Shown here: positions 1 through 64,000 of the stretch, piece by piece
How the letters are laid out: each line of letters begins with the position of its first letter
How positions within the stretch are numbered: the first letter of the stretch is position 1
DNA from: Caulobacter sp. NIBR2454
Lineage (GTDB): Bacteria > Pseudomonadota > Alphaproteobacteria > Caulobacterales > Caulobacteraceae
Assembly: GCF_027474405.1 (NCBI RefSeq)
Contig: NZ_CP114871.1
Location: forward strand, 2,303,001-2,367,000
Length of the DNA stretch: 64,000 nt
Reading direction: 5' to 3'
Position numbers and translations under genes: made by a program
The notes under the pieces: model-generated
Told to the model about the DNA's origin: nothing
Database searches by the model: none
What the model saw: the letters and a program-made list of their open reading frames with translations, nothing else

Positions 1-336
1 GGCCGAGCGGACCATGATCTTGCCGGCGCCCCAACGGCCTTGGCCGTCGTGGTGCAGGGTGCGCGATTCCCGCAGGGGAACGCGGATCATGGACTTCTTG
101 GCTTCCTCGGTGGCCTTGCGGATGGCTTCCGGCACTTCACGCGCCTTGCCATGACCGAAGCCCACGCGGCCCTTTTGGTCACCAACGACCATCAGAGCAG
201 CGAAGCTGAAGCGACGGCCGCCCTTCACGGTAGCGGCGACGCGGTTGATGTGGACCAGTTTCTCGACGATGTCGCTTTCGACTTCCTCGCGGTCGCGGGG
301 ACGACGGTCGCGGCCGCCTTCGTTCGGACGAGCCAT
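1..336 (-). CDS. rpsE: 30S ribosomal protein S5, partial (C-terminus beyond window)
   Basis: Component of the small ribosomal subunit that shapes decoding accuracy and the mRNA entry channel. Only the N-terminal 112 codons are present; the gene runs off the left edge. The double-stranded RNA-binding-like S5 N-domain is recognisable ([20 protein letters not shown], then KSMIRVPL). The first residues are a charged Arg/Asp/Glu-rich extension seen in many alphaproteobacterial S5 proteins. It follows rplR by 10 nt in the spc part of the operon, the normal order. Confidence 0.97.
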
Positions 337-346
337 GATCAGATCC

Positions 347-703
347 TCAGAAGTTCAGGCCGGCTTCGCGCGCGGCGTCAGCCAGGGCTTTCACCCGGCC
401 GTGATAGATGTAACCGCCACGGTCGAAGACGACCTCTTTGACGCCCTTTTCGATGGCGCGTTCAGCCACCAGCTTGCCGACATTGGCCGCAGCGGCCTTG
501 TCGGAACCCTTGGCCTTCGCGTCGCCTTCCAGCGACGAGGCGGCGACGAGGGTGACGCCTTGGGCGTCGTCGATGACCTGGGCGTAGATGTTCTTGCCCG
601 AACGGAAGACCGACAGACGAGGACGGCCGTTGGCCAGCTTCTTGAGGCGCGTCCGGTTGCGCTGAGCGCGGCGGACGGCGGATTCGCGAGGAGAGAGCGC
701 CAT
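347..703 (-). CDS. rplR: 50S ribosomal protein L18
   Basis: Large-subunit protein that binds 5S rRNA together with L5. Its 118 residues match the usual bacterial length. The basic N-terminus ([12 protein letters not shown]), the [18 protein letters not shown] strand and the C-terminal [20 protein letters not shown] signature identify it. It lies 3 nt after rplF and 10 nt before rpsE, so co-translation within the spc operon is likely. Confidence 0.98.
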
Positions 704-706
704 GGC

Positions 707-1240
707 TTACTTCTTCTTGCCTTCTTTGCGGCGGACCTTTTCGCCGGCGTAGCGCACGCCCTTGCCCTTGTAGGGCTCGGGCGGACGGATCCGACGGATC
801 TTCGCCGCGATTTCGCCGACAGCTTGCTTGTCGATCCCGGTGATCTTGATCTCGGTCTGCTTGGGCACCGCAAAGGTGATGCCGTTCGGAGCCGGGATAT
901 CAACATCATGGCTGAAGCCGAGCTGCATGGAGAGCGCTTGGCCCTTCATCGCAGCGCGGTAACCGACGCCGACCAGCTCGAGGGTTTCCTCGAAGCCTTG
1001 GGTCACGCCGAGGACCATGTTGTTCACCAGGGTGCGGGACAGGCCCCACATGCCGCGAGCGCGCTTGGAGTCGTCGCGCGGCGTGAGGCTCAGCTCGTTA
1101 CCTTCCTGCTTGATCTCGACGTCGTCGGAGACCGTCCAGGAGAGCTGGCCCTTGGGACCCTTAACCGTGACCGTCTGGCCCGAGAGCGTGAGAGTCACGC
1201 CCGACGGGATGGAGACAGCTTTCTTACCAATACGAGACAT
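707..1240 (-). CDS. rplF: 50S ribosomal protein L6
   Basis: Large-subunit protein near the sarcin-ricin loop and the GTPase factor site. The 177 residues show the duplicated L6 fold: [15 protein letters not shown] at the start and the C-terminal signature [24 protein letters not shown] region. The start ATG is the canonical MSRIGKK. It sits 17 nt after rpsH. Confidence 0.98.
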
Positions 1241-1257
1241 GTCTTTTCCCTCCCCGC

Positions 1258-1656
1258 CTAGTAGACGCGGCAGAGGACTTCGCCGCCGACATTAGCGTCG
1301 CGGGCGGCGGAGTCTGACATGACGCCCTTCGGCGTCGAAAGGATCGAGATACCAAGGCCGTTCTTGATCGGCTTGAGATCCTTGATCGACGAGTAGACGC
1401 GGCGGCCCGGCTTGGACACGCGCGAAATCTCGACGATCACGGGCTCGTTGTCGAAGTACTTGAGCTCGATTTCGAATTCCGGGAAGGCGCCCGGCTTCTC
1501 GACCAGCGAGTAGCCGCGGATGTAGCCTTCGTCGGCCAGCACGTCGAGCACGCGGGCGCGCAGCTTCGAGGCCGGGGTAGACACCTTCGAACGCTTGCGG
1601 GTCGCGGCGTTCTTGATGCGAGCGATCATGTCGCTCAGGGGATCGTTCATCGACAT
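1258..1656 (-). CDS. rpsH: 30S ribosomal protein S8
   Basis: Primary 16S rRNA-binding protein of the central domain; in E. coli it is also the translational repressor of the spc operon by binding near rplE. The 132 residues begin [17 protein letters not shown] and end with the S8 signature ([31 protein letters not shown] region). It is 10 nt downstream of rpsN. I did not find an obvious S8-site mimic, so feedback here is unproven. Confidence 0.98.
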
Positions 1657-1666
1657 CTGATCGTCC

Positions 1667-1972
1667 TCACCAGCTCGACTTGACGAGGCCGGGGATCAGG
1701 CCTTGCGAACCGAGTTCGCGCAGGCTGATCCGGCTCATCTTGAGCTTGCGATAGTAAGCACGCGGGCGGCCCGTGACTTCGCACCGGTTACGGATGCGGG
1801 TCTTGGACGAGTTGCGCGGCAGCTTCGCCAGCTTCAGGCGGGCTTCAAAGCGTTCTTCGAGGGGCAGGCTTTCGTCGACGGCGATCGCCTTCAGCGCGGC
1901 GCGCTTGTCGGCGAGTTGCTTGACGAGGGCCTTGACCATCTCGTTACGGTTGACGGCGCTTTTCTTGGCCAT
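1667..1972 (-). CDS. rpsN: 30S ribosomal protein S14, zinc-free type
   Basis: Small-subunit head protein. The start is ATG at 1972 ([14 protein letters not shown]), giving 101 residues; an upstream in-frame extension would run into rplE and is not credible. Only one Cys is present ([11 protein letters not shown]), with no CxxC pairs, so this is the long C-minus form that does not need zinc. The stop of rplE lies one nucleotide upstream of the start. Confidence 0.97.
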
Positions 1973-1973
1973 A

Positions 1974-2543
1974 TCAGTTGTCCTTCCCGCCAGTGAACGG
2001 GAACTGGAATTCGCGAAGAAGCTCACGAGCTTCGTCGTCGGTCTTCGCAGTCGTGCAAACGATGATATCCATGCCCCACATCTGATCGATCTGGTCATAG
2101 TTGATTTCGGGGAACACGATGTGCTCCTTCAGACCCATCGCGTAGTTGCCACGGCCGTCGAAGCTGGTCGGCTTCAGACCCCGGAAATCCTTCACGCGCG
2201 GCAGCGCGATCGTGACCAGGCGATCAAGGAACTCGTACATGCGTTCCTTGCGCAGGGTGACCTTGGCGCCGATCACCATGTCTTCGCGCAGCTTGAAGCC
2301 GGCGATCGATTGGCGGGCGCGGGTCGGGGCCGGCTTCTGACCGGCGATAGCCGCCAGGTCCTTCATGGCGATCTGGACCTTTTTGGAGTCCGCGACAGCC
2401 TCACCGATGCCCATGTTCAGCACGATCTTGTCGAGCTTGGGGACCTGCATTTCATTCGTGTAGCCGAACTTGGTCTTCATCGCCGAGCGGATCTGCTCGC
2501 GATAGACCGTCTTCAGCCGCGGCTCGTAAGCTTGATCAGCCAT
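1974..2543 (-). CDS. rplE: 50S ribosomal protein L5
   Basis: 5S rRNA-binding protein of the central protuberance that contacts the P-site tRNA. The 189 residues contain the family blocks [34 protein letters not shown] and [17 protein letters not shown]. The start overlaps the end of rplX by 8 nt, which indicates translational coupling. Confidence 0.98.
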
Positions 2544-2850
2544 TGATCACCTCGCCCGTGGTCTTGGCGAAACGAACCTTCTTGTCACCTTCCACACGGA
2601 AGCCGACGCGGGTCGCTTTGCCTTTGGAGTCCACCAGCGACACGTTCGACACGTGCAGCGGGGCTTCCTTGTTTTTGATGCCGCCCTGGGGGTCGCCCTG
2701 GGTGGGACGAGTGTGGCGCTGAACGATGTTCAGACCTTCGACCAGCACGCGCTCTTCCTTCGGGAAGACGGCCAGGACCGAGCCTTGCTTGCCCTTGTCC
2801 TTGCCGGTGAGCACGACGACGCGGTCACCCTTTTTGATCTTGGCGGCCAT
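2536..2850 (-). CDS. rplX: 50S ribosomal protein L24
   Basis: Assembly-initiator protein binding the 5' domain of 23S rRNA. The KOW motif is near the N-terminus ([18 protein letters not shown]), followed by [13 protein letters not shown]. It has 104 residues, the usual size. Its first base is the last base of rplN and its end overlaps rplE by 8 nt. Confidence 0.98.
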
Positions 2851-3218
2851 TACAGCACCTCGGGGGCGAGGGAGATGATCTTCATGTGGTTCTTGGCGCG
2901 CAGTTCACGGGGAACCGGGCCGAAGATCCGCGTGCCGATCGGCTCGCTCTGCTTGTTGACGATGACGGCCGCGTTCTTGTCGAAGCGGATCATCGAACCG
3001 TCTTTGCGCTTGATGCCCTGGCTGGTGCGCACGACGATGGCGCGCAGAACGTCGCCCTTCTTCACGCGGCCGCGGGGAATCGCTTCCTTGACGGAGACGA
3101 CGATGACGTCCCCGACGTGGGCGTAGCGGCGCTTAGCGCCGCCAAGCACCTTGATGCACATGACCCGGCGGGCGCCAGAGTTATCGGCGACTTCCAGGTT
3201 AGTTTGCATCTGGATCAT
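2850..3218 (-). CDS. rplN: 50S ribosomal protein L14
   Basis: Large-subunit protein at the interface with the 30S subunit and docking site of the silencing factor RsfS. The 122 residues start [21 protein letters not shown] and end with the conserved [18 protein letters not shown]. It shares one base with rplX downstream and lies 17 nt after rpsQ. Confidence 0.98.
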
Positions 3219-3235
3219 GGCTTAACCTTCCAGAC

Positions 3236-3475
3236 TTAGGCCGAAGCCTTGGGAAGGACTTCCCAGGTCTTCAGCTTGGACTTCGGCGCGCACTCGATGA
3301 TGCGGGCGATTTCGCCCGCCTTGTACGCGTTGGACTCGTCGTGCGCGTGGTACTTCTTGGACCGACGCACGATCTTACGGAGGACCGGGTGAACGATGGT
3401 CCGTTCGACCTTCACCACCACGGTTTTGTCGCCCTTATCGGAGACGACAACCCCCTCGAGGATACGCTTGGGCAT
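3236..3475 (-). CDS. rpsQ: 30S ribosomal protein S17
   Basis: Primary binder of the 5' domain of 16S rRNA (OB fold). The 79 residues contain [20 protein letters not shown] and the [20 protein letters not shown] block with KLKTWEVL at the C-terminus. Position between rpmC and rplN is canonical. Confidence 0.98.
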
Positions 3476-3485
3476 ATCGTTCTCC

Positions 3486-3677
3486 TTAAGCCGCGGCCTT
3501 GGCGCGCAGCACGGTCTTGATCCGCGCGATATCCTTGCGGATTTCGTTCACGCGGTGGGTCTTTTCGACCTGACCGGTCGCCGCCTGGAAGCGCAGGTTG
3601 AACTGCTCCTTCTTCAGGTTCAGCAGGTTCTCGGTCAGTTGATCGGGCGTGAGGGCCCGGATGTCGGTGATCTTCAT
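3486..3677 (-). CDS. rpmC: 50S ribosomal protein L29
   Basis: Small helical protein at the polypeptide exit, near the docking site for trigger factor and SRP next to L23. The 63 residues form a helical hairpin with the family block [18 protein letters not shown] and a [15 protein letters not shown] second helix. It follows rplP by 2 nt. Confidence 0.98.
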
Positions 3678-3679
3678 GG

Positions 3680-4111
3680 CTAGGCCTCCATCGCCATGCC
3701 GGCGTCGAGCCGGGTGACGATGCGGGTGCGGATCGGAAGCTTGGCGGCGCCCAGCTTCAGAGCCTCACGCGCGATATCGTCCGGCACGCCGTCGATTTCG
3801 AACATGATGCGGCCAGGAGCGACGCGTGCGGCCCAATGGTCCACAGCGCCCTTACCCTTACCCATCCGGACTTCGGCCGGCTTGCCGGTGACCGGCACGT
3901 CCGGGAAGATACGGATCCACACGCGACCTTGGCGCTTCATCTGGCGAGTGATCGCCCGACGAGCCGCTTCGATCTGACGAGCGGTGATCCGTTCCGGCTC
4001 GACGGCCTTGAGGCCGTAAGCGCCGAAGTTGAGTGCAGCGCCGCCCTTGGTGTTGCCGTGGATACGGCCCTTGAACTGCTTGCGGTACGTAGTGCGTTTC
4101 GGTGACAGCAT
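3680..4111 (-). CDS. rplP: 50S ribosomal protein L16
   Basis: Protein of the A-site side of the 50S subunit, required for late assembly. The 143 residues start [16 protein letters not shown] and hold the signatures [23 protein letters not shown] and [16 protein letters not shown]. The arginine in the last block region is the site hydroxylated in E. coli by a 2-oxoglutarate oxygenase; the oxygenase of this window (14103-14825) is of another subfamily. Confidence 0.98.
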
Positions 4112-4124
4112 GGCGCTCTAATCC

Positions 4125-4877
4125 TTACGCGCGCTCGCGACGGTCGCGACGGTCGCCGCGGTCCGGGCGATCGCCACGCTCACGTCCGCCGCCTTCGCCG
4201 GCCGGGCCGGACTCAGTGGCGAGACGCTTGTCCAGCGCCATCGGGTCATGTTCCAGCACTTCGCCTTTGAAGATCCAGGTCTTCACGCCGATGATGCCGT
4301 AGGTGGTCTTGGCTTCAGCAAAGCCGTAGTCGATGTCCGCACGCAGGGTGTGCAGCGGCACGCGACCTTCGCGGTACCACTCCATCCGAGCGATTTCGGC
4401 GCCGCCGAGACGACCCGAGACGTTGATCCGGATGCCCTTGGCGCCGAGGCGCATGGCCGACTGGATCGAACGCTTCATGGCGCGACGGAAGGCGACGCGG
4501 CGCTCGAGCTGCTGGGCGATGTTCTCGGCCACCAGCTGGGCGTCAGTTTCAGGCTTGCGGACTTCGACGATGTTCAGGTGAACTTCGCCTTCGGTCAGGG
4601 CCGACAGGTCCTTGCGGAGCTTGTCGATGTCGGCGCCCTTCTTGCCGATGATCACGCCGGGACGCGCTGCGTAGATGGTCACGCGGCACTTCTTGTGCGG
4701 ACGCTCGATGATGATGCGCGAGACGCCGGCGGCGTTCAGGCGATCCTTCAGGAAGCGACGCACCTTGATGTCCTGGTGCAGCAGCTTGCCGTACTGGTCG
4801 CCGTCGGCGAACCAACGGCTGTCCCAGGTGCGGTTAACGCCGAGCCGCAGCCCGACCGGATTGACTTTCTGACCCAT
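4125..4877 (-). CDS. rpsC: 30S ribosomal protein S3
   Basis: mRNA entry-channel protein with helicase activity in the context of S4 and S5. At 250 residues it is somewhat longer than E. coli S3 (233). It begins [20 protein letters not shown] and carries a type II KH domain ([20 protein letters not shown]). The C-terminal 25 or so residues are a low-complexity Gly/Arg/Asp tail ([19 protein letters not shown]) that is likely disordered. Start shares one base with the stop of rplV. Confidence 0.98.
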
Positions 4878-5257
4878 CAGGCGGCCTCACCCAGTTCGCG
4901 GACCACGATCGTGATCTCGGAGAACGGCTTTTCGATACGCGAAGCGCGACCGCGAGCACGCGGCGAGAAACGCTTCATGACCAGGTTCTTGCCCACGAAC
5001 GCTTCGGCGACGACCAGGCTGTCGATGTCGAGGTTGTGGTTGTTTTCGGCGTTCGAGATGGCCGAGTACAGAGCCTTGCGCACATCCTTGGCGATGCGCT
5101 TGTGGCTGAACTCGAGCTCGTTGAGGGCGCGCTGCACCTTCAGGCCGCGGATCGACTGAGCCACGAGGTTCAGTTTCCGGGCGCTGGTGCGCAGGTTCAC
5201 GACCTTCGCCATGGCTTCGGTCGGCTTTACCCGACGGGCTTTAGCTTGCTTCGACAT
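4877..5257 (-). CDS. rplV: 50S ribosomal protein L22
   Basis: Protein whose beta-hairpin lines the nascent-peptide exit tunnel; mutations of it can give macrolide resistance. The 126 residues contain [20 protein letters not shown] and the C-terminal [24 protein letters not shown] hairpin/strand. It follows rpsS by 3 nt. Confidence 0.98.
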
Positions 5258-5260
5258 GGC

Positions 5261-5539
5261 CTACTTCCTCTTGGCCTTCTTGTCGGCAGCGTGGCCCGGA
5301 AAGCTTCGCGTAGGCGAGAACTCACCGAACTTCATGCCGACCATGTCTTCCGACACGAGCACGGGAACGTGCTTGAGGCCGTTGTAGACGCCGAACGTCA
5401 GACCGACGAACTGCGGCATGATCGTGGAGCGGCGCGACCAGGTCTTGATCACGTCCTTGCGGCCCGACGACAGAGCGGCGTCGGCCTTCTTCAGGAGGTA
5501 GCCGTCGACAAACGGCCCTTTCCAGACGGAGCGGGTCAT
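5261..5539 (-). CDS. rpsS: 30S ribosomal protein S19
   Basis: Head protein that forms a complex with S13 near the A-site. The 92 residues start [19 protein letters not shown] and include [23 protein letters not shown] and the signature [19 protein letters not shown]. Gaps to rplB and rplV are 3 nt each. Confidence 0.98.
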
Positions 5540-5542
5540 CGC

Positions 5543-6382
5543 TTAGCGCGCCTTCTTAGCTTTGTGACGGCTGCGGATGATGAACTTATCCGTAGCCTTG
5601 TTCTTGCGGGTCTTGCGGCCCTTGGTCGGGACGCCCCACGGGGTGACCGGGTGACGACCGCCCGAGGTGCGGCCTTCACCACCGCCGTGCGGGTGGTCGA
5701 CCGGGTTCATGGCGACGCCGCGGACGTGCGGACGACGGCCCATGTGACGAGAACGCCCGGCCTTGCCGAGGTTCTGGTTCATGTGATCCTGGTTCGACAC
5801 CGCACCGACCGTGGCCATGCAGCTGTCTTGCACCATGCGAAGCTCGCCCGAACCCAGACGGATCTGGGCGTAGCCGGCGTCACGGCCGACCAGCTGGGCG
5901 TAGGCGCCGGCCGAACGGGCGATCTGGCCGCCCTTGGCGGGCTTCAGCTCGATGTTGTGGATGATCGTGCCGATCGGCATCGAGCGCAGCGGCGAGGCGT
6001 TGCCCGGCTTCACGTCGACCTTTTCGGAAGCGATGATTTCATCGCCGGCCTTGAGGCGCTGCGGAGCCAGGATGTAGGCCAGCTCGCCGTCGGCGTACTT
6101 CACCAGCGCGATGAAGGCCGAACGGTTCGGGTCGTACTCGAGACGTTCGACCGTCGCGGGCACGTCGAACTTGCGACGCTTGAAGTCCACGATGCGATAC
6201 AGGCGCTTGGCGCCGCCGCCACGGAAACGGACCGCGATGCGACCGTTGCCGCCACGACCGCCCGACTTGGTCAGACCCTCGACGAGGGACTTCTCGGGCT
6301 TGCCCTTGTGGAGCTCGGACTTGTCGACCAGCACCAGGGCGCGACGGCCCGGCGAAGTCGGATTGAAATGCTTCAGAGCCAT
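5543..6382 (-). CDS. rplB: 50S ribosomal protein L2
   Basis: Largest conserved 50S protein, essential for subunit joining and the peptidyl-transferase centre. The 279 residues begin [17 protein letters not shown]; the C-terminal family signature [17 protein letters not shown], which includes the conserved functional histidine, is intact, followed by a basic tail. It is 3 nt from rplW and rpsS. Confidence 0.98.
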
Positions 6383-6385
6383 GGA

Positions 6386-6682
6386 TCAGAGCCCCGTGGT
6401 GATATCGATCGACTGGCCGTCGGCCAGGGTCACGATAGCTTTTTTGACGTCGGAACGACGACCCAGGATGCCGCGGAAGCGCTTGGTCTTGCCCTTGGTG
6501 ACCACGGTGTTGACCTTGGTGACCTTGACCTTGAACAGTTCTTCGACTGCGGCGGCGATTTCGTCCTTGGACGCATCGTTGGCCACCTTGAAGACCACCT
6601 TGTTCTGCTCCGAGAGCAGCGTGGCCTTTTCGGTGATCACCGGCGACAGGATCGTGTCGTAGTGGCGGGCGGTGGCGGCCAT
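6386..6682 (-). CDS. rplW: 50S ribosomal protein L23
   Basis: Exit-tunnel rim protein that docks trigger factor and SRP. It has 98 residues, with [18 protein letters not shown] at the N-terminus, the [21 protein letters not shown] block and [13 protein letters not shown] at the end. Its start base is shared with the end of rplD. Confidence 0.98.
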
Positions 6683-7314
6683 TACGCAGCCTCCTCAAAA
6701 CGGACGCCGATCGCATCCAGGGCCGACTTGGTCAGCACCAGGGTGTTGCGACGCAGGACGTCATAGACGTTCAGGCCAGCGTTCGGCAGCACATCGACGT
6801 TCGGGATGTTGCGGGCCGCGAGCTTGAAGTTCGCGTCCACTTCCGGACCGGCGATGATCAGCGCGTTCTTCAGGCCGATCTTTTCGAAGTTGGCGCGCAG
6901 CGCGGCCGTCTTCGGCTCGGACAGGGTCGCGGCGTCGAGAACGACGATCGAACCGGTCTTGGCCTTCGACGACAGGGCGTGACGCAGAGCCAGGGCGCGG
7001 ACCTTCTTGGGCAGATCGAACGCATGGCTGCGAACGACCGGACCGTGGGCCTTGGCGCCGCCGACGAACTGAGCCGCACGACGCGAGCCGTGACGAGCGC
7101 CGCCGGTGCCCTTTTGCTTGTACATCTTCTTGCCCGTACGAGAGACCTCGTTGCGGACTTGAATCTTGTGGTTGCCCGAGCGGCGCTTGGCCAGCTGCCA
7201 GGTGACGACGCGTTGCAGGATGTCGCCCCGGATCTCTTCGATGCCGAAGATGGCGTCGGAGAGTTCGACCGAGCCGGCCTTGCCGCCGTCAAGATTGATG
7301 ACGTCGAGTTTCAT
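6682..7314 (-). CDS. rplD: 50S ribosomal protein L4
   Basis: Exit-tunnel protein. In E. coli L4 also represses its own S10 operon by attenuation and translation control. The 210 residues include the extended tunnel loop ([31 protein letters not shown] region). It shares one base with both rplC and rplW. See the leader hairpin at 8525-8545 for possible regulation. Confidence 0.98.
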
Positions 7315-8087
7315 TAGGCTTCGCCCCCTTCAGCCGGAGCTTCGGCAGCCGGAGCTTCTTCGACGGCGGGTTCAGCAGCGGCCACCGGAGCGGCGCCAGC
7401 CTTGCGGAAGCCAGCCGGCTTCGGAGCGTCAGCCGGCAGAGCCGACTTAATCGCGTCGCGCACCTTCACGTAGGAGCCTTCCGAACCCGGAACGGCGCCC
7501 TTGACCAGGATCAGGCCGCGCTCGGCGTCCACTTTCCAGATCGTGACGTTGAGGGTGGTGACAGTTTCTTGGCCGAGGTGACCGGCCATCTTCTTGCCCG
7601 GGAACGTACGACCCGGATCCTGGCGGTTACCCGTCGAACCGTGCGAGCGGTGAGACACCGACACACCGTGCGTGGCGCGCAGACCGCCGAAGTTCCAGCG
7701 CTTCATGGCGCCGGCGAAACCCTTACCGACGGTGATGCCCTGGATGTCGACCTTCTGGCCGGCGACGTAGTGGTCGGCGGTCAGCTCGGAGCCGACTTCG
7801 ATCAGAGCCTCTTCCTCGACGCGGAACTCAGCCATCACGCGCTTCGGCTCAACGGCCGCCTTCGCGAAATGACCACGCTCGGCTTGCGAGGTGTTCTTGG
7901 GCTTCTTGGCGCCGGCGCCGAGTTGAAGGGCGACGTAGCCGTCCTTTTCCTTGGTGCGCTGGGCGGTGACCTGGCAGCCGTCCAGGGAAAGGACGGTGAC
8001 CGGAATGTGCTGGCCGGTTTCGTCGAAGAAGCGGGTCATGCCCATCTTCTTGGCGATCACGCCGGTACGCTGAGTGGGGAGAGCCAT
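7314..8087 (-). CDS. rplC: 50S ribosomal protein L3 with Ala/Pro/Glu-rich tail
   Basis: Large-subunit protein reaching toward the peptidyl-transferase centre. The core ([17 protein letters not shown], then the long [26 protein letters not shown] loop) is canonical and contains the Gln of the loop that is methylated in E. coli. At 257 residues it exceeds E. coli L3 (209); the extra 40 or so residues at the C-terminus are Ala/Pro/Glu-rich and low complexity. Translation likely couples to rplD through a one-base overlap. Confidence 0.98.
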
Positions 8088-8100
8088 ACTCGCTATCTCC

Positions 8101-8409
8101 TTACAGCTTGATCTCGACGTCCACGCCGGCGGACAGGTCGAGCTTCATGAGCGCGTCCACGGTCTGCGGGGTGGGGTCGACGATGTCGAGCACGCGCTTG
8201 TGCGTGCGGATTTCGAACTGTTCGCGCGACTTCTTGTCGACGTGCGGCGAACGGTTGACGGTGAATTTTTCAATCAGGGTCGGCAGCGGGATAGGCCCGC
8301 GCACTGTGGCGCCCGTGCGCTTGGCCGTATTCACGATCTCGCGCGTGGAATGATCCAGCACGCGGTGATCGAAGGCCTTGAGCCGGATGCGGATGTTCTG
8401 ACGATCCAT
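8101..8409 (-). CDS. rpsJ: 30S ribosomal protein S10, first gene of the operon
   Basis: Head protein of the small subunit; in many bacteria it also pairs with NusB in antitermination. The 102 residues start [21 protein letters not shown] and contain the [30 protein letters not shown] signature. It is the first gene of the operon; the 560 nt upstream hold no credible gene and a structured leader. Unlike the common tuf-rpsJ arrangement, tuf lies 2.5 kb away. Confidence 0.98.
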
Positions 8410-8511
8410 ATCGCTCTTCTATTCCCTACAGACGGCGTCCGCCCGCGTGATCCCGAACCATTTCAAAGACCGACCCGGACACCTTTCGGTGCGCCGGACG
8501 CGACGTCCGCA

Positions 8512-8545
8512 CAAACGATAAAGACCCACGCGATAACCGCGAGGG
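8512..8545 (-). terminator. Hairpin with U-rich tail in the S10 leader (possible attenuator)
   Basis: On the minus strand CCCTCGCG pairs with CGCGTGGG around a five-base loop (8545-8525, one internal T-T mismatch), followed by TCTTTATCGTTTG. This resembles an intrinsic terminator or attenuator about 115-135 nt upstream of the rpsJ ATG. No gene lies upstream on this strand that would need it as an ordinary terminator, hence the attenuator reading. Confidence 0.35.
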
Positions 8546-8572
8546 CCATTTCCCGAACGCGCCAGATTAAGC

Positions 8573-8581
8573 ACTATATCA
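8573..8581 (-). promoter_or_regulatory. Extended -10 promoter candidate of the S10 operon
   Basis: On the minus strand the sequence TGATATAGT reads as TGn plus TATAGT, an extended -10 element with 5 of 6 matches to TATAAT. The -35 position is not TTGACA-like, which is tolerated by extended -10 promoters. It would give a leader of roughly 155 nt before rpsJ, containing the hairpin at 8525-8545. Inference from sequence only. Confidence 0.35.
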
Positions 8582-8970
8582 GGTCGTTCCGCGGTCCGCG
8601 TCTGAGCCGAAGCTCACAGCCGGTCCAACAGAAGGGCGGTTATTACTCTGCGATTCCGAAACCGTCAAGCAGCCCGGACGGGGAAAGCGCAGCCTGTTGT
8701 CCGCTATCTCGCCGCAGGCTGTCCGCTTGAAGAAAAATTCCAAGCACGGCGAGATTATCCAAAGAGAACGCGCGCCGCACCCGCGCCTAGTGAGCATTTT
8801 CGCCTCTTCAAGTGTCATAAAACTGCATCAATCGCCTCGTCCGCGGCTTTCGGGCGATTGAAGCGCACGGCGAAGCTCCATACCTGCCCTCCACCGGCGG
8901 ACGAGCGGCCCCTCCCCCCAACAATGACCGCTCGCCGGCCGGTAGTTCATCTCTAAGGGGATTACCCAAA

Positions 8971-9735
8971 ATGAAGACCACTCTGTTCGCCACCGCCGCC
9001 GTTCTGGCCGCCCTCGTCTCAGCTCCGGCCTTCGCCGCCGAGACCATCGGCTCCGTCGGCGCCGCCTACAACTACACCAACGTCGACACCAACCTCGGAG
9101 AGCAAGACGGCTCGTCGGCGATCGTAGATGGCTCGGTCGCCATCAAGACGACCACGCCCTGGACCGTCACCCTCAATGGCGCCCTGACCTATTCGGACAA
9201 CGCCCTGAGCGACGACACCAACGTGTACGGCACGGCGCACGCCACCTACCTGCTGAACAACGGCGTCCGCGTCGGCGCCTTCGCGGGTCTGGCCGACGTG
9301 GCTGACGACACCGTCTGGGCCGTCGGCGGCGAGGCCCACAAGTACTTCGACACCGTGACCCTGTCGGGCGTCGTGGCCTATGGCCAGACCGACGACACCG
9401 ACGCCGACCTGTGGGCTGTCCGCGGCGACGCGCGCTACTTCGTCAATGACAACGTGCGCCTGAACGCCAATCTGGGCTTCGCCAACGTGGACGCCGGCGC
9501 CATCGACGCCGACGTGTGGAACATCGGCCTAGGCGGCGAGTACAAGTTCGCCGACAACGGCTGGAGCGTGTTCGGCGGCTATAACCACGCCGAATCCGAA
9601 GACCTGGCCGACCTGAAGGCCGACAGCGTCAATGTCGGCGTTCGTTACACCTTCGGCGGTTCGCTGAAGGATCGTGATCGCGCCGGCGCCGACCTGACCG
9701 ACATCGGCGGTCTGTTCGGCGGCTTCCTGCGCTAG
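8971..9735 (+). CDS. Outer-membrane beta-barrel (porin-like) protein
   Basis: 254 residues with a clear Sec signal peptide (MKTTLFATAAVLAALVSAPAFA, cleavage before AETIG). The mature part alternates short aromatic/hydrophobic strands with Asp/Asn/Gly-rich turns (SVGAAYNYTN, GVRVGAFAGLADV, YKFADNGWSVFGGYN, VNVGVRYTFGG), the pattern of a small barrel of about 8-12 strands. The predicted mature protein is strongly acidic. A last strand and a short C-terminal helix-like tail follow. A strong AAGGGGA ribosome site precedes the ATG. It converges with the GIN-domain gene on a shared hairpin. Family name unknown to me; a channel or a structural role cannot be separated. Confidence 0.75.
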   Translation: MKTTLFATAAVLAALVSAPAFAAETIGSVGAAYNYTNVDTNLGEQDGSSAIVDGSVAIKTTTPWTVTLNGALTYSDNALSDDTNVYGTAHATYLLNNGVRVGAFAGLADVADDTVWAVGGEAHKYFDTVTLSGVVAYGQTDDTDADLWAVRGDARYFVNDNVRLNANLGFANVDAGAIDADVWNIGLGGEYKFADNGWSVFGGYNHAESEDLADLKADSVNVGVRYTFGGSLKDRDRAGADLTDIGGLFGGFLR

Positions 9736-9739
9736 GAGC

Positions 9740-9772
9740 AAAAAGACGCCCCGGAGTCATCTCCGGGGCGTC
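9740..9772 (-). terminator. Strong hairpin between convergent genes
   Basis: GACGCCCCGGAG and CTCCGGGGCGTC form a perfect 12-bp stem with a TCAT/ATGA loop (9745-9772). On the minus strand it is followed by TTTTTGCTCC, so it is a full intrinsic terminator for the GIN-domain gene; on the plus strand it lacks a U tract but may still stop the barrel transcript. Confidence 0.88.
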
Positions 9773-9807
9773 AGCTTCTCTAAGATCGAACGAGAAGAAA
9801 CCTTGGG

Positions 9808-10683
9808 TTAGCTGCCGACGCGAACGTCGCCCGAACCCACGACGGACTTGCTGACCTCGCCCGTGACGCGCAGAGCGCGCACATCACCCGAGCCGGCGAT
9901 CTTGGCCCGCAGGCTGTCAGCCGTGCCAGCGAAGTCCACATTACCCGAGCCGGCGATCGACACATTTATATCGCGAGCGCGACCGCCCAGGACCGTCACG
10001 TCGCCCGAACCGGCGACCTTCACGTCCAGGTCGCCAGACAGCGACGCCACCTGAACGTTGCCCGAGCCAGCCACGCTGACCGAAACATTCCTGGACACGG
10101 CCTGGGTGGCTATGTCGCCCGAGCCGGCGACCTTGATATCCAGCGAACCCGCCTGCCCGGCGCGCACGTCGCCAGAGCCGGCCTGACGCAGTTTCAACTC
10201 ACCCCGGACATTGGCCACGGTCCAGTCGCCGCAGCCGGAATTGGACAGCGTCAGCTCTTCGCTGCGACCCACGTCGCCGAACACGGCGCCGCCGGCGGCG
10301 ACCTCGGCTCTGCGGGGCGTGCGGATGACGATCTGCGGCAGATCCTCCAGAGCGACGTCGCCGACGCCGCGGATCTCGACCGAGCCCTTGCCGTTGCGGA
10401 CGCGGCAGTTGCGGATGCCGTCCGAATTCACATCGACCTTGATGATTCCGAAGTTCACGCCGCCAAGGCCGCCATCGACCGTGACCTTGTCGCCGTGGCG
10501 CTCGATCTTGATCGCCAGTTTAGGGTGATGCTTGGTGACCTCCACCTTCACGTCCGAGCGATCTTCGGGGATGACCACGACACGCGCGGCGGCGTGTTCA
10601 ATCTCGACACTGGGGGCGGCGGCGGCGGCGGTAGCGGCCATGAGGGCGACGCCAGCGGCGCCGAGAGCGATGAGGGTGCGCAT
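9808..10683 (-). CDS. Exported GIN-domain (DUF2807-like) beta-solenoid protein
   Basis: 291 residues with a signal peptide (MRTLIALGAAGVALMAATAAAAA). The body is a run of about 20-residue units ending in G-S-G-[DN]-V: QAGSGDV, VAGSGDI, VAGSGNV, VAGSGDV, IAGSGNV, IAGSGDV, VVGSGDV between about residues 165 and 291. Such repeats are typical of the head GIN domain family (DUF2807), predicted to fold as a right-handed beta-solenoid on the cell surface or in the periplasm. Function of the family is poorly known; some members are described as putative adhesin heads. It ends at a strong terminator shared with the barrel gene. Confidence 0.8.
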   Translation of the reverse strand: MRTLIALGAAGVALMAATAAAAAPSVEIEHAAARVVVIPEDRSDVKVEVTKHHPKLAIKIERHGDKVTVDGGLGGVNFGIIKVDVNSDGIRNCRVRNGKGSVEIRGVGDVALEDLPQIVIRTPRRAEVAAGGAVFGDVGRSEELTLSNSGCGDWTVANVRGELKLRQAGSGDVRAGQAGSLDIKVAGSGDIATQAVSRNVSVSVAGSGNVQVASLSGDLDVKVAGSGDVTVLGGRARDINVSIAGSGNVDFAGTADSLRAKIAGSGDVRALRVTGEVSKSVVGSGDVRVGS

Positions 10684-10803
10684 AACGTCACTCCGTGAAT
10701 CCGATGACCTGACGCTAGCCGCACGATGTGAATGGGGCAGCTTAATTCGAGGTCATGACCACCTTGTCATCTTCCCGCCGCATTTAAGACGCGCGCGCCA
10801 CGA

Positions 10804-10835
10804 ACAAAAAACCCTCCGGATTTCTCCGGAGGGTT
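10804..10835 (-). terminator. Intrinsic terminator of tuf
   Basis: AACCCTCCGGA pairs with TCCGGAGGGTT (11 bp) around a four-base loop at 10810-10835; on the minus strand it continues as TTTTTTGTTCG. It lies about 40 nt after the tuf stop codon. High-quality rho-independent terminator. Confidence 0.92.
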
Positions 10836-10873
10836 CTTGTCGTTCAGCAGGTGCTGAGATCGGTGAGTAGGGA

Positions 10874-12064
<1,191 letters not shown>

Positions 12065-12119
12065 GGTCTCTACCTTCGCGCCGGCGGGCTGGGTGTTGCG
12101 GTAATCAGAAATGAGGAGT

Positions 12120-12193
12120 TGGAGCGGGTAGCCGGGATCGAACCGGCATCCTCAGCTTGGAAGGCTGCTGCACTACCATTGTGCTATACCCGC
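12120..12193 (-). tRNA. tRNA-Gly (anticodon TCC)
   Basis: A 74-nt cloverleaf with encoded CCA. Acceptor GCGGGTA pairs with TACCCGC, the D arm is GCAC/GTGC, the anticodon loop is CTTCCAA (anticodon TCC) and the T arm is CCGG-TTCGATC-CCGG. It lies 55 nt upstream of tuf and 77 nt downstream of tRNA-Tyr, probably in one transcript. Confidence 0.97.
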
Positions 12194-12270
12194 GTCAGTA
12201 ATTTCGGCGGGCTCGCGGTGAGCTCCTCAGGTTCCGGGGCCTGACCCACGAAAGGAGCGTCTGAAGCGCG

Positions 12271-12356
12271 TGGTGGGGGAAGTAGGACTCGAACCTACGA
12301 AGGCGTACGCCAGGGGATTTACAGTCCCCCCCCTTTGCCACTCGGGACATTCCCCC
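12271..12356 (-). tRNA. tRNA-Tyr (anticodon GTA)
   Basis: An 86-nt class II tRNA with encoded CCA. Acceptor GGGGGAA pairs with TTCCCCC, the anticodon loop is CTGTAAA (anticodon GTA), and a long variable arm (CCTGGCGTACGCCTTC region) is present as expected for Tyr. First gene of the tRNA-Tyr, tRNA-Gly, tuf group. Confidence 0.97.
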
Positions 12357-12507
12357 AGCGCGCGACAGAGTTCCTTTCGCGACCCTCTCCCCCTTCGCGG
12401 CGAACCGCAGCCAGTGGATTAAAAAGCTTCCTACCCCAGCGCCGGTCGATGCTAAGAGCGCGGCCGGCCGTGGCGGAAACCCCTCAGGGCCCCAAATCGG
12501 AGCGCGT

Positions 12508-12536
12508 CTTATAGTGTCCTCTCATTTCGAACGCAA
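12508..12536 (-). promoter_or_regulatory. Sigma70-type promoter of the tRNA-Tyr/tRNA-Gly/tuf unit
   Basis: On the minus strand TTGCGT (12536-12531) and TATAAG (12513-12508) are separated by exactly 17 nt. The start of transcription would be near 12500, about 145 nt upstream of tRNA-Tyr. The -35 and spacer lie inside the first codons of the divergent rlmB reading frame. Confidence 0.6.
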
Positions 12537-13326
12537 CGACCGTAAGAAGGGTTGGGAGCCAAACCGCGAGGCGGGCAAAAAACCCTTCCGGAACAAGCCC
12601 GTAGCGCGCGAGTCCGCGCCGACGAGTGACTGGTTGTGGGGTTTTCACGCGATTGAAGGCGCTTTGAACAACCCGGCGAGGCCCGCGCCGAAGCGTGTCC
12701 TGGCGACTCCGGACCGCGCAAAGCGACTCACCGAGGAATATGGCGTGAAGGGCGTCGAGATCGTCGACGCCGCGCTGATCACCCGACAGCTTCCCCAAGG
12801 CGCCGTCCACCAGGGCATGGCCATGCGGATCGACCCGCCCTCTCCGCTGTCCGTGGCCGAGCTTGGCGAGAACCCGGCTGGCGTGATCGTCATGCTCGAC
12901 CAGATCACCGATCCCCAGAACGTCGGCGCTATCTTCCGCTCGGCGGCGGCCTTCGGCGCGCGCGGCATTATTCTGCAAGACCGCCACTCCCCCGCCCTTG
13001 CCGGCGGCGTCGCCAAGGCGGCGGTTGGCGCCATCGACCGCCTGCCTCACGTGCTGGCCGTGAACCTGTCGCGGGCTTTGGAGCAGTTGGCTGACTTGGG
13101 CTGGCGTGCGGTCGGCCTCGACGGCTCGGCGACCCAGACCCTGGATCAGGTGCTGGACGGCGCGCCGACGGTCCTCGTCATGGGTTCGGAAGGCGACGGC
13201 ATCCGTCGCCTGGTGGCCGAGCACTGCGACGTCCTGGCCAAGATCCCCATGCCCGGCGGCATGGAGAGCCTGAATGTGTCCGCCGCGGCGGCGGTGGCGC
13301 TCTATGAGGTCTCGCGTCCGCGCTGA
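12514..13326 (+). CDS. rlmB: 23S rRNA 2'-O-methyltransferase RlmB-like (TrmH/SpoU family)
   Basis: SAM-dependent methylation of the ribose of a conserved guanosine in 23S rRNA (Gm2251 in E. coli). Residues about 40-110 match the substrate-binding domain of SpoU enzymes (WGFHAIEGALNNP) and residues about 120-270 the knotted methyltransferase domain: motif 1 QITDPQNVGAIFRSA, motif 2 VLVMGSEGDGI, motif 3 IPMPGGMESLNVSAAAAVALYE. The N-terminal 40 residues are basic and low complexity. The GTG at 12514 has no clear Shine-Dalgarno and overlaps the tRNA promoter, so the true start may be further in. Confidence 0.88.
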   Translation: MSSHFERNDRKKGWEPNREAGKKPFRNKPVARESAPTSDWLWGFHAIEGALNNPARPAPKRVLATPDRAKRLTEEYGVKGVEIVDAALITRQLPQGAVHQGMAMRIDPPSPLSVAELGENPAGVIVMLDQITDPQNVGAIFRSAAAFGARGIILQDRHSPALAGGVAKAAVGAIDRLPHVLAVNLSRALEQLADLGWRAVGLDGSATQTLDQVLDGAPTVLVMGSEGDGIRRLVAEHCDVLAKIPMPGGMESLNVSAAAAVALYEVSRPR

Positions 13327-13364
13327 GGCTTGCCTTGGCCGGCGGCCTCGCTCATTGAGGAGTC

Positions 13365-14096
13365 ATGTTCGACACGCTCTTCAACGGCGATATCGCCGGC
13401 CCCCTCACCGCACTGATTCAGGTGCTGATGATCGATCTGGTCCTGGCCGGCGACAACGCCGTGGCCGTGGGCCTGGCGGCCGGAGGCCTGCCTGAGAAGG
13501 ACCGCAAGAAGGCCATCCTCTACGGCCTGATATGCGCTGTCGTCCTGCGGATCGGGTTCGCCCTGATCACCGCCCAGCTGCTGGGCGTTATCGGCCTGCT
13601 GTTCGCCGGCGGCATTCTGCTGCTGTGGGTCTGCTGGAAGATGTGGCGCGAGATGCGCGACCAGGCCGCTCACGAGGAAGAAGCCGCCAACGCCGCCCTC
13701 GACGACGACCCGGCCACCGAACCCAAGGTCCGTCCGGCCAAGAGCTTCCGCTCCGCCTTCATTCAGATCCTGATCGCCGACATCTCCATGTCGCTGGACA
13801 ATGTGCTGGCCGTGGCCGGCGCCGCCCGCGAGCATCCCGGCATCATGGTCTTCGGCCTGCTGCTGTCGATCGCTCTGATGGGCGTCGCCGCCACCTGGAT
13901 CGCCCGCCTACTGCACCGGTACCGCTGGATCGGCTATGTGGGTCTGGTCATCGTGCTGTACGTCGCCGTCCACATGATGTGGGAAGGCCACCGCAGCGTG
14001 GTGGTCGATCTGGGCAAGACGCCCCAGTACAACGCCGCCGTCCCCAATTTCATGGACATCTCGGCCGCCGAACAGGCCGAGCACGCCGCCCACTAG
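13365..14096 (+). CDS. TerC/YjbE-family integral membrane protein, probable metal (Mn) exporter
   Basis: 243 residues with about seven membrane segments. The N-terminal half holds MIDLVLAGDNAVAVGLAA and the second half the matching ADISMSLDNVLAVAGAA; these paired D-N motifs are the metal-site signature of TerC proteins. A charged cytosolic loop (DQAAHEEEAANAALDDDP) joins the halves, as in the YjbE/YkoY branch, members of which export manganese and metallate secreted enzymes. No yybP-ykoY-type riboswitch was recognised upstream. GAGGAG ribosome site precedes the ATG by a few bases. Confidence 0.88.
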   Translation: MFDTLFNGDIAGPLTALIQVLMIDLVLAGDNAVAVGLAAGGLPEKDRKKAILYGLICAVVLRIGFALITAQLLGVIGLLFAGGILLLWVCWKMWREMRDQAAHEEEAANAALDDDPATEPKVRPAKSFRSAFIQILIADISMSLDNVLAVAGAAREHPGIMVFGLLLSIALMGVAATWIARLLHRYRWIGYVGLVIVLYVAVHMMWEGHRSVVVDLGKTPQYNAAVPNFMDISAAEQAEHAAH

Positions 14097-14103
14097 GCGG
14101 CGT
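14083..14103. terminator. Hairpin between convergent TerC and oxygenase genes
   Basis: ACGCCGCC and GGCGGCGT form a perfect 8-bp stem around CACTA at the junction of two convergent genes. There is no U tract on either side, so a terminator function is only suggested by position. Confidence 0.35.
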
Positions 14104-14825
14104 CAGCTTCCTCGCAGCCAGCCGGTGACGGAGATTCTGTCGTCGCCGGCTGACAGCGCCACCTGCGAAACCGAGTGCGGCTGAGGCACACGCATCAGGT
14201 TCAAGGCGCCGGCGGCGGGGGTGAAGGCCTCGGCCACATGGCCATCGTCACCATGAAACATCAAAAGCCCGCCCCACTCGATACGCCAGGCCGGCGTCAG
14301 GTTCAGGACGTAGGCGTAGTAGCGCTCCTTGCCGTCCACCAGATCGGTATGCCCGGTCAGGAATGAACCGCGGCGATAGCGGGTGACCTGAGCATCCGCC
14401 ATGACGATGCGATCTTCGCCGGTCAGCTCGCGCACCTGATCCAGGAAGGGTTCGCCGTTCAGGAAGCGCAACAGGTCGCGCCATAAGCCCTTCAGCTTGC
14501 CCGCCTGTTCGAGGTCCCAGATCGGATAGGTGTCGTACAGATACTGAAAGCGCTCGGTGGCGCTCTCATGGATCGCCTGGCCAAATTCCAAGCGTTGCTC
14601 CACGGACAGGCTGTCGAGCCAGGCCTGCGGCAGGTCCACCTGCCCGCGGCTGTTGGTGGTCACCGTCTGAAAGGGCGTGCGCTTGCGCGCCTCGGCCAGC
14701 AGACGCTGCGCCCCGTCTTCCGCCAGGAGGTTGGGGATTTGCACCCTGCCCGCCCGCGCCAGCCGTTCGATGGTCGCGGCGCGCTCGTCGCCCGCGATGT
14801 CACGCAGGGCGAGCGGCGCGGTCAT
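14103..14825 (-). CDS. 2-oxoglutarate/Fe(II)-dependent oxygenase (prolyl-4-hydroxylase-like)
   Basis: 240 residues from the ATG at 14825, which overlaps the metG stop in an ATGA; the longer frame starting upstream lies inside metG. The iron triad is visible: H159 and D161 in GHTDLVDG, H217 in PQPHSVSQV, and the 2-oxoglutarate-binding R230 in [12 protein letters not shown] GYxxP-free, compact jelly-roll of the PKHD/Ofd1-like type follows an N-terminal helical part. Substrate unknown; hydroxylation of a protein is plausible, and coupling to metG hints at a translation-related target (inference). Confidence 0.85.
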
Positions 14826-16531
14826 TCGGATCCGCCGAAGCGCTCCGTCCACTCGGCGATCTGCTCGTCCTCGATCTTCTTGAACAGGACTTCCGGCGTA
14901 TGGATCGCCAGACCCGGCGTCAGGCGGTTCAGCTCGGCCTTTCCGTCAGCCGACGGCCAGGTCGGCGGGAACGGCTCGCTCACCGAGGCGGCGATGGTCT
15001 CGGCCGAGAACGGAATGATCGGCGCGGCGATGCGGGCGTAGAGCGAAACCAGATTCAGCGCCGTGCGCACGATCACCGCGGCGCGGTCACGGTCGGTCTT
15101 CACCGCCGTCCACGGGGCGGCTTCCTGCAGGTACTCGTTACCCAGCACCCACAGGGCGCGGATCGTTTGGGCCGACTTGCGCACTTCCAGGGCCGCCATC
15201 TGCTCGGCCAGCTCGGCCAGGCGTTCGGAGACGGTCGCGTAGAGCTTCTCTTCCAGCTCGCCCGGCTCGCCGCCTTCCGGGACCACACCCTCGAAGCGCG
15301 CCTCGGTGAACTTCAGGATGCGGTTGACGAAGTTACCCAGCACGTCGGCCAGGTCGCGATTGATGCTGCTGGCGAACTGCTCCCAGGTGAAGGCGGTGTC
15401 GGAGCTCTCCGGCGCGTTCGCCGTCAGGTACCAGCGCCAGTAGTCGGCCGGCAGAAGCTCCAGCGCCGTGTCCATGAACACACCGCGACGGCTGCTGGTC
15501 GAGAACTTGCCGCCGTACCAGTTGAGCCAGTTGAAGGATTTCAGGTTGTCGACCGTCTTCCACGGCTCGCCCGAACCCAGGATTGTCGCGGGGAAGCTGA
15601 CAGTGTGGAAGGCCACGTTGTCCTTGCCCATCACCTCAACATAGGTGACGTCGTCCGCGCCCTTGTCAGTGCGCCACCAGCGCTCCCAATCCGCGCCAGT
15701 CGCCTCGGACCACTCGACGGTGGCGCCGATGTACTCGATGGGCGCATCGAACCAGACGTAGAAGACCTTGTCCTCGAACCCCGGACGCGGCAGGCCGTCC
15801 TTGGCCACCGGGATGCCCCAGGCCAGGTCGCGGGTGATGCCGCGGTCGATCAGCCCCTCGTCCAGGTGCTTGTAGGCGATGGAGCTGGTGAGGTTCGGCC
15901 ACTGCGGCGCCTTGCTGTCGACCCAGGCGCGGATACGGTCCTGCATCTTGGTCTGCAGCAGATAGAGATGTCGGGTGTCACGGACCTCGATGTTCCGCGA
16001 GCCGCTGATCACCGAGTACGGATTGATCAGGTCGGTCGGGTCCAGCAACCGTCCGCAGTTGTCGCACTGGTCGCCCCGCGCCTTCTCATAGGCGCAATGC
16101 GGGCAGGTCCCCTCCACATAGCGATCCGGCAGGAACCGCTTGTCGTCGATGGAATAGACCATCTGATCGACACGCTCCTCGATCAGGCCGTTCTTCTCCA
16201 GCGCCTCGCAGAAGTGCTGGGTCAGACGATGGTTCGGCGGATTGGAGCTACGGCCGAACCAGTCCCAGGACAGGCCGAACTTCTCGCCGATCTCACGCTG
16301 GATCTGGTGCTGCTCGTCGCAATAGGTGCGCACGTCCTGGCCGGCGGCGGCGGCGGCCAGTTCGGCCGGGGTGCCGTGTTCGTCTGTGGCGCAGATATAG
16401 AGCGTCTCATTGCCCCGGGCCCGCTCGAACCGCGCATAGACGTCGGCGGGCAGCATCGAGCCCGCCAGGTTCCCGAGATGCTTGATCCCGTTGATGTACG
16501 GCAGGGCGGAGGTGATGAGGATGCGGGCCAT
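14822..16531 (-). CDS. metG: Methionyl-tRNA synthetase
   Basis: Charges tRNA-Met using ATP. True start is ATG at 16531 ([21 protein letters not shown]), giving 569 residues; upstream frame is non-coding. HIGH motif is HLGN (18-21), KMSKS motif is KFSTS (342-346). Two CxxC pairs (C143/C146 and C156/C159) form the zinc knuckle of the four-Cys class. There is no C-terminal EMAP-II-like dimer domain, in line with the monomeric, shorter form. The oxygenase gene downstream overlaps it by 4 nt. Confidence 0.97.
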
Positions 16532-16705
16532 GAGGTCCAGACGGTTGGGAACGCGACAAAGAAGCGTTGGCATATAGAAGCCGTCGCCAGGAAACAAAAG
16601 CGTGGCTGCGCGTCGGAGAGCGCTAACGCCTTCGCAGAATCCGCTTAACCGCCCCGCCCCAGGCCCTATAACGGGCGCGGGGTTCCTTGCTGGGTGGAGG
16701 CGATA

Positions 16706-17824
16706 TTGGGCCAGTTTCTTGGATTTACGCGACGCGCGGCCGTGATCGCGGCGGCGGCGGCCGTATTGGCGGGTTGCGGTCAGGGCGGCGGCGCTCCGAA
16801 GGAGCAGGTCCTGCACATCTATAACTGGTCGGACTACATCGACCCGGCCATCGTCAGCGACTTCACCAAGGAGACCGGGATCAAGGTCGTCTACGACACC
16901 TTCGATTCCCAGGAGGTCATGGAGACCAAGCTGCTGACCGGCGGCACGGGCTACGACCTCGTGGCCCCCTCAAACAACAGCATGCCCCGCCTGATCCAGG
17001 CTGGCGTTCTGCAGAAGCTCGACAAGACCAAGCTGTCCAACTTCGGCAACCTGTGGCCCGACCTGATGGCCCGCATGGACCCGTTCGATCCCGGCTCGCA
17101 GTATTCGGCCCCGTACATGTGGGGCACCATCGGCATCGGTTACAATATCGACGAGATCGCAAAACGCCTGCCCGGCGTGACCGTCGACAGCTGGGACGTG
17201 GTCTTCCGCCCCGAAAACATCGCCAAGCTCAAGGACTGCGGCGTCTACATGCTGGACGCCAGCGAGGACATGTTCACCGTGGCTCTCGCCTCCATGGGCA
17301 AGAACCCCAACTCCCTGGTCGAGGCCGACTATCAGGCGGCCACCGACATGCTGCTGAAGGTGCGCCCCTCGGTGCGCAAGTTCCACTCGTCGGAGTACAT
17401 CAACGCCCTGGCCAACGGCGACATCTGCGTTGCGGTCGGATTCTCGGGCGATGTGTTCCAGGCCAAGGCCCGCGCCGACGAGGCCGGCGGCAAGGTCAAG
17501 ATCGACTATGTGATCCCCCGCGAAGGCACCCAGGTCTATTTCGATCTGTTCGCCATTCCGGCCGACGCGCCCAACGCCGAGGCCGCGCACACCTTCCTGA
17601 ACTACATGCTGCGGCCGGAGGTGGCGGCCAAGGCGTCCAACTATGTGCAGTTCGCCAACGCCAACGAGAAGGCCCTGCCCCTCGTGGACGAGGAAATCCG
17701 CAACAACCCGAACATCTATCCGACCCCGGAAGTGTTCTCGCGCCTCTTCGTGGCCACCTCTAAGGATCAGAAGCTGGTCCGCGAGATCAACCGTCACTGG
17801 ACCCAGGTGGTCACCGGCCGATGA
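16706..17824 (+). CDS. potF: Putrescine/spermidine ABC transporter, substrate-binding lipoprotein
   Basis: Periplasmic polyamine-binding component. The mature domain is a PotD/PotF-type bilobal protein ([21 protein letters not shown] at the front, then WGTIGIGYN, and the hinge block [18 protein letters not shown]). The N-terminus has a signal with a lipobox (VLAGC), so it is likely membrane-tethered. I prefer TTG at 16706 because GGAGG lies 5 nt upstream; a GTG at 16694 is in frame but has no such site. It overlaps potG by an ATGA. Confidence 0.93.
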
Positions 17825-18999
17825 ACGCAAAGCCGGGCAAGGCTGGTCGCCAGCGTCTCAACATCGGCGCGGTCCGCTCGAAGTTTGCGCCCTGGAACGA
17901 CCCTGACGCCCAGCCCCTGGTGCGCTTTGAAGGGGTGACCAAGCGATTTGACGACCACATGGCCGTCAACGGCGTGTCGCTGAACATCTATCCGGGCGAG
18001 TTCTTCGCCCTGCTCGGGCCGTCCGGCTGCGGCAAGACCACCCTGATGCGACTGCTGGCCGGGTTCGAGACGCCCGACTCCGGCCGCATCACCCTGGCGG
18101 GTCAGGACCTCGCCGGCCAGCCGCCGCACGGGCGGCCGGTCAACATGATGTTCCAGTCCTATGCATTGTTTCCCCACCTTACGGTGGCCCAGAACATCGC
18201 CTTCGGCCTCAAGCAGGAAAGGCTGCCCAAGGGCGAGATCGATGCCCGCGTTCAGGAGATGTTGGGCCTTGTGAAGCTGGAAGCCCTGGCGCGCCGCAAG
18301 CCGCACCAGTTGTCCGGCGGCCAGAAGCAGCGCGTCGCCTTGGCCCGGTCCCTGGCCAAGAAGCCCAAGATGCTGCTGCTCGACGAGCCTTTGGGCGCAC
18401 TGGACAAGAAGCTGCGCGAGGAGACCCAGTTCGAGCTGATGGACATCCAGCAGGAGCTGAACACCACCTTCCTGATGGTCACCCACGACCAGGAAGAGGC
18501 CATGGTCCTGGCCGACCGCATCGCCGTGATGCGCGAGGGCCAGATCGCTCAGTTGGGCCGGCCGGAAGAACTCTACGAGACGCCCGCTGACCGCTACGTG
18601 GCCGAGTTCCTGGGCGACGTGAACGTGTTCGAGGCCAAGATCGCTGAACTGGCCCACCCAATGGCCCGCATCGTGATCCCGGAATCGGAACAGATGCTGG
18701 AGGTATGGGACGATGACGCCCCCGCCGCCGGCTCGACGATCTGGTTGGCGATCCGGCCAGAGAAGATGCGCATTTCCCTGGATCCGCCCGCCGACGACGA
18801 CATCAACGTCCTGGCCGGCGAGATCTGGGATATCGGCTACACCGGCGACTGGACCAATTACGTGGTCGAATTGGCCGACGGAAAGCTGATCCGCGTCGCC
18901 CGCGCCAACGCCTCGCGCGTGGTCGAGCGACCTATCGGCTGGGACGACAAGGTGTGGGTTTCCTTCGACCCGGACGCTGGCGTGGTGCTCACCCGATGA
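17821..18999 (+). CDS. potG: Polyamine ABC transporter ATP-binding protein
   Basis: Energises polyamine import. 392 residues: Walker A GPSGCGKT (66-73), Q-loop FQSYALFP, signature LSGGQ (164-168), Walker B LLLDEP (185-190), H-loop VTHDQEEA, then a C-terminal TOBE-type regulatory domain ([11 protein letters not shown]). The 35-residue N-terminal extension is usual for PotG. Stop overlaps potH start (ATGA). Confidence 0.96.
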
Positions 19000-19910
19000 G
19001 TGAGGGCCCGCTCCAGCCCCGCAAGCGCGGCGAGCGTCTCGCCGCCATCGCCCCCTATCTGTGGCTGGGCCTGTTCTTCCTGTTCCCGTTCCTGCTGGTG
19101 CTCAAGCTGTCGGTCTCGGACCAGGCCCTGGCCATGCCGCCCTATGCGCCACAGATCGACTGGTCGGCGGGATTGGCGGGCGTGAAGGCCTTCTTCAGCG
19201 CGCTGGATTTCGAGACCTATGCCCGGCTCAAGAACGACGACCTCTATCTGGTCGCCTATTTGTCCAGCCTGCGGTTCGCGGCCATCGGCACGGCCCTGTG
19301 TCTGCTGGTCGGCTATCCCATCGCCTATGGCATGGCCCGCTGCAGTCCCGGCGCGCAGAAAATCTTGCTGATGGCGGTGATCCTGCCGTTCTGGACCAGC
19401 TTCCTGATCCGCGTTTACGCCTGGATCGCAATTCTCAAGCCCGAGGGTCTGCTGAACATGGGACTGGAGGCGATCGGCCTGCCAGCGTTGTCTCTGCTGA
19501 ACACCCCCGTCGCGGTCTATATCGGCCTCGTCTACTGCTACCTGCCGTTCATGGTGCTGCCGATCTACGCGGTGCTGGAGAAGCAGGATCACAGCCTGCT
19601 CGAGGCCGCCGCCGACCTGGGCTCGCCCCCGTGGAAGGCCTTCTGGCAGGTGACCGCGCCGCTGTCCCTGCCGGGCGTAGCCGCTGGGGCCCTGCTGTGC
19701 TTTATCCCCATGGTCGGCGAATTCGTGGTGCCGGACCTGTTGGGCGGCGCCCAGACCCTGATGATCGGCAAGACCATCTGGACCGAGTTCTTCTCCAACC
19801 GCGACTGGCCCAGCGCCTCGGCCGTGGCCATCGTGCTGCTGGCCACACTGGTGCTCCCCATCGTCCTCTATCAGCGCCAGCAGGCTCGCGCGCTGGAGGA
19901 AGGCCGATGA
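18996..19910 (+). CDS. potH: Polyamine ABC transporter permease
   Basis: 304 residues from the ATG at 18996 that overlaps the potG stop. About six membrane helices; the EAA loop (LLEAAADLGSPPWKAFWQVTAPLSLPG) that docks on the ATPase is present near residue 205. First permease of the pair. Confidence 0.95.
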   Translation: MSEGPLQPRKRGERLAAIAPYLWLGLFFLFPFLLVLKLSVSDQALAMPPYAPQIDWSAGLAGVKAFFSALDFETYARLKNDDLYLVAYLSSLRFAAIGTALCLLVGYPIAYGMARCSPGAQKILLMAVILPFWTSFLIRVYAWIAILKPEGLLNMGLEAIGLPALSLLNTPVAVYIGLVYCYLPFMVLPIYAVLEKQDHSLLEAAADLGSPPWKAFWQVTAPLSLPGVAAGALLCFIPMVGEFVVPDLLGGAQTLMIGKTIWTEFFSNRDWPSASAVAIVLLATLVLPIVLYQRQQARALEEGR

Positions 19911-20734
19911 GAAAAGGCCCCTCCCCCTTCAACATCGCCTCGATCACCCTGGGCCTGGCCTTCCTCTACCTGCCGGTCGCCCTGCTGGTGCTCTATTCCT
20001 TCAACGCCAGCCGGCTGGTCACGGTATGGGGCGGCTTCTCGGCCAAGTGGTACGGCGAGCTGTTCCGCAACGAGGCGCTGATGGGCGCGGCCTGGGTCAC
20101 CCTGCGCGTCGGAATCATCGCCGCCACCGTAGCCACCGTCCTTGGGACGCTCGCCGCCGTGGCCTTGGCGCGCGGCGGCCGTTTCAGGGGGCGCACCTTA
20201 TTCTCGGGCCTGGTCTATGCGCCCATGGTCATGCCCGAGGTGATCCTGGGCTTGTCGCTGCTGCTGCTGTTCGTGGCGTTGCGCGTGGACCGTGGCTTCT
20301 GGACCGTCGCTATCGCCCACTCGACCTGCACCATGGCCTATGTGGCCGTCGTGGTGCATTCGCGACTGGTCACCTTCGACCGATCGCTGGAGGAAGCGGC
20401 GCAGGATCTGGGGTGTCCGCCGATCCGCACCTTCCTGACCATCACCCTGCCCAATATCGCCCCGGCCGTAGCGGCCGGCTGGATGCTCGCCTTCACCCTG
20501 TCGCTCGATGACCTGGTGGTGTCGTCATTCACGTCCGGCCCCGGCGCCACCACCCTGCCCATGCGCATCTACAGCCAGGTCCGGCTGGGCGTGTCGCCCG
20601 AGATCAACGCCGCCTGCACCCTGCTGATCGCGGCGGTCGCCATCGGCGTCTTGATCTACGCCCTGGCCGCCAAATGGCGCACGATGCGCGAACTCAGAAC
20701 AGAGGCTGGCGCGATCGCGCGGCCTGCGGCATAA
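19907..20734 (+). CDS. potI: Polyamine ABC transporter permease
   Basis: 275 residues from the ATG at 19907, overlapping the potH stop. About six membrane helices and the EAA loop (LEEAAQDLGCPPIRTFLTITLPNIAP). The sequence LSLDDLVVSSFTSGPGATTLPM is typical of PotC/PotI. Last gene of the four-gene operon; tRNA-Thr begins 12 nt after its stop. Confidence 0.95.
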   Translation: MRKGPSPFNIASITLGLAFLYLPVALLVLYSFNASRLVTVWGGFSAKWYGELFRNEALMGAAWVTLRVGIIAATVATVLGTLAAVALARGGRFRGRTLFSGLVYAPMVMPEVILGLSLLLLFVALRVDRGFWTVAIAHSTCTMAYVAVVVHSRLVTFDRSLEEAAQDLGCPPIRTFLTITLPNIAPAVAAGWMLAFTLSLDDLVVSSFTSGPGATTLPMRIYSQVRLGVSPEINAACTLLIAAVAIGVLIYALAAKWRTMRELRTEAGAIARPAA

Positions 20735-20746
20735 GCCGTTCCCTTG

Positions 20747-20821
20747 GCCGGCGTAGCACAGCGGTAGTGCAGCGGTTTTGTAAACCGAAGGTCGGGAGTT
20801 CGATCCTCTCCGCCGGCACCA
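20747..20821 (+). tRNA. tRNA-Thr (anticodon TGT)
   Basis: A 75-nt cloverleaf with encoded CCA: acceptor GCCGGCG/CGCCGGC, D stem GCAC/GTGC, anticodon loop TTTGTAA (TGT), T arm GGGAG-TTCGATC-CTCTC. It sits 12 nt after potI and ends 6 nt before the stop of the opposite TonB receptor gene, leaving no room for its own upstream promoter outside potI. Confidence 0.96.
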
Positions 20822-20827
20822 TTTCTC

Positions 20828-23329
20828 CTAGAAACTGTACCCAGCAACCACCCCCAGCCGCCTTGGGCGGGGCCCGAAGATCTGCGGCTGGCGTCCCGTG
20901 GTGGCGAAGGACGCGGCGTCGTCGTCCAACAGGTTCTCGGCATAGGCGCCAAGGCTCCAGGCTTGGCTCTTCACGGTCATGCGCAGGTTGACCAGCAGCA
21001 TGTCGCCCAGGCGCGTGTCGTCGGCGGGGGCTGACGCAAAGGCGCTGTGCGAGGAGCCGGTATAGGTCGCGTCCGCCCGCACCGACAGATCGAGGGTCGA
21101 GGTCAGGGGCCGCTCATATTCGGCCCACCCGCCGGCCGAAATACGGGGCACCACCGGCAGGCGATCCCCTGCCGAGCCGAGGCCGATGGCCACAGCCGTG
21201 GCCTGGTCCTTGGTCAGCATGGCGTCGGCATAGGCGAGGTTCAGGCCCGTGCGCCAACGACCGGGCGGGTCGAACACCACATCGGCTTCGGCGCCTTCGA
21301 TCCGCGCCTGTCCCAGGTTGGTCAGGAAGTTGAAGGCGCCGTTGGCTGTGCCCGCCGTGTACTGCATGTCCCGCCAGTCGATGCGGTACAGCGCGGTGTT
21401 TACGGTCAGTCGCCCGTTCAGCCAGGCCCCTTTCAGCCCCAGCTCATAGTTCCACAGACTGTCGGCGCGATAGGCCGCAAGCTCCTCGGGCAAGCCCGGC
21501 ACGGTATTGACGCCGCCGGGTCGAAAGCCTTGCGACGCCTGGGCGTAGGTCATGACGCGATCGCTGAGCCTGTGACTGCCCACCACCTTCAGGCTCCAGC
21601 CCTTCTCACCGGTAGACTTGTCGAAATTGCCTTCCGCCGTGTTGGAGATGACATTGACGATCAAAGTCCGCCCGATGGTCTGGCGCTTGTAGTCAAAGCG
21701 CCGGGCGCCCAGAACCAGACTGGTGTCGCGCCCCTCGCCCAGGGTGATCTCGCCATAGGCCGCGCGCTGACTGAAACGGCTGTCTACCAATCGGCGGCCT
21801 GTATAGCCGAGGGCCGGCTGGGGCAGGCCGGTGGTCGGATCAACGACCAGGACCTGGCTGTCGATGCTGTCGTCCCGGCGCTCACCAAAAAGGCCGAAAG
21901 TCCAGCCGATGAAGCCGTCATTGTCTGACGCGGCGCGGATTTCCGCCACGCGCGACTGTAGTTCCACCGGCTGGTGGAGGAGGCCGGGCGTGCGGCTGTC
22001 TACATAGCTGGTCCAGGCGGACAGCTGGCTATCGGTGCATGAGGCGGACGTCAGGGAAAAGTACCGCCGACACCCTGCCGGGCTGGTCCGCTCTGACAGA
22101 AGAACGCCGGTGTACTCACCCCGTCGGGTGCTGTTCCATCGATAGGTCGCCGCCATCGCCGAAAGACGCGCGCCAAGCGTCCGCCATTCGGCCGAGCCGC
22201 TATAAAAGGTGAAACGGCTCTCGAACGGTAGGCGGGCGTAGTTGGTCGAGACATACGAACCGCCCGAAGTCGTCCAGGCGCTGGTGTCGTCGATCTCATC
22301 CTCCTGACGCGCGAACAGAAAATTCACGGTCAAGGTCTCGGTTGGCTTGGCCCCGACGCCCAGGCGCACGCCGGTGGTCGTCGTCGCATTGACGCCAAAC
22401 CTTCCCAGGCGGCTGTTGTCGGTGAAGGCCGGCTCAGCGCGGCGATAGGCCGTCATTCGCATGCCAAGCACGTCATCGACCAACGGCTGGTTGAGCACGA
22501 GTGTCCCGGCGTGACCCGAGTGACCGGCGTTGGCGGAGACTTCCCCCTCCACCCTCCCGGAGAAAGCTCCAAGGTCCGGGCGATTGAACATCACCTTCAG
22601 CGCGCCGCCCATGGCGCTCGCGCCATGCAACGTCCCCTGTGGGCCGCGCAGCAGTTCCAGCCGATCGACATCCACCAGCAGCAGCTCCGGGAAAGAGCTC
22701 CCAGGGTCCGACGTGGTGCCGCTGGCGCCCGTGACCGGCACGTCGTCGTAATAGAGCGCGGTCGTCGACTCTCCCGAGCCGTAGACGCCGCGGAGGGTCA
22801 GGCGATTGCGCCCGACGCCCGTCGGGGTGGATACGACGCCGGGGGTCAGCGCCGTCGCCCGCTCGAATGTCAGGATGCCGGCGCGGGCCAGTTCCGCCCC
22901 GGGCATGGCGCGAACCGACATGGGGGTCAGTTGATCCATGGTCGGCCGCCGCAAAGCCGTGATGATCACCCCGTCGATATCCGCCGTTTGCTCAGGCGCG
23001 ATGACCGGCTGAGGCAGACGCGTCACGGCGGGCTGGCGCTCGATGAGGATACGGCCCTGAAAGGTTCGCCAGGTCAGGCCAGAGCCGCGCAGCAAGAGGT
23101 CTAGGACCGCATCGGAATCACGCCGCCCGCTGATCCCTCGGGACTTCAGCCCCGCCACCAGCGAGGGCGAGAACAATATCTCCCGATCGCTTTGAGCGGA
23201 GTATTCGGTCAGGGCGTGCTCGAGCGGCCCGGCGGGAATGTCGAATCGCGAAGGAGCCGCCGCGTGGGCCGGCGCGGTCAGGACGGCGCAAAGCCCGCCC
23301 ATGACCAGGCTGGCGCGGCCGATCCTCAT
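20828..23329 (-). CDS. TonB-dependent transducer with STN domain (FecA-like)
   Basis: 833 residues from the ATG at 23329. Signal peptide (MRIGRASLVMGGLCAVLTAPAHA), then an STN domain (about residues 25-95: RFDIPAGPLEHALTEYSAQS, ILFSPSLVAGLKSRGISG) that signals to an anti-sigma factor, a TonB-box-like DGVIITALRR, a plug (RLTLRGVYG, LRGPQGTLHGASAMGGALKV) and a 22-strand-type barrel ending in the terminal aromatic signature VAGYSF. It is divergent from the fecI/fecR-like pair, its likely partners. Ligand unknown; iron chelate or organic solute are both possible. Confidence 0.93.
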   Translation of the reverse strand: MRIGRASLVMGGLCAVLTAPAHAAAPSRFDIPAGPLEHALTEYSAQSDREILFSPSLVAGLKSRGISGRRDSDAVLDLLLRGSGLTWRTFQGRILIERQPAVTRLPQPVIAPEQTADIDGVIITALRRPTMDQLTPMSVRAMPGAELARAGILTFERATALTPGVVSTPTGVGRNRLTLRGVYGSGESTTALYYDDVPVTGASGTTSDPGSSFPELLLVDVDRLELLRGPQGTLHGASAMGGALKVMFNRPDLGAFSGRVEGEVSANAGHSGHAGTLVLNQPLVDDVLGMRMTAYRRAEPAFTDNSRLGRFGVNATTTTGVRLGVGAKPTETLTVNFLFARQEDEIDDTSAWTTSGGSYVSTNYARLPFESRFTFYSGSAEWRTLGARLSAMAATYRWNSTRRGEYTGVLLSERTSPAGCRRYFSLTSASCTDSQLSAWTSYVDSRTPGLLHQPVELQSRVAEIRAASDNDGFIGWTFGLFGERRDDSIDSQVLVVDPTTGLPQPALGYTGRRLVDSRFSQRAAYGEITLGEGRDTSLVLGARRFDYKRQTIGRTLIVNVISNTAEGNFDKSTGEKGWSLKVVGSHRLSDRVMTYAQASQGFRPGGVNTVPGLPEELAAYRADSLWNYELGLKGAWLNGRLTVNTALYRIDWRDMQYTAGTANGAFNFLTNLGQARIEGAEADVVFDPPGRWRTGLNLAYADAMLTKDQATAVAIGLGSAGDRLPVVPRISAGGWAEYERPLTSTLDLSVRADATYTGSSHSAFASAPADDTRLGDMLLVNLRMTVKSQAWSLGAYAENLLDDDAASFATTGRQPQIFGPRPRRLGVVAGYSF

Positions 23330-23475
23330 CGGATTCCAAGCCCCCTTCGCACGCACTCTACTCCCCCATCGCCTTGGAACACTGACCTGTCGCTGCCCGA
23401 AAATCCAGCAGCGGCGACGCCGTCGCCACGTCGCATCCAAAGCTGGTTGACCGTGGGGGCGCAAACCCTGACCAT

Positions 23476-23489
23476 GTCGTTAATACGAC
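23476..23489. promoter_or_regulatory. Inverted repeat in the sigma/TonB divergent region
   Basis: GTCGT-TAAT-ACGAC, a 5-bp inverted repeat with a 4-bp AT centre, lies 27 nt upstream of the sigma factor ATG within the 186-nt divergent interval. It could be an operator; no regulator can be named. Confidence 0.25.
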
Positions 23490-23515
23490 ACGATAGCGTT
23501 CCAGGGGGCACGCGA

Positions 23516-24082
23516 ATGGCGTTGGCCAAACTGGCCTTTCAAGATGGCGTTGAGCAGCCTGGCCTAGCCCAGGCGTCGTTGAACTATCAGCATGCCTTGC
23601 GCGCTTTTTTCCGGCGTCGTGTCGCGCCGCATGACGTCGACGACCTGGTGCAGGAAGTCCTGCTGCGGCTGCACAGCCGCCGAGGCGGCGAGATAGTCTC
23701 CAACCTCAACAGCTTCATCTTCCAGACGGCCACCAACGTCCTGCATGATCGTCGTCGCCGGGACACGGTGCGCCACCGCAAGGCGCACTGCGAGCTGGAG
23801 CCAATTCACCACCCGGTGGATGATCTGTCGCCTGATCGCGTCCTACAGGCTAAGGAGCAGGCGTCCGTCGCTTTGGCCGCCCTCGCCAGCATGCCGTCCA
23901 GGACACGGGCCGCTTTCATGCTCGTACGTTTCGAAAGCTTGAGTTACAAAGCCACCGCTGCTCAACTTGGGATATCCGTGAGCGCGGTAGAAAAACACGT
24001 CACCAAGGCTCTGCGGATCGTCACGAGCCGCCTGCAGGAATCCGATGAACGACAACCGACCCAATCCTGGAACGCCCGGTGA
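23516..24082 (+). CDS. FecI-like ECF sigma factor
   Basis: 188 residues from the ATG at 23516, preceded by AGGGGG with 7-nt spacing; the longer in-frame upstream part overlaps the divergent promoter region. Sigma region 2 spans about residues 24-85 (VDDLVQEVLLRLHSRR, LNSFIFQTATNVLHDRRRR) and region 4 about 117-172 (LASMPSRTRAAFMLVRFESLSY, then the helix-turn-helix AAQLGISVSAVEKHVTKAL). It overlaps the FecR gene by 38 nt and is divergent from the STN receptor, the classical cell-surface signalling trio. Confidence 0.94.
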   Translation: MALAKLAFQDGVEQPGLAQASLNYQHALRAFFRRRVAPHDVDDLVQEVLLRLHSRRGGEIVSNLNSFIFQTATNVLHDRRRRDTVRHRKAHCELEPIHHPVDDLSPDRVLQAKEQASVALAALASMPSRTRAAFMLVRFESLSYKATAAQLGISVSAVEKHVTKALRIVTSRLQESDERQPTQSWNAR

Positions 24083-25052
24083 ACCGGACGCCGCGGGTTG
24101 GTTCGTTCTGTTGCAACGTGATCCCCGGGACGACGCCCTGCGCCGCAGTTTCGAGAACTGGCTGAACGCCAGCCCCGCCCATCAGGCCGACTGGGCTCGG
24201 GTAAGCCGCTCCTGGGATACCTTCGGCCTGCTGCGCGACGAACCGGAAGTGCTGCGTGCGCGTCGCGCCCTGCGCTCGGATCTTCGGCGCAGTTCCGCTC
24301 CGGTCCGTTGGGCCGCGGCCGTCGCGGCCATCGTCATGGCGGGCGGCGTGGCCCTGTTCGCCGGCCTGACCGCCACCGGACCGACGCCCACGGTGGTCGC
24401 GGTACGCGATGTGGCTGTCTACAGCACCGGGGTGGGTGAGCGTCAGATCGTCACTCTGGCCGACGGCTCTCGCGCCACTCTGAGCACCGACACTCAGCTA
24501 CGCGTGACCGACTGGGGCGAGCGCCGGGCCCTGACCCTGGTCAAAGGCGAGGCCTTCTTCGAGGTGGCCAAGGACCCCGCCCATCCGTTCGTGGTGACCG
24601 CTGGCGGCCGGACCGTCACCGCCCTGGGCACCGCCTTCAACGTCCGCCTGGATCCGGACCGCTGGTCGGTGGCCCTGCTGGAGGGCAAGGTGCGGGTCGC
24701 GTCGCTGACCTCCCCCGACACCATCGACATGCTGCCCGGGGCCCAGCTTGTGCAGCAAGGCTCCAGGGAATGGGCCGTAACTCGCGCCGATGTTGAGCGC
24801 GTCAGCGCATGGCGCAGTGGCGACGTGATCTTCGACGATCAGCCGCTCAACACCATCGTCGCGGAGATGAACCGTTATTCCACGCGCAAGATTCGGATCG
24901 CCGATCAGAATCTGGCGGCCACGCCGCTCAGCGGACGTTTCAAGACGGGCGACACCGCCGGCTTTGTCGCCACGCTGGAAGCATATGGCGTCGCTCAGGT
25001 GCGGCACACCAGTCCCTCTCAAATTGACCTGGTTTCTCCTTCCCGACGCTGA
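24045..25052 (+). CDS. FecR-like anti-sigma/sigma regulator
   Basis: 335 residues. N-terminal cytosolic domain (about 1-85, DUF4880-like: WFVLLQRDPRDDALRRSFENWL, SPAHQADWARVSRSW), one membrane helix (about 88-107), then the periplasmic FecR domain (TLADGSRATLSTDTQLRV, GEAFFEVAKDPAHPFVV, VTALGTAFNVR) and a C-terminal DUF4974-like part. It receives the signal from the STN domain of the TonB transducer and controls the co-encoded sigma factor. Confidence 0.94.
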   Translation: MNDNRPNPGTPGEPDAAGWFVLLQRDPRDDALRRSFENWLNASPAHQADWARVSRSWDTFGLLRDEPEVLRARRALRSDLRRSSAPVRWAAAVAAIVMAGGVALFAGLTATGPTPTVVAVRDVAVYSTGVGERQIVTLADGSRATLSTDTQLRVTDWGERRALTLVKGEAFFEVAKDPAHPFVVTAGGRTVTALGTAFNVRLDPDRWSVALLEGKVRVASLTSPDTIDMLPGAQLVQQGSREWAVTRADVERVSAWRSGDVIFDDQPLNTIVAEMNRYSTRKIRIADQNLAATPLSGRFKTGDTAGFVATLEAYGVAQVRHTSPSQIDLVSPSRR

Positions 25053-25125
25053 GGCTTTCGGTCTTCGATGCGTCTAGCTTTGACGTAGGCCAGGTTGTAC
25101 GCCGGCCATCGGGAGGGATTTCATT

Positions 25126-26610
25126 ATGACCAATTTCAAAGCGCTTGCGATCGGCGCGCTTACGACTGTCGCCCTGTTTTCGACGTCCGCCCTCGCCGCG
25201 CCCATCACCGCCGCCGACCGGAGCCAGCTTACCGCCGCAGTCGACGCCTACACGCCCAAGATGAATGACACGGCCCTGAAGATCTGGGGCTACGCCGAAC
25301 TCGGCTACCAGGAGGTCAAGAGCACCGCCCTGCTGCAGAGCGAGCTGAAGGCCGCCGGCTTCACCATCAAGGCCGGCGTGGCGGGCGAGCCCACCGGCTT
25401 CATCGCAAGCTTCAAGAACGGCTCAGGCCCGGTGATCGCCATACTGGCCGAGTTCGACGCCCTGCCCGGCTTGTCCCAAGCGGCCGTCCCGACCAAACAG
25501 CCTCAACCCGGCCAGGACAATGGCCACGGCTGCGGCCACAACCTGTTCGGCGCCGCTTCGGTGGCCGGCGCCGTCGCCCTCAAGCAGTGGATGATCGCCA
25601 ACAAGGTGCAAGGCGAAATCCGCCTCTACGGCACCCCTGCGGAAGAAGGCGGGTCAGGCAAGGTCTACATGGTCCGCGACGGTCTGTTCGACGATGTCGA
25701 TGTGACTCTGCATTGGCACCCCGGCAACGCCAACTCCGCCCAGCAGGGCAGCTCGCTGGCCAACATCAGCGGCAAGTTCCGCTTCCGCGGCCAGTCTTCG
25801 CACGCCGCCGGCGCGCCCTGGGCCGGCCGCTCGGCGCTCGATGGCGTCGAGATCATGAACGTCGCCACCAACTATCTGCGCGAACACATCCCCGATCGTA
25901 CGCGGATCCACTATGTGGTGACCAATGGCGGCAAGGCCCCGAACGTCGTGCCCGATTTCGCGGAGGTCTATTATTATGTCCGCAATGTCGATCCGAAGGT
26001 CGTAGTCGATGTCTGGGGCAAGGTGACCAAAGCGGCCGAAGGCGCGGCCATCGCCACCAACACCACCTTCGAGGTCGAGCAGACCGGCGGCGTCTACAAC
26101 CTGTTGCCCAACGACGTGCTGGGCCGCGTGATGAACGACAGCCTGGTCAGCGTCGGCGGGATCACCTGGACGCCGGAAGAAACCAAATTCGCCCAGACCC
26201 TGGCCAAGACCCTTCCGGGCGGCGGCGGCGACCTGTCGTCGGTGGCCAAGATTCAGCCATACGCCTCCGTGGCTGACGGCGACGCCCTGGCCGGCGGCTC
26301 CACCGATGTGGCGGACATCAGCTGGGTGACCCCCACGGTTGGCCTGTCCACCGCCACCTTTGTTCCCGGTTCGGCCGGCCATTCCTGGCAGAACGTGGCC
26401 GCCGGCGGAATGAGCATCGGCCTGAAGGGCGCGGCGCTTGCCGCCAAGACCCTGTCGATCACCGGCGCCCAGCTGTTCAGCAACCCCGAACTGATCACCC
26501 AGGCCAAGGCCGAACTGAAGCAACGCCAAGGCGAGGGCTTCACCTACAAGGCCATGGTGGGCGATCGCAAACCGCCCCTCGACTACCGCAAGGCTGGCGG
26601 CGGCGAATAG
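25126..26610 (+). CDS. Exported M20-family amidohydrolase (AbgB-like)
   Basis: 494 residues with a signal peptide (cleavage near ALAAPITA). The metal centre is visible: AEFDALPG (D111), GHGCGHN (H134, C136, H138) and PAEEGGSGK. A dimerisation lid follows (RGQSSHAAGAPWAGRSALDGVEIMN). The overall likeness is to AbgB, the p-aminobenzoyl-glutamate hydrolase subunit, and other aminoacylases, but an exported form suggests a role in periplasmic cleavage of amidated amino acids or peptides. It lies 73 nt after the FecR gene, so it may be under control of the sigma/anti-sigma pair (inference). Confidence 0.86.
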   Translation: MTNFKALAIGALTTVALFSTSALAAPITAADRSQLTAAVDAYTPKMNDTALKIWGYAELGYQEVKSTALLQSELKAAGFTIKAGVAGEPTGFIASFKNGSGPVIAILAEFDALPGLSQAAVPTKQPQPGQDNGHGCGHNLFGAASVAGAVALKQWMIANKVQGEIRLYGTPAEEGGSGKVYMVRDGLFDDVDVTLHWHPGNANSAQQGSSLANISGKFRFRGQSSHAAGAPWAGRSALDGVEIMNVATNYLREHIPDRTRIHYVVTNGGKAPNVVPDFAEVYYYVRNVDPKVVVDVWGKVTKAAEGAAIATNTTFEVEQTGGVYNLLPNDVLGRVMNDSLVSVGGITWTPEETKFAQTLAKTLPGGGGDLSSVAKIQPYASVADGDALAGGSTDVADISWVTPTVGLSTATFVPGSAGHSWQNVAAGGMSIGLKGAALAAKTLSITGAQLFSNPELITQAKAELKQRQGEGFTYKAMVGDRKPPLDYRKAGGGE

Positions 26611-26742
26611 CTTACCCGGGGGCGTCGTTCTGGACAGGACGACGCCCGCTTTCCCCGTGTGGATTCCCTGTCAGAGTGCGTCTAACTCCTAGGGTGGCAA
26701 GCCGTTGTGGCGCCGCCGTTCGCAGGGGATGGGGAACACTTT

Positions 26743-29508
26743 ATGACGCGACAACGAGCGATGACCGGTGCGGCCTTGGCCCTGGTCATGATCATGGGCG
26801 GCGCCGCCCATGCGGCCGAGATCACCCCGCCCGCCAAGGCGTTCGCCCAGGAGCCCGGCAGCGACTACTTCCTCGCCGACTACACCGCATACGAGGCTTA
26901 TCTAAAGACGCTGGCGGGGCAGTCGGACCGCATGAAGCTGATCGACATCGGCAAGACCGAGGAAGGCCGCACCATGTGGACGGCCGTCGTGTCGTCTCCC
27001 GCCAACCTCGCCAAGCTCGATCACTATCGCAATATCGCCAAACGCCTGGCCAAGGCCGAGGGCGTCAACGCCGATGAGGCCAAGAAGCTGTCCGCCGAGG
27101 GCAAGGCGGTGGTCTGGATCGACGCTGGCCTGCACGCCACCGAGACCGTCACCTCTCAAGGTCAGATCCAGGTCCTCTACCGGATGCTCACCCAGAACGA
27201 CCCCGAGACCCTGCGTCTGCTGGACGACGTGATCATCCTTTTCGCGCACGACAATCCGGACGGCATGGAGCTGGTCTCGGACTGGTATATGCGCAACGCC
27301 GACGAGAAGAAGCGCGAGTTCAACTCCATCCCGCGCCTGTACCAGAAGTACGTCGGCCACGATAACAATCGCGACAGCTACATGTCGGCCATGGCCGAGA
27401 CGACCAACATCAATCGCGTGCTGTTCCGCGAATGGTACCCGCAGATCGTCTACAACCAGCACCAGACCGCGCCGAACGGAATGGTGGTGTTCGTCCCGCC
27501 GTTCCGCGACCCGTTCAACTTCAACTACGACCCGCTGGTCATGACCACCCTGCAGGAGTTGGGCATGGCCATGCACAGCCGCCTGGTGGTCGAGGACAAG
27601 CCGGGCTCGGGCGCCCGCTCGGCGGCCCCCTATTCGACCTGGCACAACGGCATGGTCCGGTCGGTGTCCTACTTCCACAACACCATCGGCCTGCTGACCG
27701 AGATCAAGGGCGGACCGACGCCTGAACCCCTTCGCCTGGTCCCCGAGGTGCAGTTGCCCAGCAACGACCGTCCCATGCCGGCCCCGCCGGAGATGTGGCA
27801 TCTCAAGCAGACCGTCGAATACCAGTACAGCCTGAACCGCGCCGTTCTCGACTACGCCTCACGCAACCGCGAGCGCCTGCTGTTCAACATCTGGAAGATG
27901 GGCGCCAACTCCATCGCCAAGGGCTCGCAGGACAGCTGGACGATCACCCCGACCAAGGTCGAGGAACTGGCCGAGGCCGGCAAGAAATCCGAGAACAAGA
28001 CGAACGACCCCTGGGCCCGCGGCGCTATTGACCCGGACCTCTACAAGACGGTGATCCAGACGCCGGAAAGCCGCGACCCGCGCGGCTACATCATTCCCGC
28101 CGACCAGGCCGACCTGCCCACCGCGATCGCTTTCCTCAACGCCCTGATCAAGACCGGCGTGGATGTGGAAAAGGCGACCAAGGCCTTCACCGTGGCGGGC
28201 AAGACCTATCCGGCCGGCTCCTATGTGGTGAAGACCGCCCAGGCCTATCGCCCGCACGTGCTCGACATGTTCGAGCCGCAGGACCACCCGCACGACACCG
28301 AGTATCCGGGCGGCCCGCCCAAGGCGCCCTATGACGTCACCGGCTATACCCTCGCCTACCAGATGGGCGTGAAATTCGACCGCGTGCTCGACGGCTTCGA
28401 CGGACCGTTCGAGCGCGTCCCCGACGTGATCACGGTCGCGCCGGGTTCGATCAAGGGGTCGGGCAAGGCCGGCTGGCTGGTCAGCCACCAGTCCAACAAC
28501 AGCTTCATCCTGACTAACCGCCTGCTCAAAGCGGGGGTGCCGGTATCCTGGGTGAAGGAAGAGTCCAAGGCCGGCGGCAAGTCGCTCGGGACCGGCGCGG
28601 TGTGGATCCCCGCCTCGCCCCAGGCTCAGGCTATCGTCTCCGCCGGCGTCAAGGATCTGGGCATCGATGCCTACGCCGTCGGCGCCGCGCCCAAGGGAAG
28701 CGCCGTGGCCCTGAAGCCGATCCGCGTCGGCCTGGTCGATCGCTACGGCGGTCTGATGCCCTCGGGCTGGACCCGTTGGCTGTTCGAGCAGTTCGAAGCG
28801 CCGTTCGAGGTGGTCTATCCGCAGCGTCTCGACGCTGGCGACATCGCCAAGGACTTCGATGTCCTAGTGTTCACCGACGGCTCGGTCCCGACGCCGCAAG
28901 GCGGCCCCTACCGCGCCGCTCGCACCGGGCCGCAGCCCAAGCCCGAGGATATTCCGGCCGAGTATCATGCGTGGCTCGGTACGGTCAGCGAAGGCAAGAC
29001 CGTACCCCAGGTGGCGGAATTCGTTCGCGGCGGCGGTACGGTCATCACGGTCGGCAGCGCCGGCTATCTGGCCGAAGCGCTCGGCGCGCCCGTTGAGCCG
29101 GCCTTGGCCAAGAAGGAAGGCGACGCGTTCAAGGCCCTCACGAACAAGGAGCTGTACATCCCAGGCTCGGTGCTCCGCGCCAAGGTCGATAACACCCAGC
29201 CCCTCGCCTACGGCGCGCCGTCGGAAGTGGACGTGTTCTTCGACCGCAGCCCCACGTTCAATCTCAAGGCCTCGGCCACGGGCGTGGCCAAGGTCTCGTG
29301 GTTCGACACTCCCAAGCCGCTTCGCAGCGGCTGGGCTGTCGGCCAGGAGAAGCTGCAGGGCACGAGCGCCATCCTCGACATCGACATGGGCAAGGGGAAG
29401 GTGTTCGTCATGGGCCCTGAAGTGACCCAGCGGGCGCAGTCTGCGGGGACCTTCAAGTTCCTGTTCAACGGCATGCTCTACGGGCCGGCGGCCGCCGCCA
29501 GCCGCTGA
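26743..29508 (+). CDS. Exported M14-family zinc carboxypeptidase
   Basis: 921 residues from the ATG at 26743 (GGGGAA ribosome site upstream). Signal peptide (MTRQRAMTGAALALVMIMGGAAHA). The M14 catalytic domain covers about residues 40-380: zinc ligands H131 and E134 in LHATET, H240 in NQHQ, the substrate-binding arginine-region block HDNNRDSYM, and the glutamate-containing LLTEIKGGP block. About 500 C-terminal residues have no assigned catalytic motif; a stretch about 640-740 resembles a glutamine-amidotransferase-like (GATase1-like) fold (VGLVDRYGGLMPSGWTRW), as seen in large bacterial M14 proteins. Follows the M20 gene by 132 nt. Confidence 0.88.
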   Translation: MTRQRAMTGAALALVMIMGGAAHAAEITPPAKAFAQEPGSDYFLADYTAYEAYLKTLAGQSDRMKLIDIGKTEEGRTMWTAVVSSPANLAKLDHYRNIAKRLAKAEGVNADEAKKLSAEGKAVVWIDAGLHATETVTSQGQIQVLYRMLTQNDPETLRLLDDVIILFAHDNPDGMELVSDWYMRNADEKKREFNSIPRLYQKYVGHDNNRDSYMSAMAETTNINRVLFREWYPQIVYNQHQTAPNGMVVFVPPFRDPFNFNYDPLVMTTLQELGMAMHSRLVVEDKPGSGARSAAPYSTWHNGMVRSVSYFHNTIGLLTEIKGGPTPEPLRLVPEVQLPSNDRPMPAPPEMWHLKQTVEYQYSLNRAVLDYASRNRERLLFNIWKMGANSIAKGSQDSWTITPTKVEELAEAGKKSENKTNDPWARGAIDPDLYKTVIQTPESRDPRGYIIPADQADLPTAIAFLNALIKTGVDVEKATKAFTVAGKTYPAGSYVVKTAQAYRPHVLDMFEPQDHPHDTEYPGGPPKAPYDVTGYTLAYQMGVKFDRVLDGFDGPFERVPDVITVAPGSIKGSGKAGWLVSHQSNNSFILTNRLLKAGVPVSWVKEESKAGGKSLGTGAVWIPASPQAQAIVSAGVKDLGIDAYAVGAAPKGSAVALKPIRVGLVDRYGGLMPSGWTRWLFEQFEAPFEVVYPQRLDAGDIAKDFDVLVFTDGSVPTPQGGPYRAARTGPQPKPEDIPAEYHAWLGTVSEGKTVPQVAEFVRGGGTVITVGSAGYLAEALGAPVEPALAKKEGDAFKALTNKELYIPGSVLRAKVDNTQPLAYGAPSEVDVFFDRSPTFNLKASATGVAKVSWFDTPKPLRSGWAVGQEKLQGTSAILDIDMGKGKVFVMGPEVTQRAQSAGTFKFLFNGMLYGPAAAASR

Positions 29509-29529
29509 TAGGGCGATCACGCAACGACA

Positions 29530-29563
29530 AAAGGGCGTCGGAGCGAAAGCTCCGGCGCCCTTT
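29530..29563 (+). terminator. Terminator after the M14 peptidase gene
   Basis: AAAGGGCGTCGGAGC pairs with GCTCCGGCGCCCTTT (15 bp with one G-T wobble) around GAAA, followed by a T-rich stretch. It begins about 20 nt after the stop codon. Confidence 0.9.
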
Positions 29564-29597
29564 CTATTTGAGGTTCAGGCTCCTTGAACTTCGGGCA

Positions 29598-29633
29598 TAG
29601 AAAAAGGCGCCGGCCTCGCGAACCGGCGCCTTT
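29598..29633 (-). terminator. Terminator of the second TonB receptor gene
   Basis: AAAGGCGCCGG pairs with CCGGCGCCTTT around a nine-base loop at 29603-29633. On the minus strand it continues with TTTTTCTATG, a good U tract, about 25 nt after the receptor stop codon. Confidence 0.88.
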
Positions 29634-29656
29634 ACGCTGCGGGGTGGCGCAGCGTC

Positions 29657-32653
29657 CTAGAAGCGCTTGCGCACCCCCAGATAGTAGGAACGACCCATCA
29701 CGTCGTAGTTCTGGGGATCGTAGTTGCCTTCGGTGTCGCCCACCTGGGGCGGCGCCTTGTCGAACAGGTTGTTCACGCCAAAGCGCAGATCGACTTCATA
29801 GGGCAGCTTGACCCGACCGTTCAGGTCGAAGGCGTCATAGGCCTTAACCCCGCGCGAGGTGCTGGCGGGCGTGACGATCTTGGCGGAGTTGATCATCTCG
29901 TCGATGTGCCTCCAGCGCAGACCCAGACTGGCCGGGCCCCAGCTGTAATTGACGCTGGTGACGGACTTCCACTCGGGGTGAGCAAGGCCAGCGCTGGTTT
30001 CCACGGCCTGGCCGTGGCTGCCGGCATAGTCGTAGGTCGGCGCGCCCGGCAGCTGTTGGATCTTGAAGCTGTCGAGGTAGCCCAGCGCCACGTTCACCGA
30101 AATCGTACCGATCTCGCCCAGGCCCATGTCGACCAGGTCCGCGGTCCAGTCGACCTGCAGGTCGACGCCCGTGGTCTGGAACTGACCCAGGTTCAGCAGG
30201 GGTTGCACCGGGTTCAGCGGCACGCCGCTGGCCGGGTTCCGGGTGATCAGCGAGCAGTAGTAGTTGCTCGGATCGAAGCTCGGATTGTTGCCGCCCGAGT
30301 TAAAGCAGTACTGGAAGGCGTTGGCGATCGACAGGCTGCCCACCGCGTCCTTGACCTTGATGTCGTACCAGTCGATCGACGCGGTCAGGCGGCTCAGCAG
30401 CGGCGTGTCCCAAGGCGAACGGAGCACGGCGCCGAACGAATAGGTGTCGGCCGTCTCCTCCTCCAGGTTCGGGTTGCCGCCCGTAAGGGCGAACACCTGG
30501 GCGGTGCCGAGTTGGTAGCTGCTCATGATCGAAGTCGGAACGCCCTGCGCCTGGCAGAGAGCGATCACCCGCGCCGCGTCCGGGCCGTTGCGATAGGAGG
30601 AACGCACGTCGCAAGGATCGCCGTTGACCGTCGTGGCCGACGCCGTACCGATGCCGACGCTGCCGGTCGAGACGGGGGCGTACAGTTCGCCGACGCTGGG
30701 CGCGCGGATGGCGCGGTTGTAGCCACCGCGCAGACGCACCGCGTCAAACACCTTCCAGTCAAAGTCGGCCTTGTAGGTGTGAACCGACCCGACCGAGCTG
30801 TAGTCCGAAAAGCGGTAGCCCAGATCCAGGTTGAACTCCTCGATAAACGGCAGGTCCTTCAGGATCGGGACCAGCAGTTCGCCGTAGGCTTCATAGGTGT
30901 CCACCGACCCGCCAGCGTCGCGCAGAACGCTGTAGCCGAGCACGTCGCTCGTCCCGCCCGGCATGTTCAACTGGCTGTCGGGGGTGAAGGTGTACTCGTT
31001 GGAACGGTAATCCGCGCCGATGGCGAAGCGGATCTCGCCGGCCGGCAGGGCGAAAGCCGCGCCCTGCAGGTTCATTTCCACCATCCTCTGTTCGAGGCTG
31101 TTCTGGTTGAGGGTCCGGCGCGAGATGTAGTTGATGCACTCCGCTGACGGCGTGAGGTTGCCGAACGGGTTGAACCCGCCCGCGCAAAGCTCTGTCCCAC
31201 CCGTGGGGCTATACAGCAGGCGGGCGACCGCACTGGCGCTGGCGCCGCCTCGCTGTTCATTGTCGAACTTGGCCTTGCTGTAGGAAGCGTAGGCGTTCCA
31301 GGTCCAATCCTTGAATCCGACGTCGCCATCGATGCCGTTGATCAGCTGGAAGACGTCATAGCTGTACTTCTGGATGCGCGGGCCCAGGATGCTGAAGGCC
31401 TTGTAGTAGGTGAAGTCGGCGCCCGGCGTCGGGCGCGACGCCAGGATCGAACGGAAGTCCGCCGGGATGTACGGATTGCTCACCGGTACCGTCAGGCCAT
31501 AGACGTTGGACGCCAGGGTCGGGTTGGTGACGCCGACCGAGACGTAGTCGGTGAAGGTGAACTGCGAGAAGACCCGCAGGTTGTCGCTCAGGTCATAGTC
31601 GACCTTGCCGAACACCGAATAGCGGTCGAGATCCGACTGCAGCGAACCGCCGGCGTAGCCGAAGTTGATCTGCTGGCTGGTGCCCGCGGCGTTGGAGTTG
31701 ACGATGTAGGCTTCGTCCGTCTGCGGGTCGCGGAAGTTCAGTACCGGAACGCCGGCGGTGGAAAAGATAGTCTGGTCGGTGTTGAAGCCGATCTGGCCCG
31801 TATAACGGCCCGCGGCGTTGCCCGTCAGGGCTTGGGTGCCGTAACGCCCCACGAAGACCGAGTTCACCGAGGCCAAGGTCGGCAGGTTGGCGCCGAACAG
31901 GACCGTCCCCTGAGGGATGGTTGAAAGGCCGGGCGCGGAGGTGCGGAAAATATAGTAGTCACGCGCGCTTTGCAGGGCGCGGTCGCGGTTGGTGTAGTCA
32001 AAGGACAGCACCGCCCGTCCCTTGTCATCGGCGAATGTCGAGCCGCCGGTGATCGAGATCTTGAATTGCTCGCCGTCGCCCTTTTCCGAAATGCCGTACT
32101 GGCTATCGACCATCAGGCCGTCGAAGTTGCGGCGCAGGCGGAAGTTGACCACGCCCGCGGTGGCGTCGGAACCATAGGCGGTCGACGCGCCGCCAGTGAT
32201 CACCTCGACGTTTTCGATCAGCGCTTCGGGGATGATGTTCAGGTCCACCGAACCGTCGGGGTTGGACGGTTGCAGGCGGCGGCCATCCAGTAGGATCAGG
32301 GTGCGCTTAGCGCCCAGACCGCGAAGGCTGGCGTAGGATTGACCGCCATTGAGGCCGGTGCTGGTGCTGCCGGTATTGCCCTGGCCGAAGGAGCCGCTGA
32401 ACTGCGGCATTTGGGACAGAGCCTTCTCCACCGTCACTTGGCCGGTGGCTTCGATAGCCTGCTGGCCGACCGAAACGATTGGGCTGTTGGCCACATAGTC
32501 CTGCCGCGCGATGCGCGAGCCAGTGACGATGACCTCTTCAACCGCGGCGGCTTCTCCCCCTGAAGAAGCATCTTGTGCCTGGGCGGCGCCCGCTAGCAGC
32601 GCGCCATAGGCGCTGGCGCCGAACATGACCCATTTGAACGCTTTAGATCGCAT
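29657..32653 (-). CDS. TonB-dependent receptor (large, CirA/oar-like class)
   Basis: 998 residues from the ATG at 32653, chosen because GAGGGG lies 9 nt upstream whereas the ATG at 32662 abuts it. Signal peptide (KWVMFGASAYGALLAGAAQAQ), TonB box-like EEVIVTGSRI, plug domain with SYASLRGLGAKRTLILLDGRR and GGASTAYGSDATAGVVNF, then a long barrel ending in YYLGVRKRF with the terminal Phe. No STN domain, so no transducer role. Its Asn/Gln/Thr-rich loops and neighbouring exported peptidases fit uptake of peptides or glycans; that is an inference. Typical of Caulobacterales, which rely on many such receptors. Confidence 0.93.
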   Translation of the reverse strand: MRSKAFKWVMFGASAYGALLAGAAQAQDASSGGEAAAVEEVIVTGSRIARQDYVANSPIVSVGQQAIEATGQVTVEKALSQMPQFSGSFGQGNTGSTSTGLNGGQSYASLRGLGAKRTLILLDGRRLQPSNPDGSVDLNIIPEALIENVEVITGGASTAYGSDATAGVVNFRLRRNFDGLMVDSQYGISEKGDGEQFKISITGGSTFADDKGRAVLSFDYTNRDRALQSARDYYIFRTSAPGLSTIPQGTVLFGANLPTLASVNSVFVGRYGTQALTGNAAGRYTGQIGFNTDQTIFSTAGVPVLNFRDPQTDEAYIVNSNAAGTSQQINFGYAGGSLQSDLDRYSVFGKVDYDLSDNLRVFSQFTFTDYVSVGVTNPTLASNVYGLTVPVSNPYIPADFRSILASRPTPGADFTYYKAFSILGPRIQKYSYDVFQLINGIDGDVGFKDWTWNAYASYSKAKFDNEQRGGASASAVARLLYSPTGGTELCAGGFNPFGNLTPSAECINYISRRTLNQNSLEQRMVEMNLQGAAFALPAGEIRFAIGADYRSNEYTFTPDSQLNMPGGTSDVLGYSVLRDAGGSVDTYEAYGELLVPILKDLPFIEEFNLDLGYRFSDYSSVGSVHTYKADFDWKVFDAVRLRGGYNRAIRAPSVGELYAPVSTGSVGIGTASATTVNGDPCDVRSSYRNGPDAARVIALCQAQGVPTSIMSSYQLGTAQVFALTGGNPNLEEETADTYSFGAVLRSPWDTPLLSRLTASIDWYDIKVKDAVGSLSIANAFQYCFNSGGNNPSFDPSNYYCSLITRNPASGVPLNPVQPLLNLGQFQTTGVDLQVDWTADLVDMGLGEIGTISVNVALGYLDSFKIQQLPGAPTYDYAGSHGQAVETSAGLAHPEWKSVTSVNYSWGPASLGLRWRHIDEMINSAKIVTPASTSRGVKAYDAFDLNGRVKLPYEVDLRFGVNNLFDKAPPQVGDTEGNYDPQNYDVMGRSYYLGVRKRF

Positions 32654-32757
32654 GTACCGCATCCCCTCATCAGGGCGCGCCCCTCGCACGCCCTGAATCC
32701 CAAGACGCAGGCATTCAAGCGATCCTCATACTCCCGTCATGCCGCCTTCATCATTCG

Positions 32758-33267
32758 CTAGCGCGTCGAGCCGGCGCCCGAAAAAAGGGCGTTCCAATCA
32801 ACGGAAGCGACCTTTTGTTGAGCGGCCCAGCGATAGCCGAACCGCTCCATGGCGGCGCGAGGGGTCGGCCAGCCCATGCGATTGTCCAGAATTATCTCAC
32901 CCTTGTTCGTCTTCACCGACAGGACGGCGTGATACTCGCCGGTCTCTGTGTAGACCAAGGCGATCGCCATCGCGTCGGCGGACACGCCGGCGGCGGCCAG
33001 GCGGGTCATCTTAGTCATGGCGTAATCGTCGCAATCGCCCCGGCCGCTGACCGGTTCAGAGACCCAGCGGTCACCGCCGTATTGGGCTTCGTCGCTCATC
33101 GGACGGATGTCGTGGTTGACCTGTGTGTTGACCCTGTTCAGCAGGCCCATGCTGACCGGCTCTGCGGCGATGGCCTGGGCGCCAAATCCCAGAATCGCCG
33201 TCCAGACGGCGGCGCAGAATAGGGCGGCGGCGATCCAGGTCAGGCGGCGGGCGGGGTCGACGGTCAT
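32758..33267 (-). CDS. Transglutaminase-like cysteine proteinase (BTLCP, LapG-like)
   Basis: 169 residues from the ATG at 33267. A membrane or signal segment (about 10-34) leads to the domain with the catalytic triad C79 (GRGDCDDYA), H113 (EYHAVL) and D128 (ILDNRMG). LapG, the best known member, is a periplasmic protease that cleaves a giant adhesin off the surface under c-di-GMP control through LapD. Neither LapD nor a large adhesin is in this window, so that role is not shown here. It lies 104 nt downstream of (upstream on the minus strand) the TonB receptor's 5' end. Confidence 0.8.
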   Translation of the reverse strand: MTVDPARRLTWIAAALFCAAVWTAILGFGAQAIAAEPVSMGLLNRVNTQVNHDIRPMSDEAQYGGDRWVSEPVSGRGDCDDYAMTKMTRLAAAGVSADAMAIALVYTETGEYHAVLSVKTNKGEIILDNRMGWPTPRAAMERFGYRWAAQQKVASVDWNALFSGAGSTR

Positions 33268-33618
33268 CAAACATGTCCGGAAATCAGGCGCGAGTTCCCC
33301 CGTCCCGCCCAACAAGGGCGAGTGGCGGTAGGTCTGGCGGGGGTTATCGAGGGTTAGGCTGGCGGCCAGCCTGAGCGGCGGGGCCTGCGCTTAGAAGTGT
33401 GCGGGCATGGGGAAAACCGGGGTGCTTTGTTCCAAGTTTTCGACGAGCGGCGCATTCACCGTGTCGATGAAGGCGTTCTATGAAAATCGAATGCCGCTAT
33501 CATCCCGGTAGAACTACAGGTCGTATTTGTACCGTAAGGTTCGCCCGCCTCTTGGCTGCACCACCGGCTTGTTCAATTATGGGTTGGCGCCGCAGCGCAC
33601 TCAGTATGGGGATGTTTG
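33268..33618. other. Intergenic interval upstream of the FixJ-like gene
   Basis: About 350 nt between divergent genes. No convincing gene: a 34-codon frame (33407-33511) lacks a ribosome site. A short hairpin AGGCTGG-CGG-CCAGCCT lies near 33355-33375. The ribosome site GGGGA is 6 nt before the FixJ-like ATG at 33619. No recognisable -35/-10 pair was found. Confidence 0.5.
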
Positions 33619-34230
33619 ATGGCCGCCAGCGCGACCATTCATGTCGTCGATGACGACGAGATCACGCGTGAGACGCTTTCGGTCTTGCTTCAGGCCAAGG
33701 GCTACGACGTCGCACTGTATGAGTCAGGGCGCGCTTTCATGGACGCCCGGCCCACCGCCACCCCGGCGTGCGTCGTCCTCGACATGCATATGCCCCAGCT
33801 CAGCGGCCTCGATGTTCTGCGCCAGCTGAAGTCGTCGGATTTCACCCTGCCCATCATCATGCTGACGGGCAGAGGTCATATCGATCTGGCGGTTCAGGCC
33901 ATGAAGCTGGGCGCAGCCGACTTCGTCTCCAAACCCTACAAGCCCGAGACCCTGCTGGCCTCCGTCGCCGAGAGCCTGGCCGCCCTGCCTGCCGACGGCG
34001 GCGGGGCCGCCGCCGCGCAGGAAAAGGTCGGTCGGCTGTCCAAGCGCGAATATGAGGTTGTCCAGGGCATGATCGCCGGCCTGCCCAACAAGCTGATCGC
34101 CCATCGTCTGGATCTCAGCCCTCGGACGGTAGAGGCCTATCGCGCGACGCTCATGGAGAAGCTTGAGGTTCGCGGATTATCCAGCGTGGTCCAGCTGGCG
34201 CTCGCCGCGGGGGTGCAGCCGCTGGCCTAG
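33619..34230 (+). CDS. FixJ-family response regulator (REC-LuxR HTH)
   Basis: 203 residues from the ATG at 33619. Receiver domain with acidic pocket DDD (11-13), phospho-acceptor D55 (VVLDMHMP), the conserved T (MLTGRG) and K (SKPYKP). C-terminal LuxR-type helix-turn-helix about 140-200 (LSKREYEVVQGMIAGLPNKLIAHRLDLSPRTVEAYR). Such regulators activate transcription when phosphorylated; the hybrid kinase gene converges on it with a 4-bp overlap of stop codons, so the two are natural candidates for partners. Confidence 0.93.
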   Translation: MAASATIHVVDDDEITRETLSVLLQAKGYDVALYESGRAFMDARPTATPACVVLDMHMPQLSGLDVLRQLKSSDFTLPIIMLTGRGHIDLAVQAMKLGAADFVSKPYKPETLLASVAESLAALPADGGGAAAAQEKVGRLSKREYEVVQGMIAGLPNKLIAHRLDLSPRTVEAYRATLMEKLEVRGLSSVVQLALAAGVQPLA

Positions 34231-36653
34231 AAGTCGCCGTGCGGCACGACCGCCAGCACATCCGCCAGGGCGCCGAGCGTGATCGGCTTGGGGATCAACC
34301 CCATCATGCCTGCCGCCGCGTACTCGGCCCGATCCTCCGCGCCGACGCACGAACTCATGGGCACGATCGGCGCCCCGCTGGATGCCCCTGGCGTATGCAG
34401 GATTTCCCGCGTCGCCGTCAGGCCATCCACATCCGGCATCGCAACGTCCATCAATATGACGTCGTAGCGCTCGCTTCTGGCGGCCTCGATCGCCGAGGCG
34501 CCGTCCGCGACCATGTCGAAGTCGTGGCCCATGGCCTCCAGCAGTCGCGCTATCACCGCCCGGTTCGCCGCGCCATCTTCGGCCACCAGGATCTTCAGGC
34601 GATGCGCCGTCGGCACGGCCTCACCCGCCTCCACATGGATCGGCAGGCGGACATTGATCATGAAGCGCGACCCCCGCCCCGGCTCGCTGTCCACCTCGAT
34701 GCTGCCGCCCATCAGGTCGATGAGCTGCCGGCTGATCGCCAGACCCAATCCCGTCCCGCCAAACCGGCGCGTGACCGAGGCGTCGGCCTGCACGAAGCGG
34801 TCGAACAGCCGCGCCAGCTCCTCTGGACGGATGCCGATGCCGGTATCCTCCACCTCCAGTTCCCAGCAGGCGAACGGACCATTCAGCGGCTTGACCCGCG
34901 AGCGGACGACGACGCCGCCCGTCTCCGTGAACTTGACCGCATTGGACAGCATGTTCAGCAACACCTGCCGCAGTCGGCTGGTGTCGCCATACAGCACGCC
35001 GATCTTTGACGGCTCGATCTCCAGCCGCAGCTCCAGCCCCTTGGCGGAGATTTGGGGACGAAGCAGCTCGACCGTCTCGGTCAGGAACGGATCGACCTCG
35101 AACTGCTGGGGGTCCAGCTCGACCTTGCCGCCCTCCAGCTTGGCCAGGTCCAGCACGTCGTTGACCAGGGTGTTCAAGGCCCGGCTGGCGGCGGCGATGC
35201 GATCCACCGCGCTCTTGCTGCTTGAGCTGAGCTCCGGCGCGAATTCCAGCAGGCGCGAAAAGCCGATGATGCTGGTTAGCGGCGTACGTAACTCATGGCT
35301 CATATTCGCCAGGAAGTCGGACTTTACGCCGGCCGCATATTCGGCCTGGGCGCGCGCCTCCTGCAGTTCGGCTTCGTAGCGTTTTCGCACCGTCACATCG
35401 CGGGCGGAGTCGTGGAAACGCAGCACCCGTCCGTTCTCGTCACGGACGACATAGGGCGCCGCTTCCAACCAGATTTCCCGGCCGTCCTTGCGCCGCGCCC
35501 GCATGGTGACACGGGGTCGCAGCTCTTCACCCCCCGGCTTGAGAAGGCTCTGATAGTGCAACAGGGTCGGCGCCACATCGTCCGGATGCAGGAAGGATTG
35601 CGTGGTCCGCCCGACCATCTCCTCGGGCTCGTAGCCAAGGATCTGGGCGCTGGACGGCGCGGCGAACGTGATCGTTCCATGGACGTCATAGACCAGGATC
35701 AGGTCGTTGGCGTTCTCGGCCACCAGACGATAACGGGCTTCGCTGGCCCTCAGCGCCTCGGTCATGGCGCGACTTTCGGTGACATCCTGAATCACGCCGA
35801 TCAGGGCGACAATCTCGCCGTTCTCGTCGAACTCCGGCGCGCCTCGGGTGATGACACGGCGACGGACTCCATCCGGCCGGACCACTTCACCCTCGAACTC
35901 GAAGGGCTCCTTCGTCACTAGGCCGCGCGTGAACGCCGCCGCCAGGCGCGGTTGATCCTCGGGCGCGTACAGCACGCCGGGCATGGTGACATTGGGATCG
36001 TACTGCGACGGGTGAACGCCGTGGATGGAATAGGCCTCGGACGACCAGACCGACCGCTGGGTGGAGAAGTCGAACCGCCAGTGACCCAGCCGGGCCATCT
36101 TTTCGGCCAGCTCAAGCGTGTGCTCCTTGGTGGCCAGCTCCTGCGCGGCCCGTCGGCGCAGCATCAACTCCGCGCGCTGATCCAGGGCGTGGACGACCAT
36201 CGTCGCCATCCGCTGCAACGCCTTGCGCGACTTGTCGTCGAAGGCCTGCCTCGGCTCGGTGTCGATGGCGCAAAGGGCGCCCAGGCGATAGCCCTCCTTG
36301 GTGATCAGCGGCGCGCCCGCATAGAAGCGGATGTGTGCATCGCCCACTACAAAGGGGTTGTCCCGAAATCGGGGGTCCTGGGTAGCGTCCAGGACGACCA
36401 GCACATCATCGCTGCGAATTGTGTGGTCGCAGAAGGCGACATCGCGCGCCGTCTCGCTGTCGTCCAGCCCGATGCACGACTTGAACCATTGACGCGTCTC
36501 GTCCAGCAACGTGACGACCGCGATGGGCACCTCGAAGAGTTGAGCCACCAGATCGGTGATATCGTCGAAAGCGGCCTCCGCTGGCGTGTCGAGCACGTCA
36601 TAACGCAGGAGGGCCGCCAGACGGGCTTCCTCGATCTTGGCGGCCGCGTTCAT
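34227..36653 (-). CDS. Soluble hybrid histidine kinase (GAF-PAS-PAS-HisKA-HATPase-REC)
   Basis: 808 residues from the ATG at 36653, which overlaps the upstream receiver gene stop (ATGA). Domains: GAF about 20-160 (CDHTIRSDDVLVVLDATQDPRF region), PAS about 185-295, PAS about 300-430, HisKA with H453 (FLANMSHELRTPLTS), catalytic domain with N-box NMLSNAVKF, G1 EDTGIGI, G2 GGTGLGLAIS, and a C-terminal receiver with D736 (DVILMDVAMP). No membrane segment is seen, so it senses a cytosolic signal such as redox, light or a ligand. Confidence 0.95.
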   Translation of the reverse strand: MNAAAKIEEARLAALLRYDVLDTPAEAAFDDITDLVAQLFEVPIAVVTLLDETRQWFKSCIGLDDSETARDVAFCDHTIRSDDVLVVLDATQDPRFRDNPFVVGDAHIRFYAGAPLITKEGYRLGALCAIDTEPRQAFDDKSRKALQRMATMVVHALDQRAELMLRRRAAQELATKEHTLELAEKMARLGHWRFDFSTQRSVWSSEAYSIHGVHPSQYDPNVTMPGVLYAPEDQPRLAAAFTRGLVTKEPFEFEGEVVRPDGVRRRVITRGAPEFDENGEIVALIGVIQDVTESRAMTEALRASEARYRLVAENANDLILVYDVHGTITFAAPSSAQILGYEPEEMVGRTTQSFLHPDDVAPTLLHYQSLLKPGGEELRPRVTMRARRKDGREIWLEAAPYVVRDENGRVLRFHDSARDVTVRKRYEAELQEARAQAEYAAGVKSDFLANMSHELRTPLTSIIGFSRLLEFAPELSSSSKSAVDRIAAASRALNTLVNDVLDLAKLEGGKVELDPQQFEVDPFLTETVELLRPQISAKGLELRLEIEPSKIGVLYGDTSRLRQVLLNMLSNAVKFTETGGVVVRSRVKPLNGPFACWELEVEDTGIGIRPEELARLFDRFVQADASVTRRFGGTGLGLAISRQLIDLMGGSIEVDSEPGRGSRFMINVRLPIHVEAGEAVPTAHRLKILVAEDGAANRAVIARLLEAMGHDFDMVADGASAIEAARSERYDVILMDVAMPDVDGLTATREILHTPGASSGAPIVPMSSCVGAEDRAEYAAAGMMGLIPKPITLGALADVLAVVPHGDF

Positions 36654-37021
36654 GCCGGCGCCAGGGCGCGCACCTGATCGGCCAAAGCGATCGGATCGAA
36701 CGGCTTCTGGATCAGCCCGGCGGCCCCCGTCGCCAGCAGCGCCTGCCGTTCCTCGTTCATGACGCGGGCGGTGAAGAAGGCGAAGGGGATGGCGGTATAG
36801 GCCGGCTTCTCGCGCAGCTTCCCGATCAGGGTCGGACCGTCCATGACCGGCATCATCACGTCCAGCAGGAAAAGATCCGGCGTCCAATCGCCCGGCTCCA
36901 GCAGCGCCAGAGCCGCCTGTCCGCTGTCGGCTATACGAACATCCAGTCCCGGATCACGCGCCAGCGAGATGGCCACCAACTCCCGCAGATCGGGATCGTC
37001 ATCGACGTAAAGCACTCGCAT
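36650..37021 (-). CDS. Stand-alone receiver (single-domain response regulator)
   Basis: 123 residues from the ATG at 37021 (GGAG ribosome site); a TTG 15 nt upstream is in frame but less likely. A CheY-like receiver with D54 (LFLLDVMMPVMDGPT), acidic DDD and the T/K switch (FFTARV, IQKPFDP). It has no output domain. It is translationally coupled to the hybrid kinase, so a phosphorelay intermediate or a kinase-control role is likely. Confidence 0.92.
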   Translation of the reverse strand: MRVLYVDDDPDLRELVAISLARDPGLDVRIADSGQAALALLEPGDWTPDLFLLDVMMPVMDGPTLIGKLREKPAYTAIPFAFFTARVMNEERQALLATGAAGLIQKPFDPIALADQVRALAPA

Positions 37022-37174
37022 TCCGGCTCCAACCAAGAGTCGTCACTCACGTTCCGCAGAGGCGCCAAAGTGCGTGCAAACGCCGTAGCTGCAATTTCCA
37101 CTAGAAGGCGGTAGGCTGCAAATGGTTCGCCATGTATTCGTAAACACCACACGTTCGCAGAGCCCCGCCCCCTC

Positions 37175-37624
37175 ATGTACATGCATCCGCAAGATGGAGA
37201 CAACGCCCCCAGACGCGTTCGCGCGCGTCAGGTGGACGGCGCCTCGCATCTGCGCGCACGCACGCAACGCGTGTTGATCATCGAGGATGACGACATCGCC
37301 GCCGACCTGCTGGAGGTCTATGTGGCCGACCTTGGCTACAAGCACGTCAAGCGCGCCAGCAACGAGGCCGACGCTATCGCCGCCACGCAGGAGTTCGCAC
37401 CGGACCTGATCCTGGCCGATGTGCGGCTCGGCGAAGACGGCGACGGGATCAAGGCGGTCCGCCTAGCCAACAAGAAGAACGGAACGGCCTTGGTCTATGT
37501 CACTTCGCATCCGCAGCTGACGCGGGGCGAGGAGCGCGCTGTAACCCTGCCCAAGGGCGATCTGACCGGCGATCGCCTAGCCCAGGCGATCGAGGCGGCC
37601 CTGCTCATCCGCTTCGTCCAGTAG
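37175..37624 (+). CDS. Receiver-only response regulator resembling the PhyR receiver
   Basis: 149 residues, of which the first 30 are basic and not conserved-looking. Receiver with DDD, D82 (DLILADVRLGEDGDGI) and K127 (TLPKGD). The DLILADVxL block and the spacing resemble the receiver of PhyR, the general stress response anti-anti-sigma regulator, but the sigma-like domain is missing. The FAT-GUY motif of stress-type stand-alone receivers is not matched; here it reads YVTSHPQ. Divergent from the receiver/kinase pair. Confidence 0.85.
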   Translation: MYMHPQDGDNAPRRVRARQVDGASHLRARTQRVLIIEDDDIAADLLEVYVADLGYKHVKRASNEADAIAATQEFAPDLILADVRLGEDGDGIKAVRLANKKNGTALVYVTSHPQLTRGEERAVTLPKGDLTGDRLAQAIEAALLIRFVQ

Positions 37625-37629
37625 CCGCC

Positions 37630-37950
37630 TTGACCTCCGACGCCCTGGAAGACCGCATCCGCCAGATCCGGCTTCGGCTCCAGGGGCGGTTGGGTGATCT
37701 GGTCGCCGACTTGGGGACCGCCTTCGACGCCACGCCGGACGGCGGCGTCCCTGAAGGCGCTTTCGAGCTCTACACTCGTCTTCACAATGTCAGCGGTTCG
37801 GCTGGCCCGGTCGGACTTCCCGACATCGGCGACGCCGCCCGCCGGCTTGAGGAGCACCTGACCCCCTGGCTGAAGAACGGCCCCGCTCATGATGGCTGGC
37901 GCGAGGCCTTTGACGGACTTCGGGCTGCGGTGGACGCCGGATCGCGCTAA
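37630..37950 (+). CDS. Hpt-domain phosphotransfer protein
   Basis: 106 residues, start TTG at 37630, 5 nt after the receiver stop. It matches the Hpt consensus around H52 (RLHNVSGSAGPVGLPDIGDAARRLEEHL), the histidine that would carry a phosphoryl group between receivers. Co-transcription with the receiver suggests that both serve the hybrid kinase as a multi-step relay (inference). Confidence 0.75.
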   Translation: MTSDALEDRIRQIRLRLQGRLGDLVADLGTAFDATPDGGVPEGAFELYTRLHNVSGSAGPVGLPDIGDAARRLEEHLTPWLKNGPAHDGWREAFDGLRAAVDAGSR

Positions 37951-37959
37951 AGGCGGGTC

Positions 37960-38424
37960 ATGACCTCGCCGATCACCCTGTATATCGACGCCGACGCCTG
38001 CCCGGTGAAGGACGAAGCCTACAAGGTCGCCGCCCGCTATGGCCTGAAGACCTTCGTGGTCTCCAACAGCTATGTCCGCATTCCCGTCTCCGCCCGGATC
38101 GAGAGCGTGGTCGTCGACGCCGGTCCTGACGTGGCGGACGACTGGATCGCTGAGCGGGTTCAGCCGGGCGACGTCGTGGTCACCAACGACATTCCCCTGG
38201 CCGACCGCACCCTGAAAGCCGGTGGCGCGGCGGTCGCGCCCAACGGCCGGATCTTCACCGCCGATTCCATCGGCTCGGCCCTGGCCGGCCGCGCGATCGG
38301 CGAGCACCTGCGCTCCATGGGCGAGATCACCGGCGGCCCCAGGGCCTTCGACGCCAAGGCGCGCTCGGCCTTCCTCCAGGCCCTGGACCAGCTGATCGTA
38401 AAGGCCATGCGAGGCCGGCGATGA
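37960..38424 (+). CDS. UPF0178 (YaiI/YqxD, DUF188) family protein
   Basis: 154 residues. PIN-like domain with the family marks YIDADACPVKDEAYKVAARYG, VVVDAGPDVADDWIAERVQPGDVVVTNDIPLADR and GGPRAFDAKARSAF. The clustered aspartates look like a metal-binding nuclease site; no function is established for the family. It overlaps arfB by 4 nt. Confidence 0.92.
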   Translation: MTSPITLYIDADACPVKDEAYKVAARYGLKTFVVSNSYVRIPVSARIESVVVDAGPDVADDWIAERVQPGDVVVTNDIPLADRTLKAGGAAVAPNGRIFTADSIGSALAGRAIGEHLRSMGEITGGPRAFDAKARSAFLQALDQLIVKAMRGRR

Positions 38425-38843
38425 TCGAGATCACGTCATGGCTCAGCATCGACGAGGACGAGCTGATTGAAAAAGCCGCCCGCGCCAGCGGCCCCGGCGG
38501 CCAGCACGTCAACAAGACCAGCACCGCCATTGAGCTGCGCTTCGACGTCCGTAACAGCCCTTCATTGCCTGAGGATGTGAAGGTGCGCCTGGAGCGACTG
38601 GCCGGCAGCCGCTTGACCCAGGACGGCGTGCTCGTGCTGTTTAGCCAGGGCAGCCGCTCCCAGGAAATGAACCGTCAGGAAGCGCGCGAGCGCCTGGTCG
38701 AACTGATCCTGCGCGCCACCGAGAAGCCCAAGCCCCGCAAGGCCACCAAGCCCACCTACTCCTCCAAGCTCAAGCGGCTGGAGGGCAAGACCAAGCGGGC
38801 CGGGGTGAAGTCCATGCGCGGCAAACCCCGCCACGACGACTGA
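38421..38843 (+). CDS. arfB: Ribosome-rescue peptidyl-tRNA hydrolase ArfB (YaeJ)
   Basis: 140 residues. The release-factor-like GGQ motif (ASGPGGQHVNKTST) hydrolyses peptidyl-tRNA on stalled ribosomes; the basic C-terminal tail (KPKPRKATKPTYSSKLKR and onward) inserts into the empty mRNA channel. It has no codon-recognition domain, as in ArfB. ATGA overlap with yaiI-like gene. Confidence 0.93.
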   Translation: MIEITSWLSIDEDELIEKAARASGPGGQHVNKTSTAIELRFDVRNSPSLPEDVKVRLERLAGSRLTQDGVLVLFSQGSRSQEMNRQEARERLVELILRATEKPKPRKATKPTYSSKLKRLEGKTKRAGVKSMRGKPRHDD

Positions 38844-38850
38844 TCGGCCT

Positions 38851-39165
38851 CTATCGCCCGGCTTTGGCCTGCTTGATGCGCTGGACCAGATGGGCGGCGG
38901 TCGTGGTCGCGAAGACCAGCATCAGCTGCAGGGGCGTGACGCCAAACACCAGCACCATCAGGTCCTTCGGCGCCGCGGCCCGCTGGGCGAGGGTCCCGAA
39001 CGCGTTGACATACAGCTGATAGCCCGCCGCGAAGACGAACGTGGACAGCGCGATCACCCCCGTGGCGATGACCAGGCGGAACCACAGCTTCCGGCCACGC
39101 CAGAAAGCCACCAGCACCGCCACGATCACGGGGGGCAGAAGCAGAAGCAGCCACCAGCTAGCCAT
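38851..39165 (-). CDS. Small integral membrane protein of unknown function
   Basis: 104 residues with three hydrophobic segments (about 3-21, 32-52 and 66-92). No conserved domain was recognised. Convergent with arfB (7 nt gap) and divergent from the cytochrome c gene. Coding status is supported by its fit between neighbours and the membrane-protein pattern, but is not certain. Confidence 0.6.
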   Translation of the reverse strand: MASWWLLLLLPPVIVAVLVAFWRGRKLWFRLVIATGVIALSTFVFAAGYQLYVNAFGTLAQRAAAPKDLMVLVFGVTPLQLMLVFATTTAAHLVQRIKQAKAGR

Positions 39166-39265
39166 GGCGGCGATCTTTCGTCCGATTCAGATGCATGGAT
39201 GGCAGAATGCACGGGTTGCATCCGCAACGCCATGGACTAGCTTCCGCTGAAATCTCGGAGGGGCC

Positions 39266-39787
39266 ATGCGTCAGTTTTCCATTCTTGCGGTGATCGCCGC
39301 CGCGACCGTCAGCGCCTGCGGGCCGAACGAGGCGGCCAAGGACGCCGCGCCGGCTCCTCCCCCGCCGACCGACGCCGAGAAGGCCGCGATCCTGGCGACC
39401 CTGCCCGCGCCCTACAACACGGGCGACCTGATCAACGGCCAGCGCAAGTTCGCCCTCTGCCGCTCTTGCCACACCATCACGCCGAACGGTCCGAACCTCA
39501 CCGGTCCCAACCTCTACGGCGTCTTTGGCCGCAAGGCCGGCGGGCTGGAGGGCTATACCTATTCCGAGGCCCTGAAGAAGGCGGGCTTTGTGTGGGAAGG
39601 CTCGCACCTCGACGCCTGGCTGGCCGATCCGCGCGGCTACATGCCCGGCACCAAGATGACCTTCCTGGGCATCAAGGACGCCAAGGATCGCCAGGACCTG
39701 ATCGCATATCTGAAGGTGGAGACCGGCTTCAAGCCAGCCACCCAGCCAGCCGCCGCGGCCGCGCCGGCCCCGGCTCCCGCTCAATAG
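39266..39787 (+). CDS. Membrane-anchored cytochrome c (class I), lipoprotein
   Basis: 173 residues. Lipobox TVSAC (C18) after a signal peptide; then the haem motif CRSCH (65-69) and the methionine ligand region YMPGTKM (M131). A flexible Pro/Ala-rich linker precedes and follows the haem domain. Related to cytochrome c2/c552-type carriers. Carries electrons in the periplasm, anchored by lipid. CGGAGG ribosome site before the ATG. Confidence 0.92.
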   Translation: MRQFSILAVIAAATVSACGPNEAAKDAAPAPPPPTDAEKAAILATLPAPYNTGDLINGQRKFALCRSCHTITPNGPNLTGPNLYGVFGRKAGGLEGYTYSEALKKAGFVWEGSHLDAWLADPRGYMPGTKMTFLGIKDAKDRQDLIAYLKVETGFKPATQPAAAAAPAPAPAQ

Positions 39788-39800
39788 GCGATGGCGCCGG

Positions 39801-42800
39801 CTATTCGGCCGGCGCCGCCTTGCCCGCTTCCTCGGCCTCATAGGCCTCGATCATCCGGGCGGTATGCTCGGGCGACTTCGTGTAGCGGGCCAGCAGGTTG
39901 TAGAACACGGGCACCACGAACACCGTCAGCAGGGTCGAGAAGATCGCCCCGGCGAAGATGACCACGCCGATCGTCTGGCGGCTGGCCGCGCCCGCCCCCT
40001 GCCAAACCATCAGCGGCACGGCGCCGGCGGCGGCCGAGATCGAGGTCATGATGATCGGGCGAAGGCGAAGCGTCGCCGCCTCGATCACCGCCTCGCGAAC
40101 CTTTAGCCCCTCGTCTCGAAGCTGGTTGGCGAACTCCACGATCAGGATGCCGTTCTTGGCCGCCACCCCGATCAGGATGACGAGGCCGATCTGGCTGTAT
40201 GTGTTGATTGACGATCCTGCGAACAGCAGGCCGAACAATCCGCCAAGCGCCGCCAGCGGCACCGTCAGCATGATGACGGCCGGGTGGATCCAGCTTTCGA
40301 ACTGCGCGGCCAGCACCAGGAACACCAGCAACAGGGCCATGCCGAAGGCCAGGCCCACGGCGCCCGACGCCTCCAGATAGTCCCGCGCCTGACCGCCCCA
40401 GGCGATGCTGACGGCGGCGTTCTGGTTCTTGCTCGCCTCGGCCTGGAGGAAGGTCACGGCGTCGGCGACGGTGTAGCCAGGGTTCAGCTGCGCGGTGAGG
40501 GTGATGGCGCGCAGACGGTCGACGCGGGAGCGGTCCGGCGTATCGCCGCGCACCTTGGTCGTGACGACCGATTCCAGAGGCACCAAGGTCCCGGAGGCGC
40601 TGCGGACATAGAGCACCCGCAGGTCGTCCTGGGTCCGGCGCTTGTCCAGCTCCGTCTGCAGGATGACGTCGTATTCCTGGCCGTTCTTGATGTAGGTGGT
40701 CACTTGGCGCGAACCGAACATGGTCTCAAGCGCACGGCCCACGGCTTGGGCGGAGACGCCCAGCGCGGCCGCGCGGTCACGATCGATGTCCACCGAAAGG
40801 CGCGGCGCGGTCGGCTCATAATCGAGACGCGGACGCGCGAGACCTGGGTTTTGCTGCGCAGCCTCAAAGATCGGCTCCAGCCATTGCGCGATCTGGGCGT
40901 AGTCGTTGCCCTTGGCGATCAGATCGACACTGGTGCCGCCACCACCGCCGCCGCCTCGCTGGAACGGACCGCGCACGCTGGCGACCGCGCGCACGGCGGT
41001 CACGCTGCTCAGGGTGCGGTTCATCTCGGCGGCGATCTCGTCGGCGGTCTGTTTGCGGTCGCCCCAGCCTTTCAGGATCACGGCCCCGCTGGCGCTGTTG
41101 TATTGGCTCTGACCGAAACGTGGCACGCTCATGAAGTAGCGTTCGGCGGGCAGGTCCTCGTTATCGCCGTCCTTGTCGTAGTAGCGCGCCATCTGCGCCT
41201 CGACCTGTTGGGCGGTCTTCAGGGTGGCGTCAAAGCCCTGGCCTTCAGGCCCAGTCATGCTGATATCGACACGACCGCGGTCTTCCGGCGGCACCAGCTC
41301 CTTGGGCAGCGTGATGAAGAGCACCGCGGCGACGCCAACCAAAACAACCATCAGGGCCCCGGCCGCGATGATGGGTTTGCGGCCGCCGCCCAGCAAACCT
41401 TCCAGCGAGTTGCGATAGGAGGCGCCCAGCTTGGTCATGCCGACGTCCACCCTGCGGGCCAGCCAGCCCGAGTTGTGGGCGGGGCGCAGCAGCTTGGACG
41501 CCAGCATCGGCGACAGGGTGAAAGCCAGCAGACAGGAGAAGGCGACGGCCGCAGCGATGGCCACGGCCAACTCCACGAATAGGCGGCCGATATAGCCGGG
41601 CAGGAACATCAGCGGCGCGAAAACCGAGATCAACACGACGGTCGTGGCGACGACGGCGAAGAACACCTGCCGCGTGCCGCGCATGGCCGCCACGGGCGCG
41701 GGCTCGCCTTCGTCGACGCGGCGCTGGATGTTCTCGACCACGACGATGGCGTCATCCACCACGAGGCCCACGGCCAGCACCAAGGCCAGCAGGGTCAGCA
41801 GATTCAGCGAGAAACCGAGCGGCGCCAGAACAATGAAGGTCGCCAGAATACAGATCGGGGCGACGATCGAGGGAATAAGCGCCGAACGCCAGCTGCCCAG
41901 AAAGATGAAATTCACAAGGGCGACCAGGAATATGGAGATGCCCATGGTGATCCACACCTCGTGGATCGCCTCCTCGGTAAAGACCGAGTTGTCGACGCCC
42001 ACCACGATCTTCGTGCCCGGCGGCAAGGTGCTGTTGATGTTCACCAACTCTTCGCGAACCGCCTTCGAGATCGCCAGGTCGTTGGCCTGGGACTGGCGGG
42101 TGACGGCCAGACCGATCTGGTTCACGCCATTGGCGCGGAAGTAGCGGCGGCGTTCGTCCGGGCCTTCCTCGACGCGGGCGATGTCGCCCAGACGGGTGAT
42201 ATAGGCCTGAGCGTCCTGCGCTCCCGCGTTGGCGCGCTTGACCGGCAGGCTGGCGAACTCCGCCGGCGTGCGGTAGCCGCGGTTCACGCGGATGGTGAAG
42301 TCCTTGTCCTGGCTTTCCAGCGCCCCGGCCGGAAGCTCCAGGTTCTGGCTGTTCAACGCCGTCTCGACGTCGTCGACGGTCAGGCCGCGCGCCGCCATGG
42401 CCTCGGCGTTCAGCCAGATACGCATGGAGTAGAGCTGGCTGCCGAACAGATTGACGGTCGCAACGCCCGGAATCGTCGACATCCGCTCGACCAGATAACG
42501 GTCGGCATAGTCGCTGAGCTGAAGACGATTCAGCGTCGTCGACGTCAGATTCATGATGATGATGGGCGCGCCGTCGGCGTTCGCCTTGGCGATCTGCGGC
42601 GGGTCGGCTTGGTCTGGCAGCTGATTGGCCACGCGGCTTACGGCGTCGCGCACGTCGTTTGCGGCTACGTCCAGATCACGGTCCAGCAGGAAGGTGATGT
42701 TGATCTGCGAGCGGCCGTCGCGGCTGGACGAGTTGACCCGGTCGATCCCCTGGATGCCAGAGACCTGACGCTCGATCACCTCGGTGATGCGCTCTTCGAT

Positions 42801-42971
42801 GACCTCCGCCGAGGCGCCCCGATAGTTGGTCGAGATCGACACCACCGGCGGATCGACGTTCGGCAGTTCGCGGATCGGAAGGGCCGTAAAGGCCGCAATG
42901 CCGACAACGCACAGGATGATCGCGGCGACAGCCGCGAAGATTGGACGACGGACGGAGAGGTCGGAGATCAT
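39801..42971 (-). CDS. RND multidrug efflux transporter (HAE1 class)
   Basis: 1056 residues. Inner-membrane proton-driven pump with 12 membrane helices and two large periplasmic loops. Hallmarks: MISDLSVRRPIFAAV start and TM4 VGLVVDDAIVVVEN (401-414) with the proton-relay aspartates D406 and D407. Overall form is AcrB/MexF-like. Preceded by its adaptor with one-base overlap. No outer-membrane factor gene is nearby, so a shared TolC would be used. Confidence 0.96.
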   Translation of the reverse strand: MISDLSVRRPIFAAVAAIILCVVGIAAFTALPIRELPNVDPPVVSISTNYRGASAEVIEERITEVIERQVSGIQGIDRVNSSSRDGRSQINITFLLDRDLDVAANDVRDAVSRVANQLPDQADPPQIAKANADGAPIIIMNLTSTTLNRLQLSDYADRYLVERMSTIPGVATVNLFGSQLYSMRIWLNAEAMAARGLTVDDVETALNSQNLELPAGALESQDKDFTIRVNRGYRTPAEFASLPVKRANAGAQDAQAYITRLGDIARVEEGPDERRRYFRANGVNQIGLAVTRQSQANDLAISKAVREELVNINSTLPPGTKIVVGVDNSVFTEEAIHEVWITMGISIFLVALVNFIFLGSWRSALIPSIVAPICILATFIVLAPLGFSLNLLTLLALVLAVGLVVDDAIVVVENIQRRVDEGEPAPVAAMRGTRQVFFAVVATTVVLISVFAPLMFLPGYIGRLFVELAVAIAAAVAFSCLLAFTLSPMLASKLLRPAHNSGWLARRVDVGMTKLGASYRNSLEGLLGGGRKPIIAAGALMVVLVGVAAVLFITLPKELVPPEDRGRVDISMTGPEGQGFDATLKTAQQVEAQMARYYDKDGDNEDLPAERYFMSVPRFGQSQYNSASGAVILKGWGDRKQTADEIAAEMNRTLSSVTAVRAVASVRGPFQRGGGGGGGTSVDLIAKGNDYAQIAQWLEPIFEAAQQNPGLARPRLDYEPTAPRLSVDIDRDRAAALGVSAQAVGRALETMFGSRQVTTYIKNGQEYDVILQTELDKRRTQDDLRVLYVRSASGTLVPLESVVTTKVRGDTPDRSRVDRLRAITLTAQLNPGYTVADAVTFLQAEASKNQNAAVSIAWGGQARDYLEASGAVGLAFGMALLLVFLVLAAQFESWIHPAVIMLTVPLAALGGLFGLLFAGSSINTYSQIGLVILIGVAAKNGILIVEFANQLRDEGLKVREAVIEAATLRLRPIIMTSISAAAGAVPLMVWQGAGAASRQTIGVVIFAGAIFSTLLTVFVVPVFYNLLARYTKSPEHTARMIEAYEAEEAGKAAPAE

Positions 42972-44110
42972 CAGCCGGCCTGACGGTTCGGACGGCCGCC
43001 TTGGCCGGGGCCCTGCGGACGGCCGCCGCCGACCTGAACGGCCTGGCCGTCCTGAACGCGGTTCAGGCCGTCGGCCACGATCTTCTCACCCGGCTGAAGA
43101 CCGCCCGTGATCTCAACGAAACCATTCTGGTCGAGCCCAGTGGTCACTGGGCGCTTCTGAGCGACCGTGCGCTCACCCTGCTTCACGATCGCGAACACGA
43201 AGGCCTGGTCGCCTTCGAATTGAACAGCCGATTGCGGCGCGGCGACCACATTGCGCTGGCCCTGCTCGATGGCTACGCGGACCATCATGCCGGGCTTCAA
43301 ACGCCCGTCGCCATTGGGGAATTCAGCGCGCGCGGTGATGGCGCGGGTGTTCTCGTCGATGCGGGTGTCCAGGCGCGCGATGCGGCCGCTGACCTTCACA
43401 TCCGGATAGGCGTCGGGGCTGGCGACGATGCCGAGGCCCTCCCGCAGAATAGGCAGATAGCGATCCGGCACCGCGAAATCGACGCGCATGGTCGAGGTGT
43501 CGTCCAGGGTGACCACGGTCTGCCCAGGACTGATCAGTGTGCCGGCGGTGACGTCGGTCAGGCCCACCTGGCCAGCGAACGGCGCCCGGATCACCCGGTC
43601 GCCAAGACGTTGGCGGGCGGCTTCCAGACCGGCGCGCGCCGTATCGACCGCGAGGCGGTATTGTTCGGCTTGAACCCGCGGAGCGATGCCTTGGTCGGCC
43701 AGGGTCTTCCAGCGCTGGTAGTCGCGCTCGGCCTGGTTCAGCTGCGCCTGGGCCTGGGTGATGCCCGCGTCTTCTTCGCCCGCCTTCAGCTCCACCAGGA
43801 TCTGCCCGGCGCGCACGCGCTGACCGTCGCTGAAGTGGACCTTGGTCACCAGTTCCGTGGTGTTGGACGTGATCGCCACCGACTGCTGCCCCTTGGCCAG
43901 GCCGAGGACTTCAATGCGGTCGGCGAAGGCGCGCGACGCGGCCTCGGTCTGCGAAACCGCGATGGCGCGACCGCCAGGTCCCCCGCCTATTTGCTTCTTG
44001 GCCCCGGAGTCCGCCAGAAGCTTGATCCCTCCGCCAACGATCATCACCGCCAAGACAACCAGGGCGGCGACCAGAAAGAAGTGTCTGCGGATCACGCGGG
44101 CAAGCTCCAT
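42971..44110 (-). CDS. RND efflux periplasmic adaptor (membrane-fusion protein)
   Basis: 379 residues from the ATG at 44110. N-terminal membrane anchor (about 12-32), then biotinyl-lipoyl, alpha-hairpin and beta-barrel domains (ITSNTTELVTKVHFSDGQRV, AQLNQAERDYQRWKTLADQG, RVIRAPFAGQVGLTDVTAGT). The C-terminal tail is Gly/Pro/Gln/Arg-rich. It joins the pump to an outer-membrane channel. An operator-like palindrome lies 65 nt upstream of its start. Confidence 0.94.
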   Translation of the reverse strand: MELARVIRRHFFLVAALVVLAVMIVGGGIKLLADSGAKKQIGGGPGGRAIAVSQTEAASRAFADRIEVLGLAKGQQSVAITSNTTELVTKVHFSDGQRVRAGQILVELKAGEEDAGITQAQAQLNQAERDYQRWKTLADQGIAPRVQAEQYRLAVDTARAGLEAARQRLGDRVIRAPFAGQVGLTDVTAGTLISPGQTVVTLDDTSTMRVDFAVPDRYLPILREGLGIVASPDAYPDVKVSGRIARLDTRIDENTRAITARAEFPNGDGRLKPGMMVRVAIEQGQRNVVAAPQSAVQFEGDQAFVFAIVKQGERTVAQKRPVTTGLDQNGFVEITGGLQPGEKIVADGLNRVQDGQAVQVGGGRPQGPGQGGRPNRQAG

Positions 44111-44174
44111 TCGCCGACGCTCGTCGGCCGTCCAGAAATGTGGCGGACATATGTTACGGGCAATAAACCCAGTC

Positions 44175-44196
44175 CAGTGACCAAAGGATGTCACTG
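44175..44196. promoter_or_regulatory. Palindromic operator candidate upstream of the RND operon
   Basis: CAGTGAC-N8-GTCACTG, a perfect 7-bp inverted repeat of total 22 bp, centred about 75 nt upstream of the adaptor ATG. Size and position fit a TetR-type repressor operator, the usual control of RND operons. No regulator gene is adjacent. Confidence 0.5.
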
Positions 44197-44379
44197 TATT
44201 TCAACTCAGTAATGCACAACGATTGCGCGGACTTGCGCCACATTCTCGCCGCATGGAAAAGCACGGCGCCCTTAAAAACTAGATAAAGAACAACGGTCTT
44301 CGCCGGAGGTTCAATTTGATTCGGCGGCCAGCCTTCAACACAGGCGCCGCCCAGCCCCTCATGCGAACGATGCTCCCGG

Positions 44380-45402
44380 CTACATCGACGCCGCTTGGGT
44401 CATCTTGAAAATGCCCTGGGCGTTGCCAGTGTCGAAGGCCAGATCCATCCGACCCGTGGTCGGATCGATGTCTCGGGTGATGAACTCATAGAACGAACCC
44501 GGGACCTTCAGCACCACCTCGCCGCCGCCCTCGCCGATGAAGGTGCGGTCCACATGGTCGGCGCGGAACGCCGTCTGGCGCACGCGGCCCGAACCCGAGA
44601 TCTCGATCTTGTCCTTCACCGCCCGGCCCAGCTGGCGCTGGCCTTCAGCGGTCGCCTCCACGTCGGCGACACGGTCGGTGGCGTGGTTGAACGACGCGCC
44701 TTCGGTCGCGATCCAGGCGGCTTCCGCCGACTCCGCCTTCAGCGTCTGATAGTCGCCGAGGGCGGGCACATCGTGCGTCACGGCGAAGGCGCCCGTGATC
44801 TGGGGCAAGGCTTTCTCGGCCAGAGAAATAGGCGCCTGACCGTCCTTGGCGAACGCGGCCAGGGCTTCGCGGGCCTCGTCGCCGAGCGGGTCCTTCGACG
44901 TTCCGAACACACGCTGCGCCGCCGCCTGGAATTCCGGCGAGAAGCGGTCCACGTGAAGCTCGCTCAGGAAGAACTGCGGCACGCCTTCCGGATGATCCAG
45001 GTGGGCGTACGCCCTGCCCGTCATCTTCAAGCGGTCCAACGGATAGAGCCCCGCCTGATGATAGCCCAAGGGCTCGAAGATGCGGGTGAAGGCCTCGATG
45101 CCCCCCGGCAGGGCGCCCGTCGGCCCGTCGGCGAAACGCACCGTGCGCAACGCACCGTGGTCGAACACCACCCTCTCATCCTGCGCCTTGCGGTCGCCCA
45201 CATAGGCCGCGCCCGTGGGCACGCGGCCCATCAGGTCGTGGAACAGAACGCCGTTCATGGCCATGGCGAACACGCCGCGCGAAACGGTCTCGCCCGCCTC
45301 CTCCGTCAGGGCCGGCTCCAGGTCGAGGGTCGCCAGCACGTCGGCCGCCGCATCCGCGCCGAGGACGGCGCTCAGCAGACGTTCAAGATTGGACTGGGCC
45401 AT
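44380..45402 (-). CDS. DUF1338 non-haem-iron protein, probable 2-oxoadipate dioxygenase/decarboxylase (HglS/YdcJ-like)
   Basis: 340 residues from the ATG at 45402 (GAGGA six nt upstream). Proteins of DUF1338 such as Pseudomonas HglS turn 2-oxoadipate into D-2-hydroxyglutarate with O2. Candidate metal ligands by analogy are H82 (FDHGALR, whose R85 could hold substrate), H240 (FNHATDR) and E306 (GSFYEF). This is a short family version. It is the last gene of a minus-strand group with a piperideine-6-carboxylate dehydrogenase-like and a D-2-hydroxyglutarate dehydrogenase-like gene, which strongly supports this activity. Confidence 0.8.
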   Translation of the reverse strand: MAQSNLERLLSAVLGADAAADVLATLDLEPALTEEAGETVSRGVFAMAMNGVLFHDLMGRVPTGAAYVGDRKAQDERVVFDHGALRTVRFADGPTGALPGGIEAFTRIFEPLGYHQAGLYPLDRLKMTGRAYAHLDHPEGVPQFFLSELHVDRFSPEFQAAAQRVFGTSKDPLGDEAREALAAFAKDGQAPISLAEKALPQITGAFAVTHDVPALGDYQTLKAESAEAAWIATEGASFNHATDRVADVEATAEGQRQLGRAVKDKIEISGSGRVRQTAFRADHVDRTFIGEGGGEVVLKVPGSFYEFITRDIDPTTGRMDLAFDTGNAQGIFKMTQAASM

Positions 45403-45411
45403 GATCATTCC

Positions 45412-46932
45412 TCACACATCGAACACCACGCCCTGCGCCAACGGCAGGGTGCGGCCATAGTTCACCGTATTGGTCGCCCGTCTCATATAGACCTTCCAGC
45501 TGTCGGAGCCGGCCTCCCGGCCGCCGCCGGTCTCCTTCTCGCCGCCGAAGGCTCCGCCGATCTCGGCGCCGGACGGACCGAGATTGACGTTGGCGATGCC
45601 GCAGTCGGAACCCTCGTCGGAGACGAAACGCTCCGCCTCGCGCATGTCGAGGGTGAAGATCGAGGATGACAGCCCCTGCGGCACGTCGTTCTGCAGGGCG
45701 ATGGCCTCATCCAGGTCGCGGTACTTCATCACATACAGGATCGGGGCGAAGGTCTCGCGTCGCACCACCTCGGTCTGCTCGGTCATCTCCACAATGGCCG
45801 GACGGACGTAGAAGCCGTCCAAAGCCCCCTCGATGGAGACGCGCTCGCCCCCATGCACGGCGCCGCCCGCCGCCTTGGCCTGCTCCAGCGCCCTTTGCAT
45901 GCCATGAAACGCCGCCGCGTCGATCAGCGGCCCGATCAGCGTCCCTGCCGTTCGCGGGTCACCCACCGACACCGAGCCATAGGCCGCCTTCAGACGCGGG
46001 ACAAAGGCGTCATAGATACTCTCATGCACGAACAGCCGGCGCAGGGTCGTGCAGCGCTGCCCCGCCGTGCCCATCGCGGAGAAGGCTACGCCCCGCAGCG
46101 TCAGGTCCAGGTCCGCGCTGGGCGCCACGATGGCGGCGTTGTTACCGCCCAGCTCCAGGATCGCCCGCGCGAACCGGCCGGCCAGTTTCGGCCCCACCTG
46201 CCGCCCCATGGCCGTCGAACCGGTAGCCGAGACCAGCGGAACCTTTGGATGGTCCACCAGCGCCTCGCCCACGCCCTTGCCGCCGATCAACACGGTCGAC
46301 AGCCCCTCCGGCGCATCGCCGAACTTCGCTGCCGCCCTGTCGAACAGCGCCTGGACCGCGAGGGCCGTCAGCGGGGTCTTCTCGGACGGCTTCCACACCA
46401 CCGCATCGCCACAGACGAAAGCCAGGGCCGCGTTCCAAGACCACACCGCCACCGGGAAGTTGAAGGCCGAGATCACCCCCACCACGCCCAGCGGATGCCA
46501 GGTCTCCATCATCCGATGCTCGGACCGCTCGGTGGCGATGGTCAGGCCGAACAACTGCCGGGACAGGCCCACGGCATAGTCGCAGATGTCGATCATCTCC
46601 TGGACCTCGCCCAGGCCCTCGGACGTGACCTTGCCGGCCTCCAGCGTCACCAGCCGCCCCAGGTCGTCCTTCGCCGCGCGCAGTTCCTCGCCCAGCAGAC
46701 GGACCAGCTCGCCCCGGCGCGGGGCCGGAACCTTGCGCCAGGCCAGATAGGCGGCGTGCGCCCTGTCTATGGCGGCCGAAGCCTCGGCCGGCGTGTGCTC
46801 GCGCAGCTTGCAGACCGCCTCCCCCGTCACCGGCGAGCGCGCCTGCAACGTGCCGTCGGACGGGACCGAAACGCCAAGGCGCTTCAGGACATCGAGCATT
46901 TCACCCGCCACGGGGGCGATGGCTGCGGACAT
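45412..46932 (-). CDS. amaB: Aldehyde dehydrogenase, ALDH7 (AmaB-like, 2-aminoadipate semialdehyde dehydrogenase)
   Basis: 506 residues from the ATG at 46932 (GGAG site six nt upstream). NAD-dependent oxidation of 2-aminoadipate semialdehyde/piperideine-6-carboxylate to 2-aminoadipate in lysine catabolism is the hallmark of ALDH7. Catalytic residues are in place: N158 (FNFP), E260 (ELGGNNA), C294 (GQRCT). ALDH7-like blocks include SEHRMMETWHPLGVVGVI and NYGRTLPLAQG at the end. It overlaps no gene but is 16 nt after the FAD-oxidase stop and 9 nt before the HglS-like gene. Confidence 0.86.
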   Translation of the reverse strand: MSAAIAPVAGEMLDVLKRLGVSVPSDGTLQARSPVTGEAVCKLREHTPAEASAAIDRAHAAYLAWRKVPAPRRGELVRLLGEELRAAKDDLGRLVTLEAGKVTSEGLGEVQEMIDICDYAVGLSRQLFGLTIATERSEHRMMETWHPLGVVGVISAFNFPVAVWSWNAALAFVCGDAVVWKPSEKTPLTALAVQALFDRAAAKFGDAPEGLSTVLIGGKGVGEALVDHPKVPLVSATGSTAMGRQVGPKLAGRFARAILELGGNNAAIVAPSADLDLTLRGVAFSAMGTAGQRCTTLRRLFVHESIYDAFVPRLKAAYGSVSVGDPRTAGTLIGPLIDAAAFHGMQRALEQAKAAGGAVHGGERVSIEGALDGFYVRPAIVEMTEQTEVVRRETFAPILYVMKYRDLDEAIALQNDVPQGLSSSIFTLDMREAERFVSDEGSDCGIANVNLGPSGAEIGGAFGGEKETGGGREAGSDSWKVYMRRATNTVNYGRTLPLAQGVVFDV

Positions 46933-46948
46933 TGCGAACTCCGAAAGA

Positions 46949-48364
46949 TCAGGCGTCGGCGGGGCCGAAGCGCGCTGCGCCGACCGGCGCCTTTGAAAAT
47001 AGATCGACCACCGCGCCTGACAGGCGTTTGAGGTCATCGGGGGTGTAGGCGTCATAGGCGGCCTGATTGGCGCGGCCGATCCCATGCTCGCCGCTGAAGC
47101 TGCCGCCGTACTTGCGCACGGCCAGGTCCAGTACCGCGTCGTTCAGCGCCGCCGCCCGCTCGGGGCTCGCCGGTCCCTCGGCGCGCAGCAGGTTGAAGTG
47201 AACCCCGCCGTCGCCGATGTGACCGAAATCGCAGACTTCGTAGTCGCCAAATTCTCCGGCCAACATCGCGATCGCCTCGCGCCGGAAAGCCATGACCTGC
47301 GACCGGCGGAACGACAGGTCGAACCCCGTCACCGGCCCGCTGGCCCGAAGGCCTTCCGACAACGAATGGCGCAAGGCCCAGGATCGCTCCGGCGGCGCCA
47401 TCACCGCATCGGCCAGCGGCGCATCTTCGCGCTCGAACAGACCGGTCAGAGCGCGTTCCAAAACCTCATCCAGCGACGCCCCCCCGGTCGAGGTCCGCGA
47501 CAGCTCCACCAGCACCGCATAGGCCGGGATTTCCCCGCCCGCGAACGGATTGCGCAGGGACGCCACGTGCTTCAGCGCATGGCTCATGGCCGCGCGTGAC
47601 ATGCCTTCGAAAGCGGTCAGGTATTCACCGGCCTCCTTCTCGAACGCCAGCAGCAGGTCCAGCACCGCGTCCTCGTCGCGCGGGATCAACAGGGCCGCCG
47701 CCGTCTGGGTCGGGCGCGCCTTCACCTCCACCATCACCTCGGTGATGACGCCGAGCGCGCCACAGGAGCCGACCACCACCTGCCGCAGGTCCAGAGCCGC
47801 ATTATCCTTGCGCAGACCATCGCCCAGCCGCAGCACCGTGCCCGCGGCGTCGGCCAGCACCAGCTCCAGCCCCAGTACATGCCGACGCATGTCGCCATAG
47901 CGCAGGAACCGCGCGCCGCCCGTGTTGGTCGCCGCCATGCCGCCGATCATCGGGTCCGAACCCAGGTCGATCGGCAGGAACAGGCCGTGCGGCTCCAGCG
48001 CCGCGTTCAGCGCCGAAAGCCGAACGCCGGCTCCCACCCGCGCGGTCCGGTCGGCGACGTCGATCTCGAAGCGCGCCTTGAGGCGATCCAGCGACAGAAC
48101 GATCTGCCCGCCACTCCTGTCGGGCGTCGAGCCCAGCACCAGCCCGGTGTTGCCGCCCTGCGGAATGAAGCTCAGCCCCTCGCGCACGCAGTAGGCGACC
48201 ACGGAGGAAACCTGCGCCGTATCCGCCGGCCGCACCACCAACGCCGCCTCGCCGCCGCCATAGCGGGCGGCCTGCTCGTACGCAGCCAGATCACCAGCCT
48301 CGCGAACCAGCCCTTCCGGCCCCACCAGGGCTTCGAGAGCAGCGATGTGTTGGGGGCTCAGCAA
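46949..48364 (-). CDS. FAD-binding oxidase, probable D-2-hydroxyglutarate dehydrogenase
   Basis: 471 residues, start TTG at 48364. PCMH-type FAD domain (IPQGGNTGLVLGS, GSDPMIGGMAATNTGG) and the C-terminal FAD-oxidase domain (GHIGDGGVHFNLL, SGEHGIG). The family (GlcD/D2HGDH/D-lactate dehydrogenase) acts on D-2-hydroxyacids; pairing with the HglS-like gene, which would make D-2-hydroxyglutarate, makes that substrate the best reading. D-lactate or glycolate cannot be excluded. It would yield 2-oxoglutarate. Confidence 0.82.
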   Translation of the reverse strand: MLSPQHIAALEALVGPEGLVREAGDLAAYEQAARYGGGEAALVVRPADTAQVSSVVAYCVREGLSFIPQGGNTGLVLGSTPDRSGGQIVLSLDRLKARFEIDVADRTARVGAGVRLSALNAALEPHGLFLPIDLGSDPMIGGMAATNTGGARFLRYGDMRRHVLGLELVLADAAGTVLRLGDGLRKDNAALDLRQVVVGSCGALGVITEVMVEVKARPTQTAAALLIPRDEDAVLDLLLAFEKEAGEYLTAFEGMSRAAMSHALKHVASLRNPFAGGEIPAYAVLVELSRTSTGGASLDEVLERALTGLFEREDAPLADAVMAPPERSWALRHSLSEGLRASGPVTGFDLSFRRSQVMAFRREAIAMLAGEFGDYEVCDFGHIGDGGVHFNLLRAEGPASPERAAALNDAVLDLAVRKYGGSFSGEHGIGRANQAAYDAYTPDDLKRLSGAVVDLFSKAPVGAARFGPADA

Positions 48365-48460
48365 GCGTCCCGTTTCCCTGCGTCTGCGCGTTCTTGCTCT
48401 TCATATCCCGGCCGCGCAGGACTTCCTGCCGCAAGCCGGGGGCGGCGCGCAACCCCGCCC

Positions 48461-49213
48461 TCAGAAATCCCGCCACACGGCCACGACCGGTCCTCGGTCC
48501 GCCGGGACATGGCGCCCGGTCAGCGTCTGCCGCCACCCCGCCTGAACACGCCACGAGCCCAGCCTTCGGACAATCGAAGCCTCGCCCTTCAGCCAGAGCG
48601 GCTTGGCGTAATCTCGTTCCGCACGGCCGGCATAGGTCTGGATCAGCACCTGCCAAGCCCGCGCGACCTCCACCCCCACCGTCGCATCCACACGCATCTC
48701 GTCCGCCACCCCGCTGCGAAACAGCCGCGCCGCCTGCACTTCGCCGAACGCCTCGCGGCCAAGGACCTGCATTGACCGCCCGGCCAGCACCCGAAGCTCC
48801 CAGTCGACACTTCCCCGGCCCGGTGGCGCATAGAAGATGTTCCTGCCCACCCCGTCGATGATCGCTCCGCCATAGACGGCCATGGCCGTCCGTTCGCCCT
48901 GCACCACGGCGTAGCGCGCGCCCACCTCGATGGGGCCCTGCCCCCAATAGGCGAAGTGCAGGTCTTCACCGGAGTAGGGATTTGTTTCGACGAAACGCCC
49001 TTCGACGACGCTCACCTTGGTCTGCACGGTCAGTTGATCGCTCAGCCCTTGCTCGCGCCACTGGCTCACAGCCGCCTCGGAGGCCGGCTTGCCGCGTGTT
49101 CGGCGTCCACGGCCGTCGAAATCCAGCGTCGACCGCGTGGATTCGTATTTCAGGATCGTCTGCCCCGACCCGGCCTCGGGCGCCCAGGCGCCGGAGTGGG
49201 CTTTAGTACACAT
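48461..49213 (-). CDS. Beta-rich protein of unknown family, N-terminus uncertain
   Basis: 250 residues from the ATG at 49213. Regular amphipathic strand/turn alternation (QLTVQTKVSVVEGRF, PIEVGARYAVVQGER, WQVLIQTYAGRAER, WRVQAGWRQTLTGR) and a terminal VAVWRDF suggest an outer-membrane barrel of about 8-12 strands, but the frame has no signal peptide from this ATG. In the same frame directly upstream lies KFAAASLGFAAVFM, a hydrophobic stretch ending before the current start, with no start codon of its own. See the finding on a possible frameshift. It lies between the aldolase and the FAD-oxidase genes. Confidence 0.65.
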   Translation of the reverse strand: MCTKAHSGAWAPEAGSGQTILKYESTRSTLDFDGRGRRTRGKPASEAAVSQWREQGLSDQLTVQTKVSVVEGRFVETNPYSGEDLHFAYWGQGPIEVGARYAVVQGERTAMAVYGGAIIDGVGRNIFYAPPGRGSVDWELRVLAGRSMQVLGREAFGEVQAARLFRSGVADEMRVDATVGVEVARAWQVLIQTYAGRAERDYAKPLWLKGEASIVRRLGSWRVQAGWRQTLTGRHVPADRGPVVAVWRDF

Positions 49214-49214
49214 G

Positions 49215-49253
49215 AAAACCGCCGCGAACCCGAGGCTCGCGGCGGCGAATTTT
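49215..49253 (-). terminator. Hairpin after the class II aldolase gene
   Basis: On the minus strand AAAATTC precedes CCGCCGCGA, a 9-base loop and TCGCGGCGG, then TTTTC. The 9-bp perfect stem, 5' A run and 3' T run give a terminator appearance about 27 nt after the aldolase stop. Only four T residues follow, and the sequence can also be read as a Ala-rich signal-peptide code, so function is uncertain. Confidence 0.45.
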
Positions 49254-49271
49254 CGTCCATGAGACCTTATG

Positions 49272-50048
49272 TCAGGCGTCGTAGCCAGGAAGCTCCCGAT
49301 CCAGTTGGCGCAAGCAGCCCGGCCAAGCCAGACCGCCCATCATGCCCATTCCGGCGCCGACCTGGCTGCGGACCTCGGCCTGGGCCGCCTCCGGCGCCAG
49401 CAGCACGTTCTGACGGCCGATGCTCAGGGCCATGACCTGCTGGGCGCAGGACCGCTCCAGGAAGAAGATGCCCAGCCACGCCTCGGCGGCCGTCGATCCG
49501 ACCGCCAGCGTGCCGTGATTGCGCAGCAGCATCACCCGCTTGTCCCCCAAGTCGGCGACGATGCGCTCGCGCTCCTCCAGGTTCAGGGCGATGCCCTCAT
49601 AATCGTGATAGGCCAGCTGCGGCAGGGTGATCAGGCAGTGCTGCGTCAGCGGCAGCAGGCCTTCGGCATGGGCCGAAACGGCCGTACCCGCATCCGTATG
49701 CAGGTGGATGACGAAGTTGGCGTCCTCCCGCGCGGCGTGGATCGCCGAGTGGATCGTGAAGCCCGCCGGATTGATGAAGCCGGTCGTCTCCTGGACGATG
49801 TTGCCCTCCAGGTCGACCTTCACCAGGCACGAAGCGGTCATCTCGCCAAAGAACATGCCGTAGGGATTGATCAGGAAATGATGCTCGGGTCCCGGCACCC
49901 GCGCCGAGATGTGGGTGAAGATCATGTCGTCCCACCCATGAAGCGCGGCCAGGCGGTACAGCGCGGCCAGATCAACCCGCGCCTTCCACTCCGCGTCGCT
50001 TACGCGTCCCTTGAGCGAGGTGATCCCCGCGACGGCTCCATCGGCCAT
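49272..50048 (-). CDS. Class II aldolase/adducin family protein
   Basis: 258 residues from the ATG at 50048 with GGAGG six nt upstream. Zinc ligands H115 and H117 (FVIHLHTDAG) and H178 (RNHGTLAVG) are present. Members cleave or epimerise sugar phosphates, or act on ketoacids; the sequence HISARVPGPEHHFLINPYG is shared with many uncharacterised bacterial members. Substrate unknown; the neighbourhood with ketoacid metabolism fits but does not prove an aldolase on an oxoacid. Confidence 0.85.
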   Translation of the reverse strand: MADGAVAGITSLKGRVSDAEWKARVDLAALYRLAALHGWDDMIFTHISARVPGPEHHFLINPYGMFFGEMTASCLVKVDLEGNIVQETTGFINPAGFTIHSAIHAAREDANFVIHLHTDAGTAVSAHAEGLLPLTQHCLITLPQLAYHDYEGIALNLEERERIVADLGDKRVMLLRNHGTLAVGSTAAEAWLGIFFLERSCAQQVMALSIGRQNVLLAPEAAQAEVRSQVGAGMGMMGGLAWPGCLRQLDRELPGYDA

Positions 50049-50228
50049 GGCTGTCCTCCCTGGACTTGTTGTTGACGGAAGCGTCGCGCCGGCCCGGCCT
50101 CGCGTCAAGATCAATGACGCACGCGTCATTTTCGACCCAAGGTCGTTTCCCCCGCACAATTAAAACTCTTTTCACGACAAGGGGTCAGGGTCACTACTGA
50201 GCAGTAAGAGCTTTCAAGGATCGATCGG

Positions 50229-51335
50229 GTGACCCAAGCCGCCCAGACCGACAAACTTCTGTCGATGGCCAAGAGCCGCGACCCAGCAGAGCGCGAGCGA
50301 CTGCTGCGTGGCATCGCGGATCTGTGCGACAGCGCCGCGACCAGCGGCGCGACCACCGCTCCGGCTATTCAAGAACTACTCGACTCCATCTTCATGTCCT
50401 TGGTCATGCAGGCGGAGCGCGACATCCGCGCCCGCCTCTCCGACCGCATCTCCGAAGCCGCCTGGGGCCCCGCCGCGCTGGTGCGCATGCTGGCCGAGGA
50501 CGAGATCGACATCGCCCGCCCGATCATCGCCGCCAGCCCGGTCCTCAAGGACCAGGATCTGCTGCGGCTGCTGGTCGAGGCCACGATCGAGCATCAGATC
50601 GAAGTCGCCCGCCGTCCCAAGATCGGCAGCGAAGTGGTCGAAGCCATCCTCAACAAGGGGGAGCCCCTGGTCCTCGCGGCCTTGGCCGGCAATGACAGCG
50701 CCGACCTCAGCGACGCCGCCATGGACCGACTGGTGGACTTCGCCAAGCGTGTGGCCGGCGTCCGCTCGCCTCTCGCACGCCACCCCAGCCTGTCGGCCGA
50801 GCTGGCCGAGCGTCTCTATCAGTGGGTGGGCCAATCCCTCCGCGCGGCCCTGGCCGCCCGCTTCCGCCTGGACCCCGCCAAGCTGGACGAAGCCATCGCG
50901 CGCTCGATCCAGGACGCCCACACCGGCTCCTCCACCACCCTGCCCCTCCGCGAGGACGACAGGGACATCATGGACCGCATCCTGATCGAGAAGCTGCACG
51001 CGGCGGGTCAGCTGCGCCCCGGCTATCTGGTCCGCACGCTCAAGGAAGGCCAGCTGGAGCTGTTCGTCCTGGCCCTCGCCGTCCTGGGCGGCTTCGAACC
51101 CGACCACATCCAGCGCTCCATCGACGGCGAGCGTCCGGAACTCCTGGCCCTGGCCTGCGCGGCCGTGGGCATCGACCGCAGCGTCTTCCCGACCGTGCTG
51201 GACCTCGTGCGTCGCCTGAACGGCGGGCGCCCAGGCGGCGGGGCGGAGGGCGCGCGTCGCGCCATCGGCGCCTTTGGTCCCTTCCACGCCGAGATCGCGG
51301 GCGTCGCCTTCCGCAAGGCCGCCGCACGCGCGTGA
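50229..51335 (+). CDS. DUF2336 (HEAT-like helical repeat) protein
   Basis: 368 residues, GTG start with AAGGA about 8 nt upstream. Almost wholly alpha-helical in appearance: repeated units with LxxLLxxA-type helices, including MLAEDEIDIARPIIAASPVL and LNKGEPLVLAALAGNDSADLSD. The ARRPKIGSEVVEAIL and AKRVAGVRSPLARHPSLSAELAERL repeats resemble HEAT repeats. The DUF2336 family has no established function; another member lies at 55713. It may act as a protein-binding scaffold. Confidence 0.8.
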   Translation: MTQAAQTDKLLSMAKSRDPAERERLLRGIADLCDSAATSGATTAPAIQELLDSIFMSLVMQAERDIRARLSDRISEAAWGPAALVRMLAEDEIDIARPIIAASPVLKDQDLLRLLVEATIEHQIEVARRPKIGSEVVEAILNKGEPLVLAALAGNDSADLSDAAMDRLVDFAKRVAGVRSPLARHPSLSAELAERLYQWVGQSLRAALAARFRLDPAKLDEAIARSIQDAHTGSSTTLPLREDDRDIMDRILIEKLHAAGQLRPGYLVRTLKEGQLELFVLALAVLGGFEPDHIQRSIDGERPELLALACAAVGIDRSVFPTVLDLVRRLNGGRPGGGAEGARRAIGAFGPFHAEIAGVAFRKAAARA

Positions 51336-51397
51336 CACCCTGCGCTTGAAGCCCTGACCTTGACGGGGCCAAGCCGTTCAGGCCTTGCTCCGCAACG

Positions 51398-52180
51398 ATG
51401 TACAGTCCGCAGCCCGTCGTCACGCGCCTTGCCTTCACGGCCAGCGATCGCCCTGAAGCGCAGGAGGCCATGGAGCGCCTGGCCAAGCGCTATGGCGCCG
51501 TGTCCGAGGAAGAAGCCCAGATCATCGTCGCCCTGGGCGGCGACGGCTTCATGCTGGAAACCTTGCACCGCCACATCGAGCAGCCAAAGCCGATCTACGG
51601 CATGAACCGCGGCTCGGTCGGCTTCCTGATGAACGAGTATAGCGAGGATGCGCTGATCGAGCGGATCAACGCCGCCGAACGGACCATCATCCACCCGCTG
51701 AGCATGGTCGCCATCGACACCAAGCGCCGCCAGCACCGCGCTCTGGCCATCAACGAAGTCTCCATGCTTCGCCAGACCCGCCAGACCGCCAAGTTGCGCA
51801 TCTCCATCGACGGCAAGATGCGCATGAGCGAGTTGGTCTGCGACGGCGCGCTTGTGGCCACGCCGGCCGGCTCGACCGCCTACAACCTGTCTGCCCACGG
51901 TCCGATCATTCCCATCGAGTCCGACGCCCTGGCCCTCACCCCGATCAGCGCCTTCCGCCCTCGCCGCTGGCGCGGCGCCCTGCTGTCCCACACCGCACGG
52001 GTCACTTTTGAGGTGATGGAAGCGGACAAGCGTCCGGTCAGCGCCGTCGCCGACAACTTCGAAGTCCGCGACGTCGTCGAGGTTCACGTCTCCGAGGATC
52101 GCTCGGTGAGCCTGTGCATGATGTTCGACGCGGGCCGCAGCCTGGCCGAGCGCGTTCTGGCCGAACAATTCTCGGCGTAA
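51398..52180 (+). CDS. nadK: NAD kinase
   Basis: 260 residues. ATP-dependent phosphorylation of NAD to NADP. Motifs: [12 protein letters not shown] with the GGDG box (47-50), the NE motif ALAINEVS (119-120) and [21 protein letters not shown] (149 and onward). Start [13 protein letters not shown]. No overlap with the DUF2336 gene 62 nt upstream. Confidence 0.95.
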
Positions 52181-52284
52181 CAGCCTGCCGCGGCGAAAGC
52201 GCTGTTCGGCATTAAGGCCAATACACGTTGTTAATATCCACGCCCTAGCTTGGCAGGAACTGTATTTAGAGCGGAGGCTCCCTC

Positions 52285-52764
52285 GTGGGCCAGACTCAAG
52301 CCAAAGCCGAGATTATCCAGGTCCCGAACCTGCTGCGCGCCAAGGTGGGCGGCGGAAATATCGATAAATCGGCCATCGCCAAGGCCGAGGCCGCCTTGCA
52401 GGCTTTGTCGAGCAACTTCGGCCAGTGGCTGCAGGACGAGATCGACAAGCTGGAAGTCGCCCGCAAAAAGATCGACGCCGACGGCATGTCGACCGAAACC
52501 ATCGATGGCCTCTACCTGCGCGCCCATGACCTCAAGGGCCTGGGCTCGACCTACGAATATCCGCTGATCACCCGGCTGGCCGGCTCGCTATGCCGCCTGA
52601 TCGACGAGCCGGAGAAGCGCATGAAGGCGCCGCTCCGCCTGATCGACGCCCACATCCTGGCCATCAAGGCCGCCGTGCGCGACGGCATCAAGGTGGACAC
52701 CCACCCCCTCGGCAAGGCCCTGGCCAGCGAACTGGAAAGCCAGGTCACCCAAGCTCTGGCCTAA
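52285..52764 (+). CDS. Hpt-domain phosphotransfer protein
   Basis: 159 residues, GTG start with GGAGG seven nt upstream. The Hpt signature is RAHDLKGLGSTYEYPLI with H81. A helical N-terminal part (about 28-70) and a C-terminal helix follow the usual four-helix bundle. It ends at an intrinsic terminator, so it is a single-gene unit. Partner kinases could be the hybrid kinases of this window. Confidence 0.85.
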   Translation: MGQTQAKAEIIQVPNLLRAKVGGGNIDKSAIAKAEAALQALSSNFGQWLQDEIDKLEVARKKIDADGMSTETIDGLYLRAHDLKGLGSTYEYPLITRLAGSLCRLIDEPEKRMKAPLRLIDAHILAIKAAVRDGIKVDTHPLGKALASELESQVTQALA

Positions 52765-52790
52765 ATCGTCAAGCTTCGAAGAGCATTCCA

Positions 52791-52815
52791 GGGGACGCTT
52801 CGGCGTCCCCTTTTT
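52791..52815 (+). terminator. Intrinsic terminator after the Hpt gene
   Basis: GGGGACGC-TTCG-GCGTCCCC is a perfect 8-bp stem with a stable tetraloop, followed by TTTTT. Confidence 0.95.
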
Positions 52816-52820
52816 GTCAG

Positions 52821-53282
52821 TCATGCCACCTTCGCCGCTTCGGCCGTGAAGCTGGCGTAGTCCTCGGCGGGAAGACAAGCGGCCGTTCGCCGCCGATATT
52901 GGATCAGCTTGTACCGCGCGATGGCGTACATCCAAGGGGTGAACGGGTCTCGGCGCCGATAGGTGCTCTTGCGCCTATGCGCCGCCGAAAGAGCGTCGAG
53001 TACAAGGCCATCGATAATCTCAGGCCCCCCTGCCAGCCGAAGGGCGAAATACCTTCGCAGCTGTTCCGACATGGCGCCCAGCAGTTGACGGTAGGCCCCA
53101 GCGTCGCCGTCGAGGCTACGCAGCATCAGCGCTTTGAGCGCGCTTTCCCTCAATTGCATGGCCGTGGGCGACACGCGCGAGCTTGAGTTGGAGACTCCGA
53201 AGATGAATGGGCGGCGCTTCCCGTCCGCATTGTCGAAATGCGGGAAGTCATCAATCGATCCCCCAAATCCATTCATTTCCAC
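52821..53282 (-). CDS. Sigma-factor-like protein with region 2 only
   Basis: 153 residues, GTG start at 53282 (ATG at 53276 also possible; no clear ribosome site). Residues about 50-135 match an ECF sigma region 2: SLDGDAGAYRQLLGAMSEQLRRYFALRL, then RRDPFTPWMYAIARYKLIQYRRR. After this the protein ends within 20 residues (LPAEDYASFTAEAAKVA), so the promoter -35 binding region 4 is absent. The next sequence is the terminator of the convergent Hpt gene, so no missing half lies downstream. It could be a degraded sigma, or a protein that binds core RNA polymerase or an anti-sigma factor without DNA -35 contacts. Confidence 0.75.
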   Translation of the reverse strand: MEMNGFGGSIDDFPHFDNADGKRRPFIFGVSNSSSRVSPTAMQLRESALKALMLRSLDGDAGAYRQLLGAMSEQLRRYFALRLAGGPEIIDGLVLDALSAAHRRKSTYRRRDPFTPWMYAIARYKLIQYRRRTAACLPAEDYASFTAEAAKVA

Positions 53283-53400
53283 ATAATATCACACGAAAAC
53301 CAAATCATAACATCGGTTTGTAGGCTTAAGTGCAACAAATCTGTGGATGCCGCGCAGGACGACGGCCGGAAGCCCGGCGCTGTTCTGCAACAGCGCGCGC
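53283..53400 (-). promoter_or_regulatory. AT-rich interval upstream of the sigma-like gene
   Basis: This stretch is much richer in A+T than its surroundings. On the minus strand a TATGAT box (53309-53304) and a TTGCAC (53335-53330) with 20-nt spacing can be read, not a good pair. It likely holds the promoter of the sigma-like gene, but the exact elements are uncertain. Confidence 0.35.
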
Positions 53401-53425
53401 GGGAGTAGTCCGGGACTAAAGAGGT

Positions 53426-53449
53426 AGCCCGCCGACCAGGCGGCGGGCT
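53426..53449 (-). terminator. Hairpin at the end of the RTX gene
   Basis: AGCCCGCCG pairs with CGGCGGGCT (9 bp, six-base loop) and overlaps the stop codon; minus strand continues ACCTCTTTAG, a weak U tract. Plausible terminator. Confidence 0.45.
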
Positions 53450-54729
53450 CAGCCGGCGACGGCGATCAAGCTGGGCGACCCGACGAGAGTGACCTGCACC
53501 TGACCCTCCTCAAGGGTGAACATCAGATCCATTTCGCCATTGTCGTCGGCATCCACCAGAACACCAGATGCGCCGTAAAACCCGCCGCCGATCGGCGTTG
53601 TCGTCAATTCGCCCAAGCTGCCGGTCTGAAGCTCTTTATCCGATACCGTGATGCTGCCGCCCGTGGTGAAGGCATCGCCATTCGCCACCTGGATCACGTC
53701 GCCCTCGGCAGCGTTGAAATCCAGGATCCAGCTGTTCAGCGAAACTTGGACGCCGGCGATCAATTGCTGATGTATCTCAGCCACCAGCTCGGTCGAGAGG
53801 ACGAAGATGTCCGCCCCCTCGCCGCCCTCGGCGGTATCGCCAACCGACACGACCAGGGTGTCATTCCCCTCGCCGCCGCGAAGGATGTCAGCCCCCTCGC
53901 CGCCATCCAGATAGTCGTCTCCGGCGCCGCCCTCGAGCACATCGTCGCCCGATCCGCCGTACAGGTAGTCGTTACCGCCGCCGCCCGACAGCAGGTCGTC
54001 GCCCGCCCCGCCGACCAGGATCTGATCCGCCTCGATGGCTGGGGTTTGGGAGCTCGACGCATGACTCGCTTCCTGTTGAGGCGCGGGAAGCGGGCGAGCG
54101 ACGGAAACGGGGGCCGGCGTAGGGGCGGCGTCACGATCGGTCATCACCAGTTCGACCGGAGCGGACTCGATCAGCGGCTGAACCACCTGATGCGGATTCA
54201 GCGGTCGAAAGGTGTGCTCCGGACGGTCGGCCGGGCGATGCGCCGCCTCCGCCGGAGCGCCTTGTTCACGCGGGGCCGGCTCGACGGCGTTGGTCGGCTC
54301 CATGGCCTTGGCGGCTGCGGGCGCGGCCTCCGCATCCTGCGCCGATAGGAAGAAGTCCGCCGCCAGGACAGCCAGCACCAGGGCCGGCAAAGGGAACTCA
54401 CGACGCGCGGCGGGTGCGCGATCGCTGGAAACGCCCAGCATCCTTTCCACGAGGGATCGCAGGTCAGCGCCCTCCGAAACGATATCTCGATCGGCTTGGT
54501 GAACCACGAATGCGCCCTTGATCCGAGCGACGTGTATCAGCACCTCGTCGGTATCCGGCCGAAAGACGATGAACCAGGGCGCGCCGTCGTCGCTGACGCC
54601 TGACGCGGTTTCGAACGGCAGACCCGATTGCGCCAGATCCGCTCTCAAGCGCAGAAGTTCTGCCTTCTCGCGCGTGCTCCAATCGCCGATGCGTTCGGCG
54701 GCTCGGACGAATTGAACGACGTCCCCCAT
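53449..54729 (-). CDS. Membrane-anchored RTX (Ca-binding repeat) protein with cytosolic N-domain
   Basis: 426 residues. Residues about 1-100 form a compact charged domain with no signal peptide. RAPAARRE then a hydrophobic helix (about 112-130, [18 protein letters not shown]) place the rest outside. A Pro/Ala/Glu-rich linker spans about 131-235. Six RTX nonapeptides follow (239-305: [59 protein letters not shown]) and an EF-hand-like DADDNGEMD at 393-401. RTX proteins are normally secreted by type I exporters; here the order is cytosolic domain, helix, repeats. It is 16 nt downstream of the XRE gene on the same strand. Confidence 0.8.
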
Positions 54730-54744
54730 CTGCTCCTCCGAACC

Positions 54745-55092
54745 CTAGCCGGCGGACGCCGAGCGCGCTTCGCCCGGAAACAGCAGGCGGAAAACGTCAG
54801 GATCGTAGAAGGACAGCAGCATCTTGGCGAAAGCCTGCGGGTCGTGCCCCAAGGCCTTGGCCCAGCTTTCGAAATGCTCGGAGGGCACGCGGCCATAGCC
54901 GCCCTCAACCTGCGAGACGAAGGTGTAGTAGCGCAGGCCCACTCGCTCGGCGATCTCTGCCTGGGTCAGGCCCGCCGCCTCGCGCTGGGCGCTCAGCCAA
55001 CGGCCGGCCGCCTTGCGCGCCAGACGTGAAGCATCGCCCTTCTTCGGGGCTCCGCCTTCGGCTTCTCCGCCCTTGGGTCGCTTGATCGCCAT
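54745..55092 (-). CDS. XRE-family helix-turn-helix regulator
   Basis: 115 residues with a basic N-terminus (about 1-27) and an HTH_3-type domain about 30-90 (LSAQREAAGLTQAEIAERVGLRYYTFVSQVEGGYGRVP). The C-terminal part (about 80-105) is helical (SFYDPDVFRLLFPG). GAGGAG ribosome site precedes the ATG. It is divergent from the small protein gene at 55249 and immediately upstream of the membrane RTX gene; autoregulation through the shared 156-nt interval is plausible. Confidence 0.88.
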   Translation of the reverse strand: MAIKRPKGGEAEGGAPKKGDASRLARKAAGRWLSAQREAAGLTQAEIAERVGLRYYTFVSQVEGGYGRVPSEHFESWAKALGHDPQAFAKMLLSFYDPDVFRLLFPGEARSASAG

Positions 55093-55141
55093 CGATTCAC
55101 TCCTCGTCCCGCGACCTTATCGAGTTCGCATTCCGAAATCT

Positions 55142-55150
55142 ACGTTACGT
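55142..55150. promoter_or_regulatory. ACGT-T-ACGT repeat near the divergent promoter
   Basis: Two ACGT palindromes spaced by one base lie five nt upstream of the -35 of the small-protein promoter. This is a possible operator for the divergent XRE regulator. Not demonstrated. Confidence 0.25.
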
Positions 55151-55155
55151 GAAGT

Positions 55156-55184
55156 TTGACATGATTTTCAAGTTTCAATATTAC
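55156..55184 (+). promoter_or_regulatory. Sigma70-type promoter with consensus -35
   Basis: TTGACA (55156-55161) and TATTAC (55179-55184) are separated by exactly 17 nt of AT-rich DNA. TSS would be near 55191, giving a leader of about 60 nt before the ATG at 55249. One of the best -35 matches in the window. Confidence 0.7.
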
Positions 55185-55248
55185 TGTACTTGCGCGCATC
55201 CAAACCCGGGCGGTCCGCCCTCCTTTGCATCCATAGTGAGGATCAAAA

Positions 55249-55653
55249 ATGAGTAACTTCACCACCATCGACAGCTCGAAGGGCCCTATGTCCTTCGACC
55301 TGTCCCAGTTCAGCCCGGTCAATGTCGGCCAAACGCCGCTTTTGAACCTGGATTGGGCCAAGGCCGCCTTTCTCGCCGGGACCTTCCCCGCCGAAGGCGT
55401 GACCATCGACGGCGTCACCTACAATCTCGTGCCGATCGACCCGTCGAAGCTTGACCTGGGCTTTATCCAAACCGTCAAATCCGGCGACTCCAGCATTATC
55501 AGCTCGGCCGGTTCGGCCCTGCAACCCTCCAGCGAGTCCATCTGGCAGGTTCCGAGCGCCGAGGCCGGCTCGTTCATCGAGCTGAACATGGAAGCGATCG
55601 ACCTCGCAGGCATCGGCTTCGCGTCGGTGGACTTCCACACCTTCACGTTCTGA
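55249..55653 (+). CDS. Small acidic protein of unknown family, C-terminal DFHTFTF
   Basis: 134 residues, Ser/Thr/Gly/Asp-rich, no Cys, no signal peptide and no membrane helix. Composition and the C-terminal DLAGIGFASVDFHTFTF resemble substrates of type I secretion, which carry hydrophobic/acidic C-termini, but no consensus can be tested here. GAGGA ribosome site, near-consensus promoter and a strong terminator suggest high expression as a single unit. I do not recognise the family. Divergent from the XRE gene. Confidence 0.7.
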   Translation: MSNFTTIDSSKGPMSFDLSQFSPVNVGQTPLLNLDWAKAAFLAGTFPAEGVTIDGVTYNLVPIDPSKLDLGFIQTVKSGDSSIISSAGSALQPSSESIWQVPSAEAGSFIELNMEAIDLAGIGFASVDFHTFTF

Positions 55654-55681
55654 TACAACGGGTCGATCAGTAGATCCGTGG

Positions 55682-55712
55682 GGCGGAGCGTCTTCGGGCG
55701 CTCCGCCTTTTT
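55682..55712 (+). terminator. Intrinsic terminator after the small-protein gene
   Basis: GGCGGAGCG pairs with CGCTCCGCC (9 bp) around an eight-base loop, followed by TTTTT ending next to the stop codon of the convergent DUF2336 gene. Confidence 0.93.
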
Positions 55713-56864
55713 CTACGCCGCGCCGACGGTCGCCTTGGACTTGCCCTTGGCCTTGCTGCGCAGGCGATCCAGCTTGCCGAGCAGGTAGTCGGCGTCTTCA
55801 CGTCCCGGAGTTTGCGGCTGGGTCAGAAACCGCTCCAGCATGCGGCGCTGGAAATGCTCCTGGTCGCGCAGGTCGCCGTCGATCTCCAGCGAATGATAGG
55901 CGTCCACGCCCGCCCGAAACGCTCCGTACAGCCGCGCTGGCAAAGCCGCGCGCTCGTAGATCGCCCGCAGGCCTAGTGGCCCGGCATCGTGGATCATCAG
56001 CCAGGTGCGATGGTGCGGCACGCCCGCCAGTTCCGCCATGCCCCACTCGAAGAAGCTCATGTGGCCGTGCGCCAGTCCCCGCAGCAGCAGGGACGGCGTC
56101 AGCCGCCCGCTGAGGTTCAGGTGGCGAACGAAGTCCTTCAGGTCGGCCGCCTGCCCCGCCTGGTCCACCAGGTCGACGACCGCCCGCTCCTTGGTCTGGT
56201 CGATCAGATCGTCCAGCGCGCCGGCTGGCAGCGGGTGCGCCGCCAGCAGATGGGCGCGAACGCCCTCGCTCACCATCTCCACCAGGCGTTCGGTGACCGA
56301 CAGCGGCAGAACACGGCGATAGGCCACGGCGGTCAGGATCGATTCCGCCGCCTCGAAGCGTTTCAGCACCTTGCCCAGGCCGCTTTCGGAAAACTGGGCG
56401 TTGTCGTTGGCGATTGCGGTGCGGACGGCGTCACCGCCGGCGTGCTCGGCCAGGGCGTCGGTGACCTTGGGTGTCAGGGTCGGGCGGCGGGCCACGGCCG
56501 TCTGACGCGCCGTGTCGCCCAGCCGGACGATCTCGGCCAGATCGGCATCCGTGAACGACGGCGACTCCATAAGGATCGGAATGGCGATGGTGTCGACGTC
56601 GCGGGCCAGTTTGTTCGCCACGTCGCGCGGCACCAGGGGCGAAGCCCGCAGGGTCACCGCCAGGGCGCGGCGGACCAGCTCAGCCGCGTCGGCGGCCATG
56701 ACGCGTAGAATCTCCTGAGCCCGCTTGCGGTCCTCGTCGTTCAGGTCGGCGTTTTCGATGCTGCGGCAGATTTTGTGGGCCGCCACGGCGCGCTCGTCCG
56801 GCGTCGCGCCTTTGACCAACATGCGAATATCAGCGTCGGTCAGCGCCCCCCGCGTCGTCGACAT
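55713..56864 (-). CDS. DUF2336 (HEAT-like helical repeat) protein, second copy
   Basis: 383 residues from the ATG at 56864 (GGGGA ten nt upstream; a TTG at 56882 is in frame). Tandem helical repeats like its paralog at 50229: LARDVDTIAIPILMESPSFTDADLAEIVRLGD, ARRPTLTPKVTDALAEHAGG and SMEL-type helix pairs. The C-terminal third (about 270-383) has its own block (HHRTWLMIHDAGPLGLRAIYERAALP) and a basic tail. Same family as the first copy but little shared sequence beyond the repeats. Function unknown. Confidence 0.8.
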   Translation of the reverse strand: MSTTRGALTDADIRMLVKGATPDERAVAAHKICRSIENADLNDEDRKRAQEILRVMAADAAELVRRALAVTLRASPLVPRDVANKLARDVDTIAIPILMESPSFTDADLAEIVRLGDTARQTAVARRPTLTPKVTDALAEHAGGDAVRTAIANDNAQFSESGLGKVLKRFEAAESILTAVAYRRVLPLSVTERLVEMVSEGVRAHLLAAHPLPAGALDDLIDQTKERAVVDLVDQAGQAADLKDFVRHLNLSGRLTPSLLLRGLAHGHMSFFEWGMAELAGVPHHRTWLMIHDAGPLGLRAIYERAALPARLYGAFRAGVDAYHSLEIDGDLRDQEHFQRRMLERFLTQPQTPGREDADYLLGKLDRLRSKAKGKSKATVGAA

Positions 56865-57025
56865 GCCCCTGATCGTCCCCAAATTGCGGCGTTCTACGAT
56901 TCGGAATGATCGTTCAGCATGCTTAACGCTTGGTCACCACATTCTGCTGGGGATTAAGGATGTCCTGTAACACCTCACGAACCACGGCCCACTAGGGTGC
57001 GCGGTTTCTCGGGGGTCCTCAGGGC

Positions 57026-58813
57026 GTGTCATCGGGCGTGGAAACTGCGGAGGCTGGTCGGCCAGACGCTACAGTCGTGCGCTTGCTCGCGCTCGACATG
57101 CGTCGCGACACCCTGCGTCCAGCGCTGACGGCTTTCGCGGTCTTCGTACCGCTGCTCGCCTTAGCGGCCGGTTTCTCCCACAACGTGGGCTGGATGGCCC
57201 TGAGCCTGGCGCTCTACACCGCCGGATGTGGGTGCTTCTACGCCCTGATGAAATCCTTGCAGCGCGAGCGCAGCTCGCCCGCCAGCCGCTCGCTGCGGCA
57301 TCTGGTCGCCACCGGCGTCTGGGCCTTCGCGGCCTTGCAGGTGGTGCTGTTCTCCCGCGACGCCGGTCCAGTCCGCGAGGCCCTCGCCCTGATCGCCATG
57401 AGCTCCGGCGTCTGCGCGATGTTCTTCGCCGCGCCCAGCCGCACCGCCCTGATCCTGGCCGCCCTCGCCCTGCTGGCGGGACCGGTCACCTTGTGGCTCG
57501 CCCCCCAGGGCGCCTTCGCGGCCGCCTTGTCCGGCGGCATGTCTCTGCTGGCCGTGGCCATGGCCGTCGTCACCAACCACATGCTGCGCAGCCAGTTCCT
57601 GCGCGCCGCCGAGCGTGAACGTCTTCTGGACGAACGCGCCGGGGCCCTCGCCGACTTCCGCTCCCTGGCCCAGGCCAAGTCCGACATCGTCGCCGCCCTC
57701 TCGCACGAGATCCGCAACGGCCTGACGGGTGTGACGCACGTCCTGGCCGGCGCTGTAGGCGGTGAAGGTCAGCCCACGCCGACGCGCGAGCAGTTTTCCG
57801 CCGCACTCGAAGCCGCCCGTGACCTGATCGGCGTCCTCAACGCCACCCTCGATTCCGAGACAGCGGGCCAGGGCCTGCTTGCGGTGGAACAGGGGCGCTT
57901 CGACCCCACCCGCCTGGTGCATGACCTCGTGCTGCTGGAGCGCGCGCATGCCTCGGCCAAGGGCCTGGAGCTCAATCTCCACATCGCGCCGGAGCTGGAG
58001 GTCCGCGGTTCCGGGGCCGTCACGGCCGACCCCCTGCGCACCCGCCAGATACTGGCGAACCTGATCAGCAACGCCATCAAGTACACCTCGCGCGGTCGGA
58101 TCGAGGTGCGGCTGGAGCGTCCCCGCCCCGACTGCGTGACCTTCGCCATCGCCGACACCGGCCCGGGCCTGTCGCCCGACGAGCTGGTCTATGCGTTCGA
58201 GGCCTTCCGCCGGGTAGAGCGCACGGGCGCCGGCGTGCCCGGCGCGGGTCTTGGCCTGTCCTTGTCGCGCCAGCTGGCCCAGTTGATGGGCGGCCGCCTG
58301 TCGGCCCAGAGCGCCCTGGGCGTAGGCTCCTGCTTCACGGTCGAACTGCCCTACGATCCCAACGCCGCCATCGCCGGCGAGCCCGAAAGCGAGCAGCCTG
58401 CGACGAACGTCCGCGGCCTGCGCGTGCTGGTCGCCGAGGACGACGGCCTGAACGCCGCCATGATGCGCGCCATCCTCGAACAGCTGGGCCACCAGGTGGT
58501 CCACGCCCAGAATGGCCGCCGCGCCCTGGAGCTGGCCGAGATCTGCGACTTCGACCTGATGATGCTGGACGGGCGCATGCCCTATCTGGACGGCCCGCAG
58601 ACCGCCGCCGCCGTCCGCCGCCTGCCCGGCGCCCGCGGCGCCACGCCGATCATCGCCGTCACTGGCGGAGATGACGATGAAACCCAGGCCTGCCTCAGCG
58701 CCGGGGCCGACGCCGCCGTTCGCAAGCCCGTCACCGTGGCCGGCATCGCCCGCGCCGTGTCGGAAGTCACCCAGCCGCGCAAGCCGGCCGAGGAAGAACG
58801 CGCCGCCAGCTAA
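57026..58813 (+). CDS. Membrane hybrid histidine kinase
   Basis: 595 residues, GTG start. About six N-terminal membrane segments (35-190) with little loop, so it likely senses a membrane or small-molecule signal. HisKA with H227 ([13 protein letters not shown]); the residue usually Pro after the Arg-Thr is replaced (HEIRNGLTG rather than HELRTPLNG). Catalytic domain: [28 protein letters not shown]-terminal receiver with D515 ([14 protein letters not shown]). Its stop overlaps that of convergent cysA by 4 bp. Confidence 0.92.
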
Positions 58814-59838
58814 GCCGGAAAGACGTGCGCCTTGGTCGCCGCCAGCGTCAGCGACTGCCCGATCGACAGACCCGACGCCTCGCCCCGCGCCACCACCGCC
58901 TCGATGGGCGCGCCGGCCGACGTGACAACATCCAGGTGCGCCACCGCGCCCTGAATCGACACCCGCTGCAGCGTCACCGCGAACCCGCCCTTGCCGCCCA
59001 GCGCCAGATCGTAGGGCCTAACGAAGCCGCTGGCCGGGCCGTCGGCGATCCCGTTGGCAGGCAGGGTGAGCCCGCCACCCGTGAAGAGCCCGCCCTGGAC
59101 CGCGCCCTCGATCCGGTTGGCGTCGCCCACGAAGCCGCAGACGAAGGCCGAGGCCGGATGGTCATGCACCTCGTCCGGCGTGCCTACCTGCTCGATGGCG
59201 CCCGCGCTCAGGATCGCGACCCGGTCAGCCAGGTCCATGGCCTCTTCCTGGTCGTGGGTGACGAAGATGGTGGTCACGCCCGTCGCGTCATGGATGCGCC
59301 GAAGCTCCTTGCGCAGCGACTTGCGCACCGTGGCGTCCAGCGCCCCGAACGGCTCGTCCAGCAGCAGCACGCTCGGCGACACCGCCAGGGCCCGCGACAG
59401 GGCCACGCGCTGGCGCTGGCCGCCCGAAAGCTGCGACGGATAGCGTCCGCCCAGCCCGTCCAGCTCCACCAGCTTCAACAGCTCGTCCACCCGCCGGGCG
59501 ATCTCCGCCTTGGGCGGTTTGTCCTTGCCCTTGCGCACATCCAGGCCGAAGGCGACGTTGCGCGCCACGGTCATGTGCTTGAACAGCGCGTACTGCTGGA
59601 AGACAAAGCCCACCCGCCGCTTGGCCGCGCTGGCGTAGCTCACGTCCTCCTCGCCAAACAGGATCTGGCCGGCGTCCGGAAACTCCAGGCCAGCGATGGT
59701 CCGCAGCAGCGTCGTCTTGCCCGAGCCTGACGGCCCCAGCAGAGCCAGCAGTTCGCCGTCGGCGATCTCAAGGCTGACGTCGTTCAGCGCCGGGTATCGG
59801 CCGAAGCGCTTGTCGACGGAGCGGATCGAGATGGTCAT
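58810..59838 (-). CDS. cysA: Sulfate/thiosulfate ABC transporter ATP-binding protein
   Basis: 342 residues from the ATG at 59838. Walker A GPSGSGKT (35-42), LSGGQ signature (137-141), Walker B LLLDEP (158-163), H-loop VTHDQEEA, then the TOBE-type sulfate sensor domain typical of CysA ([13 protein letters not shown]). Energises CysT/CysW. 15 nt from cysW. Confidence 0.94.
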
Positions 59839-59852
59839 GGACACCCTTGAGG

Positions 59853-60695
59853 TCAGTGGCCGCGGCCGCGCACGGCGGGCTGGGCGATCTCGAGCAGTCC
59901 CTTCAGCACCAGGGTCGCCACGGCCAGCAGGCAAAGCAGGGCCGCGACGCTGAAGGCGCCGACGAAGTCGTACTCGTTGTACAGGATTTCGACATGCAGA
60001 GGCATGGTGTTGGTCAGGCCGCGGATGTGCCCGCTGACCACCGACACCGCCCCGAACTCACCCATGGCGCGGGCGTTGCACAGCAGCACGCCGTACAGCA
60101 GCCCCCAGCGCACGTTCGGCGCCGTCACCCGCCAGAAGGTGTAAAGCCCCGACGCGCCCATAGAAATGGCCGCCTCCTCTTCGCTCGTCCCCTGCTCCTG
60201 CATCAGCGGGATCAGTTCGCGCGCCACGAAGGGGAAGGTGACGAACACCGTGGCCAGGATGATCCCCGGCATGGCGAAGATGATCTTGATGTCGTGGTCG
60301 ATCAGCGCCTCGCCGAACCAGCCCTGCATGCCGAACACCAGCACGTAGATCAGGCCCGCCACCACGGGCGACACGCTGAATGGCAGGTCGATCAGGGTGA
60401 TCAGGAAGCTCTTGCCCCAGAACTCGTGCTTGGCCACCGCCCATGAAGCGCAAAGTCCGAACACCGCGTTGAACGGCACCGCGATGGCGGCCGTGATCAG
60501 GGTCAGCTTGATCGCCGCGATGGCGTCGGGATTGGAGATGGCCTCCAAAACCGCCCCGGAGCCCCGCCGGAACGCTTCGGCGAACACCGCCGCCAGCGGC
60601 AGCAGCAGCACCAACGCCAGGAACGCCAGGACGACCGTGGTGATCAACGCCTTGGCCCAGAACGGATCTTCGGTCGGGTGACGCGCGCGGCTCAT
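59853..60695 (-). CDS. cysW: Sulfate ABC transporter permease CysW
   Basis: 280 residues from the ATG at 60695, which overlaps the cysT stop in ATGA fashion. About six helices and the EAA-loop block [44 protein letters not shown] near the end is the CysW-type block. Confidence 0.95.
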
Positions 60696-61555
60696 CCCTC
60701 GATCCTCCGCGCCCAGGCCTGAATGGCGTTGATGACGAACAGCATGGCGAAGGACGCTGTCAGCATGACCAGCGCGATCGCCGCCGCCGCTGCGTACTCG
60801 TATTGCTCTAGCTGGATGATGATCAGCAGCGGCGCGATCTCGGATTTGTAGGGCATGTTGCCGGCGATGAAGATCACCGAGCCGTACTCCCCCACCGCTC
60901 GCGCGAAGGCCAGGGCGAAGCCGGTCAGCCAAGCGGGCGCCAGGGCCGGCAGCACCACTCGCGCCACGGTCTGAAGCCGATCCGCCCCCAGGCTGGCGGC
61001 GGCCTCCTCCACGTCGGCGGCAAGATCCCGCAGCACCGGCTCGATGGTCCGCACCACGAACGGCAACCCGATGAAGGTCAGGGCGATGACCACGCCGACC
61101 GGATTGTAGGCCGCCTTGATCCCCAAGGGCTCAAGGTACTGCCCGACCCACCCGTTGGGCGAATACAGGGTGGCCAGGGCGATGCCGGCGACCGCCGTCG
61201 GCAGGGCGAACGGCAGATCGACCATGGCGTTGACCACCGCCTTGCCCGGAAACTCGTAGCGCACCAGCGCCCAGGCGGTCAGAACCCCAAACACCCCGTT
61301 GATCACCGCAGCCGCGAACGCCGCGCCGAAGGTCAGGCGATAGGCCGCGATGGCACGCTCTGAAAAGGCGGCGGCCAAGAACTCCGACGGCGACAGCTCC
61401 GCCGCCTTGATCGCCACGGCCGACAGCGGAATCAGCACCACTAGCGACAGCACCGACAGGGTCACGCCCATCGTCAGGCCAAAGCCCGGAATGGCCGACT
61501 TGCGCCGAAAGAGCGGGCGTCGTCGAGCCGTGATGGCGGGCGTGGTGCTGGTCAT
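60692..61555 (-). CDS. cysT: Sulfate ABC transporter permease CysT
   Basis: 287 residues from the ATG at 61555 (a TTG one codon upstream is in frame). About six helices, EAA-loop [26 protein letters not shown], and the CysT block [20 protein letters not shown]. First gene of the importer unit. No sulfate-binding protein gene lies upstream within the window; the nearest divergent gene is a sulfotransferase. Confidence 0.95.
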
Positions 61556-61695
61556 CAATCGGCTAAGCCGCGCGTTTCTCTAATGCATGACGCCAGCGCG
61601 CGCCGCCTTTTGCAGCGCGATCCGGCAAGGGTTTGGGCGATAATCCCCACCTCCTAGCTGGACAATCAAGTTTTTCTGGTTGGGCCGACAGGTCT

Positions 61696-61727
61696 TTTCT
61701 CCTGCCGTCCAAGCAGGGCAGGAGAAA
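61696..61727. repeat. Perfect inverted repeat upstream of cysT
   Basis: TTTCTCCTGCC and GGCAGGAGAAA (11 bp, perfect) flank a 10-nt loop in the 281-nt interval between cysT and the sulfotransferase gene. No T run follows. Could be an operator or a transcript hairpin. Confidence 0.6.
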
Positions 61728-61775
61728 CAGCGCCGACGCTCCTCAGCGTGACGATCTTGCGCTACTTCTGAATCC

Positions 61776-61817
61776 GTCATCCTGAGAAGGCTGCGCACGC
61801 AGCGGTCTCGAAGGACG
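61776..61817. repeat. REP-like imperfect palindrome
   Basis: GTCATCCTGAGAAGGCTGCG and CGCAGCGGTCTCGAAGGACG form an imperfect palindrome. The arms GTCATCCTGAG and CTCGAAGGAC resemble intergenic palindromic repeats often seen in alphaproteobacterial genomes. Only one copy is in the window; the repetitive status elsewhere is from general knowledge and untested here. Confidence 0.55.
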
Positions 61818-61836
61818 CAACCAAGTCGGGGCCGTC

Positions 61837-63540
61837 TTGTCGCCAACCTCCAACCTCCTCGTCCAACAGGGACGCGAAGCGATCGGTCGCGGCGATCTGG
61901 CCGGCGCCGAGCGGGCGGCTGAAACCCGGCTGATGACCGATCCGCGCGACATCGACGCCCTGGAGATCCGGCGCCTGATTCAGGAAAGACGCGGCGACAT
62001 CAACGGCGCCGTCGCCACCCTGCGCCAGATCATCGGCATCGCGCCCGACGCCGATTGGGCGCACGACGATCTGGTCACCATCCTGCTCAAGCACGGCCGG
62101 ATGGAGGAAGGCGAGGCCGCCGTCCGCGACGCCCTGCGGGCCGATCCCGACAACCCCGACGCCCACAATCTGTTCGCCGCCTTGCTGGTCGCCCGCAACG
62201 ACCTGCCCGCCGCCGAACATCACACCCGCCGCGCGCTGCAGATCGCCGGGCCTCATCCCGGCGTCCTGGCCAATCTCGCCCTGAACCTGCTGCAGCAGGG
62301 GCGCGTGGACGAGGCCGACCCCCTCTTCCGCCAGGCCGACGAACTGGAGCCCGAGAACGTCGCCACCCTGGCCAACTGGTCGCGCGTTCATGAGGTTCGC
62401 GGCGAACTGGACAAGGCCCAGGCCCTGCTCAACCGCGCCGCCGTCGCCGCCCAGCGTACGGGCGAGGACGTCAGCCTGCGCCGCGCCGTCTATCTCGCTC
62501 GCCAGAACAAGCCCGAGGAGGCCCTGAACCTCCTCAACGCGGCGCCCAAGCCCCTCTCCGGCGGCGCTCAGCTGGAACGCGCCCGCATGCTCGACCGCCT
62601 GGGCCGAACGCGCGAGGCGTGGCCCGCCCTGGTCGAAGCCAAGGCGACCCTGGCGGGTGAAATCAAGGCGACCTACGATCACGCCGCCGTGGCCAGCGAG
62701 TTCGCCGCCCTGAGGGCCTTCTTCACCCGCGCCAACCTCACCCGCCTGCCAAAATCGACAAAGCGGACAGACCAGCCGCAGCCGATCTTCATCCTCGGCT
62801 TCCCGCGCTCGGGCACCACGATGATCGAGCAGATGTTGACCAGCCACCCCAAGGTGACCGCCGGCGGCGAACTGCCCTTCGTGGGCGAGATGCCTGACCT
62901 GATCGAGCGCCTGCTGCCTGGACACAGCGCCTTCCCGGGCCGGCTGGCCGAGGCGCTCACCGCCGACAACGCACATATCGCCGACATGCTGCGCGACTTC
63001 TATTTCGCCCGCGCCGCCCGATACGGCGTGATCGCCAAAGGCGCGGCCTTCTTCACCGACAAGATGCCGCTCAATGACGTCTATCTGCCGTTGATCCGCA
63101 TGGCCTTTCCGCAGGCGCCGGTGATCCGCATGGTCCGCCACCCGCTGGACGTGACCGTGTCGATGATGGCCAACAACCTGACCCATGGCTTCAACTGCGG
63201 CTATCGCGTCGACACCATCGCCGCCCATTTCGAGGCGATGACCGACCTGACCGCCCACTACGGCCGCGAACTGGACGACATGGGGATCACCCTGCGCTAC
63301 GAGGACTTCGTCTCCCGGCAGGAGGATCAGACCCGCCGCCTGCTCGACTATGTCGGCCTGCCCTACGATCCGGCCTGTATGGCCTTCCACAAGAGCCGAC
63401 GCTTCGCCCCCACGCCCAGCTACGCCCAGGTCACCGAACCGCTCAACGACCGCTCTATCGGCCGCTGGAAAGCCTACTTCGCCGAGCTCGCTCCGGTCGG
63501 CCAAAGGCTGGCGCCGGTGATCGGGGCGCTCGGATACTAG
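61837..63540 (+). CDS. TPR-domain sulfotransferase
   Basis: 567 residues; the start is TTG at 61837 (GGGG about five nt upstream), which is less certain than ATG. N-terminal TPR superhelix covers about 1-285 (units such as ARNDLPAAEHHTRRAL, LLQQGRVDEADPLFRQA). The C-terminal sulfotransferase domain binds PAPS: 5'-loop FPRSGTT (323-328) and 3'-phosphate region VIRMVRHPLDVTVSMM (430-443). TPR-fused members may act on proteins or lipids. Located next to the sulfate importer, which provides the sulfur for PAPS (inference from proximity). Confidence 0.9.
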   Translation: MSPTSNLLVQQGREAIGRGDLAGAERAAETRLMTDPRDIDALEIRRLIQERRGDINGAVATLRQIIGIAPDADWAHDDLVTILLKHGRMEEGEAAVRDALRADPDNPDAHNLFAALLVARNDLPAAEHHTRRALQIAGPHPGVLANLALNLLQQGRVDEADPLFRQADELEPENVATLANWSRVHEVRGELDKAQALLNRAAVAAQRTGEDVSLRRAVYLARQNKPEEALNLLNAAPKPLSGGAQLERARMLDRLGRTREAWPALVEAKATLAGEIKATYDHAAVASEFAALRAFFTRANLTRLPKSTKRTDQPQPIFILGFPRSGTTMIEQMLTSHPKVTAGGELPFVGEMPDLIERLLPGHSAFPGRLAEALTADNAHIADMLRDFYFARAARYGVIAKGAAFFTDKMPLNDVYLPLIRMAFPQAPVIRMVRHPLDVTVSMMANNLTHGFNCGYRVDTIAAHFEAMTDLTAHYGRELDDMGITLRYEDFVSRQEDQTRRLLDYVGLPYDPACMAFHKSRRFAPTPSYAQVTEPLNDRSIGRWKAYFAELAPVGQRLAPVIGALGY

Positions 63541-63649
63541 ACCCATGCGCCGCCGCCTTCGGCTAGTATGACGCGCCCGGTCTCCATGGCCGGCGAGTAG
63601 ACGCGCGCTTCCCGCCGCACTATGTCGGCGGCTCCACGAGGGTTTCCCC

Positions 63650-64000
63650 ATGCCGGCTTATCGCTCACGCACCTCCACCCACGGTCGCAACATGGCTGGC
63701 GCGCGCGGCCTTTGGCGCGCCACGGGGATGAAGGACAGCGATTTCGGCAAGCCGATCATCGCGGTGGTCAACTCCTTCACCCAGTTCGTGCCCGGCCACG
63801 TCCACCTCAAGGACCTGGGCCAGCTGGTGGCGCGCGAGATCGAACGCGCGGGCGGGGTCGCCAAGGAGTTCAACACCATCGCGGTCGATGACGGCATCGC
63901 CATGGGCCACGACGGCATGCTCTACAGCCTGCCCTCGCGCGAACTGATCGCCGACAGCGTCGAGTACATGGTCAACGCCCACTGCGCCGACGCCATGGTC
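63650..64000 (+). CDS. ilvD: Dihydroxy-acid dehydratase, partial (C-terminus beyond window)
   Basis: First 117 codons, running off the right edge. The N-terminus [22 protein letters not shown] and the block [49 protein letters not shown] are diagnostic for IlvD, which makes branched-chain 2-oxoacids using an iron-sulfur cluster. The Fe-S cysteine of the AHCADAM block (about residue 113) is visible just before the edge. Confidence 0.95.

Follow-up and report, generated by a model that had tools for sequence, protein, structure and literature searches.

The core of the locus described here is, judged from sequence, a two-gene module made of an XRE-family regulator and a membrane-spanning partner, and this module recurs in many Alphaproteobacteria. 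No earlier description of such an XRE/membrane-partner switch was found in the literature. In the window (the whole stretch of 64,000 nucleotides that was analyzed, part of a Caulobacter genome) the module sits inside a 2.8-kb group of four genes. The initial annotation had proposed these four genes from the letters alone, and we found all four open reading frames, with corrections to boundaries and to the promoter. The group lies between an hpt-like gene and spbR, and its features are as follows.

52285-52764, plus strand: Hpt-like gene flanking the group (Hpt match of 20.1 bits, below the cut-off of 24.6)
52821-53282, minus strand: sigma-like open reading frame (region 2 only, related to SigF-type sigma factors); conserved part 52821-53159
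53449-54729, minus strand: membrane partner of the XRE regulator (RTX protein), 426 aa, comprising an N-terminal domain, a hydrophobic segment and an outer part that varies
53527-53553, minus strand: EF-like loop DADDNGEMD of the partner, residues 393-401, incomplete (from sequence)
53800-54012, minus strand: RTX nonapeptide repeats of the partner, residues 240-310 (PF00353, E 6.7e-18)
54319-54393, minus strand: hydrophobic segment of the partner, residues 113-137 (25 aa; from hydropathy)
54430-54729, minus strand: conserved N-terminal domain of the partner, residues 1-100 (predicted alpha-beta5-alpha)
54745-55092, minus strand: XRE-family regulator, 115 aa (HTH_31, HTH_3 below gathering cut-off)
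55154-55204, no strand assigned: near-invariant intergenic block of about 50 bp (alignment of three species)
55156-55184, plus strand: small-gene promoter TTGACA, 17 nt, TATTAC, overlapping the operator (from sequence)
55167-55191, minus strand: predicted XRE operator AAGTACAGTAATATTGAAACTTGAA, 25.9 bits
55249-55653, plus strand: small protein, 134 aa, predicted output of the switch
55681-55712, plus strand: terminator-like hairpin after the small gene (from sequence; the scan reports the inner part)
55713-56882, minus strand: SpbR/DUF2336 gene, the other flank of the group

The XRE gene lies 15 bp upstream of the membrane-partner gene on the same strand. It had been described as overlapping the divergent promoter, but no such overlap exists: 156 bp separate its start from that of the small gene. 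Co-occurrence of the genes elsewhere was confirmed, although to different extents. Genome G024 has all four genes between spbR and hpt in the order of the window, G013 has the small, XRE and RTX genes but no sigma-like gene, and G009 retains the sigma-like gene and a broken small gene, without XRE and RTX. A functional partnership of all four genes finds no support in this comparison: G013 lacks the sigma-like gene, and G009 keeps it in the absence of XRE and RTX. Both the sigma-like gene and the small gene are specific to one clade.

Of 150 related genomes, own genome included, 28 encode both the XRE regulator and the N-terminal domain of its partner, and in 120 neither was found (strong matches, compared by hand; the regulator was counted at E < 1e-19, and eleven genomes with weaker XRE matches only were excluded). 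By the same strong matches, the regulator stood without the domain in one genome, the fragmented assembly G087, and the domain without the regulator in one, G034, as a remnant with two stops. Across a class-level sample, the domain was present in 18 of 385 genomes. The own genome has three strong XRE paralogues, the window copy and two others at G000:C1:102499 and 310894. We then examined the best 80 of 180 confirmed loci in a genome contig collection, whose record titles were nearly all alphaproteobacterial (one was a Candidatus Binataceae). Among these best 80 of 180, the XRE gene was directly upstream of the domain gene on the same strand in 64, elsewhere in the locus in 11, and not found in 5. 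The gap between the two genes had a median of 29 bp (65 pairs). Sequence distances of the two proteins correlated over 65 pairs (r 0.90), a correlation that shared descent alone could produce. The domain was also present in 57 plasmid records, five of which were examined: the R. rubrum locus (L267) has both XRE and partner, while beside the domain and secretion genes of the Sulfitobacter plasmid (L269) the family XRE was not found.

The XRE regulator had been proposed to control the divergent small gene, and a predicted operator-like motif, shared across the family and placed over the -10 of the small gene, backs this proposal. Motif discovery was run from 14 starts (one seeded) over 97 non-redundant upstream regions; the four top-scoring starts, three of them random, converged on gTACAGTaatt.cg.aAC or its complement, and the family motif upstream of XRE genes can be written gTACAGTaat...AAC. 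It reached at least 10 bits in 82 of the 97 regions, where mononucleotide shuffles gave 2.2, an in-sample figure as the matrix was trained on the same regions; 15 regions stayed below 10 bits. In a held-out test seeded with GTACAGTAA, a matrix trained on 52 non-Caulobacterales regions reached 10 bits in 24 of the 45 Caulobacterales regions, against an expectation of 0.4. The reverse test was weaker: with the Caulobacterales-trained matrix only 7 of the other 52 regions gave 10 bits, where 0.8 were expected. The window operator itself scored 18.2 bits with the matrix trained on non-Caulobacterales regions only.

The site at 55167 is the sole one of at least 13 bits in the window, and 20 shuffles of the window yielded zero. 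Loci L121-L200 contained 94 sites of at least 13 bits, 65 of them near XRE starts against 4.7 expected if uniform; dinucleotide shuffles gave 4.4 per Mb. With one mismatch allowed, the A/C-type pattern matched two places in the genome, the window operator and the cluster-A XRE, both beside family XREs; a reversed control pattern matched once in the own genome. In the own S-layer-like locus, sites scoring 17.8, 13.7 and 15.4 precede the RsaA-like gene, the XRE and a Wzm-type gene, respectively. Three of five plasmid loci outside the training set had a site of at least 12 bits ahead of the XRE, whereas R. rubrum L267 had no site of 10 bits despite its XRE and partner. Predicted control of the small gene by the XRE is well supported, because a family-wide motif lies over the -10 within a near-invariant block. 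Since the operator covers the spacer and the -10 of the small-gene promoter, binding should repress the small gene. Repression of this gene, and perhaps of the XRE gene itself, is the simplest reading, and its operator part we consider very likely.

The small-gene promoter (TTGACA-17-TATTAC) had been called near-consensus, and by eye it does match the consensus at 10 of 12 positions and is conserved in G013 and G024. A consensus promoter scan did not list it, because the scan demands the final T. The strong terminator claimed for the same gene was recovered in part: a GC-rich stem at 55681-55708 followed by T5 is visible by eye, but the scan reports the inner 5 pairs only, and in number of terminator-like sites the region does not exceed its shuffles (3 against 2.5). 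The small protein matched in 5 of 150 genomes, own included, one match being spurious; this amounts to three genomes and one broken copy among the relatives. No copy was found in the plasmids searched. Its AlphaFold model had a pLDDT of 34.5. Within the four-gene locus the small protein is an orphan, no secretion gene lying alongside.

The unit may consist of the XRE, the membrane partner and the divergent target only, the sigma-like gene being an unrelated neighbour at a variable hpt-spbR site. We give this a little less than an even chance. It would account for the gene content of G013 and G009 and for the hpt surroundings, which differ in the other Caulobacter genomes examined; moreover, the window sigma-like gene has no upstream motif site (best 6.1 bits). 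The Methylobacterium loci argue against it. All nine Methylobacterium/Methylorubrum loci among the best 80 of 180, and also L270, carry a full-length sigma gene close to the XRE, and at or near the start of that sigma gene lies a motif site of at least 13 bits. By Pfam, region-2-only sigma genes of another sigma type adjoin the domain gene in L179, which belongs to the nine, and in plasmids L270, L272 and L273. These genes are convergent with the domain gene, unlike the window arrangement; for L179 a site at the gene start scores 20.8 bits, and sites near the other three score only 11-12 bits. A NepR-like segment in Methylobacterium loci was weak (PF18557, below cut-off). As the four Methylobacterium records represent one lineage, there are two sigma recruitments at most. 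Participation of the window sigma-like protein in the circuit seems to us improbable.

The membrane partner had been annotated as a membrane protein with an outer part bearing RTX repeats and an EF-like loop. The RTX part stands, with GGxGxDxxx nonapeptide repeats and seven GGxGxD units, as does a single hydrophobic segment; the loop is incomplete, because its position 12 is Phe, and the N-in/C-out orientation is a prediction from hydropathy. RTX units occur in 6 and the EF-like loop in 4 of the 32 relatives scanned. PF00353 was the sole Pfam family matched in the 32 full-length members (in 6), and their NCBIfam matches were RTX-type, or SapA in one member. In the window partner every NCBIfam match, like the best Pfam stretch, falls after residue 230, and its N-terminal domain had no match in either Pfam or NCBIfam. 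Conservation is highest in this domain, ahead of the hydrophobic segment, and the outer part varies among members. In the domain, W17, G44, D47, P51, W52 and H66 are conserved over 65 sequences and present in the window copy. The AlphaFold model of the domain has a confident alpha-beta5-alpha core (mean pLDDT 83; 69 of 106 residues reach at least 90), with no clear relative in the PDB by sequence or by fold.

Neighbours were searched with the own type I secretion ABC (TIGR01842), HlyD (TIGR01843) and RsaA-like proteins and with large outer-membrane-type proteins. A type I secretion, RsaA-like or autotransporter-like gene was present in 52 of the best 80 of 180 loci: the ABC in 25 (E < 1e-100), HlyD alone in 1, an RsaA-like gene without the ABC in 3, and autotransporter-like genes in 23, 20 of them titled Phenylobacterium (TIGR01414 for L128). 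These 23 cases come from nearly a single lineage. In 28 of the same best 80 of 180 the queries used revealed no secretion or surface neighbour, several of these loci being on short contigs. Plasmids of R. rubrum, Ruegeria, Shinella and M. radiotolerans combine an HTH gene and the domain gene with secretion, RTX or DUF4214 genes; the Sulfitobacter plasmid has secretion genes with the domain gene, and two further Methylobacterium plasmids show the same picture. In the own genome, XRE paralogue B shares a locus with an RsaA-like gene (RsaA_NTD, E 1.9e-58). Of the earlier idea of a calcium-responsive or surface-signalling switch, the surface context is backed by the neighbours of related modules and calcium responsiveness is not supported, RTX being optional in the family; calcium sensing through the RTX part of the window copy is possible.

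These neighbours bear on a second alternative, that the partner is an exported surface protein under XRE control and no signal relay. It draws on the RTX repeats of the window copy, on the DGSxxxLVG-like stretch in which many members end C-terminally, and on the frequent type I secretion neighbours. We regard it as unlikely, given that the N-terminal domain is the best conserved part while the outer part is variable, and that the pairing with the XRE is near-strict.

The sigma-like protein had been said to lack region 4, and this was confirmed. Sigma70_r2 was its only Pfam match at E <= 1 (E 3.9e-6; 27 bits, cut-off 24), and its closest profile models are SigF-type sigma factors. Its conserved part begins at Met42 (about 53159), giving about 112 aa rather than 153, and the gap of only 56 bp between its stop and that of the convergent hpt gene leaves no room for region 4. 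None of the three orthologues, from three species, has a region 4; they stop just past region 2, after EDYAxF (EDYAEF in the own full-length copy). Nor did the four locus proteins, Hpt or SpbR give any Pfam match to region 4 at E <= 1; the XRE matched the region-4 part of SigZ in NCBIfam at chance level (E 0.27). Because region 4 is missing in three members with dN/dS of 0.21-0.33, the gene is no recent truncation confined to a single strain.

Whether the sigma-like gene is a decaying pseudogene is a separate matter. Besides the missing region 4, only 32 of the 73 SigF-type columns that are conserved in 28 full-length relatives and that the window copy spans remain unchanged in each of the three orthologues, Sigma70_r2 falls below the Pfam cut-off in G024, and the G009 copy has no sigma match. 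The EDLVQET stretch of sigma factors binds core RNA polymerase; in it D51 and Q54, present in 28 of 28 full-length relatives, are both changed in the three orthologues. We nevertheless doubt that the gene is decaying: the frames are open in three species, all copies end at the same place, and D87 is changed identically to Q in all three. Pairwise dN/dS, rough because dS is 0.9-1.4, indicates that the protein is under purifying selection. A toxin-antitoxin pair of XRE and neighbour, suggested by a Y4mF/HipB-type antitoxin model of NCBIfam that the XRE matches weakly (E 0.00021, 21 bits against a cut-off of 72), is very improbable, as the XRE is recurrently paired with a hydrophobic-segment protein and secretion genes and no toxin model of this kind in Pfam or NCBIfam matched in the locus.

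For the locus as a whole we lean towards a local switch of Alphaproteobacteria that acts on surface or secreted proteins and is present here as a clade-specific copy. The XRE would bind the GTACAGT-type operator between its own gene and the divergent small gene and repress the latter, whose product would be the output of the switch. The membrane partner, probably co-transcribed with the XRE, combines a conserved, predicted cytoplasmic domain with a single hydrophobic segment and an outer part that here probably binds calcium; it would probably inform the XRE on the state of the envelope or of an exported product. From pairing and architecture, we put such a relay at even chances. The sigma-like protein appears to be a maintained SigF-type derivative, probably no longer an ordinary sigma factor, and may be an anti-sigma decoy or a passenger. 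More speculatively, and with the odds against it, a widespread XRE/partner/GTACAGT switch might control S-layer proteins as well as type I secreted and autotransporter ones in Alphaproteobacteria and have recruited region-2-only sigma proteins on two or more occasions (SigF-type in Caulobacter, EcfG/PhyR-like in Methylobacterium) as mimics titrating anti-sigma factors. If true, one rule of operator, XRE and membrane partner would apply to surface and S-layer protein expression in many Alphaproteobacteria, the uncharacterised N-terminal domain would be named as the likely relay, and the role of region-2-only sigma proteins would become testable in two unrelated lineages.

FecI-FecR and SigI-RsgI combine a cytoplasmic regulator with a neighbour that has a cytoplasmic domain, a membrane segment and a variable outer part. 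The window pair shares this layout, but its DNA-binding member is an XRE, not a sigma factor, and, unlike in those pairs, the N-terminal domain of the partner has no family match. Related modules often adjoin loci for RsaA-like proteins and type I secretion (RsaA_NTD, DUF4214, PrtD-type ABC), which are also their predicted targets, whereas the predicted target in the window is a 134-aa orphan in a four-gene locus free of secretion genes. The Caulobacter regulators RtrA, RtrB and CdxA and the phage protein TgrL are XREs with several paralogues per genome, mainly repressors, that control adhesin development, and the motif of RtrA/RtrB/CdxA has one strong and one weak half-site, according to the sections consulted of PMC10688885. 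The window XRE resembles RtrA/RtrB/CdxA in family, multiple paralogues and motif style, a likeness by description (PMC10688885, same sections); it comes with a membrane-protein partner and a local motif, while those sections mention no such partner for RtrA/RtrB/CdxA. Against Caulobacter phages, in a collection that may or may not hold phiCbK, the window XRE had no match at E <= 1. A region-2-only sigma protein is also found in the split sigma factor SigO-RsoA of Bacillus (PMC8103513, in the part consulted), but the proteins of the window locus have no region-4 match, and residues invariant in 28 full-length relatives are lost. Compared with SigF-NrsF, as presented in the consulted part of PMC3511200, the window sigma-like protein has no region 4, no adjacent NrsF and an altered region 2. 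It is 54% identical to the own full-length SigF-type copy, which adjoins an NrsF-like gene (187.7 bits, cut-off 300).

The interval at 52764-55713 of the window, adjoining hpt, varies among Caulobacter species. One relative (G037) has a gene that appears nudix-like by eye between spbR and hpt, and the remaining Caulobacter genomes that we looked at carry different genes beyond hpt. In another Caulobacter genome, G009 (L074, 8753-9470), the small gene is broken and the XRE and RTX genes are missing, while the sigma-like frame is still open; this locus is a natural partial loss of the four-gene group.

Motif sites or GTAYAGCA-type sites also occur at S-layer-like and RsaA-like loci:

L107 (G000:C1:304000-319000), S-layer-like locus in the own genome
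L113 7280, tandem GTAYAGCA-type site pair
L116 6654, tandem GTAYAGCA-type site pair
L120 6585, tandem GTAYAGCA-type site pair

The S-layer-like locus encodes an RsaA_NTD protein, a methyltransferase-like protein, an XRE pair, a Wzm-type exporter and a type I secretion ABC protein, and contains three motif sites. In L113, L116 and L120, which are from other Caulobacter, the two tandem sites lie 20 bp apart between the RsaA-like gene and the XRE gene. A second place in the own genome, G000:C1:2714130-2714147, comes near the S-layer-type site pattern, with two mismatches.

Ten Methylobacterium loci (L147, L159, L162, L167, L171, L177, L178, L179, L180 and the plasmid locus L270) have EcfG/PhyR-sigma2-like sigma genes whose starts coincide with the motif or lie close to it. 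The sigma proteins show a weak NepR-like N-terminal segment (PF18557, E 0.001 in L270 and 0.015 in L179, both below the cut-off), and the genes possibly represent anti-sigma/sigma fusions.
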